Origin: Candidatus Hydrogenedens sp. | GTDB lineage: Bacteria > Hydrogenedentota > Hydrogenedentia > Hydrogenedentales > CAITNO01 | Reading direction: 5' to 3' | Assembly (NCBI GenBank): GCA_012522755.1 | Contig: JAAYJV010000048.1 | Coordinates: forward strand, 16,425-80,424 | Length of the DNA stretch: 64,000 nucleotides | Shown: positions 1 to 64,000 of the stretch, one piece after another | How positions within the stretch are numbered: position 1 is the stretch's first letter | Layout: each line of letters begins with the position of its first letter | Program-made: the position numbers and the translations under genes | Notes under the pieces: model-generated | The model's input: the letters and a program-made list of their open reading frames with translations, nothing else | The model's database searches: none | Told to the model about the DNA's origin: nothing

Positions 1-342
1 GTGATAGATCTGCGCTATATTTTCGGCGTGGGCAGTGTTCGAGATTTTAAACGGATCGGGCTGATCATCGAACTGGTCGAGGCGGACCCCGAACTCCAGT
101 TTGATCGTCTGGGAATGTCGATGCCCTTCGTTGAAATCCTGGGAGCGCGCATTCCCTACCTGAATATTCCCGTCCGGCCCGGTCGCAATATCGCCATTAT
201 CATTGAGGTGGCCGCACTGAACTGGCGTCTCAAAGAAATGGGCGTGGATTCAGCCAAAATCCTCGATGAAGCTGTCCGTGCAAACAATTTGCGTCGAAAC
301 CGACCGCCTTTAAAACCCGAAAAAAAGAAAGATTTATGGTGA
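1..342 (+). CDS. hprK: HPr kinase/phosphorylase, C-terminal part (5' end outside window)
   Basis: Translation contains GVGSVRDFKRIGLIIELVE...YDRLG-like...EILG...IPVRPGRNIAIIIEVAALNWRLKEMG, typical of the HprK C-terminal domain; ORF open at window start. Confidence 0.85.
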   Translation: MIDLRYIFGVGSVRDFKRIGLIIELVEADPELQFDRLGMSMPFVEILGARIPYLNIPVRPGRNIAIIIEVAALNWRLKEMGVDSAKILDEAVRANNLRRNRPPLKPEKKKDLW

Positions 343-1436
343 AATCCAAGGGGCGGGGCCGAAAAAAACGCAGTACCGCCCGAGAAAGACAATGGGAGGA
401 AAAGCACGAAGCGTCTTTTACCCATGATCTGGCCAGGCACAGGCGTGGCCGACCCAAACTCTCCGATGCAGCTTTGTCTGCGGCCGGAATTGAGGAGGGG
501 ACATGCGAGCCCAATGCCACCGTGGTCACTCATTCCCGACGGTGGGCTTTTGTAATGCTGGATCAGGATGGTTCTCAAGAAGATCAGGAGGATACCAGCC
601 TTTGCCGCATCGATGAGCGACTCAGGGAAGAGGAAGAAAGTCTGCTCGCTCCCGGTGATCGTGTGCAGGTACGCTTTACCGAAGATGGCGGCCTGGTTAT
701 CGCCGTTGCACCCCGTAAAACAATGCTCATGCGTCTGGGAGGGCCCCACTCACGGATCAAGAGACAAGTTCTTGCGGCCAATATTGATGAACTGGTGATT
801 GTCGCCTCCGTTCAGAAACCCCAGTTCAGCCCGGGGCTCGTCGACCGTTTTCTCATTGCCGCACAACAGGGTGGGGTGGAGCCTGTCCTTTGTTTCAACA
901 AGATAGATCTGGAAGCACCTTCCGAAGAATTTCTCTCTCTTTATAAAGAGCTGGGTATTCCCGTCTATTGTACCAGTTGTGAAACAGGAGAGGGCATAGA
1001 CGCACTGGAGGAGTATCTGGCCGGGAAACTTTGTGTTTTTTCAGGACACAGCGGTGTGGGGAAATCCTCCATTCTCAATGTCATGGATCCCGAGCTGCAG
1101 CTGGTTACACGGGAGGTGAGCGAAGCAACGCGCAAAGGACGGCATACGACCACAGCCGGGGCCTTGTACAGGCTTCATCGGGATATTCGCGTTATTGATA
1201 CTCCCGGTATCCGGGCCTTGGGGTTGTGGGGTCTTTCCGCTGAAGAGGTGTCTTTATACTTTCCGGAAATTGCCGAACAAAGCCTTCAGTGCAAATTCAG
1301 AGACTGCACCCACATTCATGAAAAAGACTGTGCTGTTCAAGAGGCCGTGGAGGAAGGGCGCATAGCTCGGGCGCGTTATGAGTCTTACAGGCGCATACGG
1401 GAAGGCATTGAAGCGCAAAAACCCGAATGGGCGTAG
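336..1436 (+). CDS. rsgA: Ribosome small subunit-dependent GTPase A (circularly permuted GTPase)
   Basis: OB-fold-like N-term, then CFNKIDL, GHSGVGKSSILN, TTTAGALYRL, DTPGIRALGLW and C-terminal Zn-binding CKFRDCTHIHEKDCAV. Confidence 0.95.
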   Translation: MVKSKGRGRKKRSTARERQWEEKHEASFTHDLARHRRGRPKLSDAALSAAGIEEGTCEPNATVVTHSRRWAFVMLDQDGSQEDQEDTSLCRIDERLREEEESLLAPGDRVQVRFTEDGGLVIAVAPRKTMLMRLGGPHSRIKRQVLAANIDELVIVASVQKPQFSPGLVDRFLIAAQQGGVEPVLCFNKIDLEAPSEEFLSLYKELGIPVYCTSCETGEGIDALEEYLAGKLCVFSGHSGVGKSSILNVMDPELQLVTREVSEATRKGRHTTTAGALYRLHRDIRVIDTPGIRALGLWGLSAEEVSLYFPEIAEQSLQCKFRDCTHIHEKDCAVQEAVEEGRIARARYESYRRIREGIEAQKPEWA

Positions 1437-1465
1437 CGATACATGATCCCAGAGGGAGGGAAATA

Positions 1466-1810
1466 TCAGGGATAGGGAAGAAGGGGGTCGTGTTTTTCAT
1501 AATGATAGCGCCAGGCTGGGCCATGGAGATGGATCCATTCGAAGTAAGCCATCTGCCCGACATCATACCCGACCTCCTCCGAGCGGAGCCATTTGTGCTC
1601 TTTCATTTTCCTGCGTTGTATGGCCATGGCATTTAAATGATCAGCTTTACGCCATTTCACAGCACAGTGCTCAAACCAATCCTCCATGGCCTCCTTATAA
1701 GTAATTTTGGGGCCATGCTCCTTACGCAAGTGAACATAGTGCCTGTATATGGCACGCAGTTCACGTCTGGAAACCCTGTCCAGAGAGTCCTCTTTGTAGA
1801 AAGTAGCCAT
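1466..1810 (-). CDS. Hypothetical protein, 114 aa, aromatic/charged
   Basis: Intact ORF filling the gap on the minus strand; no family recognised. Confidence 0.5.
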   Translation of the reverse strand: MATFYKEDSLDRVSRRELRAIYRHYVHLRKEHGPKITYKEAMEDWFEHCAVKWRKADHLNAMAIQRRKMKEHKWLRSEEVGYDVGQMAYFEWIHLHGPAWRYHYEKHDPLLPYP

Positions 1811-1930
1811 GATAACGATCCTTATTTATAACACCGTTCACTTTCTCCCCTCCGTTAGTATCATTGTATACCGAAACACTCCAGATGTCAAGAGCTGATG
1901 CAAAAAAGATTAAAAGTTCATCAGAATCCA

Positions 1931-1966
1931 TAAAAAACCCCGGATATTCAAAGAATACCCGGGGTC
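1931..1966 (-). terminator. Rho-independent terminator of the 1997..2890 gene
   Basis: Minus strand GACCCCGGGTATTC-ttt-GAATATCCGGGGTTTTTTAT: GC-rich hairpin followed by T-tract. Confidence 0.85.
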
Positions 1967-1996
1967 AGACAATCAGCCAGAGCATAGAATAGGACG

Positions 1997-2890
1997 TCAG
2001 TCAGCGGCCAGTTCTTCAGCCACCTCATTGAAATAGGCTACACAAGCTGCAATATCAGGTACATTGTTATCCCAGTTATACTCATATTCAATAAAGAACA
2101 TGGGATCTTTCATCTCTTGTCTGACAATTTCAGTCAAAATGCCTTTGACATCGCAAATACCTGTTCCCCAGATTACATCATGGGCTTCTTTATTGCCGAA
2201 TTCCATCAGATCCTTCAGGTGGAAAGAGATCAGACGACCTTCCAGAGCCTTTACCGCTTCCAGCGCATCGATTCCGGAACGGGGCCAGTGACCCGTATCA
2301 GCGCAGGCGCCTACCAGAGGAGACAGGCCTTCCACCGCTTCCAGAACCGTTGTATAATTCCAGTACAGAGACGGTTCGGGATGATTGTGAATGGCTACCC
2401 GGATACCATATTCATCGGCCAGTTTCGAAACGAGAGGCATGTTTTTCTTGAGCGGCTCAGAAGCGATGGTTCCGATGCCCATGTCTTTTGCAAATTCAAA
2501 GACTTCACGGGCCTTGGATTCATTGGTCGGAAGAGATACCACCCCATAAGAGAGAAGGGTGATACCGGCTTTCTCCAATTTTTCTTTGGCAAGAGCACGG
2601 TGTTCTTCGCTCATACTGTGGATAAAGGTGACTTTTTCGGGCAGATCAGTGCAAAGTCGTTGACCCGGAAAAGCCTCGGCATATTTCAGGCCCAGAGAAG
2701 CGGTTTTGTCAATGGCTTCACTGAAACTGAATTTGTTGAAACTCCACAACTGACAGCCTATGCGCCAGCCCAGAGCTTCAGCAGCGGGAGCACCCGGTCC
2801 GGGAGCATCCGCCAGAGCTGAAGAAGAGATGCCGACCACAGCCAGCAGAGCAATACAGGGCACTACGAACCGAAGGGATCTGAAATACAT
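1997..2890 (-). CDS. Secreted sugar phosphate isomerase/epimerase-like TIM-barrel protein
   Basis: Start at 2890 gives signal peptide MYFRSLRFVVPCIALLAVVGISSSALA; AP-endonuclease-2-like features GLKYAEAFPGQ, IHNHPEP, GACADTGHWPRSG, ISFHLKDL, FFIEYEYNWDNN. Confidence 0.8.
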   Translation of the reverse strand: MYFRSLRFVVPCIALLAVVGISSSALADAPGPGAPAAEALGWRIGCQLWSFNKFSFSEAIDKTASLGLKYAEAFPGQRLCTDLPEKVTFIHSMSEEHRALAKEKLEKAGITLLSYGVVSLPTNESKAREVFEFAKDMGIGTIASEPLKKNMPLVSKLADEYGIRVAIHNHPEPSLYWNYTTVLEAVEGLSPLVGACADTGHWPRSGIDALEAVKALEGRLISFHLKDLMEFGNKEAHDVIWGTGICDVKGILTEIVRQEMKDPMFFIEYEYNWDNNVPDIAACVAYFNEVAEELAAD

Positions 2891-3481
2891 AGTCTTTTCC
2901 TTCTTGTCTTGATTCGGTTGGAAATACTGTGGAAAGAACAGATCTTTCCAGTACACAATGAGTCGGGAAGCACTATCCCACTTGAAGGATTATCATACCA
3001 CCCATGCCATAAAAGGACAAAATCACAGTTCTTTACGCTGGTGGAAAGAAACAAGAGTGGGATCCTGCTGAACTTGTCGGAAAGTATTTGATGGCAATGG
3101 TTCAGCCTGGAAGCCAGCAGGACACGTTTTTCTCATGAAATTTACACATAATTACAAATTTGCGGTATAATCTTCATAAAGATAAGAGTTGAGAGTCGCC
3201 CCTGTACTTCAAAATCGTGGTAAGAATCGATTTGCGAAAGTGGACATACAAGCATAGCAACCCTGAAAAACCTCAGAGTATCACGCTTGTGAACTGTGTC
3301 CGGGCTGATATCTTTCATTGAATCAAAACACTGTCTCCGGAGCGGTGTATCCACGGATCCGGAGCAAGAGAATAGAGAACAAAAGCAGGATACACACCCG
3401 AAGCGGTGTAATAAGCTGAGTCGTATCATCCCGGCTTATCTGTTCCGGAATGATACAGGATACTCAAGGAGAAACAGGACA

Positions 3482-4429
3482 GTGCACGCCATAACCATTT
3501 GCATTGTGGAAGATTATCAAGACGAAGCCCTGGTATTGAGCGAGGGGCTCAAACTTTTCGGGTATGAGACAGTGATCGCCGGTACCGGATATGAAGCGCT
3601 CAATCTGTGCCGTCAGGGCGGTGTACATCTTGTATTGCTTGATGTGGGGCTGCCTGACATGGACGGCTATGAAGTCTGTCGCCAGTTGAAAGCCGATCCG
3701 CAAACCATGGATATACCCGTTATTTTTGTGACCGCCAGAGGGGATGCCGGCGATGTGGAGCAAGGCTATGCCCTCGGTGCTCTGGACTATGTCGCCAAAC
3801 CCTATAACCTGCCCATGGTCATCGTCCATATTGATGCGGCTTTGCGTACCCGCCAGGGGGGTACGGAGCTCGTCTCCGGCCCCTATATGCTCATCGATCC
3901 CGCTTATACCGATCAACTGACAGGACTGCGAAACAGACGTTTTCTCATTGAGCGCCTTCAGGAAGAATCGGCCAAGGCCTATCGTTATGATTACCATCTT
4001 TCATGTCTTATGCTTGAAGTTGAAGAGGCGCCTCAGGATGGGCTCGGAGACAGACTTCCCGACGAGCTGCTGGTGGAAGTGGCCATGACACTGCGTAAAA
4101 GTTCCCGTACCTTTGATATAGTCGCCCGCTATGATGAGGCACAGTTCGCGGCTGTTCTTCCCCATACCAATCTGGATAATGCTGTTGCCTATGGCCGGAA
4201 AATTCAGCACGAACTTTCCCGGGCCATTGCCGCAAGCTCTTGCGTTCTCAAAGAACCCCGGGTATGCATGGGCATCACCACCTATTACTGCAACAAACAA
4301 TCCGAGGAAGACAAGTATAAACGACCGGACAGTGCCGAAGAATTTCTGGGCGCCTCCATGAACAAACTGTTGATTGCCAAAAACAATGCCCCGGAATTCA
4401 TCGTTGCAGGTGAAACCAGCGGTTCCTGA
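3482..4429 (+). CDS. Response regulator: receiver domain plus degenerate GGDEF domain
   Basis: Likely GTG start at 3482 (MHAITICIVEDYQDEA); receiver motifs VEDYQDE, LVLLDVGLPDMDG, VIFVTA, GALDYVAKPY; then TDQLTGLRNRRFLIERL and RYDEAQFAAVLP in place of GGDEF. Confidence 0.85.
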   Translation: MHAITICIVEDYQDEALVLSEGLKLFGYETVIAGTGYEALNLCRQGGVHLVLLDVGLPDMDGYEVCRQLKADPQTMDIPVIFVTARGDAGDVEQGYALGALDYVAKPYNLPMVIVHIDAALRTRQGGTELVSGPYMLIDPAYTDQLTGLRNRRFLIERLQEESAKAYRYDYHLSCLMLEVEEAPQDGLGDRLPDELLVEVAMTLRKSSRTFDIVARYDEAQFAAVLPHTNLDNAVAYGRKIQHELSRAIAASSCVLKEPRVCMGITTYYCNKQSEEDKYKRPDSAEEFLGASMNKLLIAKNNAPEFIVAGETSGS

Positions 4430-4446
4430 TTCTTCCGGTTGAGCCT

Positions 4447-5340
4447 GTGGACAGTCATCTTTTAGTTCCGGAAGATCCCCCCTCTCCGAAATCCCACCTC
4501 TCAAGTTATGTCGGTACAGCCGGCTGGAGTTATCCGGACTGGGAAGGGATTGTATACTCTTCTTCTGAAGCCCGGGCAAGACAGTCACTGACAGCCTTGA
4601 GCCGTCTGGTGGATCTCATCGAAATCAATGTGACTTTTTACCAGCCTGTCACGACAGCCATGACTTCCACCTGGTTGCAGACAGTACTGTCCCGTCCTCA
4701 TTTCCGTTTCAATGCAAAAGCACCCTCTCTGCTGACTCATGAGCGTCGGAAGTTCCCGGATCAGGGGCTTGTCCGCAGTTTTTTGAACAGCCTGCGACCC
4801 ATCATTGAGGGCGAGCGTTTCGGAGCGATTCTTTTCCAGTTTCCCTGGAGTTTCAGACGGACCCCTGAAAACCGCAGTTATCTGGGACGCCTGATGGATC
4901 TTTTTCACCACATGCCCTGCTGCATTGAAATGCGCCACGATTCCTGGAATCATGAAGGATTCTTTGAAGGACTGAAAGAACGGGAGATCGCCTTCTGCAA
5001 TATTGATCAGCCTTTGCTTCAACATTGCCTGGAACCTTCCGCCAGGGTCACCGGCCCTTTCGCCTATGTGCGATTGCATGGCCGTAATACCCGCCAATGG
5101 TTTGATCAGGAAACGGATCGGGACGGACGTTATAATTACCTCTACAGCAAAGACGAACTGAAGGATTGGATGGAGCGTATTTTTTCCATGCAAAAGGAAG
5201 CGAAGGAAATATACGTAGTGACCAACAACCACTATCAGGGAAAATCAGTGGTCAATGCGCTGGATATTCAACAGGCACTGGGAATGCCGCCCCGGCGGAT
5301 TCCTGAAACACTTCGCTTCCTTTATAATAATCGCCCCTGA
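4447..5340 (+). CDS. DUF72 (YecE-like) family protein
   Basis: YVGTAGWSYPDWEGIVY...LVDLIEINVTFYQPV, FQFPWSF, EMRHDSWNHEGF, FAYVRLHGRN, YVVTNNHYQGKSVVNAL. Confidence 0.9.
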   Translation: MDSHLLVPEDPPSPKSHLSSYVGTAGWSYPDWEGIVYSSSEARARQSLTALSRLVDLIEINVTFYQPVTTAMTSTWLQTVLSRPHFRFNAKAPSLLTHERRKFPDQGLVRSFLNSLRPIIEGERFGAILFQFPWSFRRTPENRSYLGRLMDLFHHMPCCIEMRHDSWNHEGFFEGLKEREIAFCNIDQPLLQHCLEPSARVTGPFAYVRLHGRNTRQWFDQETDRDGRYNYLYSKDELKDWMERIFSMQKEAKEIYVVTNNHYQGKSVVNALDIQQALGMPPRRIPETLRFLYNNRP

Positions 5341-5441
5341 GCAGAGTGTGAAAAGGAGCGGAAGAGCCGGGCCGGTTGAATCCTCCGGGGATACCGTGGC
5401 AAAATGCCGCTGGGTGGAAGGGATAGATTGGATAATTCGTC

Positions 5442-8285
5442 ATGACCAGACTTGAAAAAATACAACGGGAATGCCGCTGTCCCGTTTTTCTCGATGATTT
5501 TACACGCCAGCTTTATGCCACGGACGCTTCCATTTATCAATGCATGCCCCGGGCTGTGGCTTTTCCCAGAACAGCTCCGGAGACAGCGGAACTCATGGCC
5601 GCAGCAGCCGCTGAAGAGATCCCGATCATACCCAGAGGAGCCGGGAGCGGTCTGGCCGGTGGAGCCATTGGCGACGCCCTGATTCTCGATATGTCGCGGC
5701 ACAACCAGTTCATTGCTGACTTCAATGAAGAAGCCCGGACCATCCGTGTGGGAGCCGGTACAGTGCTCGATGCCCTCAATGAATATGTACAGTCCAGCGG
5801 ATTGACTTTCGGTGCTGATGTGGCCACCAGTTCACGGGCAACCGTCGGTGGTATGATCGCCAACAACAGTTCCGGAGCCCGGGCCCCGCTCTATGGCATA
5901 ACCCTGGATCATGTGGATTCGCTGGAACTGATTACAGCCGATGGGAAAATCCATACCCTTTCCGCCGGATCAGAAGACATGAAAGAGCGGCTGGAGGTGA
6001 TACAGGGCAAAGTGATCGATTCACGCCGTGAAATTGAAACACGTTTCCACAGGGAGATCTGCAAACGCTGGCCGGGGTACGGACTCGACCGGTATTTGCG
6101 GAGTATTCTTGCTGAAGCGGCCAATCCGGCGCAGCTCGTAGGCGGGAGTGAAGGCACCTTGTGCACAGTCTTTTCAGCGACGCTCCGGCTTGTTCCTCTG
6201 CCGCCCGGAACAGGTCTGATCCTGCTGTTCTTTGATCGTGTGCAGGACGCCATGGAAGCTTCAGCATCACTGCTGGACCTGGAACCGGCCAGCATCGAAC
6301 ATATGGATCGGCTGCTCTTTGATCAGACCCGGGATAACAGAAATTTCGAAAAAGCCCGTGCCCTGCTGGAGCTCGATGAAAAACCCTGTGAGGGAATCCT
6401 TCTCGTTGAGTTTTATGATCATATAGAAGACAAGCTGGAAGAGGTCAAAAAGCGTGGCCTGGGTCAGCGTCATCTTCTGTGTGCAACGGAAGAAGAGAAA
6501 GCGCTGGTCTGGCATCTGAGAAAAGCGGGGCTGTCATTACTTACCGGGTGTGCCGGTGCAGCCAAGCCCACAGCCGGTATTGAAGATGTTGCCGTACCTC
6601 CGGCGCAGCTCCCCCGTTATGTGGAATCGTTGCGTTCTGTTGTGGAACGCCTCGGGCTGAAAGCTTCTTTCTATGGTCATGCCGCTGCGGGACTGCTCCA
6701 TGTGCGGCCTGTTCTGGATTTACGGAGCCGCAAAGATATAGAAGCTTTCCGGGCATTGGCCGAAGAAGTATCCGCTCTTACTCTGGAATTCAAGGGATCC
6801 CTTACAGCGGAACATGGCGTGGGGATCAACCGCACCGAGTTCATGACAGAGCATATCGGCACGGAACTGCTGAAGATCATGGAAGAGGTGAAAGAGATCT
6901 TTGATCCCCGGGGGCTCATGAATCCCGGCAAGGTTCTGGATACCGGACGATGGCGCATCGACAAAGATCTGCGTATGGGCGACGGCTATGCCTTGCCTGT
7001 TCCTTTCGAGCCTCTTCTGCTCTTTCAGGCCAAGGATCATTCCTTTACAGGCAATCTCGAACAATGCAACGGCTGCGGCGGCTGTCGCAAGGAACCGCCT
7101 GTCATGTGTCCCACTTTTCAGGCTGCGGGCGACGAAGCACTCTCCACTCGGGGCAGGGCCAATATCATCCGTGCCGTTCTGGAAGGCCGCCTCGACAGCG
7201 ACAAAGCGCCGCTCCTCTCAGAGTCTCTGGAATCAGCGTTGAGCAACTGTCTGTCCTGTAAAGCCTGCACTTCAGAATGTCCGTCCAATGTGAACATGGC
7301 CTTGTTGAAGGCCGAGCTGCTTCATGCGCGACATCGCAAACATGGTGTGCCTTTTTATGCACGCCTTCTCAGCCGTGTTGATCTGCTGGGTGCTCTCGGA
7401 AGTGCTTTTCCCCGACTCACCAATGCCAGTTTTTCTTTTCCTCCCTTCCGATGGCTCCTGCAACGGCTGGTGCATATCGCTCAGGAACGATCCCTGCCGC
7501 CCTATGCACTCCAACGCTTTGACCGCTGGTTCAGAAAAGAAGGTCTGGAGAAAAAGACCGCTCACAGGGGTACTATTCTTTTATGGGATGATTGCTTTGT
7601 CCGACACAACGAACCTCATATCGGCCGGGCCGCTGTGCGTGTATTGGAAAAGGCCGGTTATTCACCCCGGCTCGTGGAAGGGCATGCCTGTTGCGGCCGT
7701 CCTGCCTTCAGCATGGGGCGTCTTGATGTGGCCAGAAAATTCGGCAACAAAAATCTGAGACTGTTGAGAGAGACTGAAGGGCCCATCCTTTTTCTTGAGC
7801 CTTCCTGCTATGCCATGTTCCGTGAGGAATACCGGGAGCTGGGGCTGGAAGGGGCTCAGGAAGTGGCGGAACGGGCTGTGCTCTTTGAGCAGTTCATCGA
7901 GCAGCTCCTTCAGAAAGAACCGGATGCCCTTCCCATCAAGAGGCTGCCCTATGGTCTGGCTATCCATGCCCACTGCCATGCAAAAGCCCAGGCTGATACG
8001 AGCATCCATACACTCCTGGCGCAACGTCTTACAGGTGCCCGGGCCTCCATGCTCAACAGCGGCTGTTGTGGTATGGCGGGAGCTTTCGGGGTGCTGGAGG
8101 ATAAATATGCGCTGAGTCTTGCAGTGGCTGAGCCCTTGCTCGCCATGATCGACGCCTTGCCCGAAGATACGGCTGTGATTTCATCAGGAGCCAGTTGCCG
8201 TCATCAATTGACCGACCTTTCTTCCCGGCCACCCCTTCATTTTGCCGAGGTGCTGGATCTGGCTTTGAGCGACTGTGCAGACTGA
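5442..8285 (+). CDS. FAD-binding and (Fe-S)-binding oxidoreductase (GlcD/GlcF-like fusion)
   Basis: FAD_binding_4 motifs (IIPRGAGSGLAGGAIG, VGGMIANNSSGARAPLYG), C-terminal oxidase domain GSLTAEHGVGINR, two 4Fe-4S motifs (CNGCGGC, CLSCKACTSECPSNV) and CCG domains (HACCGRPA, NSGCCGMAGAFG). Confidence 0.9.
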   Translation: MTRLEKIQRECRCPVFLDDFTRQLYATDASIYQCMPRAVAFPRTAPETAELMAAAAAEEIPIIPRGAGSGLAGGAIGDALILDMSRHNQFIADFNEEARTIRVGAGTVLDALNEYVQSSGLTFGADVATSSRATVGGMIANNSSGARAPLYGITLDHVDSLELITADGKIHTLSAGSEDMKERLEVIQGKVIDSRREIETRFHREICKRWPGYGLDRYLRSILAEAANPAQLVGGSEGTLCTVFSATLRLVPLPPGTGLILLFFDRVQDAMEASASLLDLEPASIEHMDRLLFDQTRDNRNFEKARALLELDEKPCEGILLVEFYDHIEDKLEEVKKRGLGQRHLLCATEEEKALVWHLRKAGLSLLTGCAGAAKPTAGIEDVAVPPAQLPRYVESLRSVVERLGLKASFYGHAAAGLLHVRPVLDLRSRKDIEAFRALAEEVSALTLEFKGSLTAEHGVGINRTEFMTEHIGTELLKIMEEVKEIFDPRGLMNPGKVLDTGRWRIDKDLRMGDGYALPVPFEPLLLFQAKDHSFTGNLEQCNGCGGCRKEPPVMCPTFQAAGDEALSTRGRANIIRAVLEGRLDSDKAPLLSESLESALSNCLSCKACTSECPSNVNMALLKAELLHARHRKHGVPFYARLLSRVDLLGALGSAFPRLTNASFSFPPFRWLLQRLVHIAQERSLPPYALQRFDRWFRKEGLEKKTAHRGTILLWDDCFVRHNEPHIGRAAVRVLEKAGYSPRLVEGHACCGRPAFSMGRLDVARKFGNKNLRLLRETEGPILFLEPSCYAMFREEYRELGLEGAQEVAERAVLFEQFIEQLLQKEPDALPIKRLPYGLAIHAHCHAKAQADTSIHTLLAQRLTGARASMLNSGCCGMAGAFGVLEDKYALSLAVAEPLLAMIDALPEDTAVISSGASCRHQLTDLSSRPPLHFAEVLDLALSDCAD

Positions 8286-8289
8286 AAAA

Positions 8290-10392
8290 TCAGATGAGCA
8301 GCGAGCCGATCTGATAAAAGGCAATGGCCAGAATAAAGGCAAATGTCGTGGAATAGAGAGTGGCGAACAGCGCCCACTTCCATGAACCGCTTTCACGCCG
8401 GATCACGGCGATTGTGACCAGACAGGGCGCATAGAGCATGACAAAGACCATGAGTGCAAAGGCGCGAACAGGATTCCAATCAGGCTTCTGAGCCAGGTGT
8501 TCAGACAGGGAGAGGAAATTATCCTCATCCGTATTTTCCAGGGCATAGGCTGTGCCGAGAACGCCCAGAACCACTTCTTTCGCTGCAAAACCGCCGATGA
8601 GCGCAATATTCGTGCGCCAGTCGAAACCGGCGGCCTGACTCACAGGCTCCAGCGCTTTACCGGCACGACCCGCAAAACTGAAGGCCAGATGCTCATCAGC
8701 GGCCACATCTTCAGCGGGTCGGGGAAAATACATGAGTGCCCAGAGTACCAGATTGATGGCCAGAATGACTGTCCCGGCTTTCTTCACGTACATCCAGGTG
8801 CGTTCCCAGGTGTGGCGCAGAACTCCACGCAGCACAGGCATGTGATAGGGGGGCAGTTCCATGACAAAAGGCATCTGCTCGCCCCGGACAAGTGTACGCC
8901 GCAGAATCCAGGCGGCCACCAGTGCCGTGATCCAGGAAAGAGCCCAGAGAATCATCATGATGAGCGTGCGGTTATGGGGAAAAAATGCCGCAATGAGCAT
9001 GGCATAAACAGGCATTTTCGCTCCGCAATTCATGAAGGGCGTGACAAGCATGGTGACCAGCCTGTCCCGGTCCTCGCGCATGGTGCGTGTGGACATGATC
9101 CCCGGAACAGCACAACCGCCCGCACCCAGACCGCCGGCAACGATAAAGGCGAGGATGCTTTTTCCCTGCAGTCCGAAAGTGCGCAGAGGGCGGTCCAGAA
9201 TAAAGGCCACCCGGGCGATATACCCGCTGTCTTCCAGTGCCGCGACAAAAAGAAACATGAAAAATATGAGAGGCACAAAACTCATCACACCGCCCACGCC
9301 TCCGATAACACCGTCATTCAAGAGGGAATAAAGCATGGGCATGCTTTCCTCCAGAGGCGTTATAAAGCGGGACAGGGAAAGAAAGAGCGTTTCCATGAAG
9401 CCCGTGGGACTTTGGAAGCCATCGAACCAGGGAATCCATGCCCATTCATCAGAGACTTTGAAGACCCAGAAAAAAAGGGCCGCCACAACCATAACAAGAA
9501 TGAGAGGACCGGCAATACGGTTGCAGACAATAAGATCGAGACTTTCCGTGATGTCACGGCGGTTGCTCGCCGTATGGGTCACGCAGCTTTTCACCATTCC
9601 GGCCGCAATGCCGTAGCGGTGTTCCGCCACAAGAGTGGAGGCATCCGCATTGAAATGTCTTTCAATACGACTGATGGCATCATCGGCCTGCTTCAAAAGT
9701 GCATCGCTTTCAGAAGGAGTCAGGTCCCGTATTTCAGTGGCTGCACGCTCATCTTTTTCCAGAAGTTTGACAGCCAGCCAGGCGGGTGAAAAACGTTCTT
9801 TCAGAGCCGGAATCTTTTCGATAACCCGGGTCAGGGACACCACCTCATCGTCCACACCGTGACCATAAGACAGGGGGGAGGGATCGGCCTTTTCTTTTCC
9901 GTGAAGAACAGCCAGGCTTGCAGCGGATATCTCATCAATACCCTTATCCCGGCAGGCGATGGTGGGGATAACCGGAACACCCAGAAGCTGTGAGAGACCT
10001 TCCACATCAATCTTGTAGCCGCGCCGCTCAGCCGTATCCATCATGTTCAGTGCGATCACCATGGGTATCTGCATTTCCATGAGCTGAATGGTCAGATAGA
10101 GATTGCGCTCAAGATTGGATGCGTCAACAACATTGATGATGAGGGAGGGATGCTCATCGAGAATAAAATTACGGGCTACCAGTTCTTCTCTGCTGTAGGC
10201 CGTCAGTGAATAGGTACCCGGAAGATCCACCACAGTCGTGCGCTGTCCCTGCCAGCGCAGCACACCGCTTTTGATATCTACGGTAACACCCGGATAATTG
10301 CTGACCTGCTGAGCGGAGCCGGTCAGTGCATTATAGAGGCAGGTTTTTCCTGCATTGGGATTGCCTGCTATGACTATTTTGCCAGAGGACAT
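8290..10392 (-). CDS. feoB: Ferrous iron transport protein B
   Basis: Start at 10392: MSSGKIVIAGNPNAGKTCLYNALTGSAQQVSNYPGVTVD, DLPGTYSL, NVVDASNLERNLYLTIQL, gate domains with GGLGAGGCAVPGIMSTRTM and FMNCGAKMPVYAML. Confidence 0.95.
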   Translation of the reverse strand: MSSGKIVIAGNPNAGKTCLYNALTGSAQQVSNYPGVTVDIKSGVLRWQGQRTTVVDLPGTYSLTAYSREELVARNFILDEHPSLIINVVDASNLERNLYLTIQLMEMQIPMVIALNMMDTAERRGYKIDVEGLSQLLGVPVIPTIACRDKGIDEISAASLAVLHGKEKADPSPLSYGHGVDDEVVSLTRVIEKIPALKERFSPAWLAVKLLEKDERAATEIRDLTPSESDALLKQADDAISRIERHFNADASTLVAEHRYGIAAGMVKSCVTHTASNRRDITESLDLIVCNRIAGPLILVMVVAALFFWVFKVSDEWAWIPWFDGFQSPTGFMETLFLSLSRFITPLEESMPMLYSLLNDGVIGGVGGVMSFVPLIFFMFLFVAALEDSGYIARVAFILDRPLRTFGLQGKSILAFIVAGGLGAGGCAVPGIMSTRTMREDRDRLVTMLVTPFMNCGAKMPVYAMLIAAFFPHNRTLIMMILWALSWITALVAAWILRRTLVRGEQMPFVMELPPYHMPVLRGVLRHTWERTWMYVKKAGTVILAINLVLWALMYFPRPAEDVAADEHLAFSFAGRAGKALEPVSQAAGFDWRTNIALIGGFAAKEVVLGVLGTAYALENTDEDNFLSLSEHLAQKPDWNPVRAFALMVFVMLYAPCLVTIAVIRRESGSWKWALFATLYSTTFAFILAIAFYQIGSLLI

Positions 10393-10453
10393 GGAAAGGG
10401 ATGATCCTTCACACGCTGCGTGAACCAGAGAAAAAAACGATGGGAGGGAAGTG

Positions 10454-10717
10454 TCAGTCCAGAGTATTCTCCGATGCGGACACAAAGGCGACAGGTGTAT
10501 TCTTGATGCGCTCAACCTCAATGGTACGGGCTTCACTCATGCGCACGGCCAGATGGTAGCCTTTGACGAAGATCTCCACAGGATCGCCCAGAGGGGCATG
10601 ACGTTCAACGCGAAGCTCTGCACCTTTTGTAATACCCATATCAAGAAGACGACGACGCAAACTCAACGGGGTATCAGTGCCGATACCCAGGATGATTGCC
10701 GTTTCACCGGTTTTCAA
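10454..10717 (-). CDS. feoA: FeoA domain protein
   Basis: SH3-like LGIGTDTPLSLRRRLLDMGITKGAELRVERHAPLGDPVEIFVKGYHLAVRMSEARTIEV; upstream of feoB. Confidence 0.9.
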   Translation of the reverse strand: MKTGETAIILGIGTDTPLSLRRRLLDMGITKGAELRVERHAPLGDPVEIFVKGYHLAVRMSEARTIEVERIKNTPVAFVSASENTLD

Positions 10718-10734
10718 TTCTGAGAGTGTGTGTT

Positions 10735-10956
10735 TTATGACCTGTCTCCTTGTAAGTGAGCTGAAGGATTTTCAGACACGGGCTGAGAGGAGTGAAGTTC
10801 CTGCATCGCACTGCATTGCTGGCGTATTTCTTCTGGAAGGCTGCAGGTGGAGCACCCGCAGCAGGGCGATTGATCACGACGCAGGAAGCGAATTCCATGA
10901 CGGATCAGAAGAATCAGGGCCAAGGCCAGAATAATCAGAACGAAGATTGATTCCAT
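10735..10956 (-). CDS. Small Cys-rich membrane protein of the FeoB-associated type
   Basis: MESIFVLIILALALILLIRHGIRFL then CCGCSTC; position directly upstream of feoAB; start choice among in-frame ATGs uncertain. Confidence 0.75.
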   Translation of the reverse strand: MESIFVLIILALALILLIRHGIRFLRRDQSPCCGCSTCSLPEEIRQQCSAMQELHSSQPVSENPSAHLQGDRS

Positions 10957-11020
10957 AACAAACATCACCTCATGTTTGACCACCGCCTCCCACAAGGTTT
11001 AATGATGTGTTCACAAGTTA

Positions 11021-11049
11021 AGTATACTATACAAACACATGGAAAACAA
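11021..11049 (-). promoter_or_regulatory. Candidate sigma-70 promoter of feo operon with palindrome over the -10
   Basis: Minus strand TTGTTT-N17-TATACT; overlapping palindrome GTATAGTATAC (11022-11032). Confidence 0.5.
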
Positions 11050-11382
11050 AATTACTTCCCTCTTGATAAGCCGTCGCAATTCTTTCTTTTGCCCTGAAGA
11101 AAAACAGCGAGAGTAAGGGGTATCTGCTCTCCTTTGTCTACTGAGTCTCGGTAATATCTCGGTCCCGGTTCCCACCTCTCCCAGATCCGACCGATCCGAC
11201 GGATTCCTCTGAAGAATAATCAAGACCTCAAGTCACAGCTGTCCAAATTAAGGGCACCCTTGAATCCATCTGCGCTGGCTGTTATCAAAGAAAATTGATC
11301 TTCTTATAATATGACAGGTAAAATAGCGGTAACACATTTTCTGGTGTCAACAACCCTTTTCAACTAACGATACAGCGAAAGC

Positions 11383-13662
11383 ATGTCTATTTTGGCTCGA
11401 TTTCCTTCTTTGGCGGTGCTCCTCCGCATCATCCTTTTTCTGGTACTGATCTCCAGTGCCTTGATTGCCGGTTCTTTTCTCGGGAAGCGCTCTGTTCCCG
11501 AAATGCCCCCTCTTGCCGTCCAGCCTTCTCACCAGGCGGCCTCTTCTGATACGCCCGACCCTGTGGGAGAGCATGCAGCGCCACTTCTTCAGAGCAGTGC
11601 ACAGGCGCCTCCGCTTTTCTTTTTCGCGGGCAAATCTTCCGATGATGTCTGGTCCACAGTAGCCGAAGAAATCACTCTGGCCAAAGAAGCCGGCATATCC
11701 AATTATGTGGTACCCGTATCTCTGGACTGGTCGGAGTCCTGGCATCCCGAAAAGGCCTCTGAGATTCTGAAGCAATTGAAACGGTATTTTGAGATCAACA
11801 GCCGGACCAAAGTCATGCTCTGGATCAATCTCAATCCGCCCGCTTCCTGGCTGACCCGCAACCCTGAAGCCGCTTTACGTCTTCAGTCCGGCCTGCAGGC
11901 CTATCCCTCCGCAGGTTCCTCTCTCTGGCGGGAACAGGCCTTGGAGATTCTTGCCAGCGAAGTGGAAAAGCTGGAGAAGAGCGATCTGGCCCATCATATT
12001 ACAGGCTATATCGTGGGTGCTCTGGGCGAGCAGCGGTGGCGCCTTCCCGGTGAGCATGATCAGTCGGAGGCCAATCAAAACGCTTTTCGCCAATGGTTGC
12101 GCAACCATTATGAAACAGAGGAAGCACTCACCGGCTCGTGGGGCCGCGATGAACTCACTTTCGATCAATGCGCCGTACCTGTCTTCGGTGAGCAGGATGA
12201 AAGCAAAAGCACGCCTCCTGTTTTTCTCGTACTGCCTCAGATGCAGGTTATGATGGATTATTACCGCTATTGTTCCGATCAGGTTGCCGGGATCATAGTG
12301 GAAGCCGTTGACCGGATCAAAGCAGTCAGCCGTGATGACGTACTCACTCTGGTTCCCTATGGCTTTTCCTATGAATTGACCGAACCGGCATCGGGACATT
12401 ATGCGCTGGAACGACTGCTGCAAAGTGAGCTGGACGGTATCATTCTCCCTGTATCTTATGTGGACCGCGGTCTCGGAGGAACCGGAGGGCCTGTGGGTCC
12501 CGTGGACAGCCTGCTCTCCCGGGGCAAAACATGTTTTATCATGGACGATACACGAACGGGCGTGGAACGTGACGAAAGTACAGGCCGCTTCGGTCGTGTA
12601 CGGGGTATCCGTCCTGATGATATTTTTGAGGTACAGAAACGCAACTTCGCCCTGGCTCTCAGTTATGGTCTGGGGCTTATCTGGACGGATCCCCAGTCGG
12701 AGGGCTGGTTGAATATCCCTGACCAGTGGCGTGAATTTTCCCGGTTGAAACATCTCTATGCCCGGCATCTGAGTGAAGAGGCCAAATCCCGGATGATCGA
12801 CACTCGGGCCACCTTGACTGTGGTGGTGGATGAAGCATCGAATTTCGGCCTCACTTCCGGCGACAGGATCAACACGGCTTTGCTGCAGCAGGGACGTGAA
12901 ATGGCCTTGCGTGCCGGCGTGAGCACCCGTTTTCATCTGCTGAAGGATGTGATTGAAGGCATCGCTCCACCTACACCGGTATATCTTTTTCTCAATGCCT
13001 TTACCTTGAGCGAAGAAGAGCGCGGCCTTCTCCATGCACGACTTACAGGAGAAGAAGCCACGGCCATCTGGCTCTATGCTCCGGGATATTTCGGGATGAC
13101 CCCTGGCACAGCGGGCATTTCCCAGCTCATCGGGATGGAAGTGTCTTCTTTTGATGAGCCGACCTCGGGCGAATCGCTCTATATTCTCTCCGGCCAGTAT
13201 ATGCATCCGGAACAGTCCTTCGGTTCGAAAACGCTCTGGAATCCGTTGTTTTATGTGCGACCCCATGATGATCTTGATTTTCTGGCCCACTATGTTTCGG
13301 ATAAGGACCAGGGAAGTATCGCCATCCGTACTTTTGCGGAAAACTGGACCTCCCTCTTTATCGCCACGCCGGAGCTGAGCCCGCCCCTCCTTCGTGAGCT
13401 CATGGTATTGCTCGAACAGCCCGTGCTGGCCAATGACAGTGAAGAGACCTGGTTTGATACCATTTACGCACGCAATAATCTCATGACCATTCACAGCAAT
13501 CAGGCCGGCCGACGTTCCTTTTCTTTCGGACAGTTTTACGATATAGAAGATCTTTTTGATTCGGCCATGTCCTGGTTCCAGAAAGACACCATTCTCCTGA
13601 CCATGCGCACAGGAGAGACCCGGATGCTGCAAAAAACAACGATTGACACGGAAAAACGATGA
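11383..13662 (+). CDS. Membrane-anchored protein with a glycoside hydrolase (GH42-like) TIM-barrel
   Basis: N-terminal TM segment VLLRIILFLVLISSALIAGSFL; AKEAGISNYVVPVSLDW, KVMLWINLNPPASWL, ITGYIVGALGEQRW...WLRNHYETEEALTGSWG resembles beta-galactosidase-type barrels. Confidence 0.6.
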   Translation: MSILARFPSLAVLLRIILFLVLISSALIAGSFLGKRSVPEMPPLAVQPSHQAASSDTPDPVGEHAAPLLQSSAQAPPLFFFAGKSSDDVWSTVAEEITLAKEAGISNYVVPVSLDWSESWHPEKASEILKQLKRYFEINSRTKVMLWINLNPPASWLTRNPEAALRLQSGLQAYPSAGSSLWREQALEILASEVEKLEKSDLAHHITGYIVGALGEQRWRLPGEHDQSEANQNAFRQWLRNHYETEEALTGSWGRDELTFDQCAVPVFGEQDESKSTPPVFLVLPQMQVMMDYYRYCSDQVAGIIVEAVDRIKAVSRDDVLTLVPYGFSYELTEPASGHYALERLLQSELDGIILPVSYVDRGLGGTGGPVGPVDSLLSRGKTCFIMDDTRTGVERDESTGRFGRVRGIRPDDIFEVQKRNFALALSYGLGLIWTDPQSEGWLNIPDQWREFSRLKHLYARHLSEEAKSRMIDTRATLTVVVDEASNFGLTSGDRINTALLQQGREMALRAGVSTRFHLLKDVIEGIAPPTPVYLFLNAFTLSEEERGLLHARLTGEEATAIWLYAPGYFGMTPGTAGISQLIGMEVSSFDEPTSGESLYILSGQYMHPEQSFGSKTLWNPLFYVRPHDDLDFLAHYVSDKDQGSIAIRTFAENWTSLFIATPELSPPLLRELMVLLEQPVLANDSEETWFDTIYARNNLMTIHSNQAGRRSFSFGQFYDIEDLFDSAMSWFQKDTILLTMRTGETRMLQKTTIDTEKR

Positions 13663-13741
13663 CCCTGCATAAGCCCCCGGTTGAAGTCCGGGCGGGGGAG
13701 AGCTTCTCTTCTTCGCCAGTCAGGTTCTGCGGGAGAAGAGA

Positions 13742-16702
13742 GTGTTCATGTTGACCCGGAATCACAGATCCGCTATTTGCCGACTTCTCATTTACGGCTG
13801 GATCATAGTGCTCGTTCTCGCCATTCTCCCCTGGACAACCAATCCCGTAAAGCCCATTAAGGATCTTGTGACAGCTGTGGCCGCCGTGCTGGTCAGTCTT
13901 TGCGGTGCGGGCATCCTGTCAAAGCATGCCCTTCACCCGAAAAAATATTTCGCGCCGCCTCTGCTTATTCTTCTACTGTGCTTTCTCTGGTCCTGCATTG
14001 CAGCCCTGGCCTCCAGACATCGCCTCGTGGCTCTGGACGAGCTCCGCCTGTATTTTCCCATGCTGCTCCTTGCCTTTTATTCTTCTCTCCTTTTCCGCAA
14101 CAACCGCGACCGAAAGCATCTGGCACTGGTAATCTGTGTGGCCGTCTGCATCTCCAGTCTCTATGGCTTCTTTCAGTATCTGGGCTTGGATCCTTTCCCC
14201 TGGATCACCCGGGATATTGAGGAATACAGGGGACTTCCCGCCACCTTCGGCAATCCCAATTTTGCCGGTCACAGTCTGGTGCTTGTGATCATTCTTGCAG
14301 CAGGATTGATTGCCGCCCGTCCTTCCGGTTTCGCCTGGCTGCTTCTGCCATTGCCTGTTTTTCATCTGTACCAGACGCACATGCGCGGTGCTTTTCTGGC
14401 TCTTTGTGCGGCCGCCTTTCTCACAGGCATAACGCTCTTCCTGCGACGTCGCCTCTCCTGTGGCGGCACCAGAAAAATCATGCTCGTTTTTCTCTCTCTC
14501 TTTCTTGCGGCACTGGCGGGCGTCAGTCTGGTCCTGCCTCTTTCCAAAAAAGTCTCAGGCTTCTATTTTCCCACGGGCGGCTCACTCATCCTGCGGTATA
14601 ACGGCTATTACGGTGCCACGGAAATGCTTCTCGATCATCCTGTCCTGGGCGTGGGTCCCGGAAACTTCAGCAGCAAAAATATTCCTTACTGGACCTTTTA
14701 TGAAAGACGGTGGTTCGCCGATGAGAACAAGAGAAATACCCGCGTCCATTGTGATCCTCTGGAAAGCGGTGTTGAGGCGGGCTTCCCCGGGCTGGCGCTG
14801 CATTTGTTCCTATTCGTCCTTCTGCTTACCCAGTCTCTGTATCTCGCTTTTGAAGGACCGGATCGGGAAAAGCGACGATGGGGCCTTATAACAGCCGCTT
14901 TCTTTGCGGCTTTTTTCGTGGATGGACTCTTCGGTTTCAATCTTCGTGTTCCCGTGTCCGGAGCGTTCTTTTATCTTCTGGTCGGTGTCTTCAACGGACT
15001 CTGGAAAGAATCCTGGTGCGAGCCTGAGCGCGGGAAAACTTTGCAGAAAGAGAAAAAACAGGCTGCCAAAAAGAAAAAGGAAGATTCTCTTTCTCATGTA
15101 AAAAGAGCATTTCCCTATCTGCTTGATGGACTGCTCATTCTCTTGTGTCTGGGATGTGCCTGGTGGGCATTGCAGCTTTTTCAGGCCGAAATATTGTGGC
15201 AAAAAGGAAACAGTGCGCTGGCCTGGGCCGAAAAAAACACAGGCCATCGTGATGTGCCTTTGTTTCTGAGAAAAGCTGAGGGTGCGGCTGTGCAGGGCTT
15301 TCAAAAATGCCGGTGGGATTCCCGTTACAGTAATCTGCTCGGCCACATCGCCCTGAAAAAAGGGGAGACCCGCGAAGCCATTGCCGCCTACACCCATTCC
15401 ACCGGGCTGGATCCCGACCATCCCCACAGCTCCGCCAATCTTGCCAGAGCCTGGCTCAGTCTGGCCATGCAGTCATTCTCAGGCGACACTCCGGATTTTG
15501 AAGCCCTGGAAAAAGCTCTCAAAGAAGGGGAGGGAGCGGCCCGTCATGGACATCAATTCTGTCCGGAGTCCCCTTATGTTCAGGATGTGCTGTGGCGCAT
15601 CATCCGTGCCCGTGCTCAGCTGGCCGAGCTCAAAGGAGAAGACTCTCTGTCTCTCTGGGAAGAGACCCGGGATCTTGTGGACAACCATTTACGTGATGTG
15701 CCCCTGGATGTACCTGCAGCCCGGCGAGCTCTTTTTGCGGCCTGTCAGCGCACGGACGATCTGGACAAAATGGAGCCCCTGCTCAATGAACTGGCTCTGG
15801 ACCCCGGCTCCGGAGATGAGTTCTGGGACAGTTTCCAGCGCTTTGCGGAAGAAAGAGGGGAAGAGGATGCCTATATGGCTGCACTGTTGAAAGCACTGGC
15901 TCTCCAGCGCACACAGTCCTCTCCGGATCCGGACTGGATTCTGGCACTGCTTCGCCGCCTGGTCTTTGTCTGGAAAAAGGACTGTGATCCTTCCGATGAA
16001 CCCTTCTTTTATCTTGATCAGGCTTTACAATGGTATCCTGAAAAGACCGGGTTCTGGGCCCTGGCCGCACGCTCTCTTCCGGAAGAGAAAATGCAATCCA
16101 TTCTGCAACAGAAAAAAGTGGAGCTGGGCGGGAAAAAGATTTCCGAATTCATCTCCCTCTTCACCACCACACCGGAGAGCGAGACAAAGCTGGCCCGGGA
16201 AGCCACACTCCTGGCCCGCGATGCTCTGGAACGGGGAAGCATGGCCGCGGCGGCTGATTACGCTGTCTTTGCCCGTGCGCTCCTTCAGAAGATGACAATG
16301 CTCCCGATCAGTGCGGAAAAACAAGTGGAGATTCAGGCGAACGTGGCAACGGTTTTTCTGGAAGGAGCCCATTGGTCGGAGGCTGACCGTTATTTCGCTC
16401 TGGCCATTGAAGGGATGTCAGATGAGGCATCGGCCAGATTGAAAGTATCTCGTGCCCGGGCACTGGTCCAGCTGGAGCGACTCCCTGAAGCCCTGGAGCT
16501 CAGCCGTGATGCAGCCCGCAGCGCAACAGAAGATCCGCTGGTACAGCTTATTTATGGACGTATGCTCCGTCTCTCTGGACATAACGAAGAGGCGCAAGCG
16601 ATCCTGAACAAAGGGGCGGCCTTACTGCCTCCGGATTCCGCACTCCGACGTCAGGTATTGCAGGAGCTGCAACAGGCAATGAGGGAGCGTGCAGATGACT
16701 GA
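13742..16702 (+). CDS. O-antigen ligase/polymerase-like membrane protein with C-terminal TPR region
   Basis: Multiple TM helices; Wzy_C-like FGNPNFAGHSLVLVIILAAG, HMRGAFLAL, HPVLGVGPGNF, HCDPLESGVEAGFPGLALHLFLF; TPR repeats in the C-terminal half. Confidence 0.85.
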   Translation: MFMLTRNHRSAICRLLIYGWIIVLVLAILPWTTNPVKPIKDLVTAVAAVLVSLCGAGILSKHALHPKKYFAPPLLILLLCFLWSCIAALASRHRLVALDELRLYFPMLLLAFYSSLLFRNNRDRKHLALVICVAVCISSLYGFFQYLGLDPFPWITRDIEEYRGLPATFGNPNFAGHSLVLVIILAAGLIAARPSGFAWLLLPLPVFHLYQTHMRGAFLALCAAAFLTGITLFLRRRLSCGGTRKIMLVFLSLFLAALAGVSLVLPLSKKVSGFYFPTGGSLILRYNGYYGATEMLLDHPVLGVGPGNFSSKNIPYWTFYERRWFADENKRNTRVHCDPLESGVEAGFPGLALHLFLFVLLLTQSLYLAFEGPDREKRRWGLITAAFFAAFFVDGLFGFNLRVPVSGAFFYLLVGVFNGLWKESWCEPERGKTLQKEKKQAAKKKKEDSLSHVKRAFPYLLDGLLILLCLGCAWWALQLFQAEILWQKGNSALAWAEKNTGHRDVPLFLRKAEGAAVQGFQKCRWDSRYSNLLGHIALKKGETREAIAAYTHSTGLDPDHPHSSANLARAWLSLAMQSFSGDTPDFEALEKALKEGEGAARHGHQFCPESPYVQDVLWRIIRARAQLAELKGEDSLSLWEETRDLVDNHLRDVPLDVPAARRALFAACQRTDDLDKMEPLLNELALDPGSGDEFWDSFQRFAEERGEEDAYMAALLKALALQRTQSSPDPDWILALLRRLVFVWKKDCDPSDEPFFYLDQALQWYPEKTGFWALAARSLPEEKMQSILQQKKVELGGKKISEFISLFTTTPESETKLAREATLLARDALERGSMAAAADYAVFARALLQKMTMLPISAEKQVEIQANVATVFLEGAHWSEADRYFALAIEGMSDEASARLKVSRARALVQLERLPEALELSRDAARSATEDPLVQLIYGRMLRLSGHNEEAQAILNKGAALLPPDSALRRQVLQELQQAMRERADD

Positions 16703-17489
16703 TCCGACGCTTCAAAAAGATCAACAAAATGAATCGCTGCAGCCGGATGCTTCCAGGCCTGATCAGTTTTTTCTGATCTCCTTCGCCGGCGTACTCACTT
16801 TCATGGCACTGGTCGCCGCTCTTGCGCTGCTGCTGCTCTTTTCCCGAACAGGAGAAACTTTCCTGACCATTCGTGATGATTCTGTGGGAGAAGTTTTGAT
16901 GCGTCGCGGGGACCGCCTGAACAAAACCGCTTATAAGAAAGAAGCGCTGGCCTGTTACGAAAAAGCTTTGAAGGCACGTTTTGCCGGAGCTCAGAACAGA
17001 ACACACAGTCTGGAAGCGGCCGGTCTGATTTTATGGCACTTCGGGGAAGAGAAGAAAGCCCGGGAGTATCTTGAGGCTTCGCTGGCGGGCCCGGAAGCCA
17101 CCACAGCGCCTTATGAAGCGCTGGTGGATATTCACTTGAAAGCGGGGCGTGTGGAAGCGGCCGGGAAGGTATTGGAACAATGGTTACAAACAGAAGCTGA
17201 TCCCGATGGGCCTTCGGAAGAAATGAAGATCTTGCTGGCTTCCGCAAAAATCGCCCAGGCTCAGGGAAGGGAGGAGGAGGCCCGGACACTTTTCAAAGCG
17301 GGAGCAGAGGAAGGGAAAGATCCTGCTTTTTCCGCCTGTCTCGCTCAAAATTATGCCCGGGCCGGAGAGCACGAAAAAGCACTCTCCAGCCTCGAAGTTT
17401 ATTTTCTGCAAGGGGGCGATGAGCAGATGCGAAGCATGCGTCAGCTGTACAGGACGCTCAAATCCGGGGGGATGCCCACAGGATCATGA
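16695..17489 (+). CDS. TPR-repeat membrane protein
   Basis: TM segment FFLISFAGVLTFMALVAALALLLLF, then TPRs (GDRLNKTAYKKEALACYEKALKARF...); overlaps the end of the preceding gene. Confidence 0.75.
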   Translation: MTDPTLQKDQQNESLQPDASRPDQFFLISFAGVLTFMALVAALALLLLFSRTGETFLTIRDDSVGEVLMRRGDRLNKTAYKKEALACYEKALKARFAGAQNRTHSLEAAGLILWHFGEEKKAREYLEASLAGPEATTAPYEALVDIHLKAGRVEAAGKVLEQWLQTEADPDGPSEEMKILLASAKIAQAQGREEEARTLFKAGAEEGKDPAFSACLAQNYARAGEHEKALSSLEVYFLQGGDEQMRSMRQLYRTLKSGGMPTGS

Positions 17490-17517
17490 TGCGACCTCAA
17501 TTGCAGCCTGTAGCCTG

Positions 17518-19110
17518 TCAGGCCCGCTCTTTGCCATTTCTGTATGTTCTCAACAGGAAATATTCAAAACTGTCCAGAAGAGCCACATAAGAGGCTGTGA
17601 TGATATTCTCGGAAACGCCGACAGTGGACCAGCTGTCTCTGGGGTCGGAGGTCTCGATGAGCACCCGGGTCTTTGCCTGGGTGGCCAGCTTCCCGTCCAG
17701 AATGCGTACTTTGTAGTCTTCCAGATGCATCTCTTCAATGGCGGGATAACAAGGCTGCAATGCTTTGCGCAGCGCATTGTTCATGGCGTCAACAGGTCCA
17801 TCCCCTTCGGCCACGACATGGGAAATTTCACCTCCGGGCAGTTCCAGTTTGACTGTCACTTCCGAGAAAGTCGGACCATCGACACGGGGCTGGTTGACGC
17901 GGGCATGATAACCCAGTGTCTTGAAGAGGAAGGGGGTCTGATTGAGAACACGGCGTATGATCAGATGCAGCGAGGCGTCGGCTCCTTCAAATTCATAGCC
18001 TTTGTTTTCCAGATCTTTCACCTGGCGCAGGATTTCGCTCGTATTGGGATCATCTTTCTCCAGAGTGATACCCAGCTCTTCCGCTTTCTGAATGAGGCTG
18101 GAACGGCCGGCAAGCTCACTCACGGCGATGCGTGTGAAGTTTCCGACAAGTTCCGGCTGCACATGTTCATAGCTCGTCTTGTTCTTCTTCACAGCATCGG
18201 CATGCATGCCGCCTTTATGGGTGAAAGCATTCTTGCCCACATAGGGCGCATGATCACGGGGGCTCATATTGGCCAGTTCCGCAATGAAGTGGGAGCGGCG
18301 CGTCAGCTGTGCCAGCTGTTCATCGCTGATGACATCGTAGCCCATTTTCAGTTGCAGCCCGGGGATGACCGTGCAGAGATTCACATTGCCGCAACGTTCG
18401 CCATAGCCGTTCATGGTTCCCTGCACCTGGGTGGCGCCGGCCTTCACGGAGGCGAAGACACTGGCAACGGCACAGCCGCAGTCATTATGGGGATGGATGC
18501 CCACTTGCGTGTTCGGAACTCTTTCCACAGCGGCCCGGGTCATTTCAGCGACGGCATCGGGAAGCTGCCCGCCGTTGGTATCACAAAGAACCACGGCTTC
18601 CGCACCCGCCTCGGCTGCACACTGCAATACGGCGAGGGCGTATTCCGCATCTTCAATATACCCGTCGAAGAAATGTTCCGCATCCAGAAAGACACGGCGG
18701 TCATGGGCTTTCAACCAGGCCACCGATTCAGAGACCAGTGTAAGATTGTCTTCCAGGGAAATTCTAAGGACGTCTTTCACCTGGGAGGGGATGCTTTTGG
18801 CGAAAATGGTCACCACAGGACTGCCCGCCTGGATGAGCGAGTTCAGATTGGGATCATCGTCACAGCTGTATTTGATGTGACGGGTACTTCCGAAGGCCGC
18901 CATGACACTGTGTTTGAGATCCAGATCTTTAACCTGCTCAAAGAGTGCGGCCGCTTTGGGATTGGATCCCGGCTGGCCTCCTTCAATATAGTCCACTCCC
19001 AGAGCGTCCAGTGTTTTCACCACCAGCAGCTGGTCTTCAGCGGAAAATTTGATCCCGGGACCCTGGGCACCGTCCCGTAATGTCGTATCATAAATATGGA
19101 TTTTTTTCAT
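17518..19110 (-). CDS. cimA: Citramalate synthase (HMGL-like family)
   Basis: IHIYDTTLRDGAQGPGIKFSAEDQLLVVKTLDALGVDYIEGGQPGSNPKAAALFE, VLCDTNGGQLPD, GIHPHNDCGCAVASV, GTMNGYGERCGNVNLCTVIP, LeuA-type dimer domain. Confidence 0.93.
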   Translation of the reverse strand: MKKIHIYDTTLRDGAQGPGIKFSAEDQLLVVKTLDALGVDYIEGGQPGSNPKAAALFEQVKDLDLKHSVMAAFGSTRHIKYSCDDDPNLNSLIQAGSPVVTIFAKSIPSQVKDVLRISLEDNLTLVSESVAWLKAHDRRVFLDAEHFFDGYIEDAEYALAVLQCAAEAGAEAVVLCDTNGGQLPDAVAEMTRAAVERVPNTQVGIHPHNDCGCAVASVFASVKAGATQVQGTMNGYGERCGNVNLCTVIPGLQLKMGYDVISDEQLAQLTRRSHFIAELANMSPRDHAPYVGKNAFTHKGGMHADAVKKNKTSYEHVQPELVGNFTRIAVSELAGRSSLIQKAEELGITLEKDDPNTSEILRQVKDLENKGYEFEGADASLHLIIRRVLNQTPFLFKTLGYHARVNQPRVDGPTFSEVTVKLELPGGEISHVVAEGDGPVDAMNNALRKALQPCYPAIEEMHLEDYKVRILDGKLATQAKTRVLIETSDPRDSWSTVGVSENIITASYVALLDSFEYFLLRTYRNGKERA

Positions 19111-19241
19111 GGTTTATCTTCTTTCTGTATAGAATGCACCCCTGCATTTGTTTTATGGGTAAAAAGTGTGTGATCCTCCGCAAAATCAGACACTCTTGCG
19201 ATAGTATATCAAAGCCGGGACTTTGATGCCTAACGTCACTT

Positions 19242-20465
19242 TCAGAAGCTCAGCTTTTCATCCTTCAGAAAGTGTGTCGTCAGACGAAAGCCCTCGGGAA
19301 TCATGACGCCGCTGGATAAGGCGGTGCCTTCTCCGAAAGCGGCTGATTCTCCTGGGGTAATTCCCACACCACAGACAGCGAAAGGCACGGCGCCGGAGGC
19401 ATGGGTTTTTGTGCTGATAAGCGTAAAGTGATCGGGAGCCACCAGAACACGGCTGTCGTCCCGTTGCAGGGCATAGTCCAGCATGGGCGCCACAACCTGT
19501 GTATCAAAATCTTCAATGGCCTGAATCTTGAGGGGAACACTTCCCTGGTGTCCTGCTTCGTCCGGGGCTTCCACGTGAAGATAGACAAAGTCATGTTTTT
19601 CCAGGGCATCCAGTGCGGCCTGCACCTTGCCCGCATAGTCCGTATCAATCCAGCCTGTGGCACCTTCCACGTCGATCACTTCCAGACCGGCACACAGGCC
19701 GATGCCTTTCACAAGATCGACAGCGGAAATGACGGCACCACTGAGGCCGAAGCGGTCTTGATAAGATTCCAGGGTGAGTGCCCGCCCCTGGCCCCAAGGC
19801 CACAATGAAGTGGCGGGAAGCTTTCCTTCAGCAACACGGGCCGCATTGACGGGGTGATCTTTCAGGAGTTTTTGCGAAGCTTCCATGAGCGAAAGAAGGA
19901 GAGGAGCCGCTTTTCCCTGAGGCAGCCAGGAGGCATAGGCCTGCCCGGTGATATTGTGGGGAGGCTCACATACGGCCTGTGCGAGATCGTCGATGGAACA
20001 GTCGGCCGAAGCGCTGATGACACCCGTGTGCCTATAGCTCACACCGCCATGAAGACGGATGGGAAAAGATCCGGAGAGTTTCTGATCCAGAAAAGAAATC
20101 AGTTCACGAGCCTCTTCCGTGCTGATGTGCCCGGCCGTAAAATCCTCCAGGGTGCCATTATTCAGCGTCACCAGATTACAACGGAAGGCCACTTCATCTT
20201 CGGCCAGTTGAATGCCCTGATTGGCCGCTTCAATGGCTGCGCGTCCCGAAAAAGAGACACGGGGATCATAGCCGAAAACGGACAGATTACCCACATCACT
20301 GCCGGGAGGCATCCCTTCGGGAATGGGACAGAAGAGACCTGTCACACCCAGACTGACCACGCGATCCATGTTGGGGGTGCGGGCTGCTTCCAAAGGCGTT
20401 TTGCCCTGGCATTCATCCAGAGGATGATCGGCCATGCCATCGCCCAGCAGAATGATGTATTTCAT
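19242..20465 (-). CDS. apgM: Cofactor-independent phosphoglycerate mutase (archaeal-type, alkaline phosphatase superfamily)
   Basis: MKYIILLGDGMADHPLDECQGKTPLEAARTPNMDRVVSLGVTGLFCPIPEGMPPGSDVGNLSVFGYDP; HVEAPDEAGHQG; LVAPDHFTLISTKTHASGAVPFAVCG; start at 20465 preferred. Confidence 0.9.
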   Translation of the reverse strand: MKYIILLGDGMADHPLDECQGKTPLEAARTPNMDRVVSLGVTGLFCPIPEGMPPGSDVGNLSVFGYDPRVSFSGRAAIEAANQGIQLAEDEVAFRCNLVTLNNGTLEDFTAGHISTEEARELISFLDQKLSGSFPIRLHGGVSYRHTGVISASADCSIDDLAQAVCEPPHNITGQAYASWLPQGKAAPLLLSLMEASQKLLKDHPVNAARVAEGKLPATSLWPWGQGRALTLESYQDRFGLSGAVISAVDLVKGIGLCAGLEVIDVEGATGWIDTDYAGKVQAALDALEKHDFVYLHVEAPDEAGHQGSVPLKIQAIEDFDTQVVAPMLDYALQRDDSRVLVAPDHFTLISTKTHASGAVPFAVCGVGITPGESAAFGEGTALSSGVMIPEGFRLTTHFLKDEKLSF

Positions 20466-20623
20466 GTAATCTACCCTTGTTATTACACCGGGGCCTGTCA
20501 CGATTGGATAAGGTAAGAAGACCCCCAGCATGCCAATACTGTACCATGCTAACGGTTTTAAGGGCAAGAGAATTCCTGAAAAGAGGAAATCAGGGAATAG
20601 GAACGAGGGGCAAGGGCACGTAG

Positions 20624-20643
20624 GGGAACGGCATGCCGTGCCC
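20624..20643. repeat. Copy of the 20-bp palindromic module (1 mismatch) within a dispersed intergenic repeat
   Basis: GGGAACGGCATGCCGTGCCC; flanked by GTCCACTTGGTCCACTCTGTCCACT-type repeats as at 50.8 and 51.0 kb. Confidence 0.8.
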
Positions 20644-20752
20644 ACTTTGTCCCCTTAGTCCATTCCGTCCATGACCTCCACTCCGTCCACTTGGTCCACT
20701 CTGTCCACTGAAAGCCGTTTGTGCTCAAACCCCGATTCAAAGCCTGTCCAGT

Positions 20753-20788
20753 ATAAAAAAAGCGACGGCAACCGAAGTTGCCGCCGCA
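20753..20788 (-). terminator. Rho-independent terminator of the pilin gene
   Basis: Minus strand GCGGCGGCAAC-ttcg-GTTGCCGTCGCTTTTTTTAT: hairpin with TTCG loop and T-tract. Confidence 0.92.
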
Positions 20789-20822
20789 GATGATCGACAG
20801 AATAATGTCTGTTAAGACACTA

Positions 20823-21278
20823 TCAGATAGCTGTGCTGTCAGCGTCAGCCTGAGCACCAACTTCCTGACGGATGATGCCGCTGGCATTCACGAAGAAATA
20901 GCGGATACCGGTGGTGCCATCCTGATTGGGATCGGCTGTGACTTCAAAGTCCTGGAAGAGGCCGTTGGCGTCTTCGACTTCACCGGCGAGGTTGAAATCA
21001 TAGCCTTGCAGGGTGTCGCCATTGGCGGTGATTTCCAGATCCAGGAAGGAGGGGCCATCGGTCGGCTCTCTCAGGTCGGACCAGTCTTCAGCATAGCCTT
21101 TGGTAGCGGCGGCATAGGCGGTCTGAGCACCAACGATGGTTTTCAGGTTGCCAATGGCAGCTGCTTCATTGGACTGCAGTCTGGAACGCAGCAAATTGGG
21201 GATGGCGATAGCGGCGATAATCGCAATAATAGCCACAACAATCATCAGTTCGATCAGCGTAAAGCCCTTGTTCTTCAT
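20823..21278 (-). CDS. Type IV pilin / prepilin with class III signal
   Basis: MKNKGFTLIELMIVVAIIAIIAAIAIPNLLRSRLQSNEAAAIGNLKTI; G^FTLIELM cleavage motif. Confidence 0.95.
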   Translation of the reverse strand: MKNKGFTLIELMIVVAIIAIIAAIAIPNLLRSRLQSNEAAAIGNLKTIVGAQTAYAAATKGYAEDWSDLREPTDGPSFLDLEITANGDTLQGYDFNLAGEVEDANGLFQDFEVTADPNQDGTTGIRYFFVNASGIIRQEVGAQADADSTAI

Positions 21279-21343
21279 TGGGTAACCTCCGTTTTTGTTG
21301 TTTTGAACAAGTCACACACAAATTGACTAACTGACTACATGAG

Positions 21344-21359
21344 AGCAATTGCCGTGCCA
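21344..21359 (-). promoter_or_regulatory. Sigma-54 promoter upstream of pilin gene
   Basis: Minus strand TGGCACGGCAATTGCT fits TGGCAC-N5-TTGCW exactly; about 65 nt upstream of the pilin ATG. Confidence 0.85.
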
Positions 21360-21510
21360 ATATCGAAATTCAGGAACTAAACAAATAATTATCAGTTTGT
21401 GACCGGGTTTCACGAAAAAAAACGGTGGGATGGCAAAAAGAATTGACAAAAAATGTCGAGCTTCAACAAATAATTGTCATGCCAAACTGAGGGTTGTCCG
21501 GTTCTCGGGG

Positions 21511-22593
21511 CTATTGGATTTCCAACATACGCTGTATGGGGATGAGTGCTTGTTTACGGATTTCCTCATCCAGTTCCACCTGATACTGCTTGTTTTTCAA
21601 GGCGTTGAGCGTATCTTCCAAAGTAATATAGTTCATATGCTTGCAGCGGAGGGTACAGGCCCGGACGAGTTTTCTGTGAGGGAATTCAGCAGCGAGATTA
21701 TCGCCCATGGAACATTCCGTGAGAAGGGCATACCAGGGCGCATCCTTATCGCGCACATAATCGACCATGGCTTTTGTGCTTCCGGATTTATCGACCAGGT
21801 CAATGACTTCAGGGGGGCATTCGGGATGGGCGAGGATTACGGCATCGGCATATTGTTTGCGGATATTGGCCACATCCTCAGGGGTGAAAAGTTCATGGAC
21901 TTCACACTTGGCCTTCCACCCGATGACCAGAGGCTGGTCTTTGGAAATAGCGGCGAATCGAGCCTCGTCGGCTTCTGAATCCAGATAGGGGAGTCCCAGT
22001 TGTGTGGCTGTGTTTTCCGCAAGATAGGCATCGGGCAGAAAAATAATACGCTTGTGACCTTCTTCAATGAGTTTGGTCAATACCTTGTCGGCGTTGCCCG
22101 AGGTGCAGCAATAGTCCGATTCCGCTTTGGCATCGGCATAGGTATTCACATAGGTGACGACCACAGCACCGGGAAATTTCTCTTTCAGGTTCCGGATGTC
22201 AGCAGCTGTGATTCCTTCGGCCAGAGAGCAGCCGGCTTTTTCTGAGGGAACGAGCACGGTTTTTCCCGGGTTCAGAATTTTGGCTGTTTCACCCATGAAC
22301 CAGACCCCGCAAAAGACAATGATGTCAGCTGTGGTTCTGGCGGCAATGGAAGACAGTTGCAGGGAATCGCCCGTATAATCCGGGATACTGTGATAGAGTG
22401 CCGGTTCCATATAGTTATGGCCCAGGATCACCGCATTCATTTCATGCTTGAGTTCATTGATCCCATGGGCAATTTCCACTTTGGCTTCAATTTCAATTTC
22501 AGGCACAATACCCTGGAGCCGTTCATGCATAAATTTTCTTGTTTCATCCAGGCTTGCGCGGACCTGCAAAGTATTCATCTGGATATTCGTCAC
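21511..22593 (-). CDS. nadA: Quinolinate synthase
   Basis: MNAVILGHNYMEPALYHSIPDYTGDSLQLSSIAARTTADIIVFCGVWFMGETAKILNPGKTVLVPSEKAGCSLAEGI, VILAHPECPPEVIDLVD, ACTLRCKHMNYITLEDTLNAL. Confidence 0.96.
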   Translation of the reverse strand: MTNIQMNTLQVRASLDETRKFMHERLQGIVPEIEIEAKVEIAHGINELKHEMNAVILGHNYMEPALYHSIPDYTGDSLQLSSIAARTTADIIVFCGVWFMGETAKILNPGKTVLVPSEKAGCSLAEGITAADIRNLKEKFPGAVVVTYVNTYADAKAESDYCCTSGNADKVLTKLIEEGHKRIIFLPDAYLAENTATQLGLPYLDSEADEARFAAISKDQPLVIGWKAKCEVHELFTPEDVANIRKQYADAVILAHPECPPEVIDLVDKSGSTKAMVDYVRDKDAPWYALLTECSMGDNLAAEFPHRKLVRACTLRCKHMNYITLEDTLNALKNKQYQVELDEEIRKQALIPIQRMLEIQ

Positions 22594-22999
22594 TTTCTGC
22601 TTGAGAGTTGAAACATGGGGAATCTGAATCGGGATGGAACTTCATTGTAACAGGATACACGCCTGCAAGTAAAAGACGGCGATGCAGTTTATAAAATGAA
22701 ACAGCAACCAGGCCGTGTTTCAGTCCCGAAGAGAGATTATTTTTGTGAGATGAGCGGAAATGTCTTTTTTTCTTTCATCGCCATTGGCGGCTTCTTTGCA
22801 GTCAAGGGTGCGGTAAGATCTGTTTCGGGAAACAGTGGGCACAGTGGGACAGAGCGGCTGTACCCGATTCCTGACCTGAATTTCCGACCCGAAGACCGAC
22901 CCTGCTTTTCTCCGTCAAGTATGTTATACTTCTTGTTGCTTTCCTTTATTTCCCTCCCCCATCAGCTTTTCAGCAATACCATAATGAATTGACATATAA

Positions 23000-24430
23000 A
23001 TGACTGCTACACAAGTACGACTGCAAGAAGCGCCCTGGACCGGTACCCGTGAGGTATTGTCCATATCAGGCCCCCTTATTCTGGGCATGCTTTCCTATAC
23101 GATCATGGAGTTCGTTGACAAGGTCATGTGCTCCTATCTGGGAACGGATGCGCTTGCGGCTGTGGGCAGTGCGGGTATTGCCTCCTTCACTCTATGCACG
23201 CTTTTTATGGGAATTGCGAGTATTGTCACCACCTTTGTGGCCCAGTGTTATGGTCGTGAAGAATACGAACTGTGCGCCCGTTACTGCTGGCAGGGCATGT
23301 ATATATCCATTCTGGGTATTGTTTTCGCCATTATCCTGTGGCCATTGGCTCCTGCTCTTTTCGGATCCATGGGACATAATGAAGTGGTGACCCGCTATGA
23401 GCTGGAATATTTTCGTGTGCGCGTTCTGGGTTATTTCTTTGTTGGCGCCACAACGGCTCTGGCGGGTTTTTTCCAATCGGTGAGTAAGCCTCGTATCCCC
23501 ATGTATGCGGCCATCATCGCCAACACCACCAATATTCTGTTCAACTATGTGCTCATTTTCGGCAAATTCGGATTCCCACGCATGGAAGTGGCCGGAGCCG
23601 CTGCAGCCACAGTGTTGTCGACGGTACTGCAATGTATTGTCATGCTCTGGTGTTTTCTTCACCCGCATTTTGACCGCAGCTATCAAACCCGCTCGTCCTG
23701 GGCTTTTGACTGGAAACGTCTTCGTGAGATGATCACCATCGGGATGCCAGCGGCCATCAGCATGTTTCTGGATGTCGCCAACTGGTGGATCTTCACCTCC
23801 TTCATTATCGGCCGTTTCGGAGCAGTGCAGCTTGCGGCCAATACCATTGCCGTCAGCTTCATGCATATCGGTTTTCTCCCAGCTGTGGGGCTCAACCATG
23901 GTGTGGCCACCATTGTGGGTCAATGGCTGGGCCGTCGCGATATTGCCCGTGCCAAAGCGCGCACCTATACGGCCATACGCATAGCGGGGGTTTACATGGT
24001 GATCATGGGTCTGACCTTCGCTCTCTTCGGCAATATACTCATCTCCGTGATCTTCCGTGCGGAAATGGATGTGGTGCGTCTGGGCCATAAACTGCTGATA
24101 CTTGCAGCCCTCTTTCAGGCCTTCGATGCGGTAAACATCATTTGCGTGGGTGCTCTGAAAGGTGCCGGAGATACGCGCTGGATGATGTACATCACCTTTA
24201 TCATGTCCTATCTGGTCTTTCTTCCTCTGGCACTGATTTTTGCCTTCTATTTCCAATGGGGTGCCTTCGGTGCCTGGATGGGCGCAACGATCTTCATCAT
24301 ACTGTTGAGTGGCGTTCTCTTTCGTCGTTTCCAGGGAGAAGGCTGGCGACATATCAATATATTTACGCACACCTCTCCCGAGTCCGTATCACTGGCCGGT
24401 TCCACGGAGCCGGGCTGTGCGCAAGAGTAG
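23000..24430 (+). CDS. MATE family efflux transporter
   Basis: 12-TM pattern; TREVLSISGPLILGMLSYTIMEFVDKVMCSYLGTDALAAVGSAG, GFFQSVSKPRIPMYAAIIANTTNILFNYVLIFG, GLNHGVATIVGQWLGRRD. Confidence 0.93.
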   Translation: MTATQVRLQEAPWTGTREVLSISGPLILGMLSYTIMEFVDKVMCSYLGTDALAAVGSAGIASFTLCTLFMGIASIVTTFVAQCYGREEYELCARYCWQGMYISILGIVFAIILWPLAPALFGSMGHNEVVTRYELEYFRVRVLGYFFVGATTALAGFFQSVSKPRIPMYAAIIANTTNILFNYVLIFGKFGFPRMEVAGAAAATVLSTVLQCIVMLWCFLHPHFDRSYQTRSSWAFDWKRLREMITIGMPAAISMFLDVANWWIFTSFIIGRFGAVQLAANTIAVSFMHIGFLPAVGLNHGVATIVGQWLGRRDIARAKARTYTAIRIAGVYMVIMGLTFALFGNILISVIFRAEMDVVRLGHKLLILAALFQAFDAVNIICVGALKGAGDTRWMMYITFIMSYLVFLPLALIFAFYFQWGAFGAWMGATIFIILLSGVLFRRFQGEGWRHINIFTHTSPESVSLAGSTEPGCAQE

Positions 24431-24446
24431 AACAGGAATGTGAGTC

Positions 24447-25421
24447 ATGCCGTCTCTGGTCCATTTGACAGTTGAGGATACAGGCGAAGCCGTCCGCTTG
24501 GATGTCTATCTGGCTGACACTCTGGACAATCTTTCAAGAAGTTATCTTAAAAAACTTATTCAAAAAGGCAATGTAACCATTGACGGTCAGCCAGGCACGA
24601 AAGCATCGCAACTTCTTCAGGAAGGACAGAAGCTGACGGTACTCCTTCCGGCACCTCCGTCTCTGGTACCGAGTCCCGAAAATATACCCCTGGACATCCT
24701 CCATGAAGACGAGCATCTGGTTGTGGTCAATAAAGCTTCAGGGATGGTGGTTCATCCCGCTCCGGGACATCAGGGAGGCACCCTGGTGAATGCCCTGCTG
24801 TACCACTGTCCCGATTATGAGCAAACAGGCGACGATTCACGCCGTCCGGGAATTGTCCATCGCCTCGACCGCTACACTTCCGGTGTCATGGTGGCTGCAA
24901 AAAATCAAAGTGCTTATTTCCATCTGGCGAAACAGGCGGCCGAACGTGATTTTGAGCGTCGCTACCTGGCTCTGGTGGCCGGTGAATTCCCTGAAGAACG
25001 GGGCTGTATCAATGCCAGTATGGGTCGCAGTCTTGTAGACCCTTCCCGCATGGCCGTAACCGGAATTAATGCGAAAACAGCCATAACGCATTTTGAAACG
25101 CTGGAACGTTTCCAAGTGGCCTGTCTTGTGCGGCTTACACTGGAAACAGGCCGAACCCATCAGATCCGTGTCCATATGCGTTTTGCCGGGCATCCGATGC
25201 TGGGCGATCCCGTGTATGGTATGGACAGTTACGACTCTCTGGGTATTGATGAGGAGCTGATGGCTGCGCTTGAACAACTGGACGGTCAGGCCCTTCATGC
25301 GGAAAAACTGGGATTTACGCATCCTTTTACAGGAGAATGGTTGTCCTTTTCCAGTTCTCCTCCATCAGATTTTCAAGATGCTCTGAATGCACTTCGCAAT
25401 TTGAAGTCAGACAACAAATAA
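24447..25421 (+). CDS. RluA/RluD family pseudouridine synthase with S4 domain
   Basis: S4-like N-term; VVNKASGMVVHPAPGHQGGTLVNALLYH, GIVHRLDRYTSGVMVAAKN, ETGRTHQIRVHMRFAGHPMLGDPVYG. Confidence 0.94.
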   Translation: MPSLVHLTVEDTGEAVRLDVYLADTLDNLSRSYLKKLIQKGNVTIDGQPGTKASQLLQEGQKLTVLLPAPPSLVPSPENIPLDILHEDEHLVVVNKASGMVVHPAPGHQGGTLVNALLYHCPDYEQTGDDSRRPGIVHRLDRYTSGVMVAAKNQSAYFHLAKQAAERDFERRYLALVAGEFPEERGCINASMGRSLVDPSRMAVTGINAKTAITHFETLERFQVACLVRLTLETGRTHQIRVHMRFAGHPMLGDPVYGMDSYDSLGIDEELMAALEQLDGQALHAEKLGFTHPFTGEWLSFSSSPPSDFQDALNALRNLKSDNK

Positions 25422-25645
25422 GAAGCCGTGACGCATGCCGGCATTTTTGTGGTATAAAAAGTATGGCTCTCTTCGTTCTTGAAAAGATGCTTTTCAGTGT
25501 ATTTTGCAGCTGTACAGTTTATGGTCGCTTGATTACTCAGGTTAATTATTGCTAAGATATACTTCAAATTGTTAAATGTTTTCGGTATCCGCTTCACATC
25601 TCACTGTGGGGAATACTCCCTCTATATCAACTCAGGACGTTTTCT

Positions 25646-26221
25646 TTGAGTGCAACATCCACCAGATGGTCCAAAGAATTTGAAGACTCTGTTATGGAGC
25701 ATGTTGATCTGCTCTATGCGGTTGCTTTGCGCCTGACGCGCAATCATGCCGATGCGGAAGACCTTACTCAGAACACTTTTGTGAAAGCACTTCGTTTTCA
25801 CGATAAATTCAAGCCCGGTACTTATATAAAAGCGTGGTTGCTCACCATCTTGCGCAACACCTTCATCAATGAGTACCGACGCCGTTCCCGCCGTCCTCTG
25901 GAAGTGGAACTTTCCGGTTTTGAAGTTGCCCGGGACACCAATCCTGACCCGGATATTTTCTTTGAGCCCCGTCCCGGCTGTCGTGAAGATTTGCTTGAGC
26001 TTGTGGATGATCCCGTGCGCCAGGCGGTAGAAGCCCTTCCTCCTGAGTTTCGGGAAGCGGTGTTGATGGCGGACTTGGAAGATATGTCTTACAAGGAAAT
26101 TGCCGAAGCCATGGGCTGCCCTCTTGGCACGGTAATGTCCCGCTTGTATCGTGGTCGAAAGTTACTTCGTGATGCCCTTGAGGAATATGCACGGGAGCGA
26201 GGTGTTGTATCTTCTAAGTAG
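25646..26221 (+). CDS. ECF-type sigma-70 family RNA polymerase sigma factor (TTG start)
   Basis: Region 2 LYAVALRLTRNHADAEDLTQNTFVKALRFHDKFKPGTYIKAWLLTILRNTFINEYRRRSR; region 4 LPPEFREAVLMADLEDMSYKEIAEAMGCPLGTVMSRLYRGRKLLRDAL. Confidence 0.93.
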   Translation: MSATSTRWSKEFEDSVMEHVDLLYAVALRLTRNHADAEDLTQNTFVKALRFHDKFKPGTYIKAWLLTILRNTFINEYRRRSRRPLEVELSGFEVARDTNPDPDIFFEPRPGCREDLLELVDDPVRQAVEALPPEFREAVLMADLEDMSYKEIAEAMGCPLGTVMSRLYRGRKLLRDALEEYARERGVVSSK

Positions 26222-26434
26222 ATATTGATCTGAAAAGAGTCGGACCCCGGTTGAAAACAGTATCTTTGAAGGCTGGGGTTCTTTTATGTGTCTGTTTTTT
26301 CAGCGCATTTCTTTTTTATATCACAGTAAAGTCTTTGTAACAGGAAAGCAGCAGATCCGGTCTTCAATACAGGCAAGCCGATGCCATATCCCTTTCCTCG
26401 GATCTGCTTTCAACAACAACCAGGAGAAAATTAC

Positions 26435-27514
26435 ATGGCAAAGTACTCAGTAGCACTGATTCCCGGTGATGGTACCGGGCCGGAAGTGATGGCGGAAGGA
26501 GTGAAGGTTCTTGACGCTGCGGCGGCAAAATTCGGATTTTCCTTTTCCTATCAGAACTATGATTTTGGCGGCGAACGCTACATGAAAACGGGCGAAGTAC
26601 TTCCCGACTCCGCTATTGAAGAATTCAGAAAGTTTGATGCCCTCTATCTGGGCGCCATCGGTCACCCCGAAGTGGCACCAGGAATTCTTGAGAAGGGTAT
26701 TTTGCTGCGTACACGCTTTGAGCTGGATCAGTACATCAACCTGCGTCCCGTGAAACTTTATCCCGGTGTGGATACGCCTATCAAGGATAAAGGACCGGAA
26801 GACATTGATTTTATTGTGATCCGTGAAAACTCCGCTGATATTTATACCGGTATCGGCGGTGTCCAGCGTAAAGGCACTCCTTACGAAGTGGCCATGCAGA
26901 CCATGGTATACAGCCGCAATGAAGTGGATCGCTGCCTGCGCTATGCTTTCGAATGCACCCGCAAACGCAACAAAGACCTGACCCTCACCCTGTGCGGCAA
27001 AACGAACGTGCTCACCCACGTCTTCGGTCTGTGGGAACGGGCCTTCCATGAAATGGGCGAAAAAGAATTCCCGGATATCAAGCGTGAATATGCCCACGTT
27101 GACGCCACCACCATGTGGATGGTGAAAAACCCTGAATGGTTCGACGTCGTTGTGACGGGCAACATGTTCGGTGACATTATCACGGATCTGGGCGCCATGA
27201 TCCAGGGTGGTATGGGCATCGCTGCCGGCGGTAACCTGAATCCCGAAGGCGTCTCCATGTTTGAGCCCATCGGTGGCAGTGCTCCCAAGTATACGGGCAT
27301 GAATATCATCAATCCCCTGGCCTGTATTTTCGCCGGTCAGATGCTGATGGATGAAGTGGGCGAGCCCGAAGCTGCTCTGAAGATTGAAGAAGCCTGTGTC
27401 GCTTTCCTGACCTCCGGTCAGATCAAAGGCCTGTCCGCCAGTGACATTAAAGCGGCTGGCATGACCACCACCGCCATCGGCGACTGGATTGCCGACTATA
27501 TCGCCAAAAACTGA
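26435..27514 (+). CDS. Isocitrate/isopropylmalate dehydrogenase family protein (LeuB-like)
   Basis: MAKYSVALIPGDGTGPEVMAEGVKVLDAA, LLRTRFELDQYINLRPVKLYPGV, DFIVIRENSADIYTGIGG, VVTGNMFGDIITDLGAMIQGGMGIAAGGNLNP, EPIGGSAPKYTGMNIINPLACI. Confidence 0.9.
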   Translation: MAKYSVALIPGDGTGPEVMAEGVKVLDAAAAKFGFSFSYQNYDFGGERYMKTGEVLPDSAIEEFRKFDALYLGAIGHPEVAPGILEKGILLRTRFELDQYINLRPVKLYPGVDTPIKDKGPEDIDFIVIRENSADIYTGIGGVQRKGTPYEVAMQTMVYSRNEVDRCLRYAFECTRKRNKDLTLTLCGKTNVLTHVFGLWERAFHEMGEKEFPDIKREYAHVDATTMWMVKNPEWFDVVVTGNMFGDIITDLGAMIQGGMGIAAGGNLNPEGVSMFEPIGGSAPKYTGMNIINPLACIFAGQMLMDEVGEPEAALKIEEACVAFLTSGQIKGLSASDIKAAGMTTTAIGDWIADYIAKN

Positions 27515-27531
27515 GTTTGAAATGATGTTGC

Positions 27532-27576
27532 GGGCCCGTGGAGAATGTTGTCTTTGCGGGCCCCTTTTCTTTTTTA
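27532..27576 (+). terminator. Rho-independent terminator after LeuB-like gene
   Basis: GGGCCCG ... CGGGCCC stem followed by cTTTTcTTTTTT. Confidence 0.7.
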
Positions 27577-27593
27577 TCCCGGAATGACAGACC

Positions 27594-28613
27594 ATGCTTG
27601 TTCGTGAAATTCTTGAAGAGGAGGAACTGAAAAGGCTTGCGCCCAATGCGAGCTTTGCCCGTCATACAAAAGGGCGGGTCGTAGAAGAAACTGAAGATCC
27701 CTACAGAACTGCTTTCCAGCGAGACCGTGACCGGATCCTGCATACCAAGGCTTTCCGACGACTGAAACGGAAGACCCAGGTTTTTCTCGCTCCTGAAGGA
27801 GATCATTACAGAACACGGCTGACCCATACGCTGGAAGTATCGCAAATCGCCAGAACCATTGCCCGGGCCCTTTTTCTCAACGAAGATCTCACAGAGGCCA
27901 TTTCTCTGGGCCATGATCTGGGACATACCCCTTTCGGTCATGCCGGAGAAACAGTGCTCAATGAGTTGTACAAACCGGGCTTCACCCATTACGAACAGAG
28001 CTTGCGTATTGTGGAGCATCTTGAACACCGGAAGAGCGGCGCCGGGCTCAACCTGACTTGGGAAGTACGGCAGGGCATTCTCAACCACTCCCACGGAAAA
28101 GTGCTGCTCTACGGCAAAGAAGCTCCCGCCATGTCGGCCGAATGCATGGTGGTGAGTCTCGCCGATGCCATCGCCTATATCAACCACGATATCGATGATG
28201 CCATTGCGGCCGGTGTGATCACCTTTGAGGCTCTTCCAGGAGAAGCGCTCGCCGTCGTGGGCGCAGGCAACTCAACACGGATCAACAGCATGGTCCTCGG
28301 TGTCATTGAAGGGAGCCGGGATAACAAGATCAATATTCTTCCTGAAATCCGGGAGAGCATGCGCATTCTCCGCGATTTTCTTTATCAGGAAGTATATCCC
28401 CGCGAAGAGATTGAGTCAGAAATCCGGCTGGCCCGTCAGATGGTTCGTGATCTGTACTGTTATCTGCTGGAGCATCCTCCGGCCGATTTCAACAGCAGGA
28501 ATTCCGAGGACGATTTTGAGCGACGACTTGTCGATTATATCGCCGGAATGACCGATGAATTCGCCATGCGCCTCCATCATACGCTTTTTGGTGGATCACA
28601 GGCCGGGAAGTGA
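27594..28613 (+). CDS. dgt: dGTPase-like HD-domain triphosphohydrolase
   Basis: DPYRTAFQRDRDRILHTKAFRRLKRKTQVFLAPEGDHYRTRLTHTLEVSQIARTIARAL, GHDLGHTPFGHAGE, SLADAIAYINHDIDDAI. Confidence 0.93.
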   Translation: MLVREILEEEELKRLAPNASFARHTKGRVVEETEDPYRTAFQRDRDRILHTKAFRRLKRKTQVFLAPEGDHYRTRLTHTLEVSQIARTIARALFLNEDLTEAISLGHDLGHTPFGHAGETVLNELYKPGFTHYEQSLRIVEHLEHRKSGAGLNLTWEVRQGILNHSHGKVLLYGKEAPAMSAECMVVSLADAIAYINHDIDDAIAAGVITFEALPGEALAVVGAGNSTRINSMVLGVIEGSRDNKINILPEIRESMRILRDFLYQEVYPREEIESEIRLARQMVRDLYCYLLEHPPADFNSRNSEDDFERRLVDYIAGMTDEFAMRLHHTLFGGSQAGK

Positions 28614-29315
28614 ATCCAGCGCTACAGGGCCATCAGCATGGAGGGGCTCTCCATAAGTGACGCCAATGCGCCGACCCCAGAAACGGGCACGATGTTCAAT
28701 GGATTCCCAGAATTCAGGGGAAGAAATATAGGTGCTGGCTCCTTTGTAATCGGGATTATGAAACTGAGAACGGTGTGCGGCGATGGACTCCAGTTTCACA
28801 GAGAAATAATCGCTGATATCCATGATGGCGAAGGGTTCGGGAGCCATGTCCAGATAGGGATGAAAGAAAAAGAGTGTTTCCGGACGATAAGGCTCATGAC
28901 CTGTTTCGATACGGCGGAGCCCTGAAAGGAAACAGGCTTCTTTGGCCAGGTGATAAGTGGCCGCATGGTCGGGGTGACGGTCAGGGGTCATGAGTGTCAG
29001 CACGACTTTGGGCCGGAACTGGCGGATATAAGGGATGATGACCTTCCGCTGTTCAGGGGTATTGGACAGGACACCATCGGGCAGACCTGCATTGACCCGG
29101 GCTGTGAGCCCCAGAATCTTTGCAGCCTCCTCAGCTTCCAACTGACGTTCCTCAGGGGTGCCGCGACTGCTCATTTCTCCCCGGGTCAGGTCGAGGATGG
29201 CAACCCGCTTTCCTTCAGCGCTGAGCCGGGCAATGAGCCCGCCAATGCCCAGTTCCACATCGTCGGGGTGGGCGCCAATAGCCAGAATATCTGCAGTGGG
29301 GAAATTCTCATTCAC
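28596..29315 (-). CDS. bshB1: PIG-L family deacetylase, bacillithiol biosynthesis BshB1-like
   Basis: DILAIGAHPDDVELGIGGLIARLSAEGKRVAILDLTRGEMSSRGTPEERQLEAEEAAKILG, PDRHPDHAATYHLAKEACFLSGL; adjacent to bshC. Confidence 0.9.
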   Translation of the reverse strand: MNENFPTADILAIGAHPDDVELGIGGLIARLSAEGKRVAILDLTRGEMSSRGTPEERQLEAEEAAKILGLTARVNAGLPDGVLSNTPEQRKVIIPYIRQFRPKVVLTLMTPDRHPDHAATYHLAKEACFLSGLRRIETGHEPYRPETLFFFHPYLDMAPEPFAIMDISDYFSVKLESIAAHRSQFHNPDYKGASTYISSPEFWESIEHRARFWGRRIGVTYGEPLHADGPVALDSLPGL

Positions 29316-30874
29316 AGTTCAAACTCCTGAACTTGCCCATAGGCCGGTGAGAAGTCTTGAAGCATCCGATCCATGAGCGACCAGCCATATTCAAAGAGAA
29401 AGGAGAAGACCGAGAGGACACGTTCCTGCTCTTTACCTTCAGGGAAATAAAGAGTCTGCAAACGGCTGAGTTGTGCCTCCAGTGTGGCGCGTTTTTCCTG
29501 ATCCGAAAAGAGCAGTGCCTCGCCCAGTCGAGTCAAAGCCAGAAGCTGATTGTCATGAAAGCGTCGGGCCATCTGTTCAATGGACGGCGGGTTTCCTGCA
29601 GACAAATAAGGCCTGATCAGATTTTCAAGAGCTTCGACATACATATATCTGTTCATCTCAAAGCGTTTATACATACCTGTGGTATCGTCTTTTTTCAGGG
29701 CCCGAAGGAGCAAGGCATCGAAATCAAAGGCCTCGGAGGGATCCACATCCAGACGGGTACGCAGTTTGTCGGCTTTCAAAGTGGTGACTCTTCCGCGCAT
29801 CCGTGGATAGACAACGGGCATGGGCCGGTTGAAAAAGCGGAAAATCGGCTGCAGCTGCGCCCAATAGGCGATCTCGCCGGGACCGGCCACATAGGCCAGC
29901 GTCGGAAAAAGGGCCTGCTGAATGATGGGTCGGAGCGCCACATTTCCTGAGAAACGTTCAGGCTCATGAACGAGTCTGGACTTGAGTTCAGCCTGCGAAA
30001 AGGAGAGCCCCTCTTCGGGGATATGAAACTGTCCTGATTCATAAAAAACAGGCCGGCGCCTTTGCTCCACTTCCAGGAAAAAGTTGCAGGCATGAGGTTG
30101 CCGGTGAATAGGCTGGCCGAAACCCAGAGCTTCCAGTTCTTTGCCCCGTTCCAGAAGCAGAGCGGTGCTCCGGAGAGGAGCGTCAATCTCCTGTTCCAGA
30201 ATCAGCGCTGTGATCCGCCGTGCCGCAGACAGGCGGGGATCAAAAATCCGCAATGGTGTGCCGGCGAAAAGGCGCGCCTGAATACGGGAAAACCAGTCAG
30301 CGAAGGAAGCGGCTTCTTCCAGACTGTCTTCCAGAAAAGAAAAAACGGATGGCGTCTCTTCAGAGGAAAAACAATGCTCTTTCGCCTGACGGATTATTTC
30401 TTTCAATTGTTTCGTAAGGGGGATCTCCCCTGCGGGCATGCCTTTGAGATACCCTTCTTCCGCCGAGGGATTGTAACGAAGGGTGAGAAGATCATTGTTT
30501 CGGGTCAGCAGGGTCGCATGGCTGATCTCGTCAAAGTCGTGGTCGTCCGATGCCGTCCAGAAGAGGGGAATCACCGGTGCCCGGGGTTGACTCAGCGTCT
30601 CGGCCAATTGGATGGTCGTAATGCTTTTATAAATGGTGTACAGAGGTCCGCCGAGCAGACCCGCCTGTTGTCCCGTAACAATCACCTGACACTTTTCCGG
30701 GAGCGGATCTTTTTCAAAGGAAAGTGTTTTCTGATAGCTGTTGATTGCCTCGGCAATACCTTCAGGCCAGGATGCCGGATGGACCATCTCTGTTGACAGG
30801 GCTGATGGAGCGTGATCGAAAAGCTCCAGAGCCTTTTCCTCGCCGGAAAGATATGCCTCATGAAATGTACTCAT
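29312..30874 (-). CDS. bshC: Bacillithiol biosynthesis cysteine-adding enzyme BshC
   Basis: VIVTGQQAGLLGGPLYTIYKSITTIQLAETL...VIPLFWTASDDHDFDEISH, RPIIQQALFPTLAYVAGPGEIAYWAQL, PVVYPRMR; start at 30874. Confidence 0.92.
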   Translation of the reverse strand: MSTFHEAYLSGEEKALELFDHAPSALSTEMVHPASWPEGIAEAINSYQKTLSFEKDPLPEKCQVIVTGQQAGLLGGPLYTIYKSITTIQLAETLSQPRAPVIPLFWTASDDHDFDEISHATLLTRNNDLLTLRYNPSAEEGYLKGMPAGEIPLTKQLKEIIRQAKEHCFSSEETPSVFSFLEDSLEEAASFADWFSRIQARLFAGTPLRIFDPRLSAARRITALILEQEIDAPLRSTALLLERGKELEALGFGQPIHRQPHACNFFLEVEQRRRPVFYESGQFHIPEEGLSFSQAELKSRLVHEPERFSGNVALRPIIQQALFPTLAYVAGPGEIAYWAQLQPIFRFFNRPMPVVYPRMRGRVTTLKADKLRTRLDVDPSEAFDFDALLLRALKKDDTTGMYKRFEMNRYMYVEALENLIRPYLSAGNPPSIEQMARRFHDNQLLALTRLGEALLFSDQEKRATLEAQLSRLQTLYFPEGKEQERVLSVFSFLFEYGWSLMDRMLQDFSPAYGQVQEFEL

Positions 30875-31635
30875 GATGCGTCCTTGCATCCGAGAACAAG
30901 CATCCGGGGACTGAGAGTATCATAAGGCGAAGCGTCGTAGTCGCCCCAGACCTGTCGGATATGCAGTCCCGCCCGGAGGAGCATGGCCTTCAATTCATCC
31001 AAAGCATACATGCGTACCGACTCGCTGTTTTTTCCTATGATTTGTCCATCCCGCTCCACAATAATATTTTTGTTGATGCGCTTTGTATGTTCATCGATCC
31101 AGCGTTTCTCGTGAATCAGATAACCCTTTGATTCGCGGGTGGACTCAGGCACGAGACGGGCTTCAATCTGGTCGGGATTCAGATAGTCAAAGAAGAATCG
31201 TCCTCCTGGAAGCATTGCGGCTTCCATCTGAAGAAGAGCCTTTTCATTTTCCGAATCTTCCATGAAGTAACCGAAGCTCGTGAAAAAATTGAAGACCACG
31301 GAAAAGGTGTTTTGAAAAGGCAGGGCACGCATATCACCCCGTATGAGCGGAACCAAACCTCTGGTGTTTTTTTGTGCCTGGGCGAGGAGCTCCGGTGAAT
31401 AGTCGAAGCCGCACAGCGACACACCCCCTCCGTTCTGCAGCAGATTGGCGAGATGCCGGCCCGTACCGCAACAGAGATCCAATAACCTGTCTTTGGGGTT
31501 GAGCCCGGTTGCCCGGGCTGCAAAGGCTGCTTCCGGTAGAGCCGAAGCGACAGAACGATGGGCATAGACGATGCTGTAGAGCTCACCAAAAGCATCTTCA
31601 TACCAGTTATCAGGAATCACATTGTGCTCGTTCAT
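30871..31635 (-). CDS. Class I SAM-dependent methyltransferase
   Basis: DRLLDLCCGTGRHLANLLQNGGGVSLCGFDYSPELLAQAQ, FNFFTSFGYFMEDSENEKALLQMEAAMLPGGRFFFDYLNP. Confidence 0.9.
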   Translation of the reverse strand: MNEHNVIPDNWYEDAFGELYSIVYAHRSVASALPEAAFAARATGLNPKDRLLDLCCGTGRHLANLLQNGGGVSLCGFDYSPELLAQAQKNTRGLVPLIRGDMRALPFQNTFSVVFNFFTSFGYFMEDSENEKALLQMEAAMLPGGRFFFDYLNPDQIEARLVPESTRESKGYLIHEKRWIDEHTKRINKNIIVERDGQIIGKNSESVRMYALDELKAMLLRAGLHIRQVWGDYDASPYDTLSPRMLVLGCKDAS

Positions 31636-31680
31636 GTCAAGACCGAAGGTTTTTCTTTGCTCAGGATAAGAGGAGGCCTT

Positions 31681-32991
31681 TCATTCCCAGGCATCAAAGA
31701 CACGGTAGATGGCTTCCACCGATTTCTCAAGATCCTGATCTTCCACACCGATGAGAATATTCATTTCTGAAGAGCCCTGATTGATGACCCGGATATTCAC
31801 CCCGGCTCCGGCAAGCGCTCCCGTGAGACGGGCCGCCACGCCGACCAGTCTGTTCATCCCTTTACCCACTGTGGCGATAATAGCCAGGCCGGAAGTCACA
31901 TGAAGTTCATCAGGTTCCAGAAGGCGTTCAATAGCCTCTACAATGACTGTCTCTTTTTCTTTCAGTTCTTCATCTGAGGCGATGATGGAAATGGTGTCGA
32001 TTCCCGTGGGCATGTGTTCCCAGCTCACCCGGTGTTCTTCAAAGATGGAGAGCAGTTTTCTGCCGAAGCCATGTTCCTTGTTCATCAAAGTTTTTTCAAT
32101 ATTGAACATGGTGAAGCCCCGCCGTCCGGCAATACCGCAGACAGGGCGTTTGGAATCCCGGTTGGCCACGATAAGCGTTCCGGGATTATCCGGTTTTTTG
32201 CTGTTCAGGATGTGAATGGGAATCCCGGGCTCACGGACGGGAAAAATCGCCTCGTCATGAAGCACCGTGGCACCCATGTAAGAAAGTTCTCGCAGTTCTC
32301 TGTAGGTGATCTCTTCGATGCGTTTGGCATCAGGAACGATCCGGGGATCAGCCATTCTGAAGCCGGATACATCGGTCCAGTTTTCATAGAGTGTGGAAGC
32401 GGTTGCCCGGGCGACAATGGCTCCTGTTACATCGCTGCCGCCCCGGGAAAAGGTTTTTATCTCACCCTTGGGCGTGGCTCCGTAGAATCCCGGAATGACA
32501 AAGAGTCCGTCCCCCTGCAGACGCTCGGCAAGCAAGGTATAACTTTGAGGATCAAGCTGACCGTTCTTCTTGAACAAGATGCATTCGGCCGGATCCACAA
32601 AGGTGGCTCCCAGTGCTTCCGCTATGAGCCGTCCATTGAGGTATTCGCCCCGGGATGCCATATAGTCCGGCGCCTCGTCTGCAGCGGCATGCCTGGAGAT
32701 TTCCTCCAGACAGGGTTGCACATTAAAGGACACTCCCAGCTCGCGGGCGAGCGATGAGAAACGCTCTTCAATAATGCCTTTGGGTTCCGCCGGATCAAGA
32801 CCCCGCCGTGCCATACTGTGCCAGGCATAGAGAAGATCGGTTATTTTCTGTTCATCGGCTGTCCGTTTTCCCGGAGCCGACGGTACAATATATTTTCGCG
32901 AGGGATTGGCCCGTATGATGTCAATGACCTGCCGTATACAGGCCGCATCAGCAAGAGAAGAACCACCGAATTTACAGGTGATACGCTCCAT
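31681..32991 (-). CDS. Aspartate kinase with C-terminal ACT domains
   Basis: MERITCKFGGSSLADAACIRQVIDII, FSRGGSDVTGAIVARA, ENWTDVSGFRMADPRIVPDAKRIEEITYRELRELSYMGATVLHDEAIFPV; ACT repeats at C-term. Confidence 0.93.
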   Translation of the reverse strand: MERITCKFGGSSLADAACIRQVIDIIRANPSRKYIVPSAPGKRTADEQKITDLLYAWHSMARRGLDPAEPKGIIEERFSSLARELGVSFNVQPCLEEISRHAAADEAPDYMASRGEYLNGRLIAEALGATFVDPAECILFKKNGQLDPQSYTLLAERLQGDGLFVIPGFYGATPKGEIKTFSRGGSDVTGAIVARATASTLYENWTDVSGFRMADPRIVPDAKRIEEITYRELRELSYMGATVLHDEAIFPVREPGIPIHILNSKKPDNPGTLIVANRDSKRPVCGIAGRRGFTMFNIEKTLMNKEHGFGRKLLSIFEEHRVSWEHMPTGIDTISIIASDEELKEKETVIVEAIERLLEPDELHVTSGLAIIATVGKGMNRLVGVAARLTGALAGAGVNIRVINQGSSEMNILIGVEDQDLEKSVEAIYRVFDAWE

Positions 32992-33054
32992 GAAAATTTC
33001 CTTTAAAGGGTATGGGTCTGCAACCAGAGGAATACACAAAAACTACAGGACACT

Positions 33055-34716
33055 TCAGAACCAGCCGTAAATAAGGCGTTGAATGTCATTGAAGGTCACA
33101 AAAATCATCAGTGCAACCAGCAGAAATATGCCGATCTGCTGCATGCGGATCAGAAGTTTTTCGTTTACAGGCTTGCCCCGGACAGCTTCAACAGTATTCA
33201 TAACCACCTGGCCGCCATCCAGAACAGGCAGGGGCAGAAGGTTCAGCACGAAAAGGTTCACACTGATGAAGGCTGTGATCTTGAGCAACCAGTCCCAACC
33301 GGCCTGTGCGGCCTTGGTGGTAACTTCATAAATCATGACAGGGCCGCCCAGATCCTTGGGACTCACTTTACGCTGTACAAGCCCCACAATGGTCATGATC
33401 GTTCTTTCCACAGCCAGATAGCTCTGATAGACGGAGTGGGGGATGAGCTTGACCAGAGGAACATTGTGCCAGACCATTTTCGGGCGCAATCCCACACCGA
33501 AGGCACGGACGGGAACAATGCTGACAGTGGTCGTAAACTGTTCATCAGGCTTCACCATGCCGAAAAGGAGGCCGGAACGCTGTACCTTGAGTTCCAGATC
33601 CTGGCCGGGATTTTCTTTTTCGAAAAGGGTGAATTCATCAAGATTCATGGAGCGGCCATTGACAGACGTGATGACATCTCCCGTCTTCAAGCCTGTTTCT
33701 TCCGCTGTTTTCGCATCAATGCCCAGAACAGAAAGAGTCTCCCATTTTTCTCCGGAACTGAAGGCGATGCCTTTCACACGGCCTATGGTTTTGGGAGTGG
33801 CCGGGATAGTGAGCAGATTGCCTTCCCGTTCCACCTGCAATGCCACCGTATCCCCTTCAGGAATTGTTTCCACAGCGGCGATGAAGGAGGACAGGGAGAC
33901 CACATTTCCATTGAGAGCGTGAATGATATCCTCCTCCTGCAAGCCCGCAGCTTCTCCGGCGGAATCAGCCATGACCTGTCGGACTATGGCTGTTTCAAAA
34001 GGACCTACGCCAAAGCGCGCATGACCTGATTCATCCAATACTTCAGGCGTTACCGGGGACAGGAATTTCTTTCCGTCTCTTTCCAGAACAATCTCATGAG
34101 ACTTGTCGGGGCCGCCCAGTACAGCGGTAATGGCCAGATCAGTCAAATTGCCGATTTCACGACCATTGACACTGAGAATACGATCGCCCACCAGCCAGCC
34201 CAGACTGTCGGGAGCCCGGTCTGTGTCAGTGATTGTGTTCTCACCGGCCAGAAACAGAGGGGCTTTCGCCACGGGAGAGTTCGCTTCAATTTCGCCCACA
34301 CGGGCCTCTGTTTCCCATTCGGGCACTTGACTGCCGATGAAGCCCACCAGTGCATAAAGGACCACCGCCAGAAGAAGGTTCATCGTCGGCCCGGCCAGAA
34401 GCACGCAGATTCTCTGAAGGACGGGTTTGTTCTGGAACCAGCGTTCTTCAGGAACATGGCCGTATTCTTCTTCCCGCTCTTCATCGCTCAAAGGCACGTC
34501 TTCCTGGCCCGCCATCATGACAAAACCGCCAATGGGCAAGGCGCCTATACAGTAATCTGTTTCACCCCACTGAAAACCGAAGATGCGGGGAGGCATGCCG
34601 ACGCTGAAACGTTTGACGTAAATGCCGAAGCTTTTGGCAGCCAGAAAATGCCCCAGTTCGTGGATGAAAATCAGAAGGCTCAAAACGGCAACAAATACAA
34701 TGATGTTTATCAGCAT
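33055..34716 (-). CDS. rseP: RseP-type site-2 zinc metalloprotease with PDZ domains
   Basis: FIHELGHFLAAKSFGIYVKRFSVGMPPRIF (HExxH), GETDYCIGALPIGGFVMMAGQ, NLLPLPVLDGGQVV; internal PDZ-like repeats. Confidence 0.93.
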   Translation of the reverse strand: MLINIIVFVAVLSLLIFIHELGHFLAAKSFGIYVKRFSVGMPPRIFGFQWGETDYCIGALPIGGFVMMAGQEDVPLSDEEREEEYGHVPEERWFQNKPVLQRICVLLAGPTMNLLLAVVLYALVGFIGSQVPEWETEARVGEIEANSPVAKAPLFLAGENTITDTDRAPDSLGWLVGDRILSVNGREIGNLTDLAITAVLGGPDKSHEIVLERDGKKFLSPVTPEVLDESGHARFGVGPFETAIVRQVMADSAGEAAGLQEEDIIHALNGNVVSLSSFIAAVETIPEGDTVALQVEREGNLLTIPATPKTIGRVKGIAFSSGEKWETLSVLGIDAKTAEETGLKTGDVITSVNGRSMNLDEFTLFEKENPGQDLELKVQRSGLLFGMVKPDEQFTTTVSIVPVRAFGVGLRPKMVWHNVPLVKLIPHSVYQSYLAVERTIMTIVGLVQRKVSPKDLGGPVMIYEVTTKAAQAGWDWLLKITAFISVNLFVLNLLPLPVLDGGQVVMNTVEAVRGKPVNEKLLIRMQQIGIFLLVALMIFVTFNDIQRLIYGWF

Positions 34717-35879
34717 GGAGGATAACTTTCTGAAGTTGATTTTATATGTGCCCGTGCCAGAAGGCGGGCTTCCCGGTCAGCAGCCAGAACCGCTTCCAGA
34801 TCGTAAGCACTGGAGGATTCACTCTCATCCAGTGTCCGGGCAACTATATCTGCAATGGCAAGAAAGGGGATTGCAGACGCACAAAATGCCGCCACAGCCT
34901 CTTCATTGGCGGCATTGAGAATGGCTGGTGCCGTACCTCCACAGCGGGCCGCTTGCCGTGCCAGATCCAGGCTGGGAAAGGCCTTGCAGTCCGGTTTGTC
35001 GAAGGTGAGGGTTGCCATGTCTGTCAAGTCCATTCTTGTATTGGACAACACCAGACGGGATGGATAACTCAGAGCATAGGCGATGGGCAACTTCATGTCA
35101 GCCGGCCCCAGTTGTGCAATAAAAGACCCGTCAATGAATTCAACGAGACTGTGAACAATGCTCTGGGGATGTATGACCACCCTTATCTGGTCCAATTCTA
35201 GCCCAAACAGCCACATGGCTTCAATTATTTCCAGGCCCTTGTTCATCAATGTCGCCGAATCAACACTGATTTTAGTACCCATGTCCCAGGTGGGGTGGGA
35301 CATGGCCTGGCTCGGTGAGATTTGGCGCATCTCTTCGAGCGAGCAGCGGTAGAAAGGTCCGCCCGAAGCTGTCAGGTGAATTTGACGCACATCCCGGGAT
35401 TCAAAACCTTGCAAACACTGGAAGATTGCACTGTGCTCACTGTCCACAGGAAGGAGCGGGGCGTCATGGGCAATGGACTTCTCCATAACATAACGGCCGG
35501 CCATGACCAGAGGTTCTTTATTCGCTACGGCAACGGGAGTGCCTGCTTCCAACGCGGCCAGGAGAGGATGAAGTCCCACAGCGCCCACTACGGCATTGAC
35601 CACCATGTCCACAGGATGAGAAGCCACTTCAACCAGACCTTCCAATCCGGTGAGAATCTCACAGTCTGTGGTCAGACGGGATTGAAGGGTATCGCGCAGT
35701 GCCGGATCAAAAATGCAAACATAAGGAGGCTGAAATTCCTCGATCTGACGCAGAAGAAGATCCACATTACCCCGGGCTGCAAGAGCCTGGACACAATATT
35801 GATCACGATGTTGGCGGATCACTTCCAGCGTATTGTGACCGATGCTGCCGGTGGATCCCAAAAGAGTAATTTTTTTCAT
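34710..35879 (-). CDS. dxr: 1-deoxy-D-xylulose 5-phosphate reductoisomerase
   Basis: MKKITLLGSTGSIGHNTLEVIRQHRDQYCVQALAARGN, VVNAVVGAVGLHPLLAALEAG, VDSEHSAIFQCLQG, LTASGGPF, PTWDMGTKISVDSATLMNKGLEIIEA. Confidence 0.96.
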   Translation of the reverse strand: MKKITLLGSTGSIGHNTLEVIRQHRDQYCVQALAARGNVDLLLRQIEEFQPPYVCIFDPALRDTLQSRLTTDCEILTGLEGLVEVASHPVDMVVNAVVGAVGLHPLLAALEAGTPVAVANKEPLVMAGRYVMEKSIAHDAPLLPVDSEHSAIFQCLQGFESRDVRQIHLTASGGPFYRCSLEEMRQISPSQAMSHPTWDMGTKISVDSATLMNKGLEIIEAMWLFGLELDQIRVVIHPQSIVHSLVEFIDGSFIAQLGPADMKLPIAYALSYPSRLVLSNTRMDLTDMATLTFDKPDCKAFPSLDLARQAARCGGTAPAILNAANEEAVAAFCASAIPFLAIADIVARTLDESESSSAYDLEAVLAADREARLLARAHIKSTSESYPPC

Positions 35880-36218
35880 AAGTGCCTTGAAAAGAGACGG
35901 AAGACAGTTCTTTTTCAGGGAAAAGCATAAGATGGAGGAGCTCAGACTCTCGGCTAATATATAACCCCCGGGCTTCTATTGTCAATTACCGCTGAAAGGG
36001 ACGGCTCGTTTTTGATCTTATATTTGCAATAACTGACAATCATGGGTATACTGGTATTAATGAGAAAAGAATCAATTGCTTTTTTCGGGGCTGGCTGACG
36101 GCTGAAGCATAGCAGCCCTTCCGTGGAAAAGTTTGCGGACAAGAGATTTCTCATCAGAATAGAAATGCCGAAGAAATTGTTTCTTATAAGACCCTGGGTA
36201 ACATGAAGGAAATTATAC

Positions 36219-38330
36219 ATGAACGCACCTTTCTTCACAAAGATGATCAGCGCCCTCTTCCTCCTTTCATTGATCCTTCCGATCCTCCCTGCAAGTGCTG
36301 AAGAACCTTGTCCGCTCACCGGTGAGCAGGTATATCCTGTTCTGGCGGATCTGATATTCGTTGTCTTTGATCTGAACAGAGATGGCAAAATCACCCGTCA
36401 GGAACTGGCGGTCATTTCACCTGATCTGGCCAACAGCGGTTTGGGCGATTTTGTGGGCGACAATGGCACAAGCCGCTGGTGGGTGCAGCGGTATATGGAA
36501 ATTTTGAAACCTCTCAATATGATTGATACCAATCGAAATGGTCTCATCGAATATGAAGAGGTGGGGGACGACGTCCCTCGCGAAATTTTTGACATGCTCG
36601 ACTTCAATGCAAACGGGGTGATTGACTGCGAGGATTTTGATTATCTGACAGAGGAGTATACGGAAGCTGAGGGGGATGAGGAATGTGGATCCAGTGATAT
36701 TCTGGCTCTCATTGCCCGGGGTGGCGTTCTTTATCTTGATCAGGATGGTGACGATCTTATCAGCCAGGATGAAATCATTGTGATCTTGTCCGAATCCGGT
36801 GATCTGGGCTCCAATGCGGATACTTTCCATGCCCTTTTCAATATGCTTGATGCCGACAAGGACGGCTATCTCTCCGCTGTGGAAATACACGGTACCCTTC
36901 TGTCCATCCCCATCAATGTCATCCATATTGTCGACACGAACCGCGATGGTGCCATTCAATATCTTGAAGTTCCCTTTGTGCCTCTCACGCTTTTTGCCCA
37001 GCTGGATACTGTTCCTGATGGAAAACTGGATTGCGCCGATTATATCGACCAGTATGAAAATAATGAGATAGAACTGCCTAAAGGAGCACTGGGAGGTGTT
37101 GTCCGTGATGCCAAGACACAACTGCCCCTTTCCGGTGTGACCGTCAAAGTCAGCCCGGGCGGATTTTCTGATACGACCCTGGCTGTGGTCGGTACTTTTG
37201 GATTTCCTTCCCTGCCCTACAGGCAATACACCCTGACAGCAACCAAAGAAGGATACCAGCCTTACAGCAAAAGCTTCCGCATGGACACTCTCGTGCTTAC
37301 CCTGGATATACTTCTGGAACCGGAAGTGGTGGTTGAAGGAGAAGTTGAAGGGGAAATAGAAGGAGAAATCGAAGGGGAGGAGCCCGTACTGGCTCATGTG
37401 GCCGGTGTTGTCCGTGATGAAGCCACGGGTTTGCCCGTATCTGATGTGCTTATTACCCTGATACCAGGCGATTTCACCGTGCACAGCCTGGATATTCTGG
37501 GTACTTTCCTGATCAATGATATTCCACCGGGCATCTATACAATCACGGCCGAAAAAGAGGGATATTTCAGCTATGAGCAGGAGATTACACTGGACGAGGG
37601 CGAAATAGAACCTCTGGATATCCAGATGATCCCCGAACCCATTGTGGAAGGTGAAGAGATCATTGAGGGTGAAATTATTCCTGAGGGTGAAGAGCTTCCT
37701 GTTGAGGGCGAGAGTGTTCCCGATGACAGGCCCAAAGGCGCATTATCCGGTGTGGTTCGCAATGCCGCCACCGAGTTGCCCGTTCCCAATGCCGCATTGA
37801 CGCTCATGCCCGGCGGCTATCAGGCTGTAAGTCAGGAAATCACCGGATTGTACAGGATTGCGGAAGTGCCTTTCGGTACCTATACACTTCACGTGGCTCA
37901 CCCGGCTTTTGAAAATCACATGACTTCCGTGGAAATCAAACAGACTTCCATCGGTCCTATTGCAGTGACGGAAGTTCTTCTGGATGTTGTTCTCACCATG
38001 AAGACGGGAGAAGGCGAAACGATTGCAACAGATGTGGAAGGTGAAGCCGTCCCGCATGAAGGCGAAACTCTTGAACCTGTGGAAGGTGAAGCCGCTCCGT
38101 CTGAGGGTGAAACCCTTGAGCCTGTGGAAGGCGAGACGATTCAGCCTGAAGGCGAAAGGCCTGTGCTTGAAGGTGAGCAGCCATCCGAGGGTGAAGACGA
38201 CGATGTCGCTCCCCGTTCCGGCTGTAATGGTCGTGTGAGCGTATCCTCCAAATCACTTGCCGACGATTGGTTCCCGCTTATTTCGAGTTTCCTGGCTCTT
38301 CTGTTTTTCTCCGTCTTCGGAAAACGCTGA
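36219..38330 (+). CDS. Secreted surface protein: EF-hand-like repeats, carboxypeptidase-regulatory-like domains, acidic VEGE repeats and C-terminal TM anchor
   Basis: Signal peptide; loops DLNRDGKITRQEL, DTNRNGLIEYEEV, DFNANGVIDCEDF, DQDGDDLISQDEI, DADKDGYLSAVEI, DTNRDGAIQYLEV; three (L)(G/S)GVVRxxxTxLPxxxxxxxL domains; EGEVEGEIEGEIEGEE repeats; C-term GCNGR...WFPLISSFLALLFFSVFGKR. Confidence 0.85.
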   Translation: MNAPFFTKMISALFLLSLILPILPASAEEPCPLTGEQVYPVLADLIFVVFDLNRDGKITRQELAVISPDLANSGLGDFVGDNGTSRWWVQRYMEILKPLNMIDTNRNGLIEYEEVGDDVPREIFDMLDFNANGVIDCEDFDYLTEEYTEAEGDEECGSSDILALIARGGVLYLDQDGDDLISQDEIIVILSESGDLGSNADTFHALFNMLDADKDGYLSAVEIHGTLLSIPINVIHIVDTNRDGAIQYLEVPFVPLTLFAQLDTVPDGKLDCADYIDQYENNEIELPKGALGGVVRDAKTQLPLSGVTVKVSPGGFSDTTLAVVGTFGFPSLPYRQYTLTATKEGYQPYSKSFRMDTLVLTLDILLEPEVVVEGEVEGEIEGEIEGEEPVLAHVAGVVRDEATGLPVSDVLITLIPGDFTVHSLDILGTFLINDIPPGIYTITAEKEGYFSYEQEITLDEGEIEPLDIQMIPEPIVEGEEIIEGEIIPEGEELPVEGESVPDDRPKGALSGVVRNAATELPVPNAALTLMPGGYQAVSQEITGLYRIAEVPFGTYTLHVAHPAFENHMTSVEIKQTSIGPIAVTEVLLDVVLTMKTGEGETIATDVEGEAVPHEGETLEPVEGEAAPSEGETLEPVEGETIQPEGERPVLEGEQPSEGEDDDVAPRSGCNGRVSVSSKSLADDWFPLISSFLALLFFSVFGKR

Positions 38331-38403
38331 TTAACATTCCAATTCATGATAGGCTATAATGGACAGGGAGGGGAATGTCCGCAGAAAAACCTGAAAGGAA
38401 GCC

Positions 38404-39276
38404 GTGAAAGCTGAATTGGATTGTTTGGAGTGTTCTCTGCGACAGGCACTTCGTGCCGCGCGTATGGCCGGAGATGACCCGCAGATGCATCGGAAGGTGA
38501 TGGATGCTGTCGCCGCCGATATCCCGACCATGGATCTCAATGACTCCCCCGCTGTCTTGTCTCTGGGATTGTACCGCTATGCCCGTGAGTTTTCCGGTAA
38601 TCCCGATCCCTACAAGAATATTAAAAAAGAGCAGAATGCCATGGCTCTTGCTCTGGAGCCTGAATTGGACAAGCTGGTGGCGGAAAGCGATACCCCTCTG
38701 CTCACGGCCATCAGACTGGCTGCGGCCGGAAATATCATTGATCTGGGCGTCATGCACACCCATGAGATTGATCCGCGTCTGGCCATCAAAGAGGCCATGG
38801 AAACGACACCGGCCATTGATCACAGCGATCGTTTCATCCGGAGTCTGGAGTCCTGTGAAGACCTGCTGTATCTGCTCGATAATGCGGGAGAAATTGTTTT
38901 TGACAAACCCCTTATCAAGGAGCTGCAAAAGCAAACCCGGGTTACAGCCGTGGTCAAAGCAGGTCCCATCATCAATGATGCCTGCCTGGAAGATGCGGAA
39001 CAGGTGGGGCTTACGGACTTTTGTGAAGTCATCGATAATGGCGGTGCCTTTGTCGGCTCTCCTTTGAAACTCATTCCTCCTTCTTTCCGGGAACGGATGG
39101 AAGCGGCGGATGTGATTCTGGGTAAAGGGCAGGGAAACTATGAGACAGTGGATGAGTTTGACGGAGATGTATACCTCCTGTTGAAAATAAAATGCGAAGT
39201 CATCGCCCGCCATTGCGGGGTGCCCATGGGCGAAAGTATTTTCCTTTCCACCCGTGCCCGCCAAGAGAAGCGTTGA
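38404..39276 (+). CDS. DUF89 / ARMT1-like (damage-control phosphatase fold) protein
   Basis: VKAELDCLECSLRQALRAARMAG, NIIDLGVM, YLLDNAGEIVFDKPLIKEL, AVVKAGPIINDACLEDAEQVGL, VILGKGQGNYETVDE; GTG start at 38404. Confidence 0.85.
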   Translation: MKAELDCLECSLRQALRAARMAGDDPQMHRKVMDAVAADIPTMDLNDSPAVLSLGLYRYAREFSGNPDPYKNIKKEQNAMALALEPELDKLVAESDTPLLTAIRLAAAGNIIDLGVMHTHEIDPRLAIKEAMETTPAIDHSDRFIRSLESCEDLLYLLDNAGEIVFDKPLIKELQKQTRVTAVVKAGPIINDACLEDAEQVGLTDFCEVIDNGGAFVGSPLKLIPPSFRERMEAADVILGKGQGNYETVDEFDGDVYLLLKIKCEVIARHCGVPMGESIFLSTRARQEKR

Positions 39277-39384
39277 CTGGACCGGCTCATCCCGGTATAA
39301 TCAACAGTGATCATGCCCGTCCCTGTTGACAGCTGACAATGCCCGGCCCCTGCTGTTTTTCCGGCCGTATAAGGATTCTTATCC

Positions 39385-40392
39385 ATGAAAAGGCTGACCT
39401 TTGACAACTTCATCCCCCATAAAAGTAATCAGGGAGCATACAATATCGCCCGGGAAGTGGCGGGACTGAAGCCTGATCTGCCGCGCCCCATTGTCCTGCT
39501 GGGCGAAAGCGGCGCAGGAAAAACACATCTGCTGTGGGCAACGGTGAATCATTTCCGTGACCGGAACTCTCAGGTTCGGGTGGCGCTCATCTCACCCCGT
39601 GACTTCCCCGACAAAGTGAAAGCTCTGGCCGCCGATGAAGCCAAACTGGCGGCACAGCCACCCATTGTCCTGCTTGTGGACGACTTGCACGCTTTTGATA
39701 AAGAATCGGCTGATCTGGAAAAAACTGTTCTGGCCTTGATGGATCACGGTCACAATGCTGTGTTAACCACGCAAAAACATCCCAATGTGCTTTCCGGCTT
39801 CAGTGGTAAATTCAAAGCCCTTCTCAATGCCGGTGCCATTGCAGGCATCAAAGCCTTGCCCAAAGCCGAAGGAACCATTATCCCTGAAGCGGCGCTGGAG
39901 CAGATTCTCGAACTGAAATCCCGTGTTTCCCAGTTGCAGCGGGACAAGGCATTGCTGGAAGCGGAAAAAGGGGAAGTACAACCCTCCGAAACTCCGCCGG
40001 AGCCTGAACACCTGAAACCGGCACCCGCTGATGACAGTGCTCTCCGTTCAGAACTGGAACAGGTAATGCAGCAGCTTCGCAAAGCCGAGGGAGAGGCGGA
40101 GGCCTGGAAAGAAGCGGCCTCGGCCATGATGAAGCGCGTGGAAAGTTACAAGGCTTTGCAGCAGTCCCAGTTGAGCAGCATTGAAGAACAGATCGCTGAA
40201 GTGCTTTCCTTCGCTGATCAGGCACTGCTTACCCTTGATGAGGAAAGTCTTCGAAATGCCAATGCGGAACTGGCGGCTATTCTGGCGAAAAGCAGTGCTG
40301 AGCATGCGGCTGCATTGCAGGGGGAAGGACGTAAAACATTGCATTCTCTGGCCGAGCAGTTCAAAGAACTGAAAGACCCGCCGGTAACATAA
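39385..40392 (+). CDS. DnaA/Hda-like AAA+ ATPase with C-terminal coiled coil
   Basis: LTFDNFIPHKSNQGAYNIAREVAG (DnaA-like N-linker), Walker A GESGAGKTHLL, Walker B VLLVDDLHAF, sensor-I-like VLTTQ; long Glu/Lys/Ala-rich heptad region afterwards, no DnaA domain IV seen. Confidence 0.75.
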   Translation: MKRLTFDNFIPHKSNQGAYNIAREVAGLKPDLPRPIVLLGESGAGKTHLLWATVNHFRDRNSQVRVALISPRDFPDKVKALAADEAKLAAQPPIVLLVDDLHAFDKESADLEKTVLALMDHGHNAVLTTQKHPNVLSGFSGKFKALLNAGAIAGIKALPKAEGTIIPEAALEQILELKSRVSQLQRDKALLEAEKGEVQPSETPPEPEHLKPAPADDSALRSELEQVMQQLRKAEGEAEAWKEAASAMMKRVESYKALQQSQLSSIEEQIAEVLSFADQALLTLDEESLRNANAELAAILAKSSAEHAAALQGEGRKTLHSLAEQFKELKDPPVT

Positions 40393-40446
40393 GTCACTCT
40401 CCCGCCTTGAACAAGTCTGCGCTCCCTCCCCAGGAAAGGTATTTTT

Positions 40447-41040
40447 GTGCATCAGGAAGAATTTGCTGAAGCTGTTGTTGAATTGTTCTGGAAGATCCAT
40501 TCTCTGGATCGTGTTCCCCGTGCCGGTTTCCTGCTCCGTGGCGTGCCCGATCCCGAGACTGTGGCGGCACACAGTCACTTCATGGCTTTTCTGGCCTTGT
40601 TGTTTATCAGAGAAACTCCCGGCGATTATGATCTGGGCAAAGCGCTGGCCATGGCTCTGGTCCACGATCTGCCCGAGGCCAGGCTCATGGATGTTCCCAT
40701 GCCCATTGCCCATAAATGGTTGGGAGAAGCCAAAGAACGGGCGGAACAGGGAATTTTCGAGGAAATGTTTTCTTCTTTTCCCGACTATTATGCCGAACTT
40801 CACGCTGAATTTTCCGAAGGCAAAAGCCCGGAAGCGCGCCTGCTCCGGGCTCTGGATAAAGCACAGATGATGCTCAAGGTCATGTATTACGAAAAAGAGA
40901 ACCGGGGCTGTGTGGAAGAATTCTGGCACAACCCCGGCAATTTCAATGATCAGGGCATTCCGGCTGTTTCCGCTCTCTTCGATGCACTGTGTAAAAGGGC
41001 GGGAAGACAACGACCGGCTCAGCCGTCTGAAAATCAATAA
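40447..41040 (+). CDS. HD-domain hydrolase (YfbR/HDDC2-like), GTG start
   Basis: KIHSLDRVPRAGFLLRGVPDPETVAAHSHFMAFLALLF, ALAMALVHDLPEARLMDVP, ALDKAQMMLKVMYYEKE. Confidence 0.85.
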   Translation: MHQEEFAEAVVELFWKIHSLDRVPRAGFLLRGVPDPETVAAHSHFMAFLALLFIRETPGDYDLGKALAMALVHDLPEARLMDVPMPIAHKWLGEAKERAEQGIFEEMFSSFPDYYAELHAEFSEGKSPEARLLRALDKAQMMLKVMYYEKENRGCVEEFWHNPGNFNDQGIPAVSALFDALCKRAGRQRPAQPSENQ

Positions 41041-41046
41041 CAACAA

Positions 41047-41790
41047 TCAATCAAGTTGTTCCAGAGGCTGATAGTTGCCCTGCGTGTAGCCCCGGGCCAT
41101 CCGCACAGGAGCCGCCCATTTCACGGCATTATAGATCACCTTCATCACATGTTCATTGTGGTAAATGGGAAAGCTTTCGTGACCGGGCTTGAAATAAAAA
41201 ACACGGCCCGCCTCTTTATGCCAGCAGCAGCCACTGCGGAAGACTTCACCACCCTGGAACCAGCTGATAAAAACCAGTTGATCAGGCTGGGGAATGCCGA
41301 AGGGCTCGCCGTACATTTCCGTACTGGGCAATTCAATATACTCCGGAAGACCTTCCACAATGGGATGGGCCGGGTCGACAACCCAGAGCCGTTCCTTTTC
41401 GCCATGCTCGCCATGTTCACGCCATTTCAGATTGCAGCGTGTGCCCATGAGAGAAGTGAAAGGCTTGGAATAGTGGCCGGAATGAAGAACAATGAGTCCC
41501 ATCCCTTTCAAAACACGTTCCTGAACACGCCGTGCATTTTCATCCGTAACCTGGTCATGGGCTTTGTGACCCCACCAGGTCATGACATCGGTATTGTCCA
41601 GAATCTCTTCAGACAGGCCCTGATCAGGATCGTCAAGCAGCGAGCAGTGTACGGAGGCGATGCCCGGTTGTTTCTCCAGATAAGAGGCAATGGTACCGCC
41701 CATGCCGAGAGGATAAATTTCCTGACAGCGGGGCATTTCCTTTTCATGAATTCCTTCGTTCCATACGGTCACGCGGATTCCCTGAGACAT
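41047..41790 (-). CDS. ThuA-like domain protein
   Basis: IRVTVWNEGIHEKEMPRCQEIYPLGMGGTIASYL, DVMTWWGHKAHDQV, GLIVLHSGHYSKPFTSLMGT, GRVFYFKPGHESFPIYHNEHVMKVIYNAVKWA; start at 41790 (MSQGIRV). Confidence 0.85.
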   Translation of the reverse strand: MSQGIRVTVWNEGIHEKEMPRCQEIYPLGMGGTIASYLEKQPGIASVHCSLLDDPDQGLSEEILDNTDVMTWWGHKAHDQVTDENARRVQERVLKGMGLIVLHSGHYSKPFTSLMGTRCNLKWREHGEHGEKERLWVVDPAHPIVEGLPEYIELPSTEMYGEPFGIPQPDQLVFISWFQGGEVFRSGCCWHKEAGRVFYFKPGHESFPIYHNEHVMKVIYNAVKWAAPVRMARGYTQGNYQPLEQLD

Positions 41791-42053
41791 AGTCATACTC
41801 CTTTGTGAAAAGTGGATTGCAATTGCAGTAAGAACAGAGAACATCATCATAGCACCAGCATGGATGTTGAAGGCAAATCAGGAGTGGGGAGGCTTCACCA
41901 TGGAAACCTGGAGAAATGCAGAGCAAGAGAAGGGACTGAACAATCTCATCCCTTGTCCCTCATCCCTCGTCCCCGCCTTTTCCCTTTCAACTTGCGCCAA
42001 TGCCAATGGAACCCGTATACTTTCCACTCAAGGGGAGGTAAGAAGGGATATTC

Positions 42054-43013
42054 ATGGACACAACTGCTTTACAGCCTTTGCAGGGTCTTTTTCTGCTCTT
42101 TGCCTTTATCTTCGGCCTCAATGTGGGCAGCTTCTGCAATGTATGCATCGGCCGCTGGCCTGCTGGTGAATCAGTCATCAAACCCCGTTCCCGCTGTCCG
42201 CGCTGTCTCAATGCCATCGCCTGGTATGACAATATTCCGCTCATCAGCTGGCTGGTTCTCGGGGCAAAATGCCGTCACTGCTCCAAACCCATCAGCGTGG
42301 TCTATCCCGTGGTGGAAGCGCTGACAGGTATCCTTTTCGCCCTGACTTTCTGGCGTTTCGGTTTTGTAATCGCAAGTCCTGTTTACATGCTTTTCTGTGC
42401 AGCCATGATCATCGTCACTTTTCAGGATTTGGCCGACTGGACCATCCCCAATGAAATCACTTTTCCCGGGATCCCTTTGGGCGTGATCCTGGCTCTGGCC
42501 GGAACCGCCTGGGGTGAAGCATCGGGCCTTCGGGTCACCGATGTGGTTGACTCGCTTCTGGGTGTCCTCCTCGGTGGGGGAATTCTTCTGCTCCTGGATC
42601 GTGTTACTGTATATCTGCTGAAGAAGCCCGGCATGGGATTCGGTGATGTGAAACTGCTGGCCATGATCGGCGCCTTTCTGGGCTGGCAGGGTGCTTTGGG
42701 CACTCTGGTCATCGCCTCCTTTATCGGAAGTTTCGCCGGTATCGCTGTCATTGTCTATTTCAAGTATGTCAAAAAGGAAGCAGCGGCACCCGCGGAAAAG
42801 GCGGAGACAAGCGAAGCTGCGGGCGATAAAGCAGATGATGAAGATGAAGAAATCACGCTGGAAGGGCACTACCTTCCCTTTGGCCCCTATCTGGCCGTAG
42901 GCGCCCTGATTTTCATGTTTGTCGGCCCGGAACTCATAGACTGTTATTTTTCTTTTCTTGAGCCCTCCGGCGGAATTGTTCTGATGAACGAGTTGACGGA
43001 TATCGGATTTTGA
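42054..43013 (+). CDS. Type IV prepilin peptidase (A24 family)
   Basis: FGLNVGSFCNVCIGRWPAGESVIKPRSRCPRC...CRHC, PLISWLVLGAKC, FQDLADWTIPNEITFPGI, PGMGFGDVKLLAMIGAFLGWQGAL. Confidence 0.94.
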   Translation: MDTTALQPLQGLFLLFAFIFGLNVGSFCNVCIGRWPAGESVIKPRSRCPRCLNAIAWYDNIPLISWLVLGAKCRHCSKPISVVYPVVEALTGILFALTFWRFGFVIASPVYMLFCAAMIIVTFQDLADWTIPNEITFPGIPLGVILALAGTAWGEASGLRVTDVVDSLLGVLLGGGILLLLDRVTVYLLKKPGMGFGDVKLLAMIGAFLGWQGALGTLVIASFIGSFAGIAVIVYFKYVKKEAAAPAEKAETSEAAGDKADDEDEEITLEGHYLPFGPYLAVGALIFMFVGPELIDCYFSFLEPSGGIVLMNELTDIGF

Positions 43014-43981
43014 TGAATGCTTTGAATCTTCCCCTGGTGAAAGGATTGCATACAATTCTGACACCCACCCCCTTTCCTGTGGGGCCAGCCAATGTATATC
43101 TCTATGAAAGCGATGAGCTCTATCTGATCGATACGGGCACCAATACGCCTGAATCCTGGGAAGCTTTTCTTCAGGGCATGAAAGCTCTCGGCCGAGCGCC
43201 GGAAGACATCTCCCATATTATTCTGACCCATCATCATCTGGATCACGTAGGACTGTCCCGAAAAATAAAGAAACTTTCCGGCGCAATCATCCATGCCCAT
43301 CCGCTGGTGGCTGATCAGTTCGCTCTTTTCTTCAACGAAAAATTCACACGACACAATCTCGCAGGTGTTCTTTATGAGCTGGGTCTGCCCGCACCTCTCA
43401 TTGAAAGCCTTTGCGAGGAAAGGCATGACTTCAGAGAATATCTGGATGAGTTCACAGTTGATGAAGTGCTCCGGGACGGGGAAATGGTGGGGCCTTTCCG
43501 TGCCTTTTTCCGGCCCGGCCATTCACTCACGGATACAGTGCTCGTACATGAAGAGGAACAGTGGGCTTTCACAGGGGACCACCTGATCCACAACATCACC
43601 TCCAACCCCTTGCTGCGTAGACAGGATGCGGAAGGGCGCCGGGAAAAAAGTCTCATCCAATATCGTGACTCACTTCTGAAGACCAGAGCAATGCCCCTCA
43701 ACTGCTGCTTCGCCGGACATAACAAAGCCTTTGAGAATCATCAGAAAGTCATAGACCGCAATCTGGGGCATCTGGAAAGGCGCAACGAGAAAATTCTCAG
43801 TCTCTTCAATGGCCGGAGTGCCACTCCCTTCGAAATAACGGGACTGCTCTTTCCTCATCTGTCCGACAGTTATCTGTATTATTGCCTTTCCGCAGCCACC
43901 GGACATCTGGAGCTTCTCGAAGAGCAGGGGATTGTCGCCCACGAAAAGCAGTCGGGTGTTCTGCGGTATTTCGCCAGATAA
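43010..43981 (+). CDS. MBL-fold metallohydrolase
   Basis: HHHLDHVG (HxHxDH-like), LIDTGTNTPESW, FFRPGHSLTDTVLVHEEEQWAFTGDHLI, CCFAGHNKAFENH; TTG start 43010 or ATG 43013. Confidence 0.92.
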   Translation: MMNALNLPLVKGLHTILTPTPFPVGPANVYLYESDELYLIDTGTNTPESWEAFLQGMKALGRAPEDISHIILTHHHLDHVGLSRKIKKLSGAIIHAHPLVADQFALFFNEKFTRHNLAGVLYELGLPAPLIESLCEERHDFREYLDEFTVDEVLRDGEMVGPFRAFFRPGHSLTDTVLVHEEEQWAFTGDHLIHNITSNPLLRRQDAEGRREKSLIQYRDSLLKTRAMPLNCCFAGHNKAFENHQKVIDRNLGHLERRNEKILSLFNGRSATPFEITGLLFPHLSDSYLYYCLSAATGHLELLEEQGIVAHEKQSGVLRYFAR

Positions 43982-44046
43982 TCCTTTCTTTTTTCTCAAA
44001 GGAATTCATTGCCCGAAAGCCTTTTCGGCGGAGGATTAGCATGTCG

Positions 44047-44237
44047 TGGGAGCGCCAATGTCCCCATTGGCAGATAGCGCATGATGGCCTGGAGAATATA
44101 GTGACTTGGTTGCGGCAACAGGCTTCAGGACTTTCTCCACCCATTATTTGCCTCAAGTTCTTGCGTCGCGCCAAGGTTCTACAAAAAAAACACCGTCTTT
44201 GCCGCGATGTGTGCCAATGTGGAAATTGGCGTTCCCA
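44047..44237. mobile_element. MITE-like element with 26-bp imperfect terminal inverted repeats, no transposase
   Basis: Left TGGGAGCGCCAATGTCCCCATTGGCA (44047-44072); right, reverse-complemented, TGGGAACGCCAATTTCCACATTGGCA (44212-44237): 23/26 identical; each end contains the GCCAAT...ATTGGC palindrome. Confidence 0.6.
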
Positions 44238-44669
44238 GGTAAGTACCAGACGGTTTTCTGACAGTGTCGAGAAGAAAGAATAACGTAAAGGCGACATACA
44301 ACACTGAAAAGGGCGGTCATACCCCTCACAGTCTTCCCAATCTGGATACCGGTCTTTTTTGCGTTGTGGTGGGACGAAGGGGCCGGGTCGCCAAAAAACC
44401 GGTATGACGGAGGCGGGGTATGTCTTGGGGTAAATAAGAGGCTTGAAGGGATTAATGGTCTCCGGGAAATCGGTCGGATCAGTCGGATCGGACGGATGTC
44501 GAAGGGACGCAGCTGTTACTCTTTGGAAATCAGTGTTTATCACTGCGCATCTGTGGTTCCAGGGGCCGTTGTGTCCGTGCTATTTCTTCGAGCTCATCGC
44601 AGTTAAATCAAAAGCTTCATTTGGCTGGGGCCATGCACTTCTGCATAAGTCGGCTGATTTTATGATTTC

Positions 44670-44698
44670 TTGACGTGGCCGGCTTTATATGATACACT
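44670..44698 (+). promoter_or_regulatory. Sigma-70-type promoter of hrcA operon
   Basis: TTGACG (44670-44675) - N17 - TACACT (44693-44698). Confidence 0.65.
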
Positions 44699-44705
44699 TA
44701 TCCTG

Positions 44706-44732
44706 TTAGCACTCTCCTTGAATGAGTGCTAA
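44706..44732 (+). promoter_or_regulatory. CIRCE operator (HrcA binding site)
   Basis: TTAGCACTC-N9-GAGTGCTAA, perfect match, 20 nt upstream of the hrcA start. Confidence 0.97.
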
Positions 44733-44751
44733 CAGGCCACAGGAGTGACAA

Positions 44752-45822
44752 ATGAAAGCCGGAAAAGGACGTATGAAACCGCCTGTATCGCTCAATGAGC
44801 GTGAACAGGTGATTCTGCAAGCGGTCATCAACAGTTATGTGGCCCATGCGGAGCCTGTCGGTTCCCGTACCGTCGTGAAGCGTTTTGGCTTGAATTTGAG
44901 TGCAGCCACAGTGCGCAATGTCATGGCTGATCTTGAAGAGCAGGGCTACCTGCAGCAGGTACACACCAGTTCGGGCCGGATCCCCACCGATGCCGGATAT
45001 CGTTATTATGTTGATTATCTGATGAAGGTACAGCGTTTGACTCAGTCCGAGCGTCGGCGTATAGACGATGAGTTTAAAAGACAGCTCAGCGATGTGGACG
45101 GTGTTCTCCGTCACACGAGCCAGCTGCTTGCTCTGGTCTCCCATCAGGCGGGGCTGGTTGAAGCGCTGGATATGGAGCAGGCGAAAGTTCAGCGTTTTGA
45201 GTTGATGCGCATCAGTGATGACCGTGTTGCGGTTCTGATTGTTGACAACTTCGGTTCCGTCCATACCCTGCCCACGACGGTAAAAGCCTCGGCCGGCCAG
45301 GATCAGCTGAGCTCCTTGAGTAATTTTTTGAATTGTAATTTTCAGGGGATGACCCTGGGCACCCTTTCCGGGGCGATTCGCGGCCGACTGGGCGACGAAC
45401 TCGCTGAGCAGCGTGATCTCGCCCACAGCGTACTGGATATTCTGGATACGATGCCTCAGCGCCGGGGACGTCGCCTTTTTTTGGAAGGTGCTGTTCAGCT
45501 ATTTGAACAGCCTGAATTTCAGAGTATTGATCAGGCCCGTGAAGTGTTCGGACTCCTGGACGAGCATGACCGGCTGATTTCGCTTCTTCGCAAGGCTGTG
45601 TCCGAAGATGGCGGCCCTGCAGTATTTATCAGTCAGGAAAAAGACGATACTGTCGGTGTGGAAGATATCGGTGTGGTGGCTGCGCCCTATCATGTTGATG
45701 GTAAACCGGTGGGGCTTATCGGTATTCTGGGTCCCCGGCGTATGCCCTATTCGAAGCTGACGGCTATCGTACAGCATACTTCCGAGGTGGTCGGTCGTTT
45801 TTTAACCCGGCTCATGCGTTGA
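44752..45822 (+). CDS. hrcA: Heat-inducible transcriptional repressor HrcA
   Basis: LNEREQVILQAVINSYVAHAEPVGSRTVVKRFGLNLSAATVRNVMADLEEQGYLQQVHTSSGRIPTDAGYRYYVDYL; downstream of CIRCE. Confidence 0.96.
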   Translation: MKAGKGRMKPPVSLNEREQVILQAVINSYVAHAEPVGSRTVVKRFGLNLSAATVRNVMADLEEQGYLQQVHTSSGRIPTDAGYRYYVDYLMKVQRLTQSERRRIDDEFKRQLSDVDGVLRHTSQLLALVSHQAGLVEALDMEQAKVQRFELMRISDDRVAVLIVDNFGSVHTLPTTVKASAGQDQLSSLSNFLNCNFQGMTLGTLSGAIRGRLGDELAEQRDLAHSVLDILDTMPQRRGRRLFLEGAVQLFEQPEFQSIDQAREVFGLLDEHDRLISLLRKAVSEDGGPAVFISQEKDDTVGVEDIGVVAAPYHVDGKPVGLIGILGPRRMPYSKLTAIVQHTSEVVGRFLTRLMR

Positions 45823-45857
45823 CAGAGCCTGGAAGTTTAAAGAAATCCTGTTAACAG

Positions 45858-46541
45858 ATGAGTGATTCCATGGATAAAACAGAATTCGAAAAAATGTTGG
45901 AACGTAAAGCAGCTGAAGAGCAGGCGGCAAAAATTCTCGAAGAAGTGCAGGAGACTCCTGAAGTGATTATAGAGGAGCCTGCTGCTGAGGACACCGAGTT
46001 GGAGAGCCTGCAGAAAGCGCTTGAAGCAGCCGTGCTGGAGCGTGATGGGCTCATGGACCAGCTCTTGCGTGCCCGGGCCGATTTTGACAACTATAAGAAA
46101 CGCAATTTCCGCGACATGGAGCAGCTCCGTGCGACGGCTTCCATCAATCTGGTGCGGGCTCTCCTGCCTGTTCTTGACAATATGGAACGTGCTCTGGCTC
46201 ATGCAGCTGAGGAGAATCCCCTTACAGAAGGTATTCTCATGGTCCGGAAACAACTGCTTGAAGTGTTGGGTGCCGAGGGACTCACAGCCATTGAAGCCAA
46301 AGGTGCCGAATTTGATCCCAATTATCATGAGGCCCTGGCCATGACACCGGCTGATTGCAGTCCGGGCACTGTCATGGAAGAATATGAGCGGGGCTATCTG
46401 CTCAGGGACGTTCTGTTACGTCCGGCCAAGGTGATTGTAAGTTGTGAATTGGAAGACAGTGTCTCTGATGAGGGAGAGGCTGATTCTGACGATACGATAA
46501 ATGAAACAGTGTTTTCTGAAACAGAAGAAGATGAGAAATGA
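45858..46541 (+). CDS. grpE: Nucleotide exchange factor GrpE
   Basis: RARADFDNYKKRNFRDMEQLRATASINLVRALLPVLDNMERAL, GVEPI-like region, VMEEYERGYLLRDVLLRPAKVIVS. Confidence 0.94.
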   Translation: MSDSMDKTEFEKMLERKAAEEQAAKILEEVQETPEVIIEEPAAEDTELESLQKALEAAVLERDGLMDQLLRARADFDNYKKRNFRDMEQLRATASINLVRALLPVLDNMERALAHAAEENPLTEGILMVRKQLLEVLGAEGLTAIEAKGAEFDPNYHEALAMTPADCSPGTVMEEYERGYLLRDVLLRPAKVIVSCELEDSVSDEGEADSDDTINETVFSETEEDEK

Positions 46542-46577
46542 TCGTGTGCTGCTACACATCTGAAGGAGAGATAAACT

Positions 46578-48512
46578 ATGGGTAAAGTTATCGGAATAGA
46601 CCTGGGTACGACAAACTCATGTGTTGCCGTCATGGAAGGCGGAGAATCCGTTGTCATTACCAATGCGGAAGGCAATCGCACCACCCCCTCCGTCGTAGCC
46701 TTCAACAAAGAGGGCGAACGGCTTGTCGGTGCTGTTGCCAAGCGGCAGGCTGTGACAAACCCACAAAATACAATTTTCAGCATCAAGCGCTTTATGGGGC
46801 GGCGACACAATGAAGTGAAAGAAGAAGAAAAGATTGTCCCCTTCAGCATCGCTTCCAGTTCATCAGGCGATCTGGAGGTCAGCATTCAGAGTAAATCCTA
46901 TCGTCCCCCTGAAATTTCGGCCATGATCCTCCAGAAAATGAAAGAAACAGCCGAAGCCTATCTGGGCGAGACAGTGACCCAGGCTGTGATAACCGTCCCG
47001 GCCTACTTCAATGATTCACAGCGTCAGGCTACAAAAGACGCCGGGCGTATTGCGGGGCTTGAAGTACTGCGTATCATCAACGAGCCCACAGCAGCCGCGC
47101 TGGCCTATGGCATGGAAAAGAAAAAAGACGAAAAAGTCGTTGTCTATGATCTGGGCGGCGGTACTTTCGACGTCTCTGTGCTCTCCATCGGCGATGACAG
47201 CTTTGAAGTGCTCAGCACCAACGGTGACACCCATCTCGGTGGTGATGACTTTGACCAGAAAGTGATCGACTGGCTGGCGGAAGAATTTCTGCGGGACCAG
47301 GGCATTGATCTGCGCAAAGACCCCATGGCTCTGCAACGCCTGAAAGAAGCGGCTGAAAAGGCCAAATGTGAGTTGTCCAGCGCTACGACCACCGATGTGA
47401 ATCTGCCCTTTATCACTGCTGACCAGGCCGGGCCCAAACATCTGAACTATACCCTGAGTCGAGCCAAACTCGAACAGCTCTGTGATGCACTGTTGCAGCG
47501 TACCAAAAACCCCTGTTACCGTGCTCTCGAAGATGCGGGCCTGTCCTCCGCAGAGATCAATGAAGTGATCCTCGTGGGCGGTATGACCCGTATGCCCGCC
47601 GTGGGACGCATTGTGAAAGAGGTTTTCAATAAAGAACCCCACCGCGGTGTGAATCCTGACGAAGTCGTGGCCTTGGGCGCGGCCATTCAGGCTGGCGTAC
47701 TTTCCGGCGATGTGAAAGACGTGTTGCTCCTGGACGTGACCCCCCTGTCCCTCGGTATTGAAACTCTGGGCGGTGTCACCACGAAACTGATCGAGCGGAA
47801 TACAACCATTCCCGTGACAAAACGCCAGACCTTCTCCACGGCCGCTGACAACCAGAACGCCGTGACGATTCATGTCCTTCAGGGCGAACGTGAAATGGCC
47901 GCAGACAACCGCACGCTGGGCAAATTTGACCTCATCGGGATTCCTCCCGCACCCCGTGGCATTCCGCAGATTGAAGTGTCTTTTGATATTGACGCGAACG
48001 GCATTGTGAACGTCTCGGCCAAAGATCTGGGTACGGGCAAAGAGCATGCCATCCGCATTGAAGCGTCCAGTGGTCTGTCGGAAGAAGAAATCGACAAGAT
48101 GATGCGCGAAGCTGAACAACATGCCGAAGAAGATAAAGAACGGCGTAAAGTCGTTGAAGTGCGTAACAATGGCGATGCCATGCTCTACTCCACGGAAAAG
48201 AGCCTGAAAGAACACGGCGACAAACTTGAGGCACAGGATAAACAGAATCTTGAAGATGCGCTCAATACGCTGCGAGAAGCCTTGAAAGGCGACGATGTTG
48301 CCGCCATTGAATCAGCTTTGGAAAATGTGAATACGGCTGCTCATAAACTGGCTGAAATCCTGTATAAAGATGCCGCACAGGCGCAGGAAGCGGCCGGTGA
48401 TGCAGCCGGTCCCGGCGCCGAATATGTGCGCCCTGAAGATGCCGGAGCAAATACAGACTCCACCGATGCGGATTTCACCGTGTTGGATGACGATGAAAGC
48501 AGCAACAACTGA
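46578..48512 (+). CDS. dnaK: Molecular chaperone DnaK
   Basis: [93 protein letters not shown]. Confidence 0.98.
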
Positions 48513-48592
48513 GTCAGTCAGTGTTGCCTTCTTTGAGATGATTTGATCAATCCCGACCATGGGAAAGAACCTCGTGCAGGAAAGTCATAGCC

Positions 48593-49726
48593 ATGCCTGC
48601 TGCAAAAGACTTATATGAAATCCTGGGTGTGCCCGCCACGGCCAGCCAGGAAGAAATCCGCAAGGCCTATCTGAAGCTTGCCCACAAGTATCACCCTGAT
48701 AAAACAGGGGGAGACAAGGAAGCGGAAGATAAGCTCAAAGAGATCAATGCGGCCTATGATGTGTTGAAAAACCCTGAAAAACGGCAGCAGTACGATCGCT
48801 TCGGCACTGCGGACGGTCAGCCCTTCGGAGGCTTTGAGGGCGGCTTCGGTGGTGGCTTTGAAGGCGGCTTCGGCGGTGGTTTCGGTGATATTTTTGATAT
48901 GCTTTTCGGGCAGCAGGGCGGTCGGCAACGGGCCAACCGTCCTCAGCCCGGACATGATCTGGAATACGAACTGCTTCTGACCATGGAAGAGGTGGTCAAG
49001 CCCCTCAGCAAAAAGATCAGCTTCGCCCGAAAAGAAAACTGTTCGGATTGTAATGGAAGCGGAGCAGCCAGAGGCAGCAGGCCCGAGACCTGTCCCGACT
49101 GTCAGGGCACTGGACAGGTACGCAGCTCTCAGGGCTTTTTCAGTATGAGCCGTCCCTGCGCCCGCTGTTCAGGAACAGGGCTGTTCATCGCCAAACCCTG
49201 CCAGACCTGTAAGGGGAAGGGGCAGGTGCGCTCCAAGCGGGACGTGAGCGTCAATATTCCCGCCGGAGTGGATACGGGCATGCGTCTGCGTCTTGCAGGC
49301 GAAGGCGAAGCGGGGCTTCGCGGAGGACCACGAGGTGACCTCTATATCCGTATCAAAATTGCGCCCCATCCTTTTTTCGAACGGGTGAACGAAGACGTGT
49401 ATTGCACGGCCACTATTTCGTTCACGCAAGCCGCTCTGGGTGCCACAATCCGTGTGCCGACCCTTACAGGCATGGGCGATTTGAAGGTGCCCCCCGGTAC
49501 CCAGTCAGGGGCGAAACTACGCCTTCGCGGCCATGGATATCTCGCCATGCACGGATTCCGCCAGGGTGATCAATTTGTTCTGATCCACGTGGAAACACCC
49601 CAGAAGCTCTCCAGGCCCCAGCGTGAATTGCTTGAAAAACTGGAAAGTCAGGGGAACGCCAAGACCTATCCCAAGCGTGCCGAATACGAAAAAACCATCG
49701 AAAATCTGCGGAAACAGAAAAAATAA
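48593..49726 (+). CDS. dnaJ: Molecular chaperone DnaJ
   Basis: J-domain DLYEILGVPATASQEEIRKAYLKLAHKYHPDKTG, G/F-rich segment, four zinc-finger motifs (CSDCNGSG, CPDCQGTG, CARCSGTG, CQTCKGKG). Confidence 0.97.
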   Translation: MPAAKDLYEILGVPATASQEEIRKAYLKLAHKYHPDKTGGDKEAEDKLKEINAAYDVLKNPEKRQQYDRFGTADGQPFGGFEGGFGGGFEGGFGGGFGDIFDMLFGQQGGRQRANRPQPGHDLEYELLLTMEEVVKPLSKKISFARKENCSDCNGSGAARGSRPETCPDCQGTGQVRSSQGFFSMSRPCARCSGTGLFIAKPCQTCKGKGQVRSKRDVSVNIPAGVDTGMRLRLAGEGEAGLRGGPRGDLYIRIKIAPHPFFERVNEDVYCTATISFTQAALGATIRVPTLTGMGDLKVPPGTQSGAKLRLRGHGYLAMHGFRQGDQFVLIHVETPQKLSRPQRELLEKLESQGNAKTYPKRAEYEKTIENLRKQKK

Positions 49727-49739
49727 TTTCTTCCCCGGT

Positions 49740-50561
49740 TTATTTTTTCTCTGTCATCAACTGACGCCAATTATCCCGCTGAAGAAAACAACCTTCCACA
49801 TTGGATTCCAGTTCTTTGAACATGGCCGGGGTCAGAGAGAAAGAAAGCATGTCCTTCGGAAGCAGGTGGCGCACATTGATTCGTGCGGATATATCAATCA
49901 TACCCACAATGGCCCGGGGGAATTCCCGTTTCTGTTCATTGTAGAGGGCGATACCCGCCGCCTGGCAGCCGGCGGCGAAGGGTACGATCACACGCTCCTT
50001 ATCGGGATGCTCATAATGACTGAGTACCGTGAGAGCGGACAATTGATCCGGATTGACAAAGAGCGTGATGCTTTGTACCTGCGGATTGTCCAGGTCTCCC
50101 TCTTCCAGGGGGCGAAGGACGACGTACTCTGCGGGAATTTCGCGGGGACCCAGATACTCCACAAAGCGGCGCGCGGCATCGGCATCTTTCAGATAACGTT
50201 CCCCTGAAAGATACTCCCGGGCCATGGCTTTATTACCCGCCTCTGTCATGGCCGTGGCGATCATATCAGCACCGGGGATGTCTTTGTTGCCCTCAGAGAG
50301 GAAACGAAAAAAAGCGTCTTTGCCTCCGGGAAACTGTTCATAACAATTCCCCAGACCCATGCCCACGCCTCCACCGGGACAGCCATAACTTGACCGGGAT
50401 ATGGCTGCGACACGACCCTTGGCAGCCGTTACGAGGTGAAACATGAGACAGCCCCATTTCCCTTCTTTGAATTCCAAAGCCTTTTCCGGTTTCTCATCCT
50501 GCCAGAGCAATGAAACAGGCTTGAACTGCAATTGAAGGGCATCGAGTAATTGACTTTTCAT
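49740..50561 (-). CDS. DUF169 family protein
   Basis: LQFKPVSLLWQDEKPEKALEFKEGKWGCLMFHLVTAAKGRVAAISRSSYGCPGGGVGMGLG ... VPFAAGCQAAGIALY. Confidence 0.75.
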   Translation of the reverse strand: MKSQLLDALQLQFKPVSLLWQDEKPEKALEFKEGKWGCLMFHLVTAAKGRVAAISRSSYGCPGGGVGMGLGNCYEQFPGGKDAFFRFLSEGNKDIPGADMIATAMTEAGNKAMAREYLSGERYLKDADAARRFVEYLGPREIPAEYVVLRPLEEGDLDNPQVQSITLFVNPDQLSALTVLSHYEHPDKERVIVPFAAGCQAAGIALYNEQKREFPRAIVGMIDISARINVRHLLPKDMLSFSLTPAMFKELESNVEGCFLQRDNWRQLMTEKK

Positions 50562-50849
50562 GGGGGCTGTCCTTTTTTAATAAGGTCTGTGGTTGTGTGC
50601 AGTACGCAATAATGGAATCATAGCAAATCCGGGAAGGAAGAAGAAATTGCTTTTGCCAGAGGGCTGTGCGCCAAGTGGACGGCGGGGCGAGCCTCTGGAT
50701 CTTTACAAAGACATTGAGGTTATAAAGATCTCTCAGAGTCGGTCGGATCGGACGGATCGGTCGGATCGGACGGATGTGGGAGAGGCTCGGGTTGGGGTCA
50801 GGACATTTATGATGAGTTAGTGGACAGAATGGACCGAGTTGGACCAATT

Positions 50850-50869
50850 GGGCACGGCATGCCGTGCCC
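50850..50869. repeat. 20-bp perfect palindrome, copy 1
   Basis: GGGCACGGCATGCCGTGCCC. Confidence 0.95.
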
Positions 50870-51068
50870 CTACCTGCCCTCGCTCCTCGTCCTTCGCGCG
50901 GAAAAACCGGGAAGACGGCGGGGGCGAGCCTCTGGATCTTTACAAAGACATTGAGGTTATAACGATCTCACAGAGTCGGTCGGATCGGACGGATGTGGGA
51001 GAGGCTCGGGTTGAGGTCAGGACATTTATTATGAGTTAGTGGACAGAATGGACCGAGTTGGACTAATT

Positions 51069-51088
51069 GGGCACGGCATGCCGTGCCC
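51069..51088. repeat. 20-bp perfect palindrome, copy 2
   Basis: GGGCACGGCATGCCGTGCCC. Confidence 0.95.
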
Positions 51089-51263
51089 CTACCTGCCCTC
51101 GTTCCTCGTTCATCGCCCCTCATCCCCGTCCCTTGCCCTCGCTCCTTGCCCCTCATAACGCCTTTTGAGTCAGTCTATGTTAAAATATAAACTATTCAGG
51201 GACAGGCTGTTCCAAAGCCTTATCACAGGCTTGTGCAAAGCGACACCATAGAAAGGTATTTCA

Positions 51264-52529
51264 TTGAAAAAACGTTTATCCATTGCTCTGGTTGGTGCCG
51301 GTATGTTTGGCGGTGATGTGCATATGCGCGCTTATTGCCAGTTTGCCCGATATGGCTTGTTGCCCTGGCTGGGTCGTCTGGGTCTGGATTGCAGTGCCCG
51401 TGCTCTGGGCGATATCGAAATCGATTTCGTGGCTTTGGGAACCCGTACGGAAGCTTCAGCAAAAGCACGGCTTGCGGAATTTCAAAAGATGGGTCTGGAC
51501 TTCGCCATTTACCACGGAGAAGAACCCTGGGTGGATATTCTCCGGGATTTCCCTGATCTGGATGTGCTTGCCATTGCCACACCGGACCATCTTCACACGG
51601 CTCCGGCTCTGGCTGCTCTGGAGGCCGGTGCCCATGTGATCATGGAAAAGCCCATGGCTCTAGATGCGGAAGAGGCGGATGCCATCATCGCCGCTGCGAA
51701 AAAATCGGGACGTATCGTCGGTGTGGACATGCACAAGCGTTATGACCCCGATCACCTGCGGATCCGTGATGACTTGCTGGAAAAAATCGGGGAGCCTCTT
51801 TACGGCGTGGCTCTTCTGGAAGAACCTCTGGCCGTGTCCACGGAAGTATTCAAAGGCTGGGCTGAAAAAAGCGATCCTTTCAGTTATGTGGGCTGTCACT
51901 GGACTGATCTGTTCATCGCCATGATGGGTGTGAAACCTGTATCCCTCCATGCTGTAGGCCAGAAGAAAAAGCTTCGCCAGGAATATAACATGGATGCTTT
52001 TGATGCGGTCCAGGTGAAAATTCAATTTGATAACGGCATGAGTATCGACTTTCATAACAACTGGATTCTTCCGGATTCCTTTGAAGGACCCGTGAACCAG
52101 GAAAGCCGCATTTTCGGGACTCATGGTCTTGTTGAATCGGATACGCAATACAGAGGCCTGCGCTTCGTGTCCGAAAAGGAAGGCATGAAGACAGCCAATG
52201 TGCATATGACCCGCAATGTGAAACGACCTGACAACAGTCAGGCCTATTGTGGCTATGGCGTGGACAGTATCACTGTTTGTATCGAAAAAATCGCACAAGT
52301 GAAGTTTCTTGGCAAAAGTCCGGAAGAACTGGCTGATGAGTATCCCAATGCGGAGGAAGGACGCCTCTCCGTCCTCATAGTCCATGCGGCCCGTGAAGTG
52401 ATGATGCGCAATCATGCTTATCTGGAAGAAGGCAAAGGCGCACCTGTGACAGCCCTTTTCAATGTAGAAGGCATTACGATTGTGGATCCTTACAAAGGCA
52501 ATGAACTGATTTACAAGCGTCCGATCTGA
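51264..52529 (+). CDS. Gfo/Idh/MocA family oxidoreductase (TTG start)
   Basis: LSIALVGAGMFGGDVHMRAY, DVLAIATPDHLHTAPALAALEAGAHVIMEKPMALDAEEADAIIAAAKKSGRIVGVDMHKRYDP. Confidence 0.92.
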   Translation: MKKRLSIALVGAGMFGGDVHMRAYCQFARYGLLPWLGRLGLDCSARALGDIEIDFVALGTRTEASAKARLAEFQKMGLDFAIYHGEEPWVDILRDFPDLDVLAIATPDHLHTAPALAALEAGAHVIMEKPMALDAEEADAIIAAAKKSGRIVGVDMHKRYDPDHLRIRDDLLEKIGEPLYGVALLEEPLAVSTEVFKGWAEKSDPFSYVGCHWTDLFIAMMGVKPVSLHAVGQKKKLRQEYNMDAFDAVQVKIQFDNGMSIDFHNNWILPDSFEGPVNQESRIFGTHGLVESDTQYRGLRFVSEKEGMKTANVHMTRNVKRPDNSQAYCGYGVDSITVCIEKIAQVKFLGKSPEELADEYPNAEEGRLSVLIVHAAREVMMRNHAYLEEGKGAPVTALFNVEGITIVDPYKGNELIYKRPI

Positions 52530-52585
52530 ATGCACAAGGCACTGTCCGCCTGAAAGGGATGGACTGACCAAGGAGACCTATACCC

Positions 52586-53296
52586 GTGGCTCGTATGGCT
52601 CGTTTTATTGTTCCCGGTTTTGTACACCATGTGGAACAACACAGTTCTCTGGACGCCCCTGTTTTTCGTTCCGACGGAGATTATAAAAAATACCTCAGTC
52701 TTCTGGCGGAGCATGCCCTGGAAAAAGGAGTGTCCATCTGGGCCTACTGTATTCTACCCCACAGCATTCATCTCGTTGTGGTTCCTCGCGACGAAGAGGC
52801 CCTGAGCTCCATGATTCGCGATGTGCATGCTTTCTACTCCGCCTATTATAATTTGACCTATGATCATAGCGGTACACTCTGGCGTGGTCGTTTTCAAAGT
52901 TGTGTCGTTGATGATCTGCTTGTGATGACGGCTGTTCGTCTGGTGGAATGTCACCCGGCGCATCTGGGGCTGGTGGACAGGGCCGAAAAATATGAGTGGT
53001 CCAGTGCGGCCGCCCACAGCAGCCGGGAGGAGCATCCTTTCCTGGAAAAAAGCTTTCCGCCTCCCGATATGCGTGACAACTGGCCTTCTTTTCTGAAGGA
53101 AAGTACACAGGCCGAGGCACTGGAAGAACAGCTTCAGATGTATACCCGTACGGGCCGTCCCTGGGGCACTCTGGAGTTTCTTCTTGGCCTCGAAAAACAA
53201 TATAATCGGAGTTTGATCCCTCGTAAACGGGGACGAAAACCCAAGCAGAAAAACAATGATGATGGAGTATCTGTTGAAGATGAGACAGAGGAGTAG
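52586..53296 (+). CDS. REP-associated tyrosine transposase (Y1_Tnp/RAYT)-like protein with altered catalytic motif
   Basis: MARMARFIVPGFVHHVEQHSSLDAPVFRSDGDYKKYLSLLAEHALEKGVSIWAYCILPHSIHLVVVP...HAFYSAYYNLTYDHSGTLWRGRFQS...RLVECHPAHLGLVDRAEKYEWSSAAAH; overall pattern of RAYTs but HSIH where NHVH is expected. Confidence 0.85.
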   Translation: MARMARFIVPGFVHHVEQHSSLDAPVFRSDGDYKKYLSLLAEHALEKGVSIWAYCILPHSIHLVVVPRDEEALSSMIRDVHAFYSAYYNLTYDHSGTLWRGRFQSCVVDDLLVMTAVRLVECHPAHLGLVDRAEKYEWSSAAAHSSREEHPFLEKSFPPPDMRDNWPSFLKESTQAEALEEQLQMYTRTGRPWGTLEFLLGLEKQYNRSLIPRKRGRKPKQKNNDDGVSVEDETEE

Positions 53297-53305
53297 CGAA
53301 AACCC

Positions 53306-54286
53306 ATGGCGGCCATAGTAACCACTGATTTGAGCAAGAGCTACAAGCAACTGGGCAAAGCGACCGTTCATTCTCTCTCCGGCCTGAACATGGAGGTGGG
53401 TGAGAACGAAATCTTCGGTTTTCTGGGAAGAAATGGAGCAGGAAAGACGACAGCCATCAAGTTGCTGACGGGACTGATCCGGGCGAGCCGTGGCGGAGCA
53501 GAAATATTCGGGAAAGATTCACGCCTTCCCGATGCCCGCGCTCATATAGGCTATCTTCCCGAACACCCCTATTTTTATGAGTATCTGACGCCCAGAGAAA
53601 GCCTGGAGTTTTACGCGGAGCTTCGCGGCGTGGAAAAGAGCCGGCGTAAATCGGAATGGCTCCGTATTTCCGAGATGTTGGATCTGGACGAGTTTGCAGA
53701 CAGACGTATCCGTGGCTTTTCCAAAGGCATGCGTCAACGTGTCGGTCTGGCTGTGTCGCTCATTGGCGATCCGCCGTTGCTGATTCTGGATGAGCCCATG
53801 AGCGGCTTGGATCCTCACGGTCGGCGCATGGTTCGCGAGCTCATGCTCCGACTTCGCAGCGAAGGCAAAACTGTCTTTTTCAGCTCTCATATCCTCTCTG
53901 ATGTGGAAGAAATTTCCGACCGCGTCGCCATTCTCGTCTCAGGGAAACTGGCGGCCAGCGGGCGTATTGAAGACTTGAGTGGCGACGGTGAAAAAGCCAT
54001 TGAACTGTGCTGTACCGGTCTGAAGGGGGAAGCTTTAAATGCTCTGGCGGCCCGTGGCATGAAGGGCACAGCCGATGAGGAAGGGCGGATTCGCTTTCTC
54101 GTCCCGGATGTGGACCAGAGTGCTGGCCTCATCACTGAAATTCAACAACAGGGAGGCATCTTACTCTCCATGGTTCCTGTTCTGGAGTCCTTGGAAGACT
54201 TCTTCACCAAACTGGAGCAGCGGGATCCTTCCTCTGGGAGAAAAGAAACGAAATCGGCTGCGAAGGAGACTGAGTCCCATGAATAG
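53306..54286 (+). CDS. ABC transporter ATP-binding protein
   Basis: Walker A GFLGRNGAGKTTAIKLLTG, signature FSKGMRQRVGLAVSLIGDPPLLILDEPMSGLDPHGRR, H-loop FFSSHIL. Confidence 0.95.
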   Translation: MAAIVTTDLSKSYKQLGKATVHSLSGLNMEVGENEIFGFLGRNGAGKTTAIKLLTGLIRASRGGAEIFGKDSRLPDARAHIGYLPEHPYFYEYLTPRESLEFYAELRGVEKSRRKSEWLRISEMLDLDEFADRRIRGFSKGMRQRVGLAVSLIGDPPLLILDEPMSGLDPHGRRMVRELMLRLRSEGKTVFFSSHILSDVEEISDRVAILVSGKLAASGRIEDLSGDGEKAIELCCTGLKGEALNALAARGMKGTADEEGRIRFLVPDVDQSAGLITEIQQQGGILLSMVPVLESLEDFFTKLEQRDPSSGRKETKSAAKETESHE

Positions 54287-55043
54287 AATCATCACCATTG
54301 CCCGCAATACCTTCACTGAATCCGTTCGGGATAAAGTTCTGTATGTCCTTCTTTTCTTCGCCCTGTCCACCATTCTGGGCTCCAAAGTACTGGGTTGGAT
54401 CAGTATCGGTCAGAGCATCAAAATCATCAAGGATATTTCTCTGGCGGCCATGTCCGTATTCGGAGCGCTCATCGCCATTTTTGTGGGTGCCACGCTGGTG
54501 TACAAAGAGATAGACAAGAAAACACTCTATACCATCCTGGCGCAACCCATGAAACGCCATGAATTCATTGTCGGCAAATATCTGGGACTGATGAGCCTGC
54601 TGGCCGTATCGCTGTTCATTATGGCGGCCGGTTCCACACTCTACCTGAAAATTTCAGGAGCCAACCTGGGTGTGATCTGGATACAGGCCATTGTGCTGAT
54701 TTATATGAAGCTGCTTCTCATCACCGCTTTCGCCATTTTATTGTCCAGCCTCGTTTCTCCAATTCTGGGAGCAATCATAGTCTTTTCATTTTATGTGGGC
54801 GGTCATGCAACCGATGTTTTCCGTGATCTTCCGCCTCAGTTTAAAGATACCCTTTCCAAGCAGGTTCTGGAGATCCTCTATTATGTGGTTCCCAATCTGA
54901 ATCTTTTCAATATCCAGTCTGAAGCGGCGAATATGGTACCTGTCACCTGGTCTTATGTCTGTTATACCTTCTGCTACAGTCTGAGTTGGACTGTGCTGTT
55001 ATTGATTCTGGCCTGCCTGGCTTTTGAGAGGCGCGATGTATGA
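54279..55043 (+). CDS. ABC-2 type transporter permease
   Basis: MNRIITIARNTFTESVRDKVLYVLLFFALSTILGSKVLGW..., six predicted TM helices, KEIDKKTLYTILAQPMKRHEFIVGKYLGL. Confidence 0.88.
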   Translation: MNRIITIARNTFTESVRDKVLYVLLFFALSTILGSKVLGWISIGQSIKIIKDISLAAMSVFGALIAIFVGATLVYKEIDKKTLYTILAQPMKRHEFIVGKYLGLMSLLAVSLFIMAAGSTLYLKISGANLGVIWIQAIVLIYMKLLLITAFAILLSSLVSPILGAIIVFSFYVGGHATDVFRDLPPQFKDTLSKQVLEILYYVVPNLNLFNIQSEAANMVPVTWSYVCYTFCYSLSWTVLLLILACLAFERRDV

Positions 55044-56068
55044 GCCGCCCCATTCGTATTATAAGCTTTCTTCTCGTGCTTTCCCTCTGCTTCGGCACGG
55101 CGACGATTTTCTTGCAGCTGGCCGATGGCAAGCGCAAAGACCGCGACAATGAAGAACTGCTTTACCTTCCCAATGAAAAACTGTTGAGTTATTTCACAGC
55201 CGGATTGAACACTGTCATTGCCGATTTGATCTGGCTCCATTGCATCCAGTACACGGCCCATGAACACCGGGGCAAGCGGGTCTTCAAATGGCTGGAACAC
55301 ATGCTGATTACGGCGACCCGCCTCGATCCCTATTTTGTGGATGTATACCGCTTCGGCGTCATGTTTCTCGCCGCTCTCAGGGCCGATCCGGACGCCAGTC
55401 TCAATCTGGCTTATGAAGGCGTGAAAGTGAATCCTCATGCCTGGTCGCTGCCTTATGAGGCGGCCATGGTCTATCTGTTGAACAAGCGCGAAGAAGAGAA
55501 TTCACGCTACATGGCCACCCAGCTCTTGAGTCTGGCCACTTCCACAGGCCACGCTCCTGGCGGTATCGTGAATCTTACGGCAAAGCTTCAGGATGAATTC
55601 AATCTTCTCGAAGTGGAGCAGGATATGTGGGTGGAAATGGCCGCCAGCCACGACAGCTTTCTCAGTGAGCTGGGCAAAAGAAAGCTGGAAGAAATTGAAC
55701 TGAAAAAGATTACAGAAATATTGAACAGACAGAGCCGCCTGTATTACCAGGAAAAAGGACAATACCCGAGCTCTCTGGAAGATTTGCTTGAAGCCGGGCT
55801 GATTCCCTATCTGCCAGAAGACGGGCTGGGCGGTGAATTTTTTCTGGGAGACGAAGGCCGGGCATATAATACAACCCTGCTGGAAGATGAGGTGATCCGG
55901 GCCAGAAATATTCTGATCAATGCTCTGGACGTATACCATGCCACGCACAACGCCTATCCCCATACTCTGGAAGGACTGGTGGAAGACGGGCAACTGGACG
56001 CCATCCCGGAGCATCCCTATCCCGGAAAGAGCTGGGATTATGATCCCTCATTGGCCGAGGTGCACTGA
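55040..56068 (+). CDS. Hypothetical membrane-anchored protein with TPR-like region and pseudopilin-like C-terminal repeats
   Basis: N-terminal TM IRIISFLLVLSLCFGTATIF; ITATRLDPYFVDVYRFGVMFLAALRADPDASLNLAYEGVKVNP; two motifs YYQEKGQYPSSLEDLLEAGLIPYLPEDGLGGEFF and YHATHNAYPHTLEGLVEDGQLDAIPEHPYPGKSWDYDP. Confidence 0.65.
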   Translation: MSRPIRIISFLLVLSLCFGTATIFLQLADGKRKDRDNEELLYLPNEKLLSYFTAGLNTVIADLIWLHCIQYTAHEHRGKRVFKWLEHMLITATRLDPYFVDVYRFGVMFLAALRADPDASLNLAYEGVKVNPHAWSLPYEAAMVYLLNKREEENSRYMATQLLSLATSTGHAPGGIVNLTAKLQDEFNLLEVEQDMWVEMAASHDSFLSELGKRKLEEIELKKITEILNRQSRLYYQEKGQYPSSLEDLLEAGLIPYLPEDGLGGEFFLGDEGRAYNTTLLEDEVIRARNILINALDVYHATHNAYPHTLEGLVEDGQLDAIPEHPYPGKSWDYDPSLAEVH

Positions 56069-56172
56069 GGCTGGTGCCGGTGAACCCGCCCGGCTGTACT
56101 TCCCACTGACAGACCCGCCTCCAGAGTCAGGCGCCACTTCTTTAACCTGCATGCCAACAGATTGAATCATAC

Positions 56173-57897
56173 GTGAATAACCCCATGATACGCTATCAAG
56201 AAAAACCTGTCATCGTACAATCGGATCGCTCGATCCTGCTGGAAACGGATGGCCCCTGCTTTGAAGAGGCCCGCGATGCCCTGGCCAGTTTCGCCGAGCT
56301 TGTCAAGTCGCCGGAACATATCCATACCTACAGGCTCAGTTCGCTCTCCCTGTGGAATGCCGCGTCTCTCGGCATGACCGTTGACGAAGTCATCGCTTTG
56401 CTGGAGAAGTACAGCCGCTATGAGATACCGCAAAATATTCTGGCCGATATTCAGGATCAGATGTCGCGTTATGGCCGTGTCAGGCTCTATCGCTGCGAAG
56501 ATGGCGGACTGGCTCTCACGGCTGATCACCCTCTGCTCATCCGAGAACTGTTGAGCCATCGCTCAGTGAAAGACTATGTCAGCGGTGTGGAAGCGAACCA
56601 TACTCTACTGGTCAAAGCGGAAAACCGTGGTAATATCAAATCCGCCCTCATCAAAATTGGTTTTCCCGTGGAAGATCTGGCCGGATATGCCGATGGTGCT
56701 CCGCTGGAGGTGGCCATTCGCGACATTTCTCTCTCCGGCCATCCTTTCCAACTCCGCCATTATCAAAAAGAATCGGTGGACGCTTTTTATCTGAACGGAT
56801 CCAACAAAGGGGGGAGCGGTGTCATCGTTCTTCCCTGTGGTGCGGGAAAGACCATTGTGGCCATAGGCGCCCTCACAGCTGTGAAGAGCCATACTCTCAT
56901 TCTCGCAACCAACACGGTGGCACTGCGACAATGGAAGAATGAACTGCTGGACAAAACGACACTGCGCGAAGAGGATATCGGTGAGTACAGCGGTGATCAG
57001 AAAGAGATCAGGCCTGTCACCATCGCCACCTATCAGGTGCTCACCTATCGCAAAACAAAAAACAGCCCCTTCATCCACTTTGATCTTTTTGACAAAGCAC
57101 TCTGGGGACTGGTGATTTATGACGAAGTGCATACCCTCCCGGCCCCTGTGTTCCGGGCGACGGCCTCCATCCAGGCCAAACGCCGGCTGGGCCTCACGGC
57201 AACTCTCGTGAGAGAAGACGGTCAGGAAGAGGAGGTTTTCAGTCTCATCGGGCCCAAGAAGTATGATGTGCCCTGGAAAGTACTGGAGAGACAAGGCTGG
57301 ATCGCCGAAGCCAGTTGCGCTGAGATACGTGTGCCCCTCTCGCAGACCTTGAAGTTTGAATATGCCGTGGCGCAGAAAAGGAAAAAGTTTCGAATCGCTT
57401 CCACCAATAATGCCAAGGTGGAGGTCTGTGAACGCCTCATTGAGCACCATAAAGAGGACAATATTCTGGTCATCGGTCAGTATATCAGCCAGCTCAAAGA
57501 GATCGCCAGACATTTTCAGGCGCCTATCATTACGGGTCAGACTCCGGTCACGAAAAGACAGGAACTCTATGGCGCCTTCCGCAATGGCGAGATCAAATTG
57601 ATCATTGTCTCCAAAGTGGCCAACTTCGCCATTGATCTGCCCGATGCGAATGTGGCGATTCAGGTGAGCGGTACTTTCGGATCCCGTCAGGAAGAAGCCC
57701 AGCGGCTGGGCCGTATTCTCCGACCCAAACAGACCGCATCGCCCAATGCCTGTTTCTATTCTCTGGTGAGCAAAGACACCTGTGATCAGGATTTTGCTCT
57801 GAAACGTCAGATGTTTCTGACGGAGCAGGGGTACAAATATAAAATTATCGACAGTCCCCAGCTCGATGAACTTCTGGGAGGTGTTGCTGATGAGTAA
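56173..57897 (+). CDS. XPB/Rad25-type superfamily 2 DNA helicase (GTG start)
   Basis: FQLRHYQKESVDAF, VIVLPCGAGKTIVAIGALT, LVIYDEVHTLPAPVFR, LGLTATLVREDGQEEEVFSLIGPKKYDVPWKVLERQGWIA, GTFGSRQEEAQRLGRILRPK. Confidence 0.93.
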   Translation: MNNPMIRYQEKPVIVQSDRSILLETDGPCFEEARDALASFAELVKSPEHIHTYRLSSLSLWNAASLGMTVDEVIALLEKYSRYEIPQNILADIQDQMSRYGRVRLYRCEDGGLALTADHPLLIRELLSHRSVKDYVSGVEANHTLLVKAENRGNIKSALIKIGFPVEDLAGYADGAPLEVAIRDISLSGHPFQLRHYQKESVDAFYLNGSNKGGSGVIVLPCGAGKTIVAIGALTAVKSHTLILATNTVALRQWKNELLDKTTLREEDIGEYSGDQKEIRPVTIATYQVLTYRKTKNSPFIHFDLFDKALWGLVIYDEVHTLPAPVFRATASIQAKRRLGLTATLVREDGQEEEVFSLIGPKKYDVPWKVLERQGWIAEASCAEIRVPLSQTLKFEYAVAQKRKKFRIASTNNAKVEVCERLIEHHKEDNILVIGQYISQLKEIARHFQAPIITGQTPVTKRQELYGAFRNGEIKLIIVSKVANFAIDLPDANVAIQVSGTFGSRQEEAQRLGRILRPKQTASPNACFYSLVSKDTCDQDFALKRQMFLTEQGYKYKIIDSPQLDELLGGVADE

Positions 57898-58543
57898 AAC
57901 GCCCGGAAAAAAGATGCCGCTCCTCCTCTTTGATTATGATGGTGTCATCGCCGATTCTTTTCAGGTCTATTTCGAGGAGTTTCAAAAGGCCTGCGCTCTC
58001 ATGGGTTATGACAAGCTCAATTCACGGGAGGAGTTCCTGAAACTCTTCGATAGAAATCTCCTGGTTCAGGCGCTCCGTGCCGGTTTCAACATCAGACAAC
58101 TCAAAAAACTGGCGACGGATTTCATGCCTCAGATGGAAAAGGCCAATGCACGCATCAGCCCCTTTCCGGAAATGCCGTCCATTCTGGCTCAGCTGAGCCG
58201 CCATTATCCCACCCTCATCATCACCTCCAATGCGACGGCGGTGGTACGGAATTTTGTGGAAACTCACAAACTTCACATGGTTTATGATGCTATCGGAAGC
58301 GATATTGAGCCGAGCAAGATCAAAAGAATACGGAAAGCCCGGCGCCTTTTCCCCGCACATGAAGCCTGTTATATCGGTGATACACGGGGAGACATGCTGG
58401 AGGCCCGCCGTGCCGGTGCTTTGCCTGTAGGCGTGGGATGGGGCTGGCACGGCAAAGAACGTCTGCAAAGCGGTCGGGCCGTCCGGTTTATGGACAGCCC
58501 TGTTGACTTGTTGAAATGTTTTCTCCCCGATCTTTTGTCTTGA
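57890..58543 (+). CDS. HAD-superfamily hydrolase (phosphoglycolate phosphatase-like)
   Basis: LLLFDYDGVIADSFQVYFEEFQ, LIITSNATAVVRNF, CYIGDTRGDMLEARRAGALPVGVGWGWHG; start overlaps the helicase stop. Confidence 0.9.
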   Translation: MSKTPGKKMPLLLFDYDGVIADSFQVYFEEFQKACALMGYDKLNSREEFLKLFDRNLLVQALRAGFNIRQLKKLATDFMPQMEKANARISPFPEMPSILAQLSRHYPTLIITSNATAVVRNFVETHKLHMVYDAIGSDIEPSKIKRIRKARRLFPAHEACYIGDTRGDMLEARRAGALPVGVGWGWHGKERLQSGRAVRFMDSPVDLLKCFLPDLLS

Positions 58544-58552
58544 CTCCGCTGT

Positions 58553-59287
58553 TTATACCGGATTCAAGATATCGTCAGAGCTGAAACGGTACAAGAGGGG
58601 TGGGGGAGCCTTCCGGGCCCGGGCGAGGCAAGCCAGATGTTTATCATCAACCCGGAAATGATGCAGATGCACTTTTCTTTCCCAAGTCTTGCTGTCCTCA
58701 GCGATATCTTTTAAAAAAGGAAGCAACAGCTCTCCTTCCTCCAGTTTGAATTGTGCTTCCAGTGCTGTCCAGCTCCAGGTGAAAAACAAAGATCGCATCT
58801 CCGGATCATGATCCAGCTCTACCAGTGCTTTCTGGGTGTCCGGAGAAAAAAGTTTTGTTGTCACAGCCAGATAGTTATGCGGATCCCTGATTTGTTGCAT
58901 ATCCACTCCCACAGGCGTCAGCGCACAGGCGACCAGAATCCAGTTCCCGCTATGGCTGGTACTCAACTTCCAACTGGAATCCGGGAAATGCTCTTGTATC
59001 TTCCGACGGAGGAGATGAGCCATACACTTGTGGCGACGCGTGCGATCATCGGAATAGTTGGCCAGATGTCTTCGTTGTCTTGCCGGCATACTGTTGTAGA
59101 CCGGGGACTTTTGAATTGTTTTAAAGGGAGGAACTGCAACACTGATGACGAAGGCTGTATTTTCATCCGGTAAAGAGGCGGGAGGAAAGGCCTCCGTCCA
59201 GGACTCCTTCAGAATTTTCAAAGATCCGGATTCATCCCAGACATCGGGAAGCACCCGGAGATTTTCGGATAAATCAAAAGACTCCAT
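58553..59287 (-). CDS. 4'-phosphopantetheinyl transferase superfamily protein
   Basis: STSHSGNWILVACALTPVGVDMQQIRDP, KLFSPDTQKAL, SLFFTWSWTALEAQFKLE (Sfp-like GVDxE / WTxxEAxxK pattern). Confidence 0.75.
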   Translation of the reverse strand: MESFDLSENLRVLPDVWDESGSLKILKESWTEAFPPASLPDENTAFVISVAVPPFKTIQKSPVYNSMPARQRRHLANYSDDRTRRHKCMAHLLRRKIQEHFPDSSWKLSTSHSGNWILVACALTPVGVDMQQIRDPHNYLAVTTKLFSPDTQKALVELDHDPEMRSLFFTWSWTALEAQFKLEEGELLLPFLKDIAEDSKTWERKVHLHHFRVDDKHLACLARARKAPPPLLYRFSSDDILNPV

Positions 59288-59705
59288 CGTGACCGTCCTG
59301 TCCGTATTCCGCCAGAAAGCCCTGTACGCGAAGCATGATTTCCTTGTCCGTGAGACCCATCTTCCGGGCTTCTGTCACAGATTTCCGCAGAGAGCCGTCT
59401 ATGGCTTTCCGTGCTTTTTCCTTTCCTCGGCCCGGAGCCTCGTCAGCGATGAACATCCCCACGCCCCGCCGGGCAACTATAAGCCCTTGCGCAGCCATAT
59501 CCCTATAGGTTCTGGCGCTGGTATTCAGATTGATCTTCAGTGCCCGGGCAAGGTCCCGGGTGGAGGGGAGCCGGTCGCCGGGCTGTAAGTTTCCTGCAGC
59601 CAGTGCGAGGCTGATGAGGCGGATGATCTGGCTGTAAATAGGCTGTGGATCAGTGGGATCCACCGATTTCAACAGAGAGAGGATCTCAGCTTTTTTCATG
59701 ATCAT
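59274..59705 (-). CDS. GntR family transcriptional regulator (short YtrA type)
   Basis: PIYSQIIRLISLALAAGNLQPGDRLPSTRDLARALKINLNTSARTYRDMAAQGLIVARRGVGMFIAD. Confidence 0.92.
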   Translation of the reverse strand: MIMKKAEILSLLKSVDPTDPQPIYSQIIRLISLALAAGNLQPGDRLPSTRDLARALKINLNTSARTYRDMAAQGLIVARRGVGMFIADEAPGRGKEKARKAIDGSLRKSVTEARKMGLTDKEIMLRVQGFLAEYGQDGHDGVF

Positions 59706-59729
59706 GCATTCCAGTGTGGCCGAGGGGGT

Positions 59730-61433
59730 TTATTTGTCTTCGGATTTTTTCGCTGTACTTTTCTTTTTCGCTGCAGTCTTTTCCTTGGCCGGTGCCTTTG
59801 CAGCTTTTTTTGCTGCGGCCTTTTTCGCTGCGGCCTTTTTGCGAGGTTTGGCCGGCTCTTTTTCTTCCACACCTTCCAGCTCAGCAAAGAGAGCACTGTT
59901 TTTGAATACTGTCCAGAGGGCGAGAAGAATACCCAGAGCGAAAAGAAACCAGGGAAGCAATGCAGGCCCCATAGGCAACAGGCGTCGGGCCGGTGCAGCC
60001 ACGGGAAAAGCGTCCACAAAACGTCGCATCACCACCTGATTCGGTTTTGTCTTTTCTGTCCAGTCCAGCAATGCGCCTCGGGGATCCACTGTATGGTGAA
60101 CGGTGTAAAAGCGTCCGTAAGGATCAAAAGTTCCCGATACACCCGTATTCGCACTGTGAAGCAGAGGCAGGCCTGTTTCTATGGCGCGCATGCGGGCAAT
60201 TTCCAATTCCTGAGGAATGGCCGATGTGTTCCCGAACCAGGCCAGATTGGTGACGACAACCAGGATATCGGCTCCTTTCTGGCGCAATTCTTCCGCCATG
60301 GAGCCGAACAGTACTTCAAAACAGATGAGCGGTGCCAGTTTTCTGTCTTTTACGGAGAAAATCTTTTGTTCCTCTCCCGGAGAAATGCCGCTGAAAGCGA
60401 TCCGGCCGATAAAGGGCAGATAACTTTCAAAGGGAATGTATTCACCAAAGGCGGCCAGACGCATTTTGTCGTAGTACCCCGCTTCCCGTCCTTCAGGAGT
60501 GAAGAGAACACTGGAATTGTAACTTTTTCCTGTAGTGGAATCCTCCCGTACGGCTCCGGTAAAAATATAAGATTCTGCAGCCACGGCAATATCCGAAAGG
60601 GCATTATGAAAAAGCGGAATTTTATAGTCTACCGTTACCACTGCTTCCGGCCACACAACGAGATCCACCGCTTTGTGTGCGGCCAGGGATTGTGTCAATA
60701 TCCCTGTTTTTTGCAGCATTTCCGTATAATACTCGGAATCCCATTTCATTTCCTGAGAGAAATTGGGCTGGATAATTCCCGCATTGAATGGCTGCGATTC
60801 ATAGTCAGCCTCCTGAAGCATGAAAAAGCCGCCCAGATGAAGAAGAGCAATGAAAAGCGGCACAAGTGCAACGCGCCACCACCGATGTTTTTTCCCGGAC
60901 CAGGCCAGAGCGATGAGCCCGTTGACAAAAACCAGAGCAAAAGAAATCAGTGATACACCGCCCAGTGAGGCCAACTGAGCCAGCGCCAGATCAGCACCCT
61001 GACTGTAGCCCAGAGCAGCCCAGCCGAATCCCGTAAACAGACGGGCCTGCAGCAATTCCATGCCCACCCAGAGACAGGCCAGGCCCAGAGCGGCTGTATA
61101 GCGTTCCTGACTCGCTCGGAAATAATGCCAGGCCACGGCCGGGAGCAGCCAGAAAAGGCTGAGAATGAAACACAGCAGTTGTTGTCCGAAAACAGCCCAG
61201 CCCCCGGCCCAGAACATATTGGCCCACAGCCATTGCAGCAACAGGGTGTGAAAGAGCCAGCCGCAAATAAAGAAAGCGAGGAGTGTTTTTTTTATCGTGC
61301 CTTCGCGGGTGTATGCCAAAAGGGGCACCAGAGCGATCCAGCCCAGAGGGTAAAAATGAAAACGCGGAAAGGCCCAGCAAAGAAGAAGGGCACTCAGTGC
61401 CGGCCAGAGACTATGTAAAAAAGTTTTTTTCAC
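59730..61433 (-). CDS. lnt: Apolipoprotein N-acyltransferase with Lys/Ala-rich C-terminal tail
   Basis: N-terminal TM helices; ACLWVGMELLQARLFTGFGWAALGYSQ, VVWPEAVVTVDY, FTGAVREDST, YDKMRLAAFGEYIPFESYLPFIG, APLICFEVLFGSMAEELRQKGADILVVVTNLAWFGNTSA; tail PRKKAAAKKAAAKKAAKAPAKEKTAAKKKSTAKKSEDK. Confidence 0.93.
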   Translation of the reverse strand: MKKTFLHSLWPALSALLLCWAFPRFHFYPLGWIALVPLLAYTREGTIKKTLLAFFICGWLFHTLLLQWLWANMFWAGGWAVFGQQLLCFILSLFWLLPAVAWHYFRASQERYTAALGLACLWVGMELLQARLFTGFGWAALGYSQGADLALAQLASLGGVSLISFALVFVNGLIALAWSGKKHRWWRVALVPLFIALLHLGGFFMLQEADYESQPFNAGIIQPNFSQEMKWDSEYYTEMLQKTGILTQSLAAHKAVDLVVWPEAVVTVDYKIPLFHNALSDIAVAAESYIFTGAVREDSTTGKSYNSSVLFTPEGREAGYYDKMRLAAFGEYIPFESYLPFIGRIAFSGISPGEEQKIFSVKDRKLAPLICFEVLFGSMAEELRQKGADILVVVTNLAWFGNTSAIPQELEIARMRAIETGLPLLHSANTGVSGTFDPYGRFYTVHHTVDPRGALLDWTEKTKPNQVVMRRFVDAFPVAAPARRLLPMGPALLPWFLFALGILLALWTVFKNSALFAELEGVEEKEPAKPRKKAAAKKAAAKKAAKAPAKEKTAAKKKSTAKKSEDK

Positions 61434-61673
61434 CGTATGATTAATCCGTTTCCAGAACTGTGCTGCGGCCCGATCGGGTCCCTGTGATATCCACCCCTTC
61501 GCACTTTCAGGGGTCGGACTGCTGTGCTTCTGTCACAATGTGACAGACCTTCATTTGTATCCCTGTGCAGTCACCGGTTACAGTAATACTCTGGAGAAGG
61601 CGGTTGACGTCCCTCACAGCGCCAGTGGCCGGATCGCCACCTGTTTTTCAGTAACCGATCTTATGGATACAGT

Positions 61674-62351
61674 ATGACAATGACCAGTGATATTTCAAGA
61701 AGAGAATTTTTGGTACACAGTGGAATCGTGAGTGCGGCCCTGACTTTTCCCTCTCAGGGAAGGGCAATGTTCCTTTGTCCCGGGAGTCTGGCTGTAGAAA
61801 GTCTGCGCAACGATCTCCAGGCGAATGCCGTGGGAAAATTAAGGAGAATTCACTGTTCCCGTGGTGGATGCAGCCCGGCGACGGTGAGAGAAGAGCATGG
61901 CCGCTGGCTTGATATCTTTCTTGCTCTTGCGGATCGGGACTCCTTGACAAGCCATCATACCATCCACAGTATCGCTCATCCGGAAAAAGGGCTGAAAGAT
62001 GAAAGTTTCATCACATCCCTGTCTTTTGATTCGGCCTTGCAGGTGGAACTGATCACTTCCACAGCCCGAAGCCTTCAGGAGCGCATCACCTTCCGGGGAG
62101 AAGGAGGGGAGATGCATCTGGACACAGCCGGACTGGCCTCTCTGTCCCGAAATTCTTCCCTGAACAGAGCGCGCACGGGGATGCTTCATCACTGCTTTTC
62201 CTTTGACAGGGATGCGGAATCTCTTGAAAGAGCCCCGTTGCAGCATGCTACACTTTTAATGACCATGCTGGAGCAGGCCGAACAAAATACGCTGGTTTCA
62301 GGAAGACTGGATCCGGAAAGACAGCCCTCGCTTCCAGGCATTTCAGTCTGA
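61674..62351 (+). CDS. Hypothetical protein; twin-arginine-like signal and possible Gfo/Idh C-terminal-domain-like sequence
   Basis: SRREFLVHSGIVSAALTFPSQG; GKLRRIHCSRGG and SFDSALQVELITSTARSLQERITFRGEGGEMHLD resemble Gfo/Idh C-terminal halves; no Rossmann GxGxxG. Confidence 0.55.
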   Translation: MTMTSDISRREFLVHSGIVSAALTFPSQGRAMFLCPGSLAVESLRNDLQANAVGKLRRIHCSRGGCSPATVREEHGRWLDIFLALADRDSLTSHHTIHSIAHPEKGLKDESFITSLSFDSALQVELITSTARSLQERITFRGEGGEMHLDTAGLASLSRNSSLNRARTGMLHHCFSFDRDAESLERAPLQHATLLMTMLEQAEQNTLVSGRLDPERQPSLPGISV

Positions 62352-62385
62352 TACAAAATATATTTCCTTCAGAAAGGATTGATCC

Positions 62386-63354
62386 ATGAAATCCAAACTC
62401 AGTTTGAACAGACGTGATTTTTTCGTGACAAGTGCCACCGCTGGCGGTGCTTTGCTGGGCGCAGGGCTTTTGTCTTCTCCAGCCCAGGCCGCTCCTGTAG
62501 AAGCAAAGCGCTATCAGGAGGGAGTCAGCCCCTGGCCGCTCGTATTGAATACCAGCACCATCCGTCCCGCATCGCTGGAAGAAAAGATCCGGGTCACAGC
62601 GGAAGCCGGTTGGGATGGTATTGAGCCCTGGATCGATGAATTGAATAACTATGAGCAGGAAGGGGGAGACCTCAAAGAGCTGGGCGCAGAGATCCGGGAA
62701 CTGGGTCTTTACATTCCCAATGTCATCGGCCTTTGGGATGCCATGCCCGCCACGCCCGAAGATTTTCAGGAATCGCTGAAGGTCAGTTGCGAAAGAATGC
62801 GCCAGTGTGCCGCTGTAGGCTCTCTGCATGTGGCGGCCATTCCGGCCCCTGACCGTGCTGATTTCGATCTGGCCTATGGTGCCAAACAGTATAAAGAATT
62901 ATTGAAGATCGGCCGGGAAGAATACGGCATCACCGTTGCCTTTGAATTTGTCGGTTTCATGAAAGGGGTTCATCGTTTCGGTCAGGCGGCCGCTGTTGCC
63001 CTCGATGCCAACGACCGCAATGCCTGCCTGATCATGGATACCTTCCATCTCTTCCGGGGCGGTTCCGGTTTTGATGGTATCAGCAAGGTACAGGGAAATC
63101 TCATTGCCAATTTCCACTGGAATGATGTGCCCGGCGATGTGCCCCGGGAAGAACAGGGCGATGAGCATCGACTCTATCCCGGAGACGGCATTCTGCCATT
63201 GACCCAGATCCTGCAGGATCTCAAGGCAACAGGCTACGACAAAGCCCTTTCTCTGGAAATCTTCCACAGAGCGTACTGGGAGCAGCCGGCTGAAAAAGTC
63301 TCCCGAGACGGTCTGCAGAAAATGCGCGAGTGTGTAGCCGCAGCCGAAGTATAG
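62386..63354 (+). CDS. Tat-exported sugar phosphate isomerase/epimerase family TIM-barrel protein
   Basis: LNRRDFFVTSATAGGALLGAGLLSSPAQA; VTAEAGWDGIEPWIDELNNYE, GITVAFEFVGF, CLIMDTFHLFRGGSGFDG, LIANFHWNDVPGDVPRE, ALSLEIFHRAYW. Confidence 0.9.
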   Translation: MKSKLSLNRRDFFVTSATAGGALLGAGLLSSPAQAAPVEAKRYQEGVSPWPLVLNTSTIRPASLEEKIRVTAEAGWDGIEPWIDELNNYEQEGGDLKELGAEIRELGLYIPNVIGLWDAMPATPEDFQESLKVSCERMRQCAAVGSLHVAAIPAPDRADFDLAYGAKQYKELLKIGREEYGITVAFEFVGFMKGVHRFGQAAAVALDANDRNACLIMDTFHLFRGGSGFDGISKVQGNLIANFHWNDVPGDVPREEQGDEHRLYPGDGILPLTQILQDLKATGYDKALSLEIFHRAYWEQPAEKVSRDGLQKMRECVAAAEV

Positions 63355-63468
63355 TACCCACGCCTTTAATCAGGAAGCTGACATGCTTGCCCGCCTCTTC
63401 GGAAGGGAGCAGGCCGTCGCTCCTGTAACAGAAGCTCTCCCCGGATTGCCAAGGATTCAGCCAGTTTC

Positions 63469-64000
63469 ATGTCTCATCCCGGAAAAGTATTGTTGAGCGC
63501 ACAAAAAGTCAGTCGGTATTTCGGTGCCCAGCAGGTGCTCAACTCTGTTTCTCTGACCATTCACGACAATGACCGTATCGGCCTCATCGGGCGCAATGGT
63601 TCCGGCAAATCAACTTTACTGCAGATTTTGGCGGGAAAAGTGGAGCCTGACGAAGGCTTCACTACCCGGGCTCAGGGAATTCATGTGTCTTTTCTGGAAC
63701 AGGATCCTGCGTTTCCTTCCGGTCAGACAGTGTGTGACGCCTTGGACCAGGCTGTGAAAAGCTGGCGGACTCTGTTGAAACGCTGGAATTGGCTTAATGA
63801 ACAGATGGCCTCAGCCGCACCCGGAAACCATGAATATCAGCAATGGGAACAGGAGAGCCTGGAGATACACCATCGGCTTGATGTGGCCAACAGATGGGAT
63901 CCCGCACTGGAAATCAAGCTCATGGCCGAAGAGCTTCATCTCCCTGAAGCGGATCGTAAAATGGAGAGTCTCTCCGGTGGCGAATTGCGCCGTGTGAATC
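63469..64000 (+). CDS. ABC-F family ATPase (Uup-like), truncated at window end
   Basis: Own translation from ATG 63469: MSHPGKVLLSAQKVSRYFGAQQVLNSVSLTIHDNDRIGLIGRNGSGKSTLLQILAGKVEPDEGFTTRAQGIHVSFLEQDP...MESLSGGELRRVN; absent from ORF track because no stop in window. Confidence 0.9.
   Translation, partial: MSHPGKVLLSAQKVSRYFGAQQVLNSVSLTIHDNDRIGLIGRNGSGKSTLLQILAGKVEPDEGFTTRAQGIHVSFLEQDPAFPSGQTVCDALDQAVKSWRTLLKRWNWLNEQMASAAPGNHEYQQWEQESLEIHHRLDVANRWDPALEIKLMAEELHLPEADRKMESLSGGELRRVN

What the first reader, a model, noticed from the sequence alone, without database searches (positions are those of the whole stretch)
52586..53296. RAYT-like transposase-family protein with a damaged HUH motif, apparently embedded in an ABC-transporter operon
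Seen: the protein has the overall RAYT/Y1 layout (MARxARxxVPGxxHHV..., WAYCxLPxxxHLVVVP, LWxGRFxS, WSSAxAH, C-terminal RKRGRKPKQK) and a Tyr-containing helix (HAFYSAYYN). Where active members normally read PNHVHL, this one reads P-HSIH-L (52760-52771), so the first HUH His is Ser. The usual QRGNRRQPVF stretch is EQHSSLDAPVF. Its stop lies 9 bp before an ABC ATPase that is itself overlapped with a permease and a third gene. Inference: a domesticated RAYT whose nicking chemistry is lost or altered and which may act as a DNA/RNA-binding protein.
Basis: partly seen in the sequence, partly recalled or inferred. Interest (0 to 1): 0.66.

Follow-up and report, generated by a model that had tools for sequence, protein, structure and literature searches.

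The report
Catalytically dead, operon-embedded RAYT transposase relative
A gene descended from a DNA-nicking transposase has lost the residues needed to cut DNA, yet two bacterial genera keep it intact next to the same transporter operon, so the host has probably repurposed it, most likely as a nucleic-acid-binding regulator.

Summary
The 236-aa ORF is real. It is a remote TnpA-REP (RAYT/TIRYT) protein from a Candidatus Hydrogenedentota genome, and the only Y1 transposase homologue found there. Judged by E. coli TnpA-REP (4ER8) and the class 2 signature Y---NP, the catalytic Tyr is position 119 and the Asn metal ligand is 123; here they are Leu and His.

The gene precedes the same ABC operon in four genomes of two sister genera. 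These four proteins form one clade (100/99). All lack Tyr119 and Asn123. One genus has also lost the first HUH His (Ser), the other the second (Arg). Of 61 relatives, 54 keep all four residues and none lacks both Tyr and Asn. Most relatives have GGGACA/TGTCCC ends; these four do not. The outgroup genus shows the site without the gene. Synonymous sites are saturated, yet the frame, most other invariant residues and a confident RAYT fold persist.

It is best read as an exapted, nickase-dead RAYT. Regulation of the operon by binding is the likeliest role but is inferred. A conserved GGGACAG at the operon promoter is a weak lead.

The parts
52586..53296 (+). Nickase-dead RAYT/TIRYT-derived protein, 236 aa, GTG start
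52763..52771 (+). HUH position, Ser60-Ile61-His62 (first His replaced by Ser)
   Evidence: His in 59 of 61 relatives at position 60 and 60 of 61 at position 62
52940..52954 (+). Former catalytic Tyr / Asn ligand site (Y---N): Leu119 ... His123
   Evidence: (alignment to 4ER8 Y115/N119)
52637..52648 (+). Degenerate QRGN-type motif, residues 18-21 QHSS
53222..53251 (+). Basic C-terminal tail RKRGRKPKQK, possible non-specific nucleic-acid contact
   Evidence: sequence; function inferred
52570..52575 (+). Shine-Dalgarno-like AAGGAG of the RAYT gene, conserved in the sister species
51264..52529 (+). Gfo/Idh/MocA-type oxidoreductase immediately upstream (56 bp gap); in genus g4 it sits directly before ABC
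53306..54286 (+). ABC transporter ATPase
54279..55043 (+). ABC-2 family permease
   Evidence: start chosen from the homologous region
55040..56068 (+). Third operon gene, no Pfam or NCBIfam family, conserved across the order
51178..51206 (+). Conserved promoter-like block (TG.TAAAAT) followed by GGGACAG (51199-51205); speculative operator
   Evidence: untested lead

Best explanation
The gene is an exapted, catalytically dead TnpA-REP (RAYT/TIRYT) transposase. A transposase gene of a TIR-flanked family was fixed upstream of the ABC operon in the common ancestor of two Hydrogenedentota genera. It lost its terminal repeats, the catalytic Tyr and the Asn metal ligand, and then a different HUH His in each genus, while its fold was kept. 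This part rests on comparative evidence. Inferred, about 45% likely: the retained fold and basic tail bind DNA (or a hairpin in nascent RNA) at or near the operon without cutting, and so regulate expression of MocA-RAYT-ABC-permease. In the window's genus the gene has become a tightly packed member of that gene cluster with its own ribosome-binding site. The confidence below is for the first, evolutionary part.
For: Residues 60/62/119/123 are SHLH, SHIL, HRLL and HRLI in the four ABC-linked proteins; 54 of 61 relatives have HHYN and none of the 61 lacks both Tyr and Asn. Losses concentrate at catalytic sites: 12 of 16 catalytic cells against 20 of 164 other near-invariant cells, Fisher p = 1.5e-7 (related sequences counted separately); 31 of 41 non-catalytic near-invariant positions are kept in all four. 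The four are one clade, 100/99, which persists with the catalytic columns removed (SH-aLRT 91). Grouping the g3 copies with mobile-type copies of their own genus is rejected, p-AU 0.0005. The operon tree makes g1 and g3 sisters (98/96) with g4, which lacks the gene, outside. No GGGACA/TGTCCC lies in the flanks scanned, unlike most relatives. dN is about 0.32-0.34 with dS saturated; neutral simulation gives P(no stop) of at most 0.002. AlphaFold pLDDT 92.7; best PDB match 4ER8, TM-score by target 0.73.
Against: Only four genomes carry it and one g3 genome (G008) lacks it, so it is dispensable there. It evolves about 1.3-1.8 times faster than the neighbouring ABC gene by dN. In g3 the gene is 124 to about 200 bp from ABC, and in G003 a promoter-like sequence lies before ABC, so co-transcription is not general. 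No operator shared by both genera was found. Pfam detects no C-terminal HTH, even in canonical relatives. No hairpin stands out upstream.
Confidence: 0.8

Rival explanations
1. It acts in trans, as an RNA- or DNA-binding protein unrelated to the ABC operon, and the position is a stable accident of insertion.
For: In g3 it has its own upstream promoter-like sequence and is not tightly coupled to ABC; no shared operator found.
Against: Placement before the same operon is kept in both genera, and in g1 it is packed between MocA and ABC with 56 bp and 9 bp gaps.
Confidence: 0.25
2. It is a dominant-negative silencer that occupies the ends of active TIR transposons without cutting.
For: G003 and G016 carry active-type copies and GGGACAGACTACG ends.
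Against: The window's genome has no other Y1 homologue and no GGGACAGACTACG, yet keeps the gene; the QRGN-type motif is also lost.
Confidence: 0.1
3. It is a decaying relic with no function.
For: Absent in G008; faster evolving than its neighbours.
Against: Intact frame in four genomes over saturated synonymous divergence; 31 of 41 other near-invariant positions kept in all four.
Confidence: 0.08
4. It is still a nickase that uses substitute residues (for example Tyr84 or His123).
For: Tyr84 is kept in three of the four; His62 and His123 are present in the window protein.
Against: Tyr84 is Phe in G003; position 123 is Leu, Leu and Ile in the others; the HUH lesions differ between genera; Tyr84 is invariant in relatives alongside Tyr119, so it is not the known nucleophile.
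Confidence: 0.03

Closest known systems
TIRYT / TnpA-REP, probably subclass 2.1 (PMC3733652, PMC6006769)
   Same: Fold, sequence backbone (xHH, WAYC, W.GRF, WSSA, TGRP.G) and a C-terminal extension; its relatives carry GGGACA-type inverted ends resembling the published TIRYT motif GGGGWSAS
   Different: No catalytic Tyr, no Asn ligand, one HUH His missing, no terminal repeats, fixed synteny
E. coli TnpA-REP (PDB 4ER8)
   Same: Best structural match; equivalent positions align to Y115 and N119
   Different: TnpA-REP cleaves REP DNA (PMC8266576); this protein lacks the chemistry and is about 70 residues longer
RAYTs as domesticated but active transposases (PMC8049555)
   Same: Single copy in its genome and apparently vertically inherited
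   Different: Those are said still to replicate REPINs; this one has no recognisable catalytic centre
TldR, nuclease-dead TnpB regulators (PMC13418256 and its reference 5)
   Same: Transposon protein with a dead nuclease and a stable link to a non-transposon gene; a works-like comparison only
   Different: Unrelated protein (RuvC, RNA-guided); regulation is not shown here

Membership tests
RAYT / TnpA-REP (Y1 HUH) | Y1_Tnp fold and sequence similarity | tested here: met
   Pfam 22.4 bits, just below the cut-off of 23, 23.8 bits in the genome search; fold match 4ER8; clade among RAYTs
RAYT / TnpA-REP (Y1 HUH) | HUH metal motif | tested here: not met
   SIH in g1; HIR/HVR in g3
RAYT / TnpA-REP (Y1 HUH) | Catalytic Tyr and Asn ligand in Y---NP | tested here: not met
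   L/I/L/L at 119 and H/L/L/I at 123; P124 kept
RAYT / TnpA-REP (Y1 HUH) | Single-strand cleavage and strand transfer | not testable with these tools
   needs an in vitro assay
TIRYT element | Flanking GGGACA-type terminal inverted repeats | tested here: not met
   None within 160 bp upstream or 200 bp downstream in all four; most relatives have them
Subclass 2.1 of TnpA-Y1 | C-terminal HTH domain | tested here: inconclusive
   C-terminal helices are predicted but no Pfam HTH matched, even in 22 relatives with intact HUH
Transposon-derived transcription regulator | Binds and regulates the adjacent operon | not testable with these tools
   only synteny and a candidate promoter motif

The most novel reading that the evidence does not exclude
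A dead HUH transposase was turned into the operon's own regulator and recognises an operator that resembles its ancestral transposon end (GGGACAG at the MocA promoter): a TnpA-side counterpart to the nuclease-dead TnpB regulators.
Probability: 0.15. Interest if true: 0.8.

Novelty: new variant of a known kind. Interest (0 to 1): 0.55.

Why it matters
RAYTs are described as domesticated transposases that keep their nicking activity, and what they do for the host is unknown. Here the catalytic centre is gone while the gene is kept, so any benefit must come from something other than cutting, most simply binding. That separates the two functions and gives a defined system to test, with an outgroup that shows the same site without the gene.

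Tried and rejected
HAFYSAYYN as the catalytic-Tyr helix: rejected by the 4ER8 alignment and the Y---NP signature. Recent insertion from local mobile-type copies: rejected, p-AU 0.0005. Clade as an artefact of shared catalytic losses: it persists with those columns dropped. A genome-wide GGGACAG regulon: the other TTCAGGGACAG sites share no flanking context or promoter-like block; several look like coding sequence, by inspection only. REP-like hairpin before the gene: folds no better than shuffles. Transposon ends GGGACAGACTACG in the own genome: none. phmmer of the single protein against PDB: no hit. Sigma-70 scan of the locus: fewer sites than expected by chance. Pairwise dN/dS: dS saturated, so no exact ratio is claimed.

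Full report
Observation. The ORF at 52586-53296 encodes 236 aa from a GTG with AAGGAG ten bases upstream. HSIH is at 52760-52771 as reported. The stop is 9 bp before the ABC ATPase, which overlaps a permease, which overlaps a third gene. Pfam Y1_Tnp scores 22.4 bits (cut-off 23) and NCBIfam REP_Tyr_transpos 32.9 (cut-off 80). It is the only Y1_Tnp match in its 4.0 Mb genome.

Where the catalytic residues are. Quentin et al. 2018 give Y---NP as the signature of class 2 TnpA-REP, with E. coli N119 as a metal ligand (PMC6006769). A profile of 22 relatives aligns 4ER8 so that its Y115 and N119 fall on positions 119 and 123 (residue numbers counted from the printed alignment). The window protein has Leu119 and His123. 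So Tyr, Asn and the first HUH His are all gone.

Relatives. A search of 60 related genomes found many RAYT copies, often several per genome. Four copies precede the same ABC-permease-third-gene operon: the window, G001 (same genus; record Ca. Hydrogenedentes ADurb.Bin170), and G016 and G003 (genus g3). A profile of these four, run over the 68 genomes of the class, scores them at 411-424 bits; the next match is 298. Residues 60/62/119/123 are SHLH, SHIL, HRLL and HRLI. Among 61 other relatives, 54 have HHYN. Four depart at one position only (one Tyr to Phe, three at the Asn), and three (L165, L177, L181) have lost one HUH His and the Asn but keep Tyr. Loss in the four is concentrated at the catalytic positions (12 of 16 cells against 20 of 164; p = 1.5e-7, with related sequences counted separately).

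History. The operon is old: the third gene is found in 58 of 68 genomes of the order. A tree of the operon proteins plus the next gene makes g1 and g3 sisters (98/96) with g4 outside. In g4 MocA is followed directly by ABC with about 120 bp between them; the g3 genome G008 lacks the RAYT. The four RAYTs are one clade (100/99; SH-aLRT 91 without catalytic columns), and joining the g3 pair to mobile-type copies of its own genus is rejected. The simplest history is one insertion before the g1-g3 split and one loss in G008. Because g1 kept His62 and g3 kept His60, the HUH losses are most simply independent, after a shared loss of Tyr and Asn; this is parsimony, not a reconstruction.

Not mobile now. 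Most relatives have GGGACA upstream and TGTCCC downstream; none of the four does in the flanks scanned. These ends resemble the GGGGWSAS motif of TIRYT inverted repeats (PMC3733652). The window genome has no GGGACAGACTACG; G001 has three matches, including a short inverted dimer, although its only RAYT match is the dead one.

Selection and fold. Between the window and G001 the gene differs at 31, 25 and 56% of first, second and third codon positions; dN is about 0.32-0.34 and dS is saturated. In a simulation without selection at 0.3 substitutions per site, 0.2% of runs keep a stop-free frame. dN is about 1.3-1.8 times that of ABC. The model has mean pLDDT 92.7, and its best PDB match is 4ER8 (E 3.8e-8, TM-score 0.73 by target length); a relative with intact HUH gives nearly the same secondary structure.

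Function. Binding without cutting is the reading that fits a kept fold and a lost active site. Regulation of the operon is favoured by the conserved position and, in g1, by tight packing. In both g1 genomes a TG.TAAAAT-like block is followed by GGGACAG upstream of MocA, and the one g4 genome with that region lacks it. This rests on two genomes, the g3 regions upstream of RAYT lack it, and other copies of the word show no shared promoter context, so it is only a lead. Nuclease-dead TnpB regulators (TldR, PMC13418256) show that such exaptation happens among transposon proteins; that is an analogy, not evidence.

Novelty. Domesticated RAYTs are known and described as still active on REPINs (PMC8049555). 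I found no report of a catalytically dead, operon-fixed RAYT in the papers searched. The key paper PMC5581495 is not held, so the absence of a report is weak.

Noticed in passing
window 50850-50869 and 51069-51088: Two copies of a longer direct repeat, each with the palindrome GGGCACGGCATGCCGTGCCC, lie in the intergenic region upstream of MocA; the stretch is missing from G001.
   Followed up: partly
window 50739-50775: Tandem 18-bp repeat TCGGTCGGATCGGACGGA in the same intergenic region.
   Followed up: no
L225, L226: Short palindromic elements built on GGGACAGACTACGCAATAA in G001, whose only RAYT match is the dead one; they look like MITE-like relics of a TIRYT system.
   Followed up: partly
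L165:8001-8666, L177:8001-8675, L181:8001-8678: Other RAYTs with one HUH His and the Asn ligand changed but Tyr kept; no tight operon partner was evident.
   Followed up: partly
window 55040-56068: The third operon gene has no Pfam or NCBIfam family, yet is found in 58 of 68 genomes of the order.
   Followed up: no
L053, between RAYT and ABC (about 8690-8790 in operon orientation): Cluster of GTCCTAC/GTAGGAC repeats between RAYT and ABC in G016.
   Followed up: no
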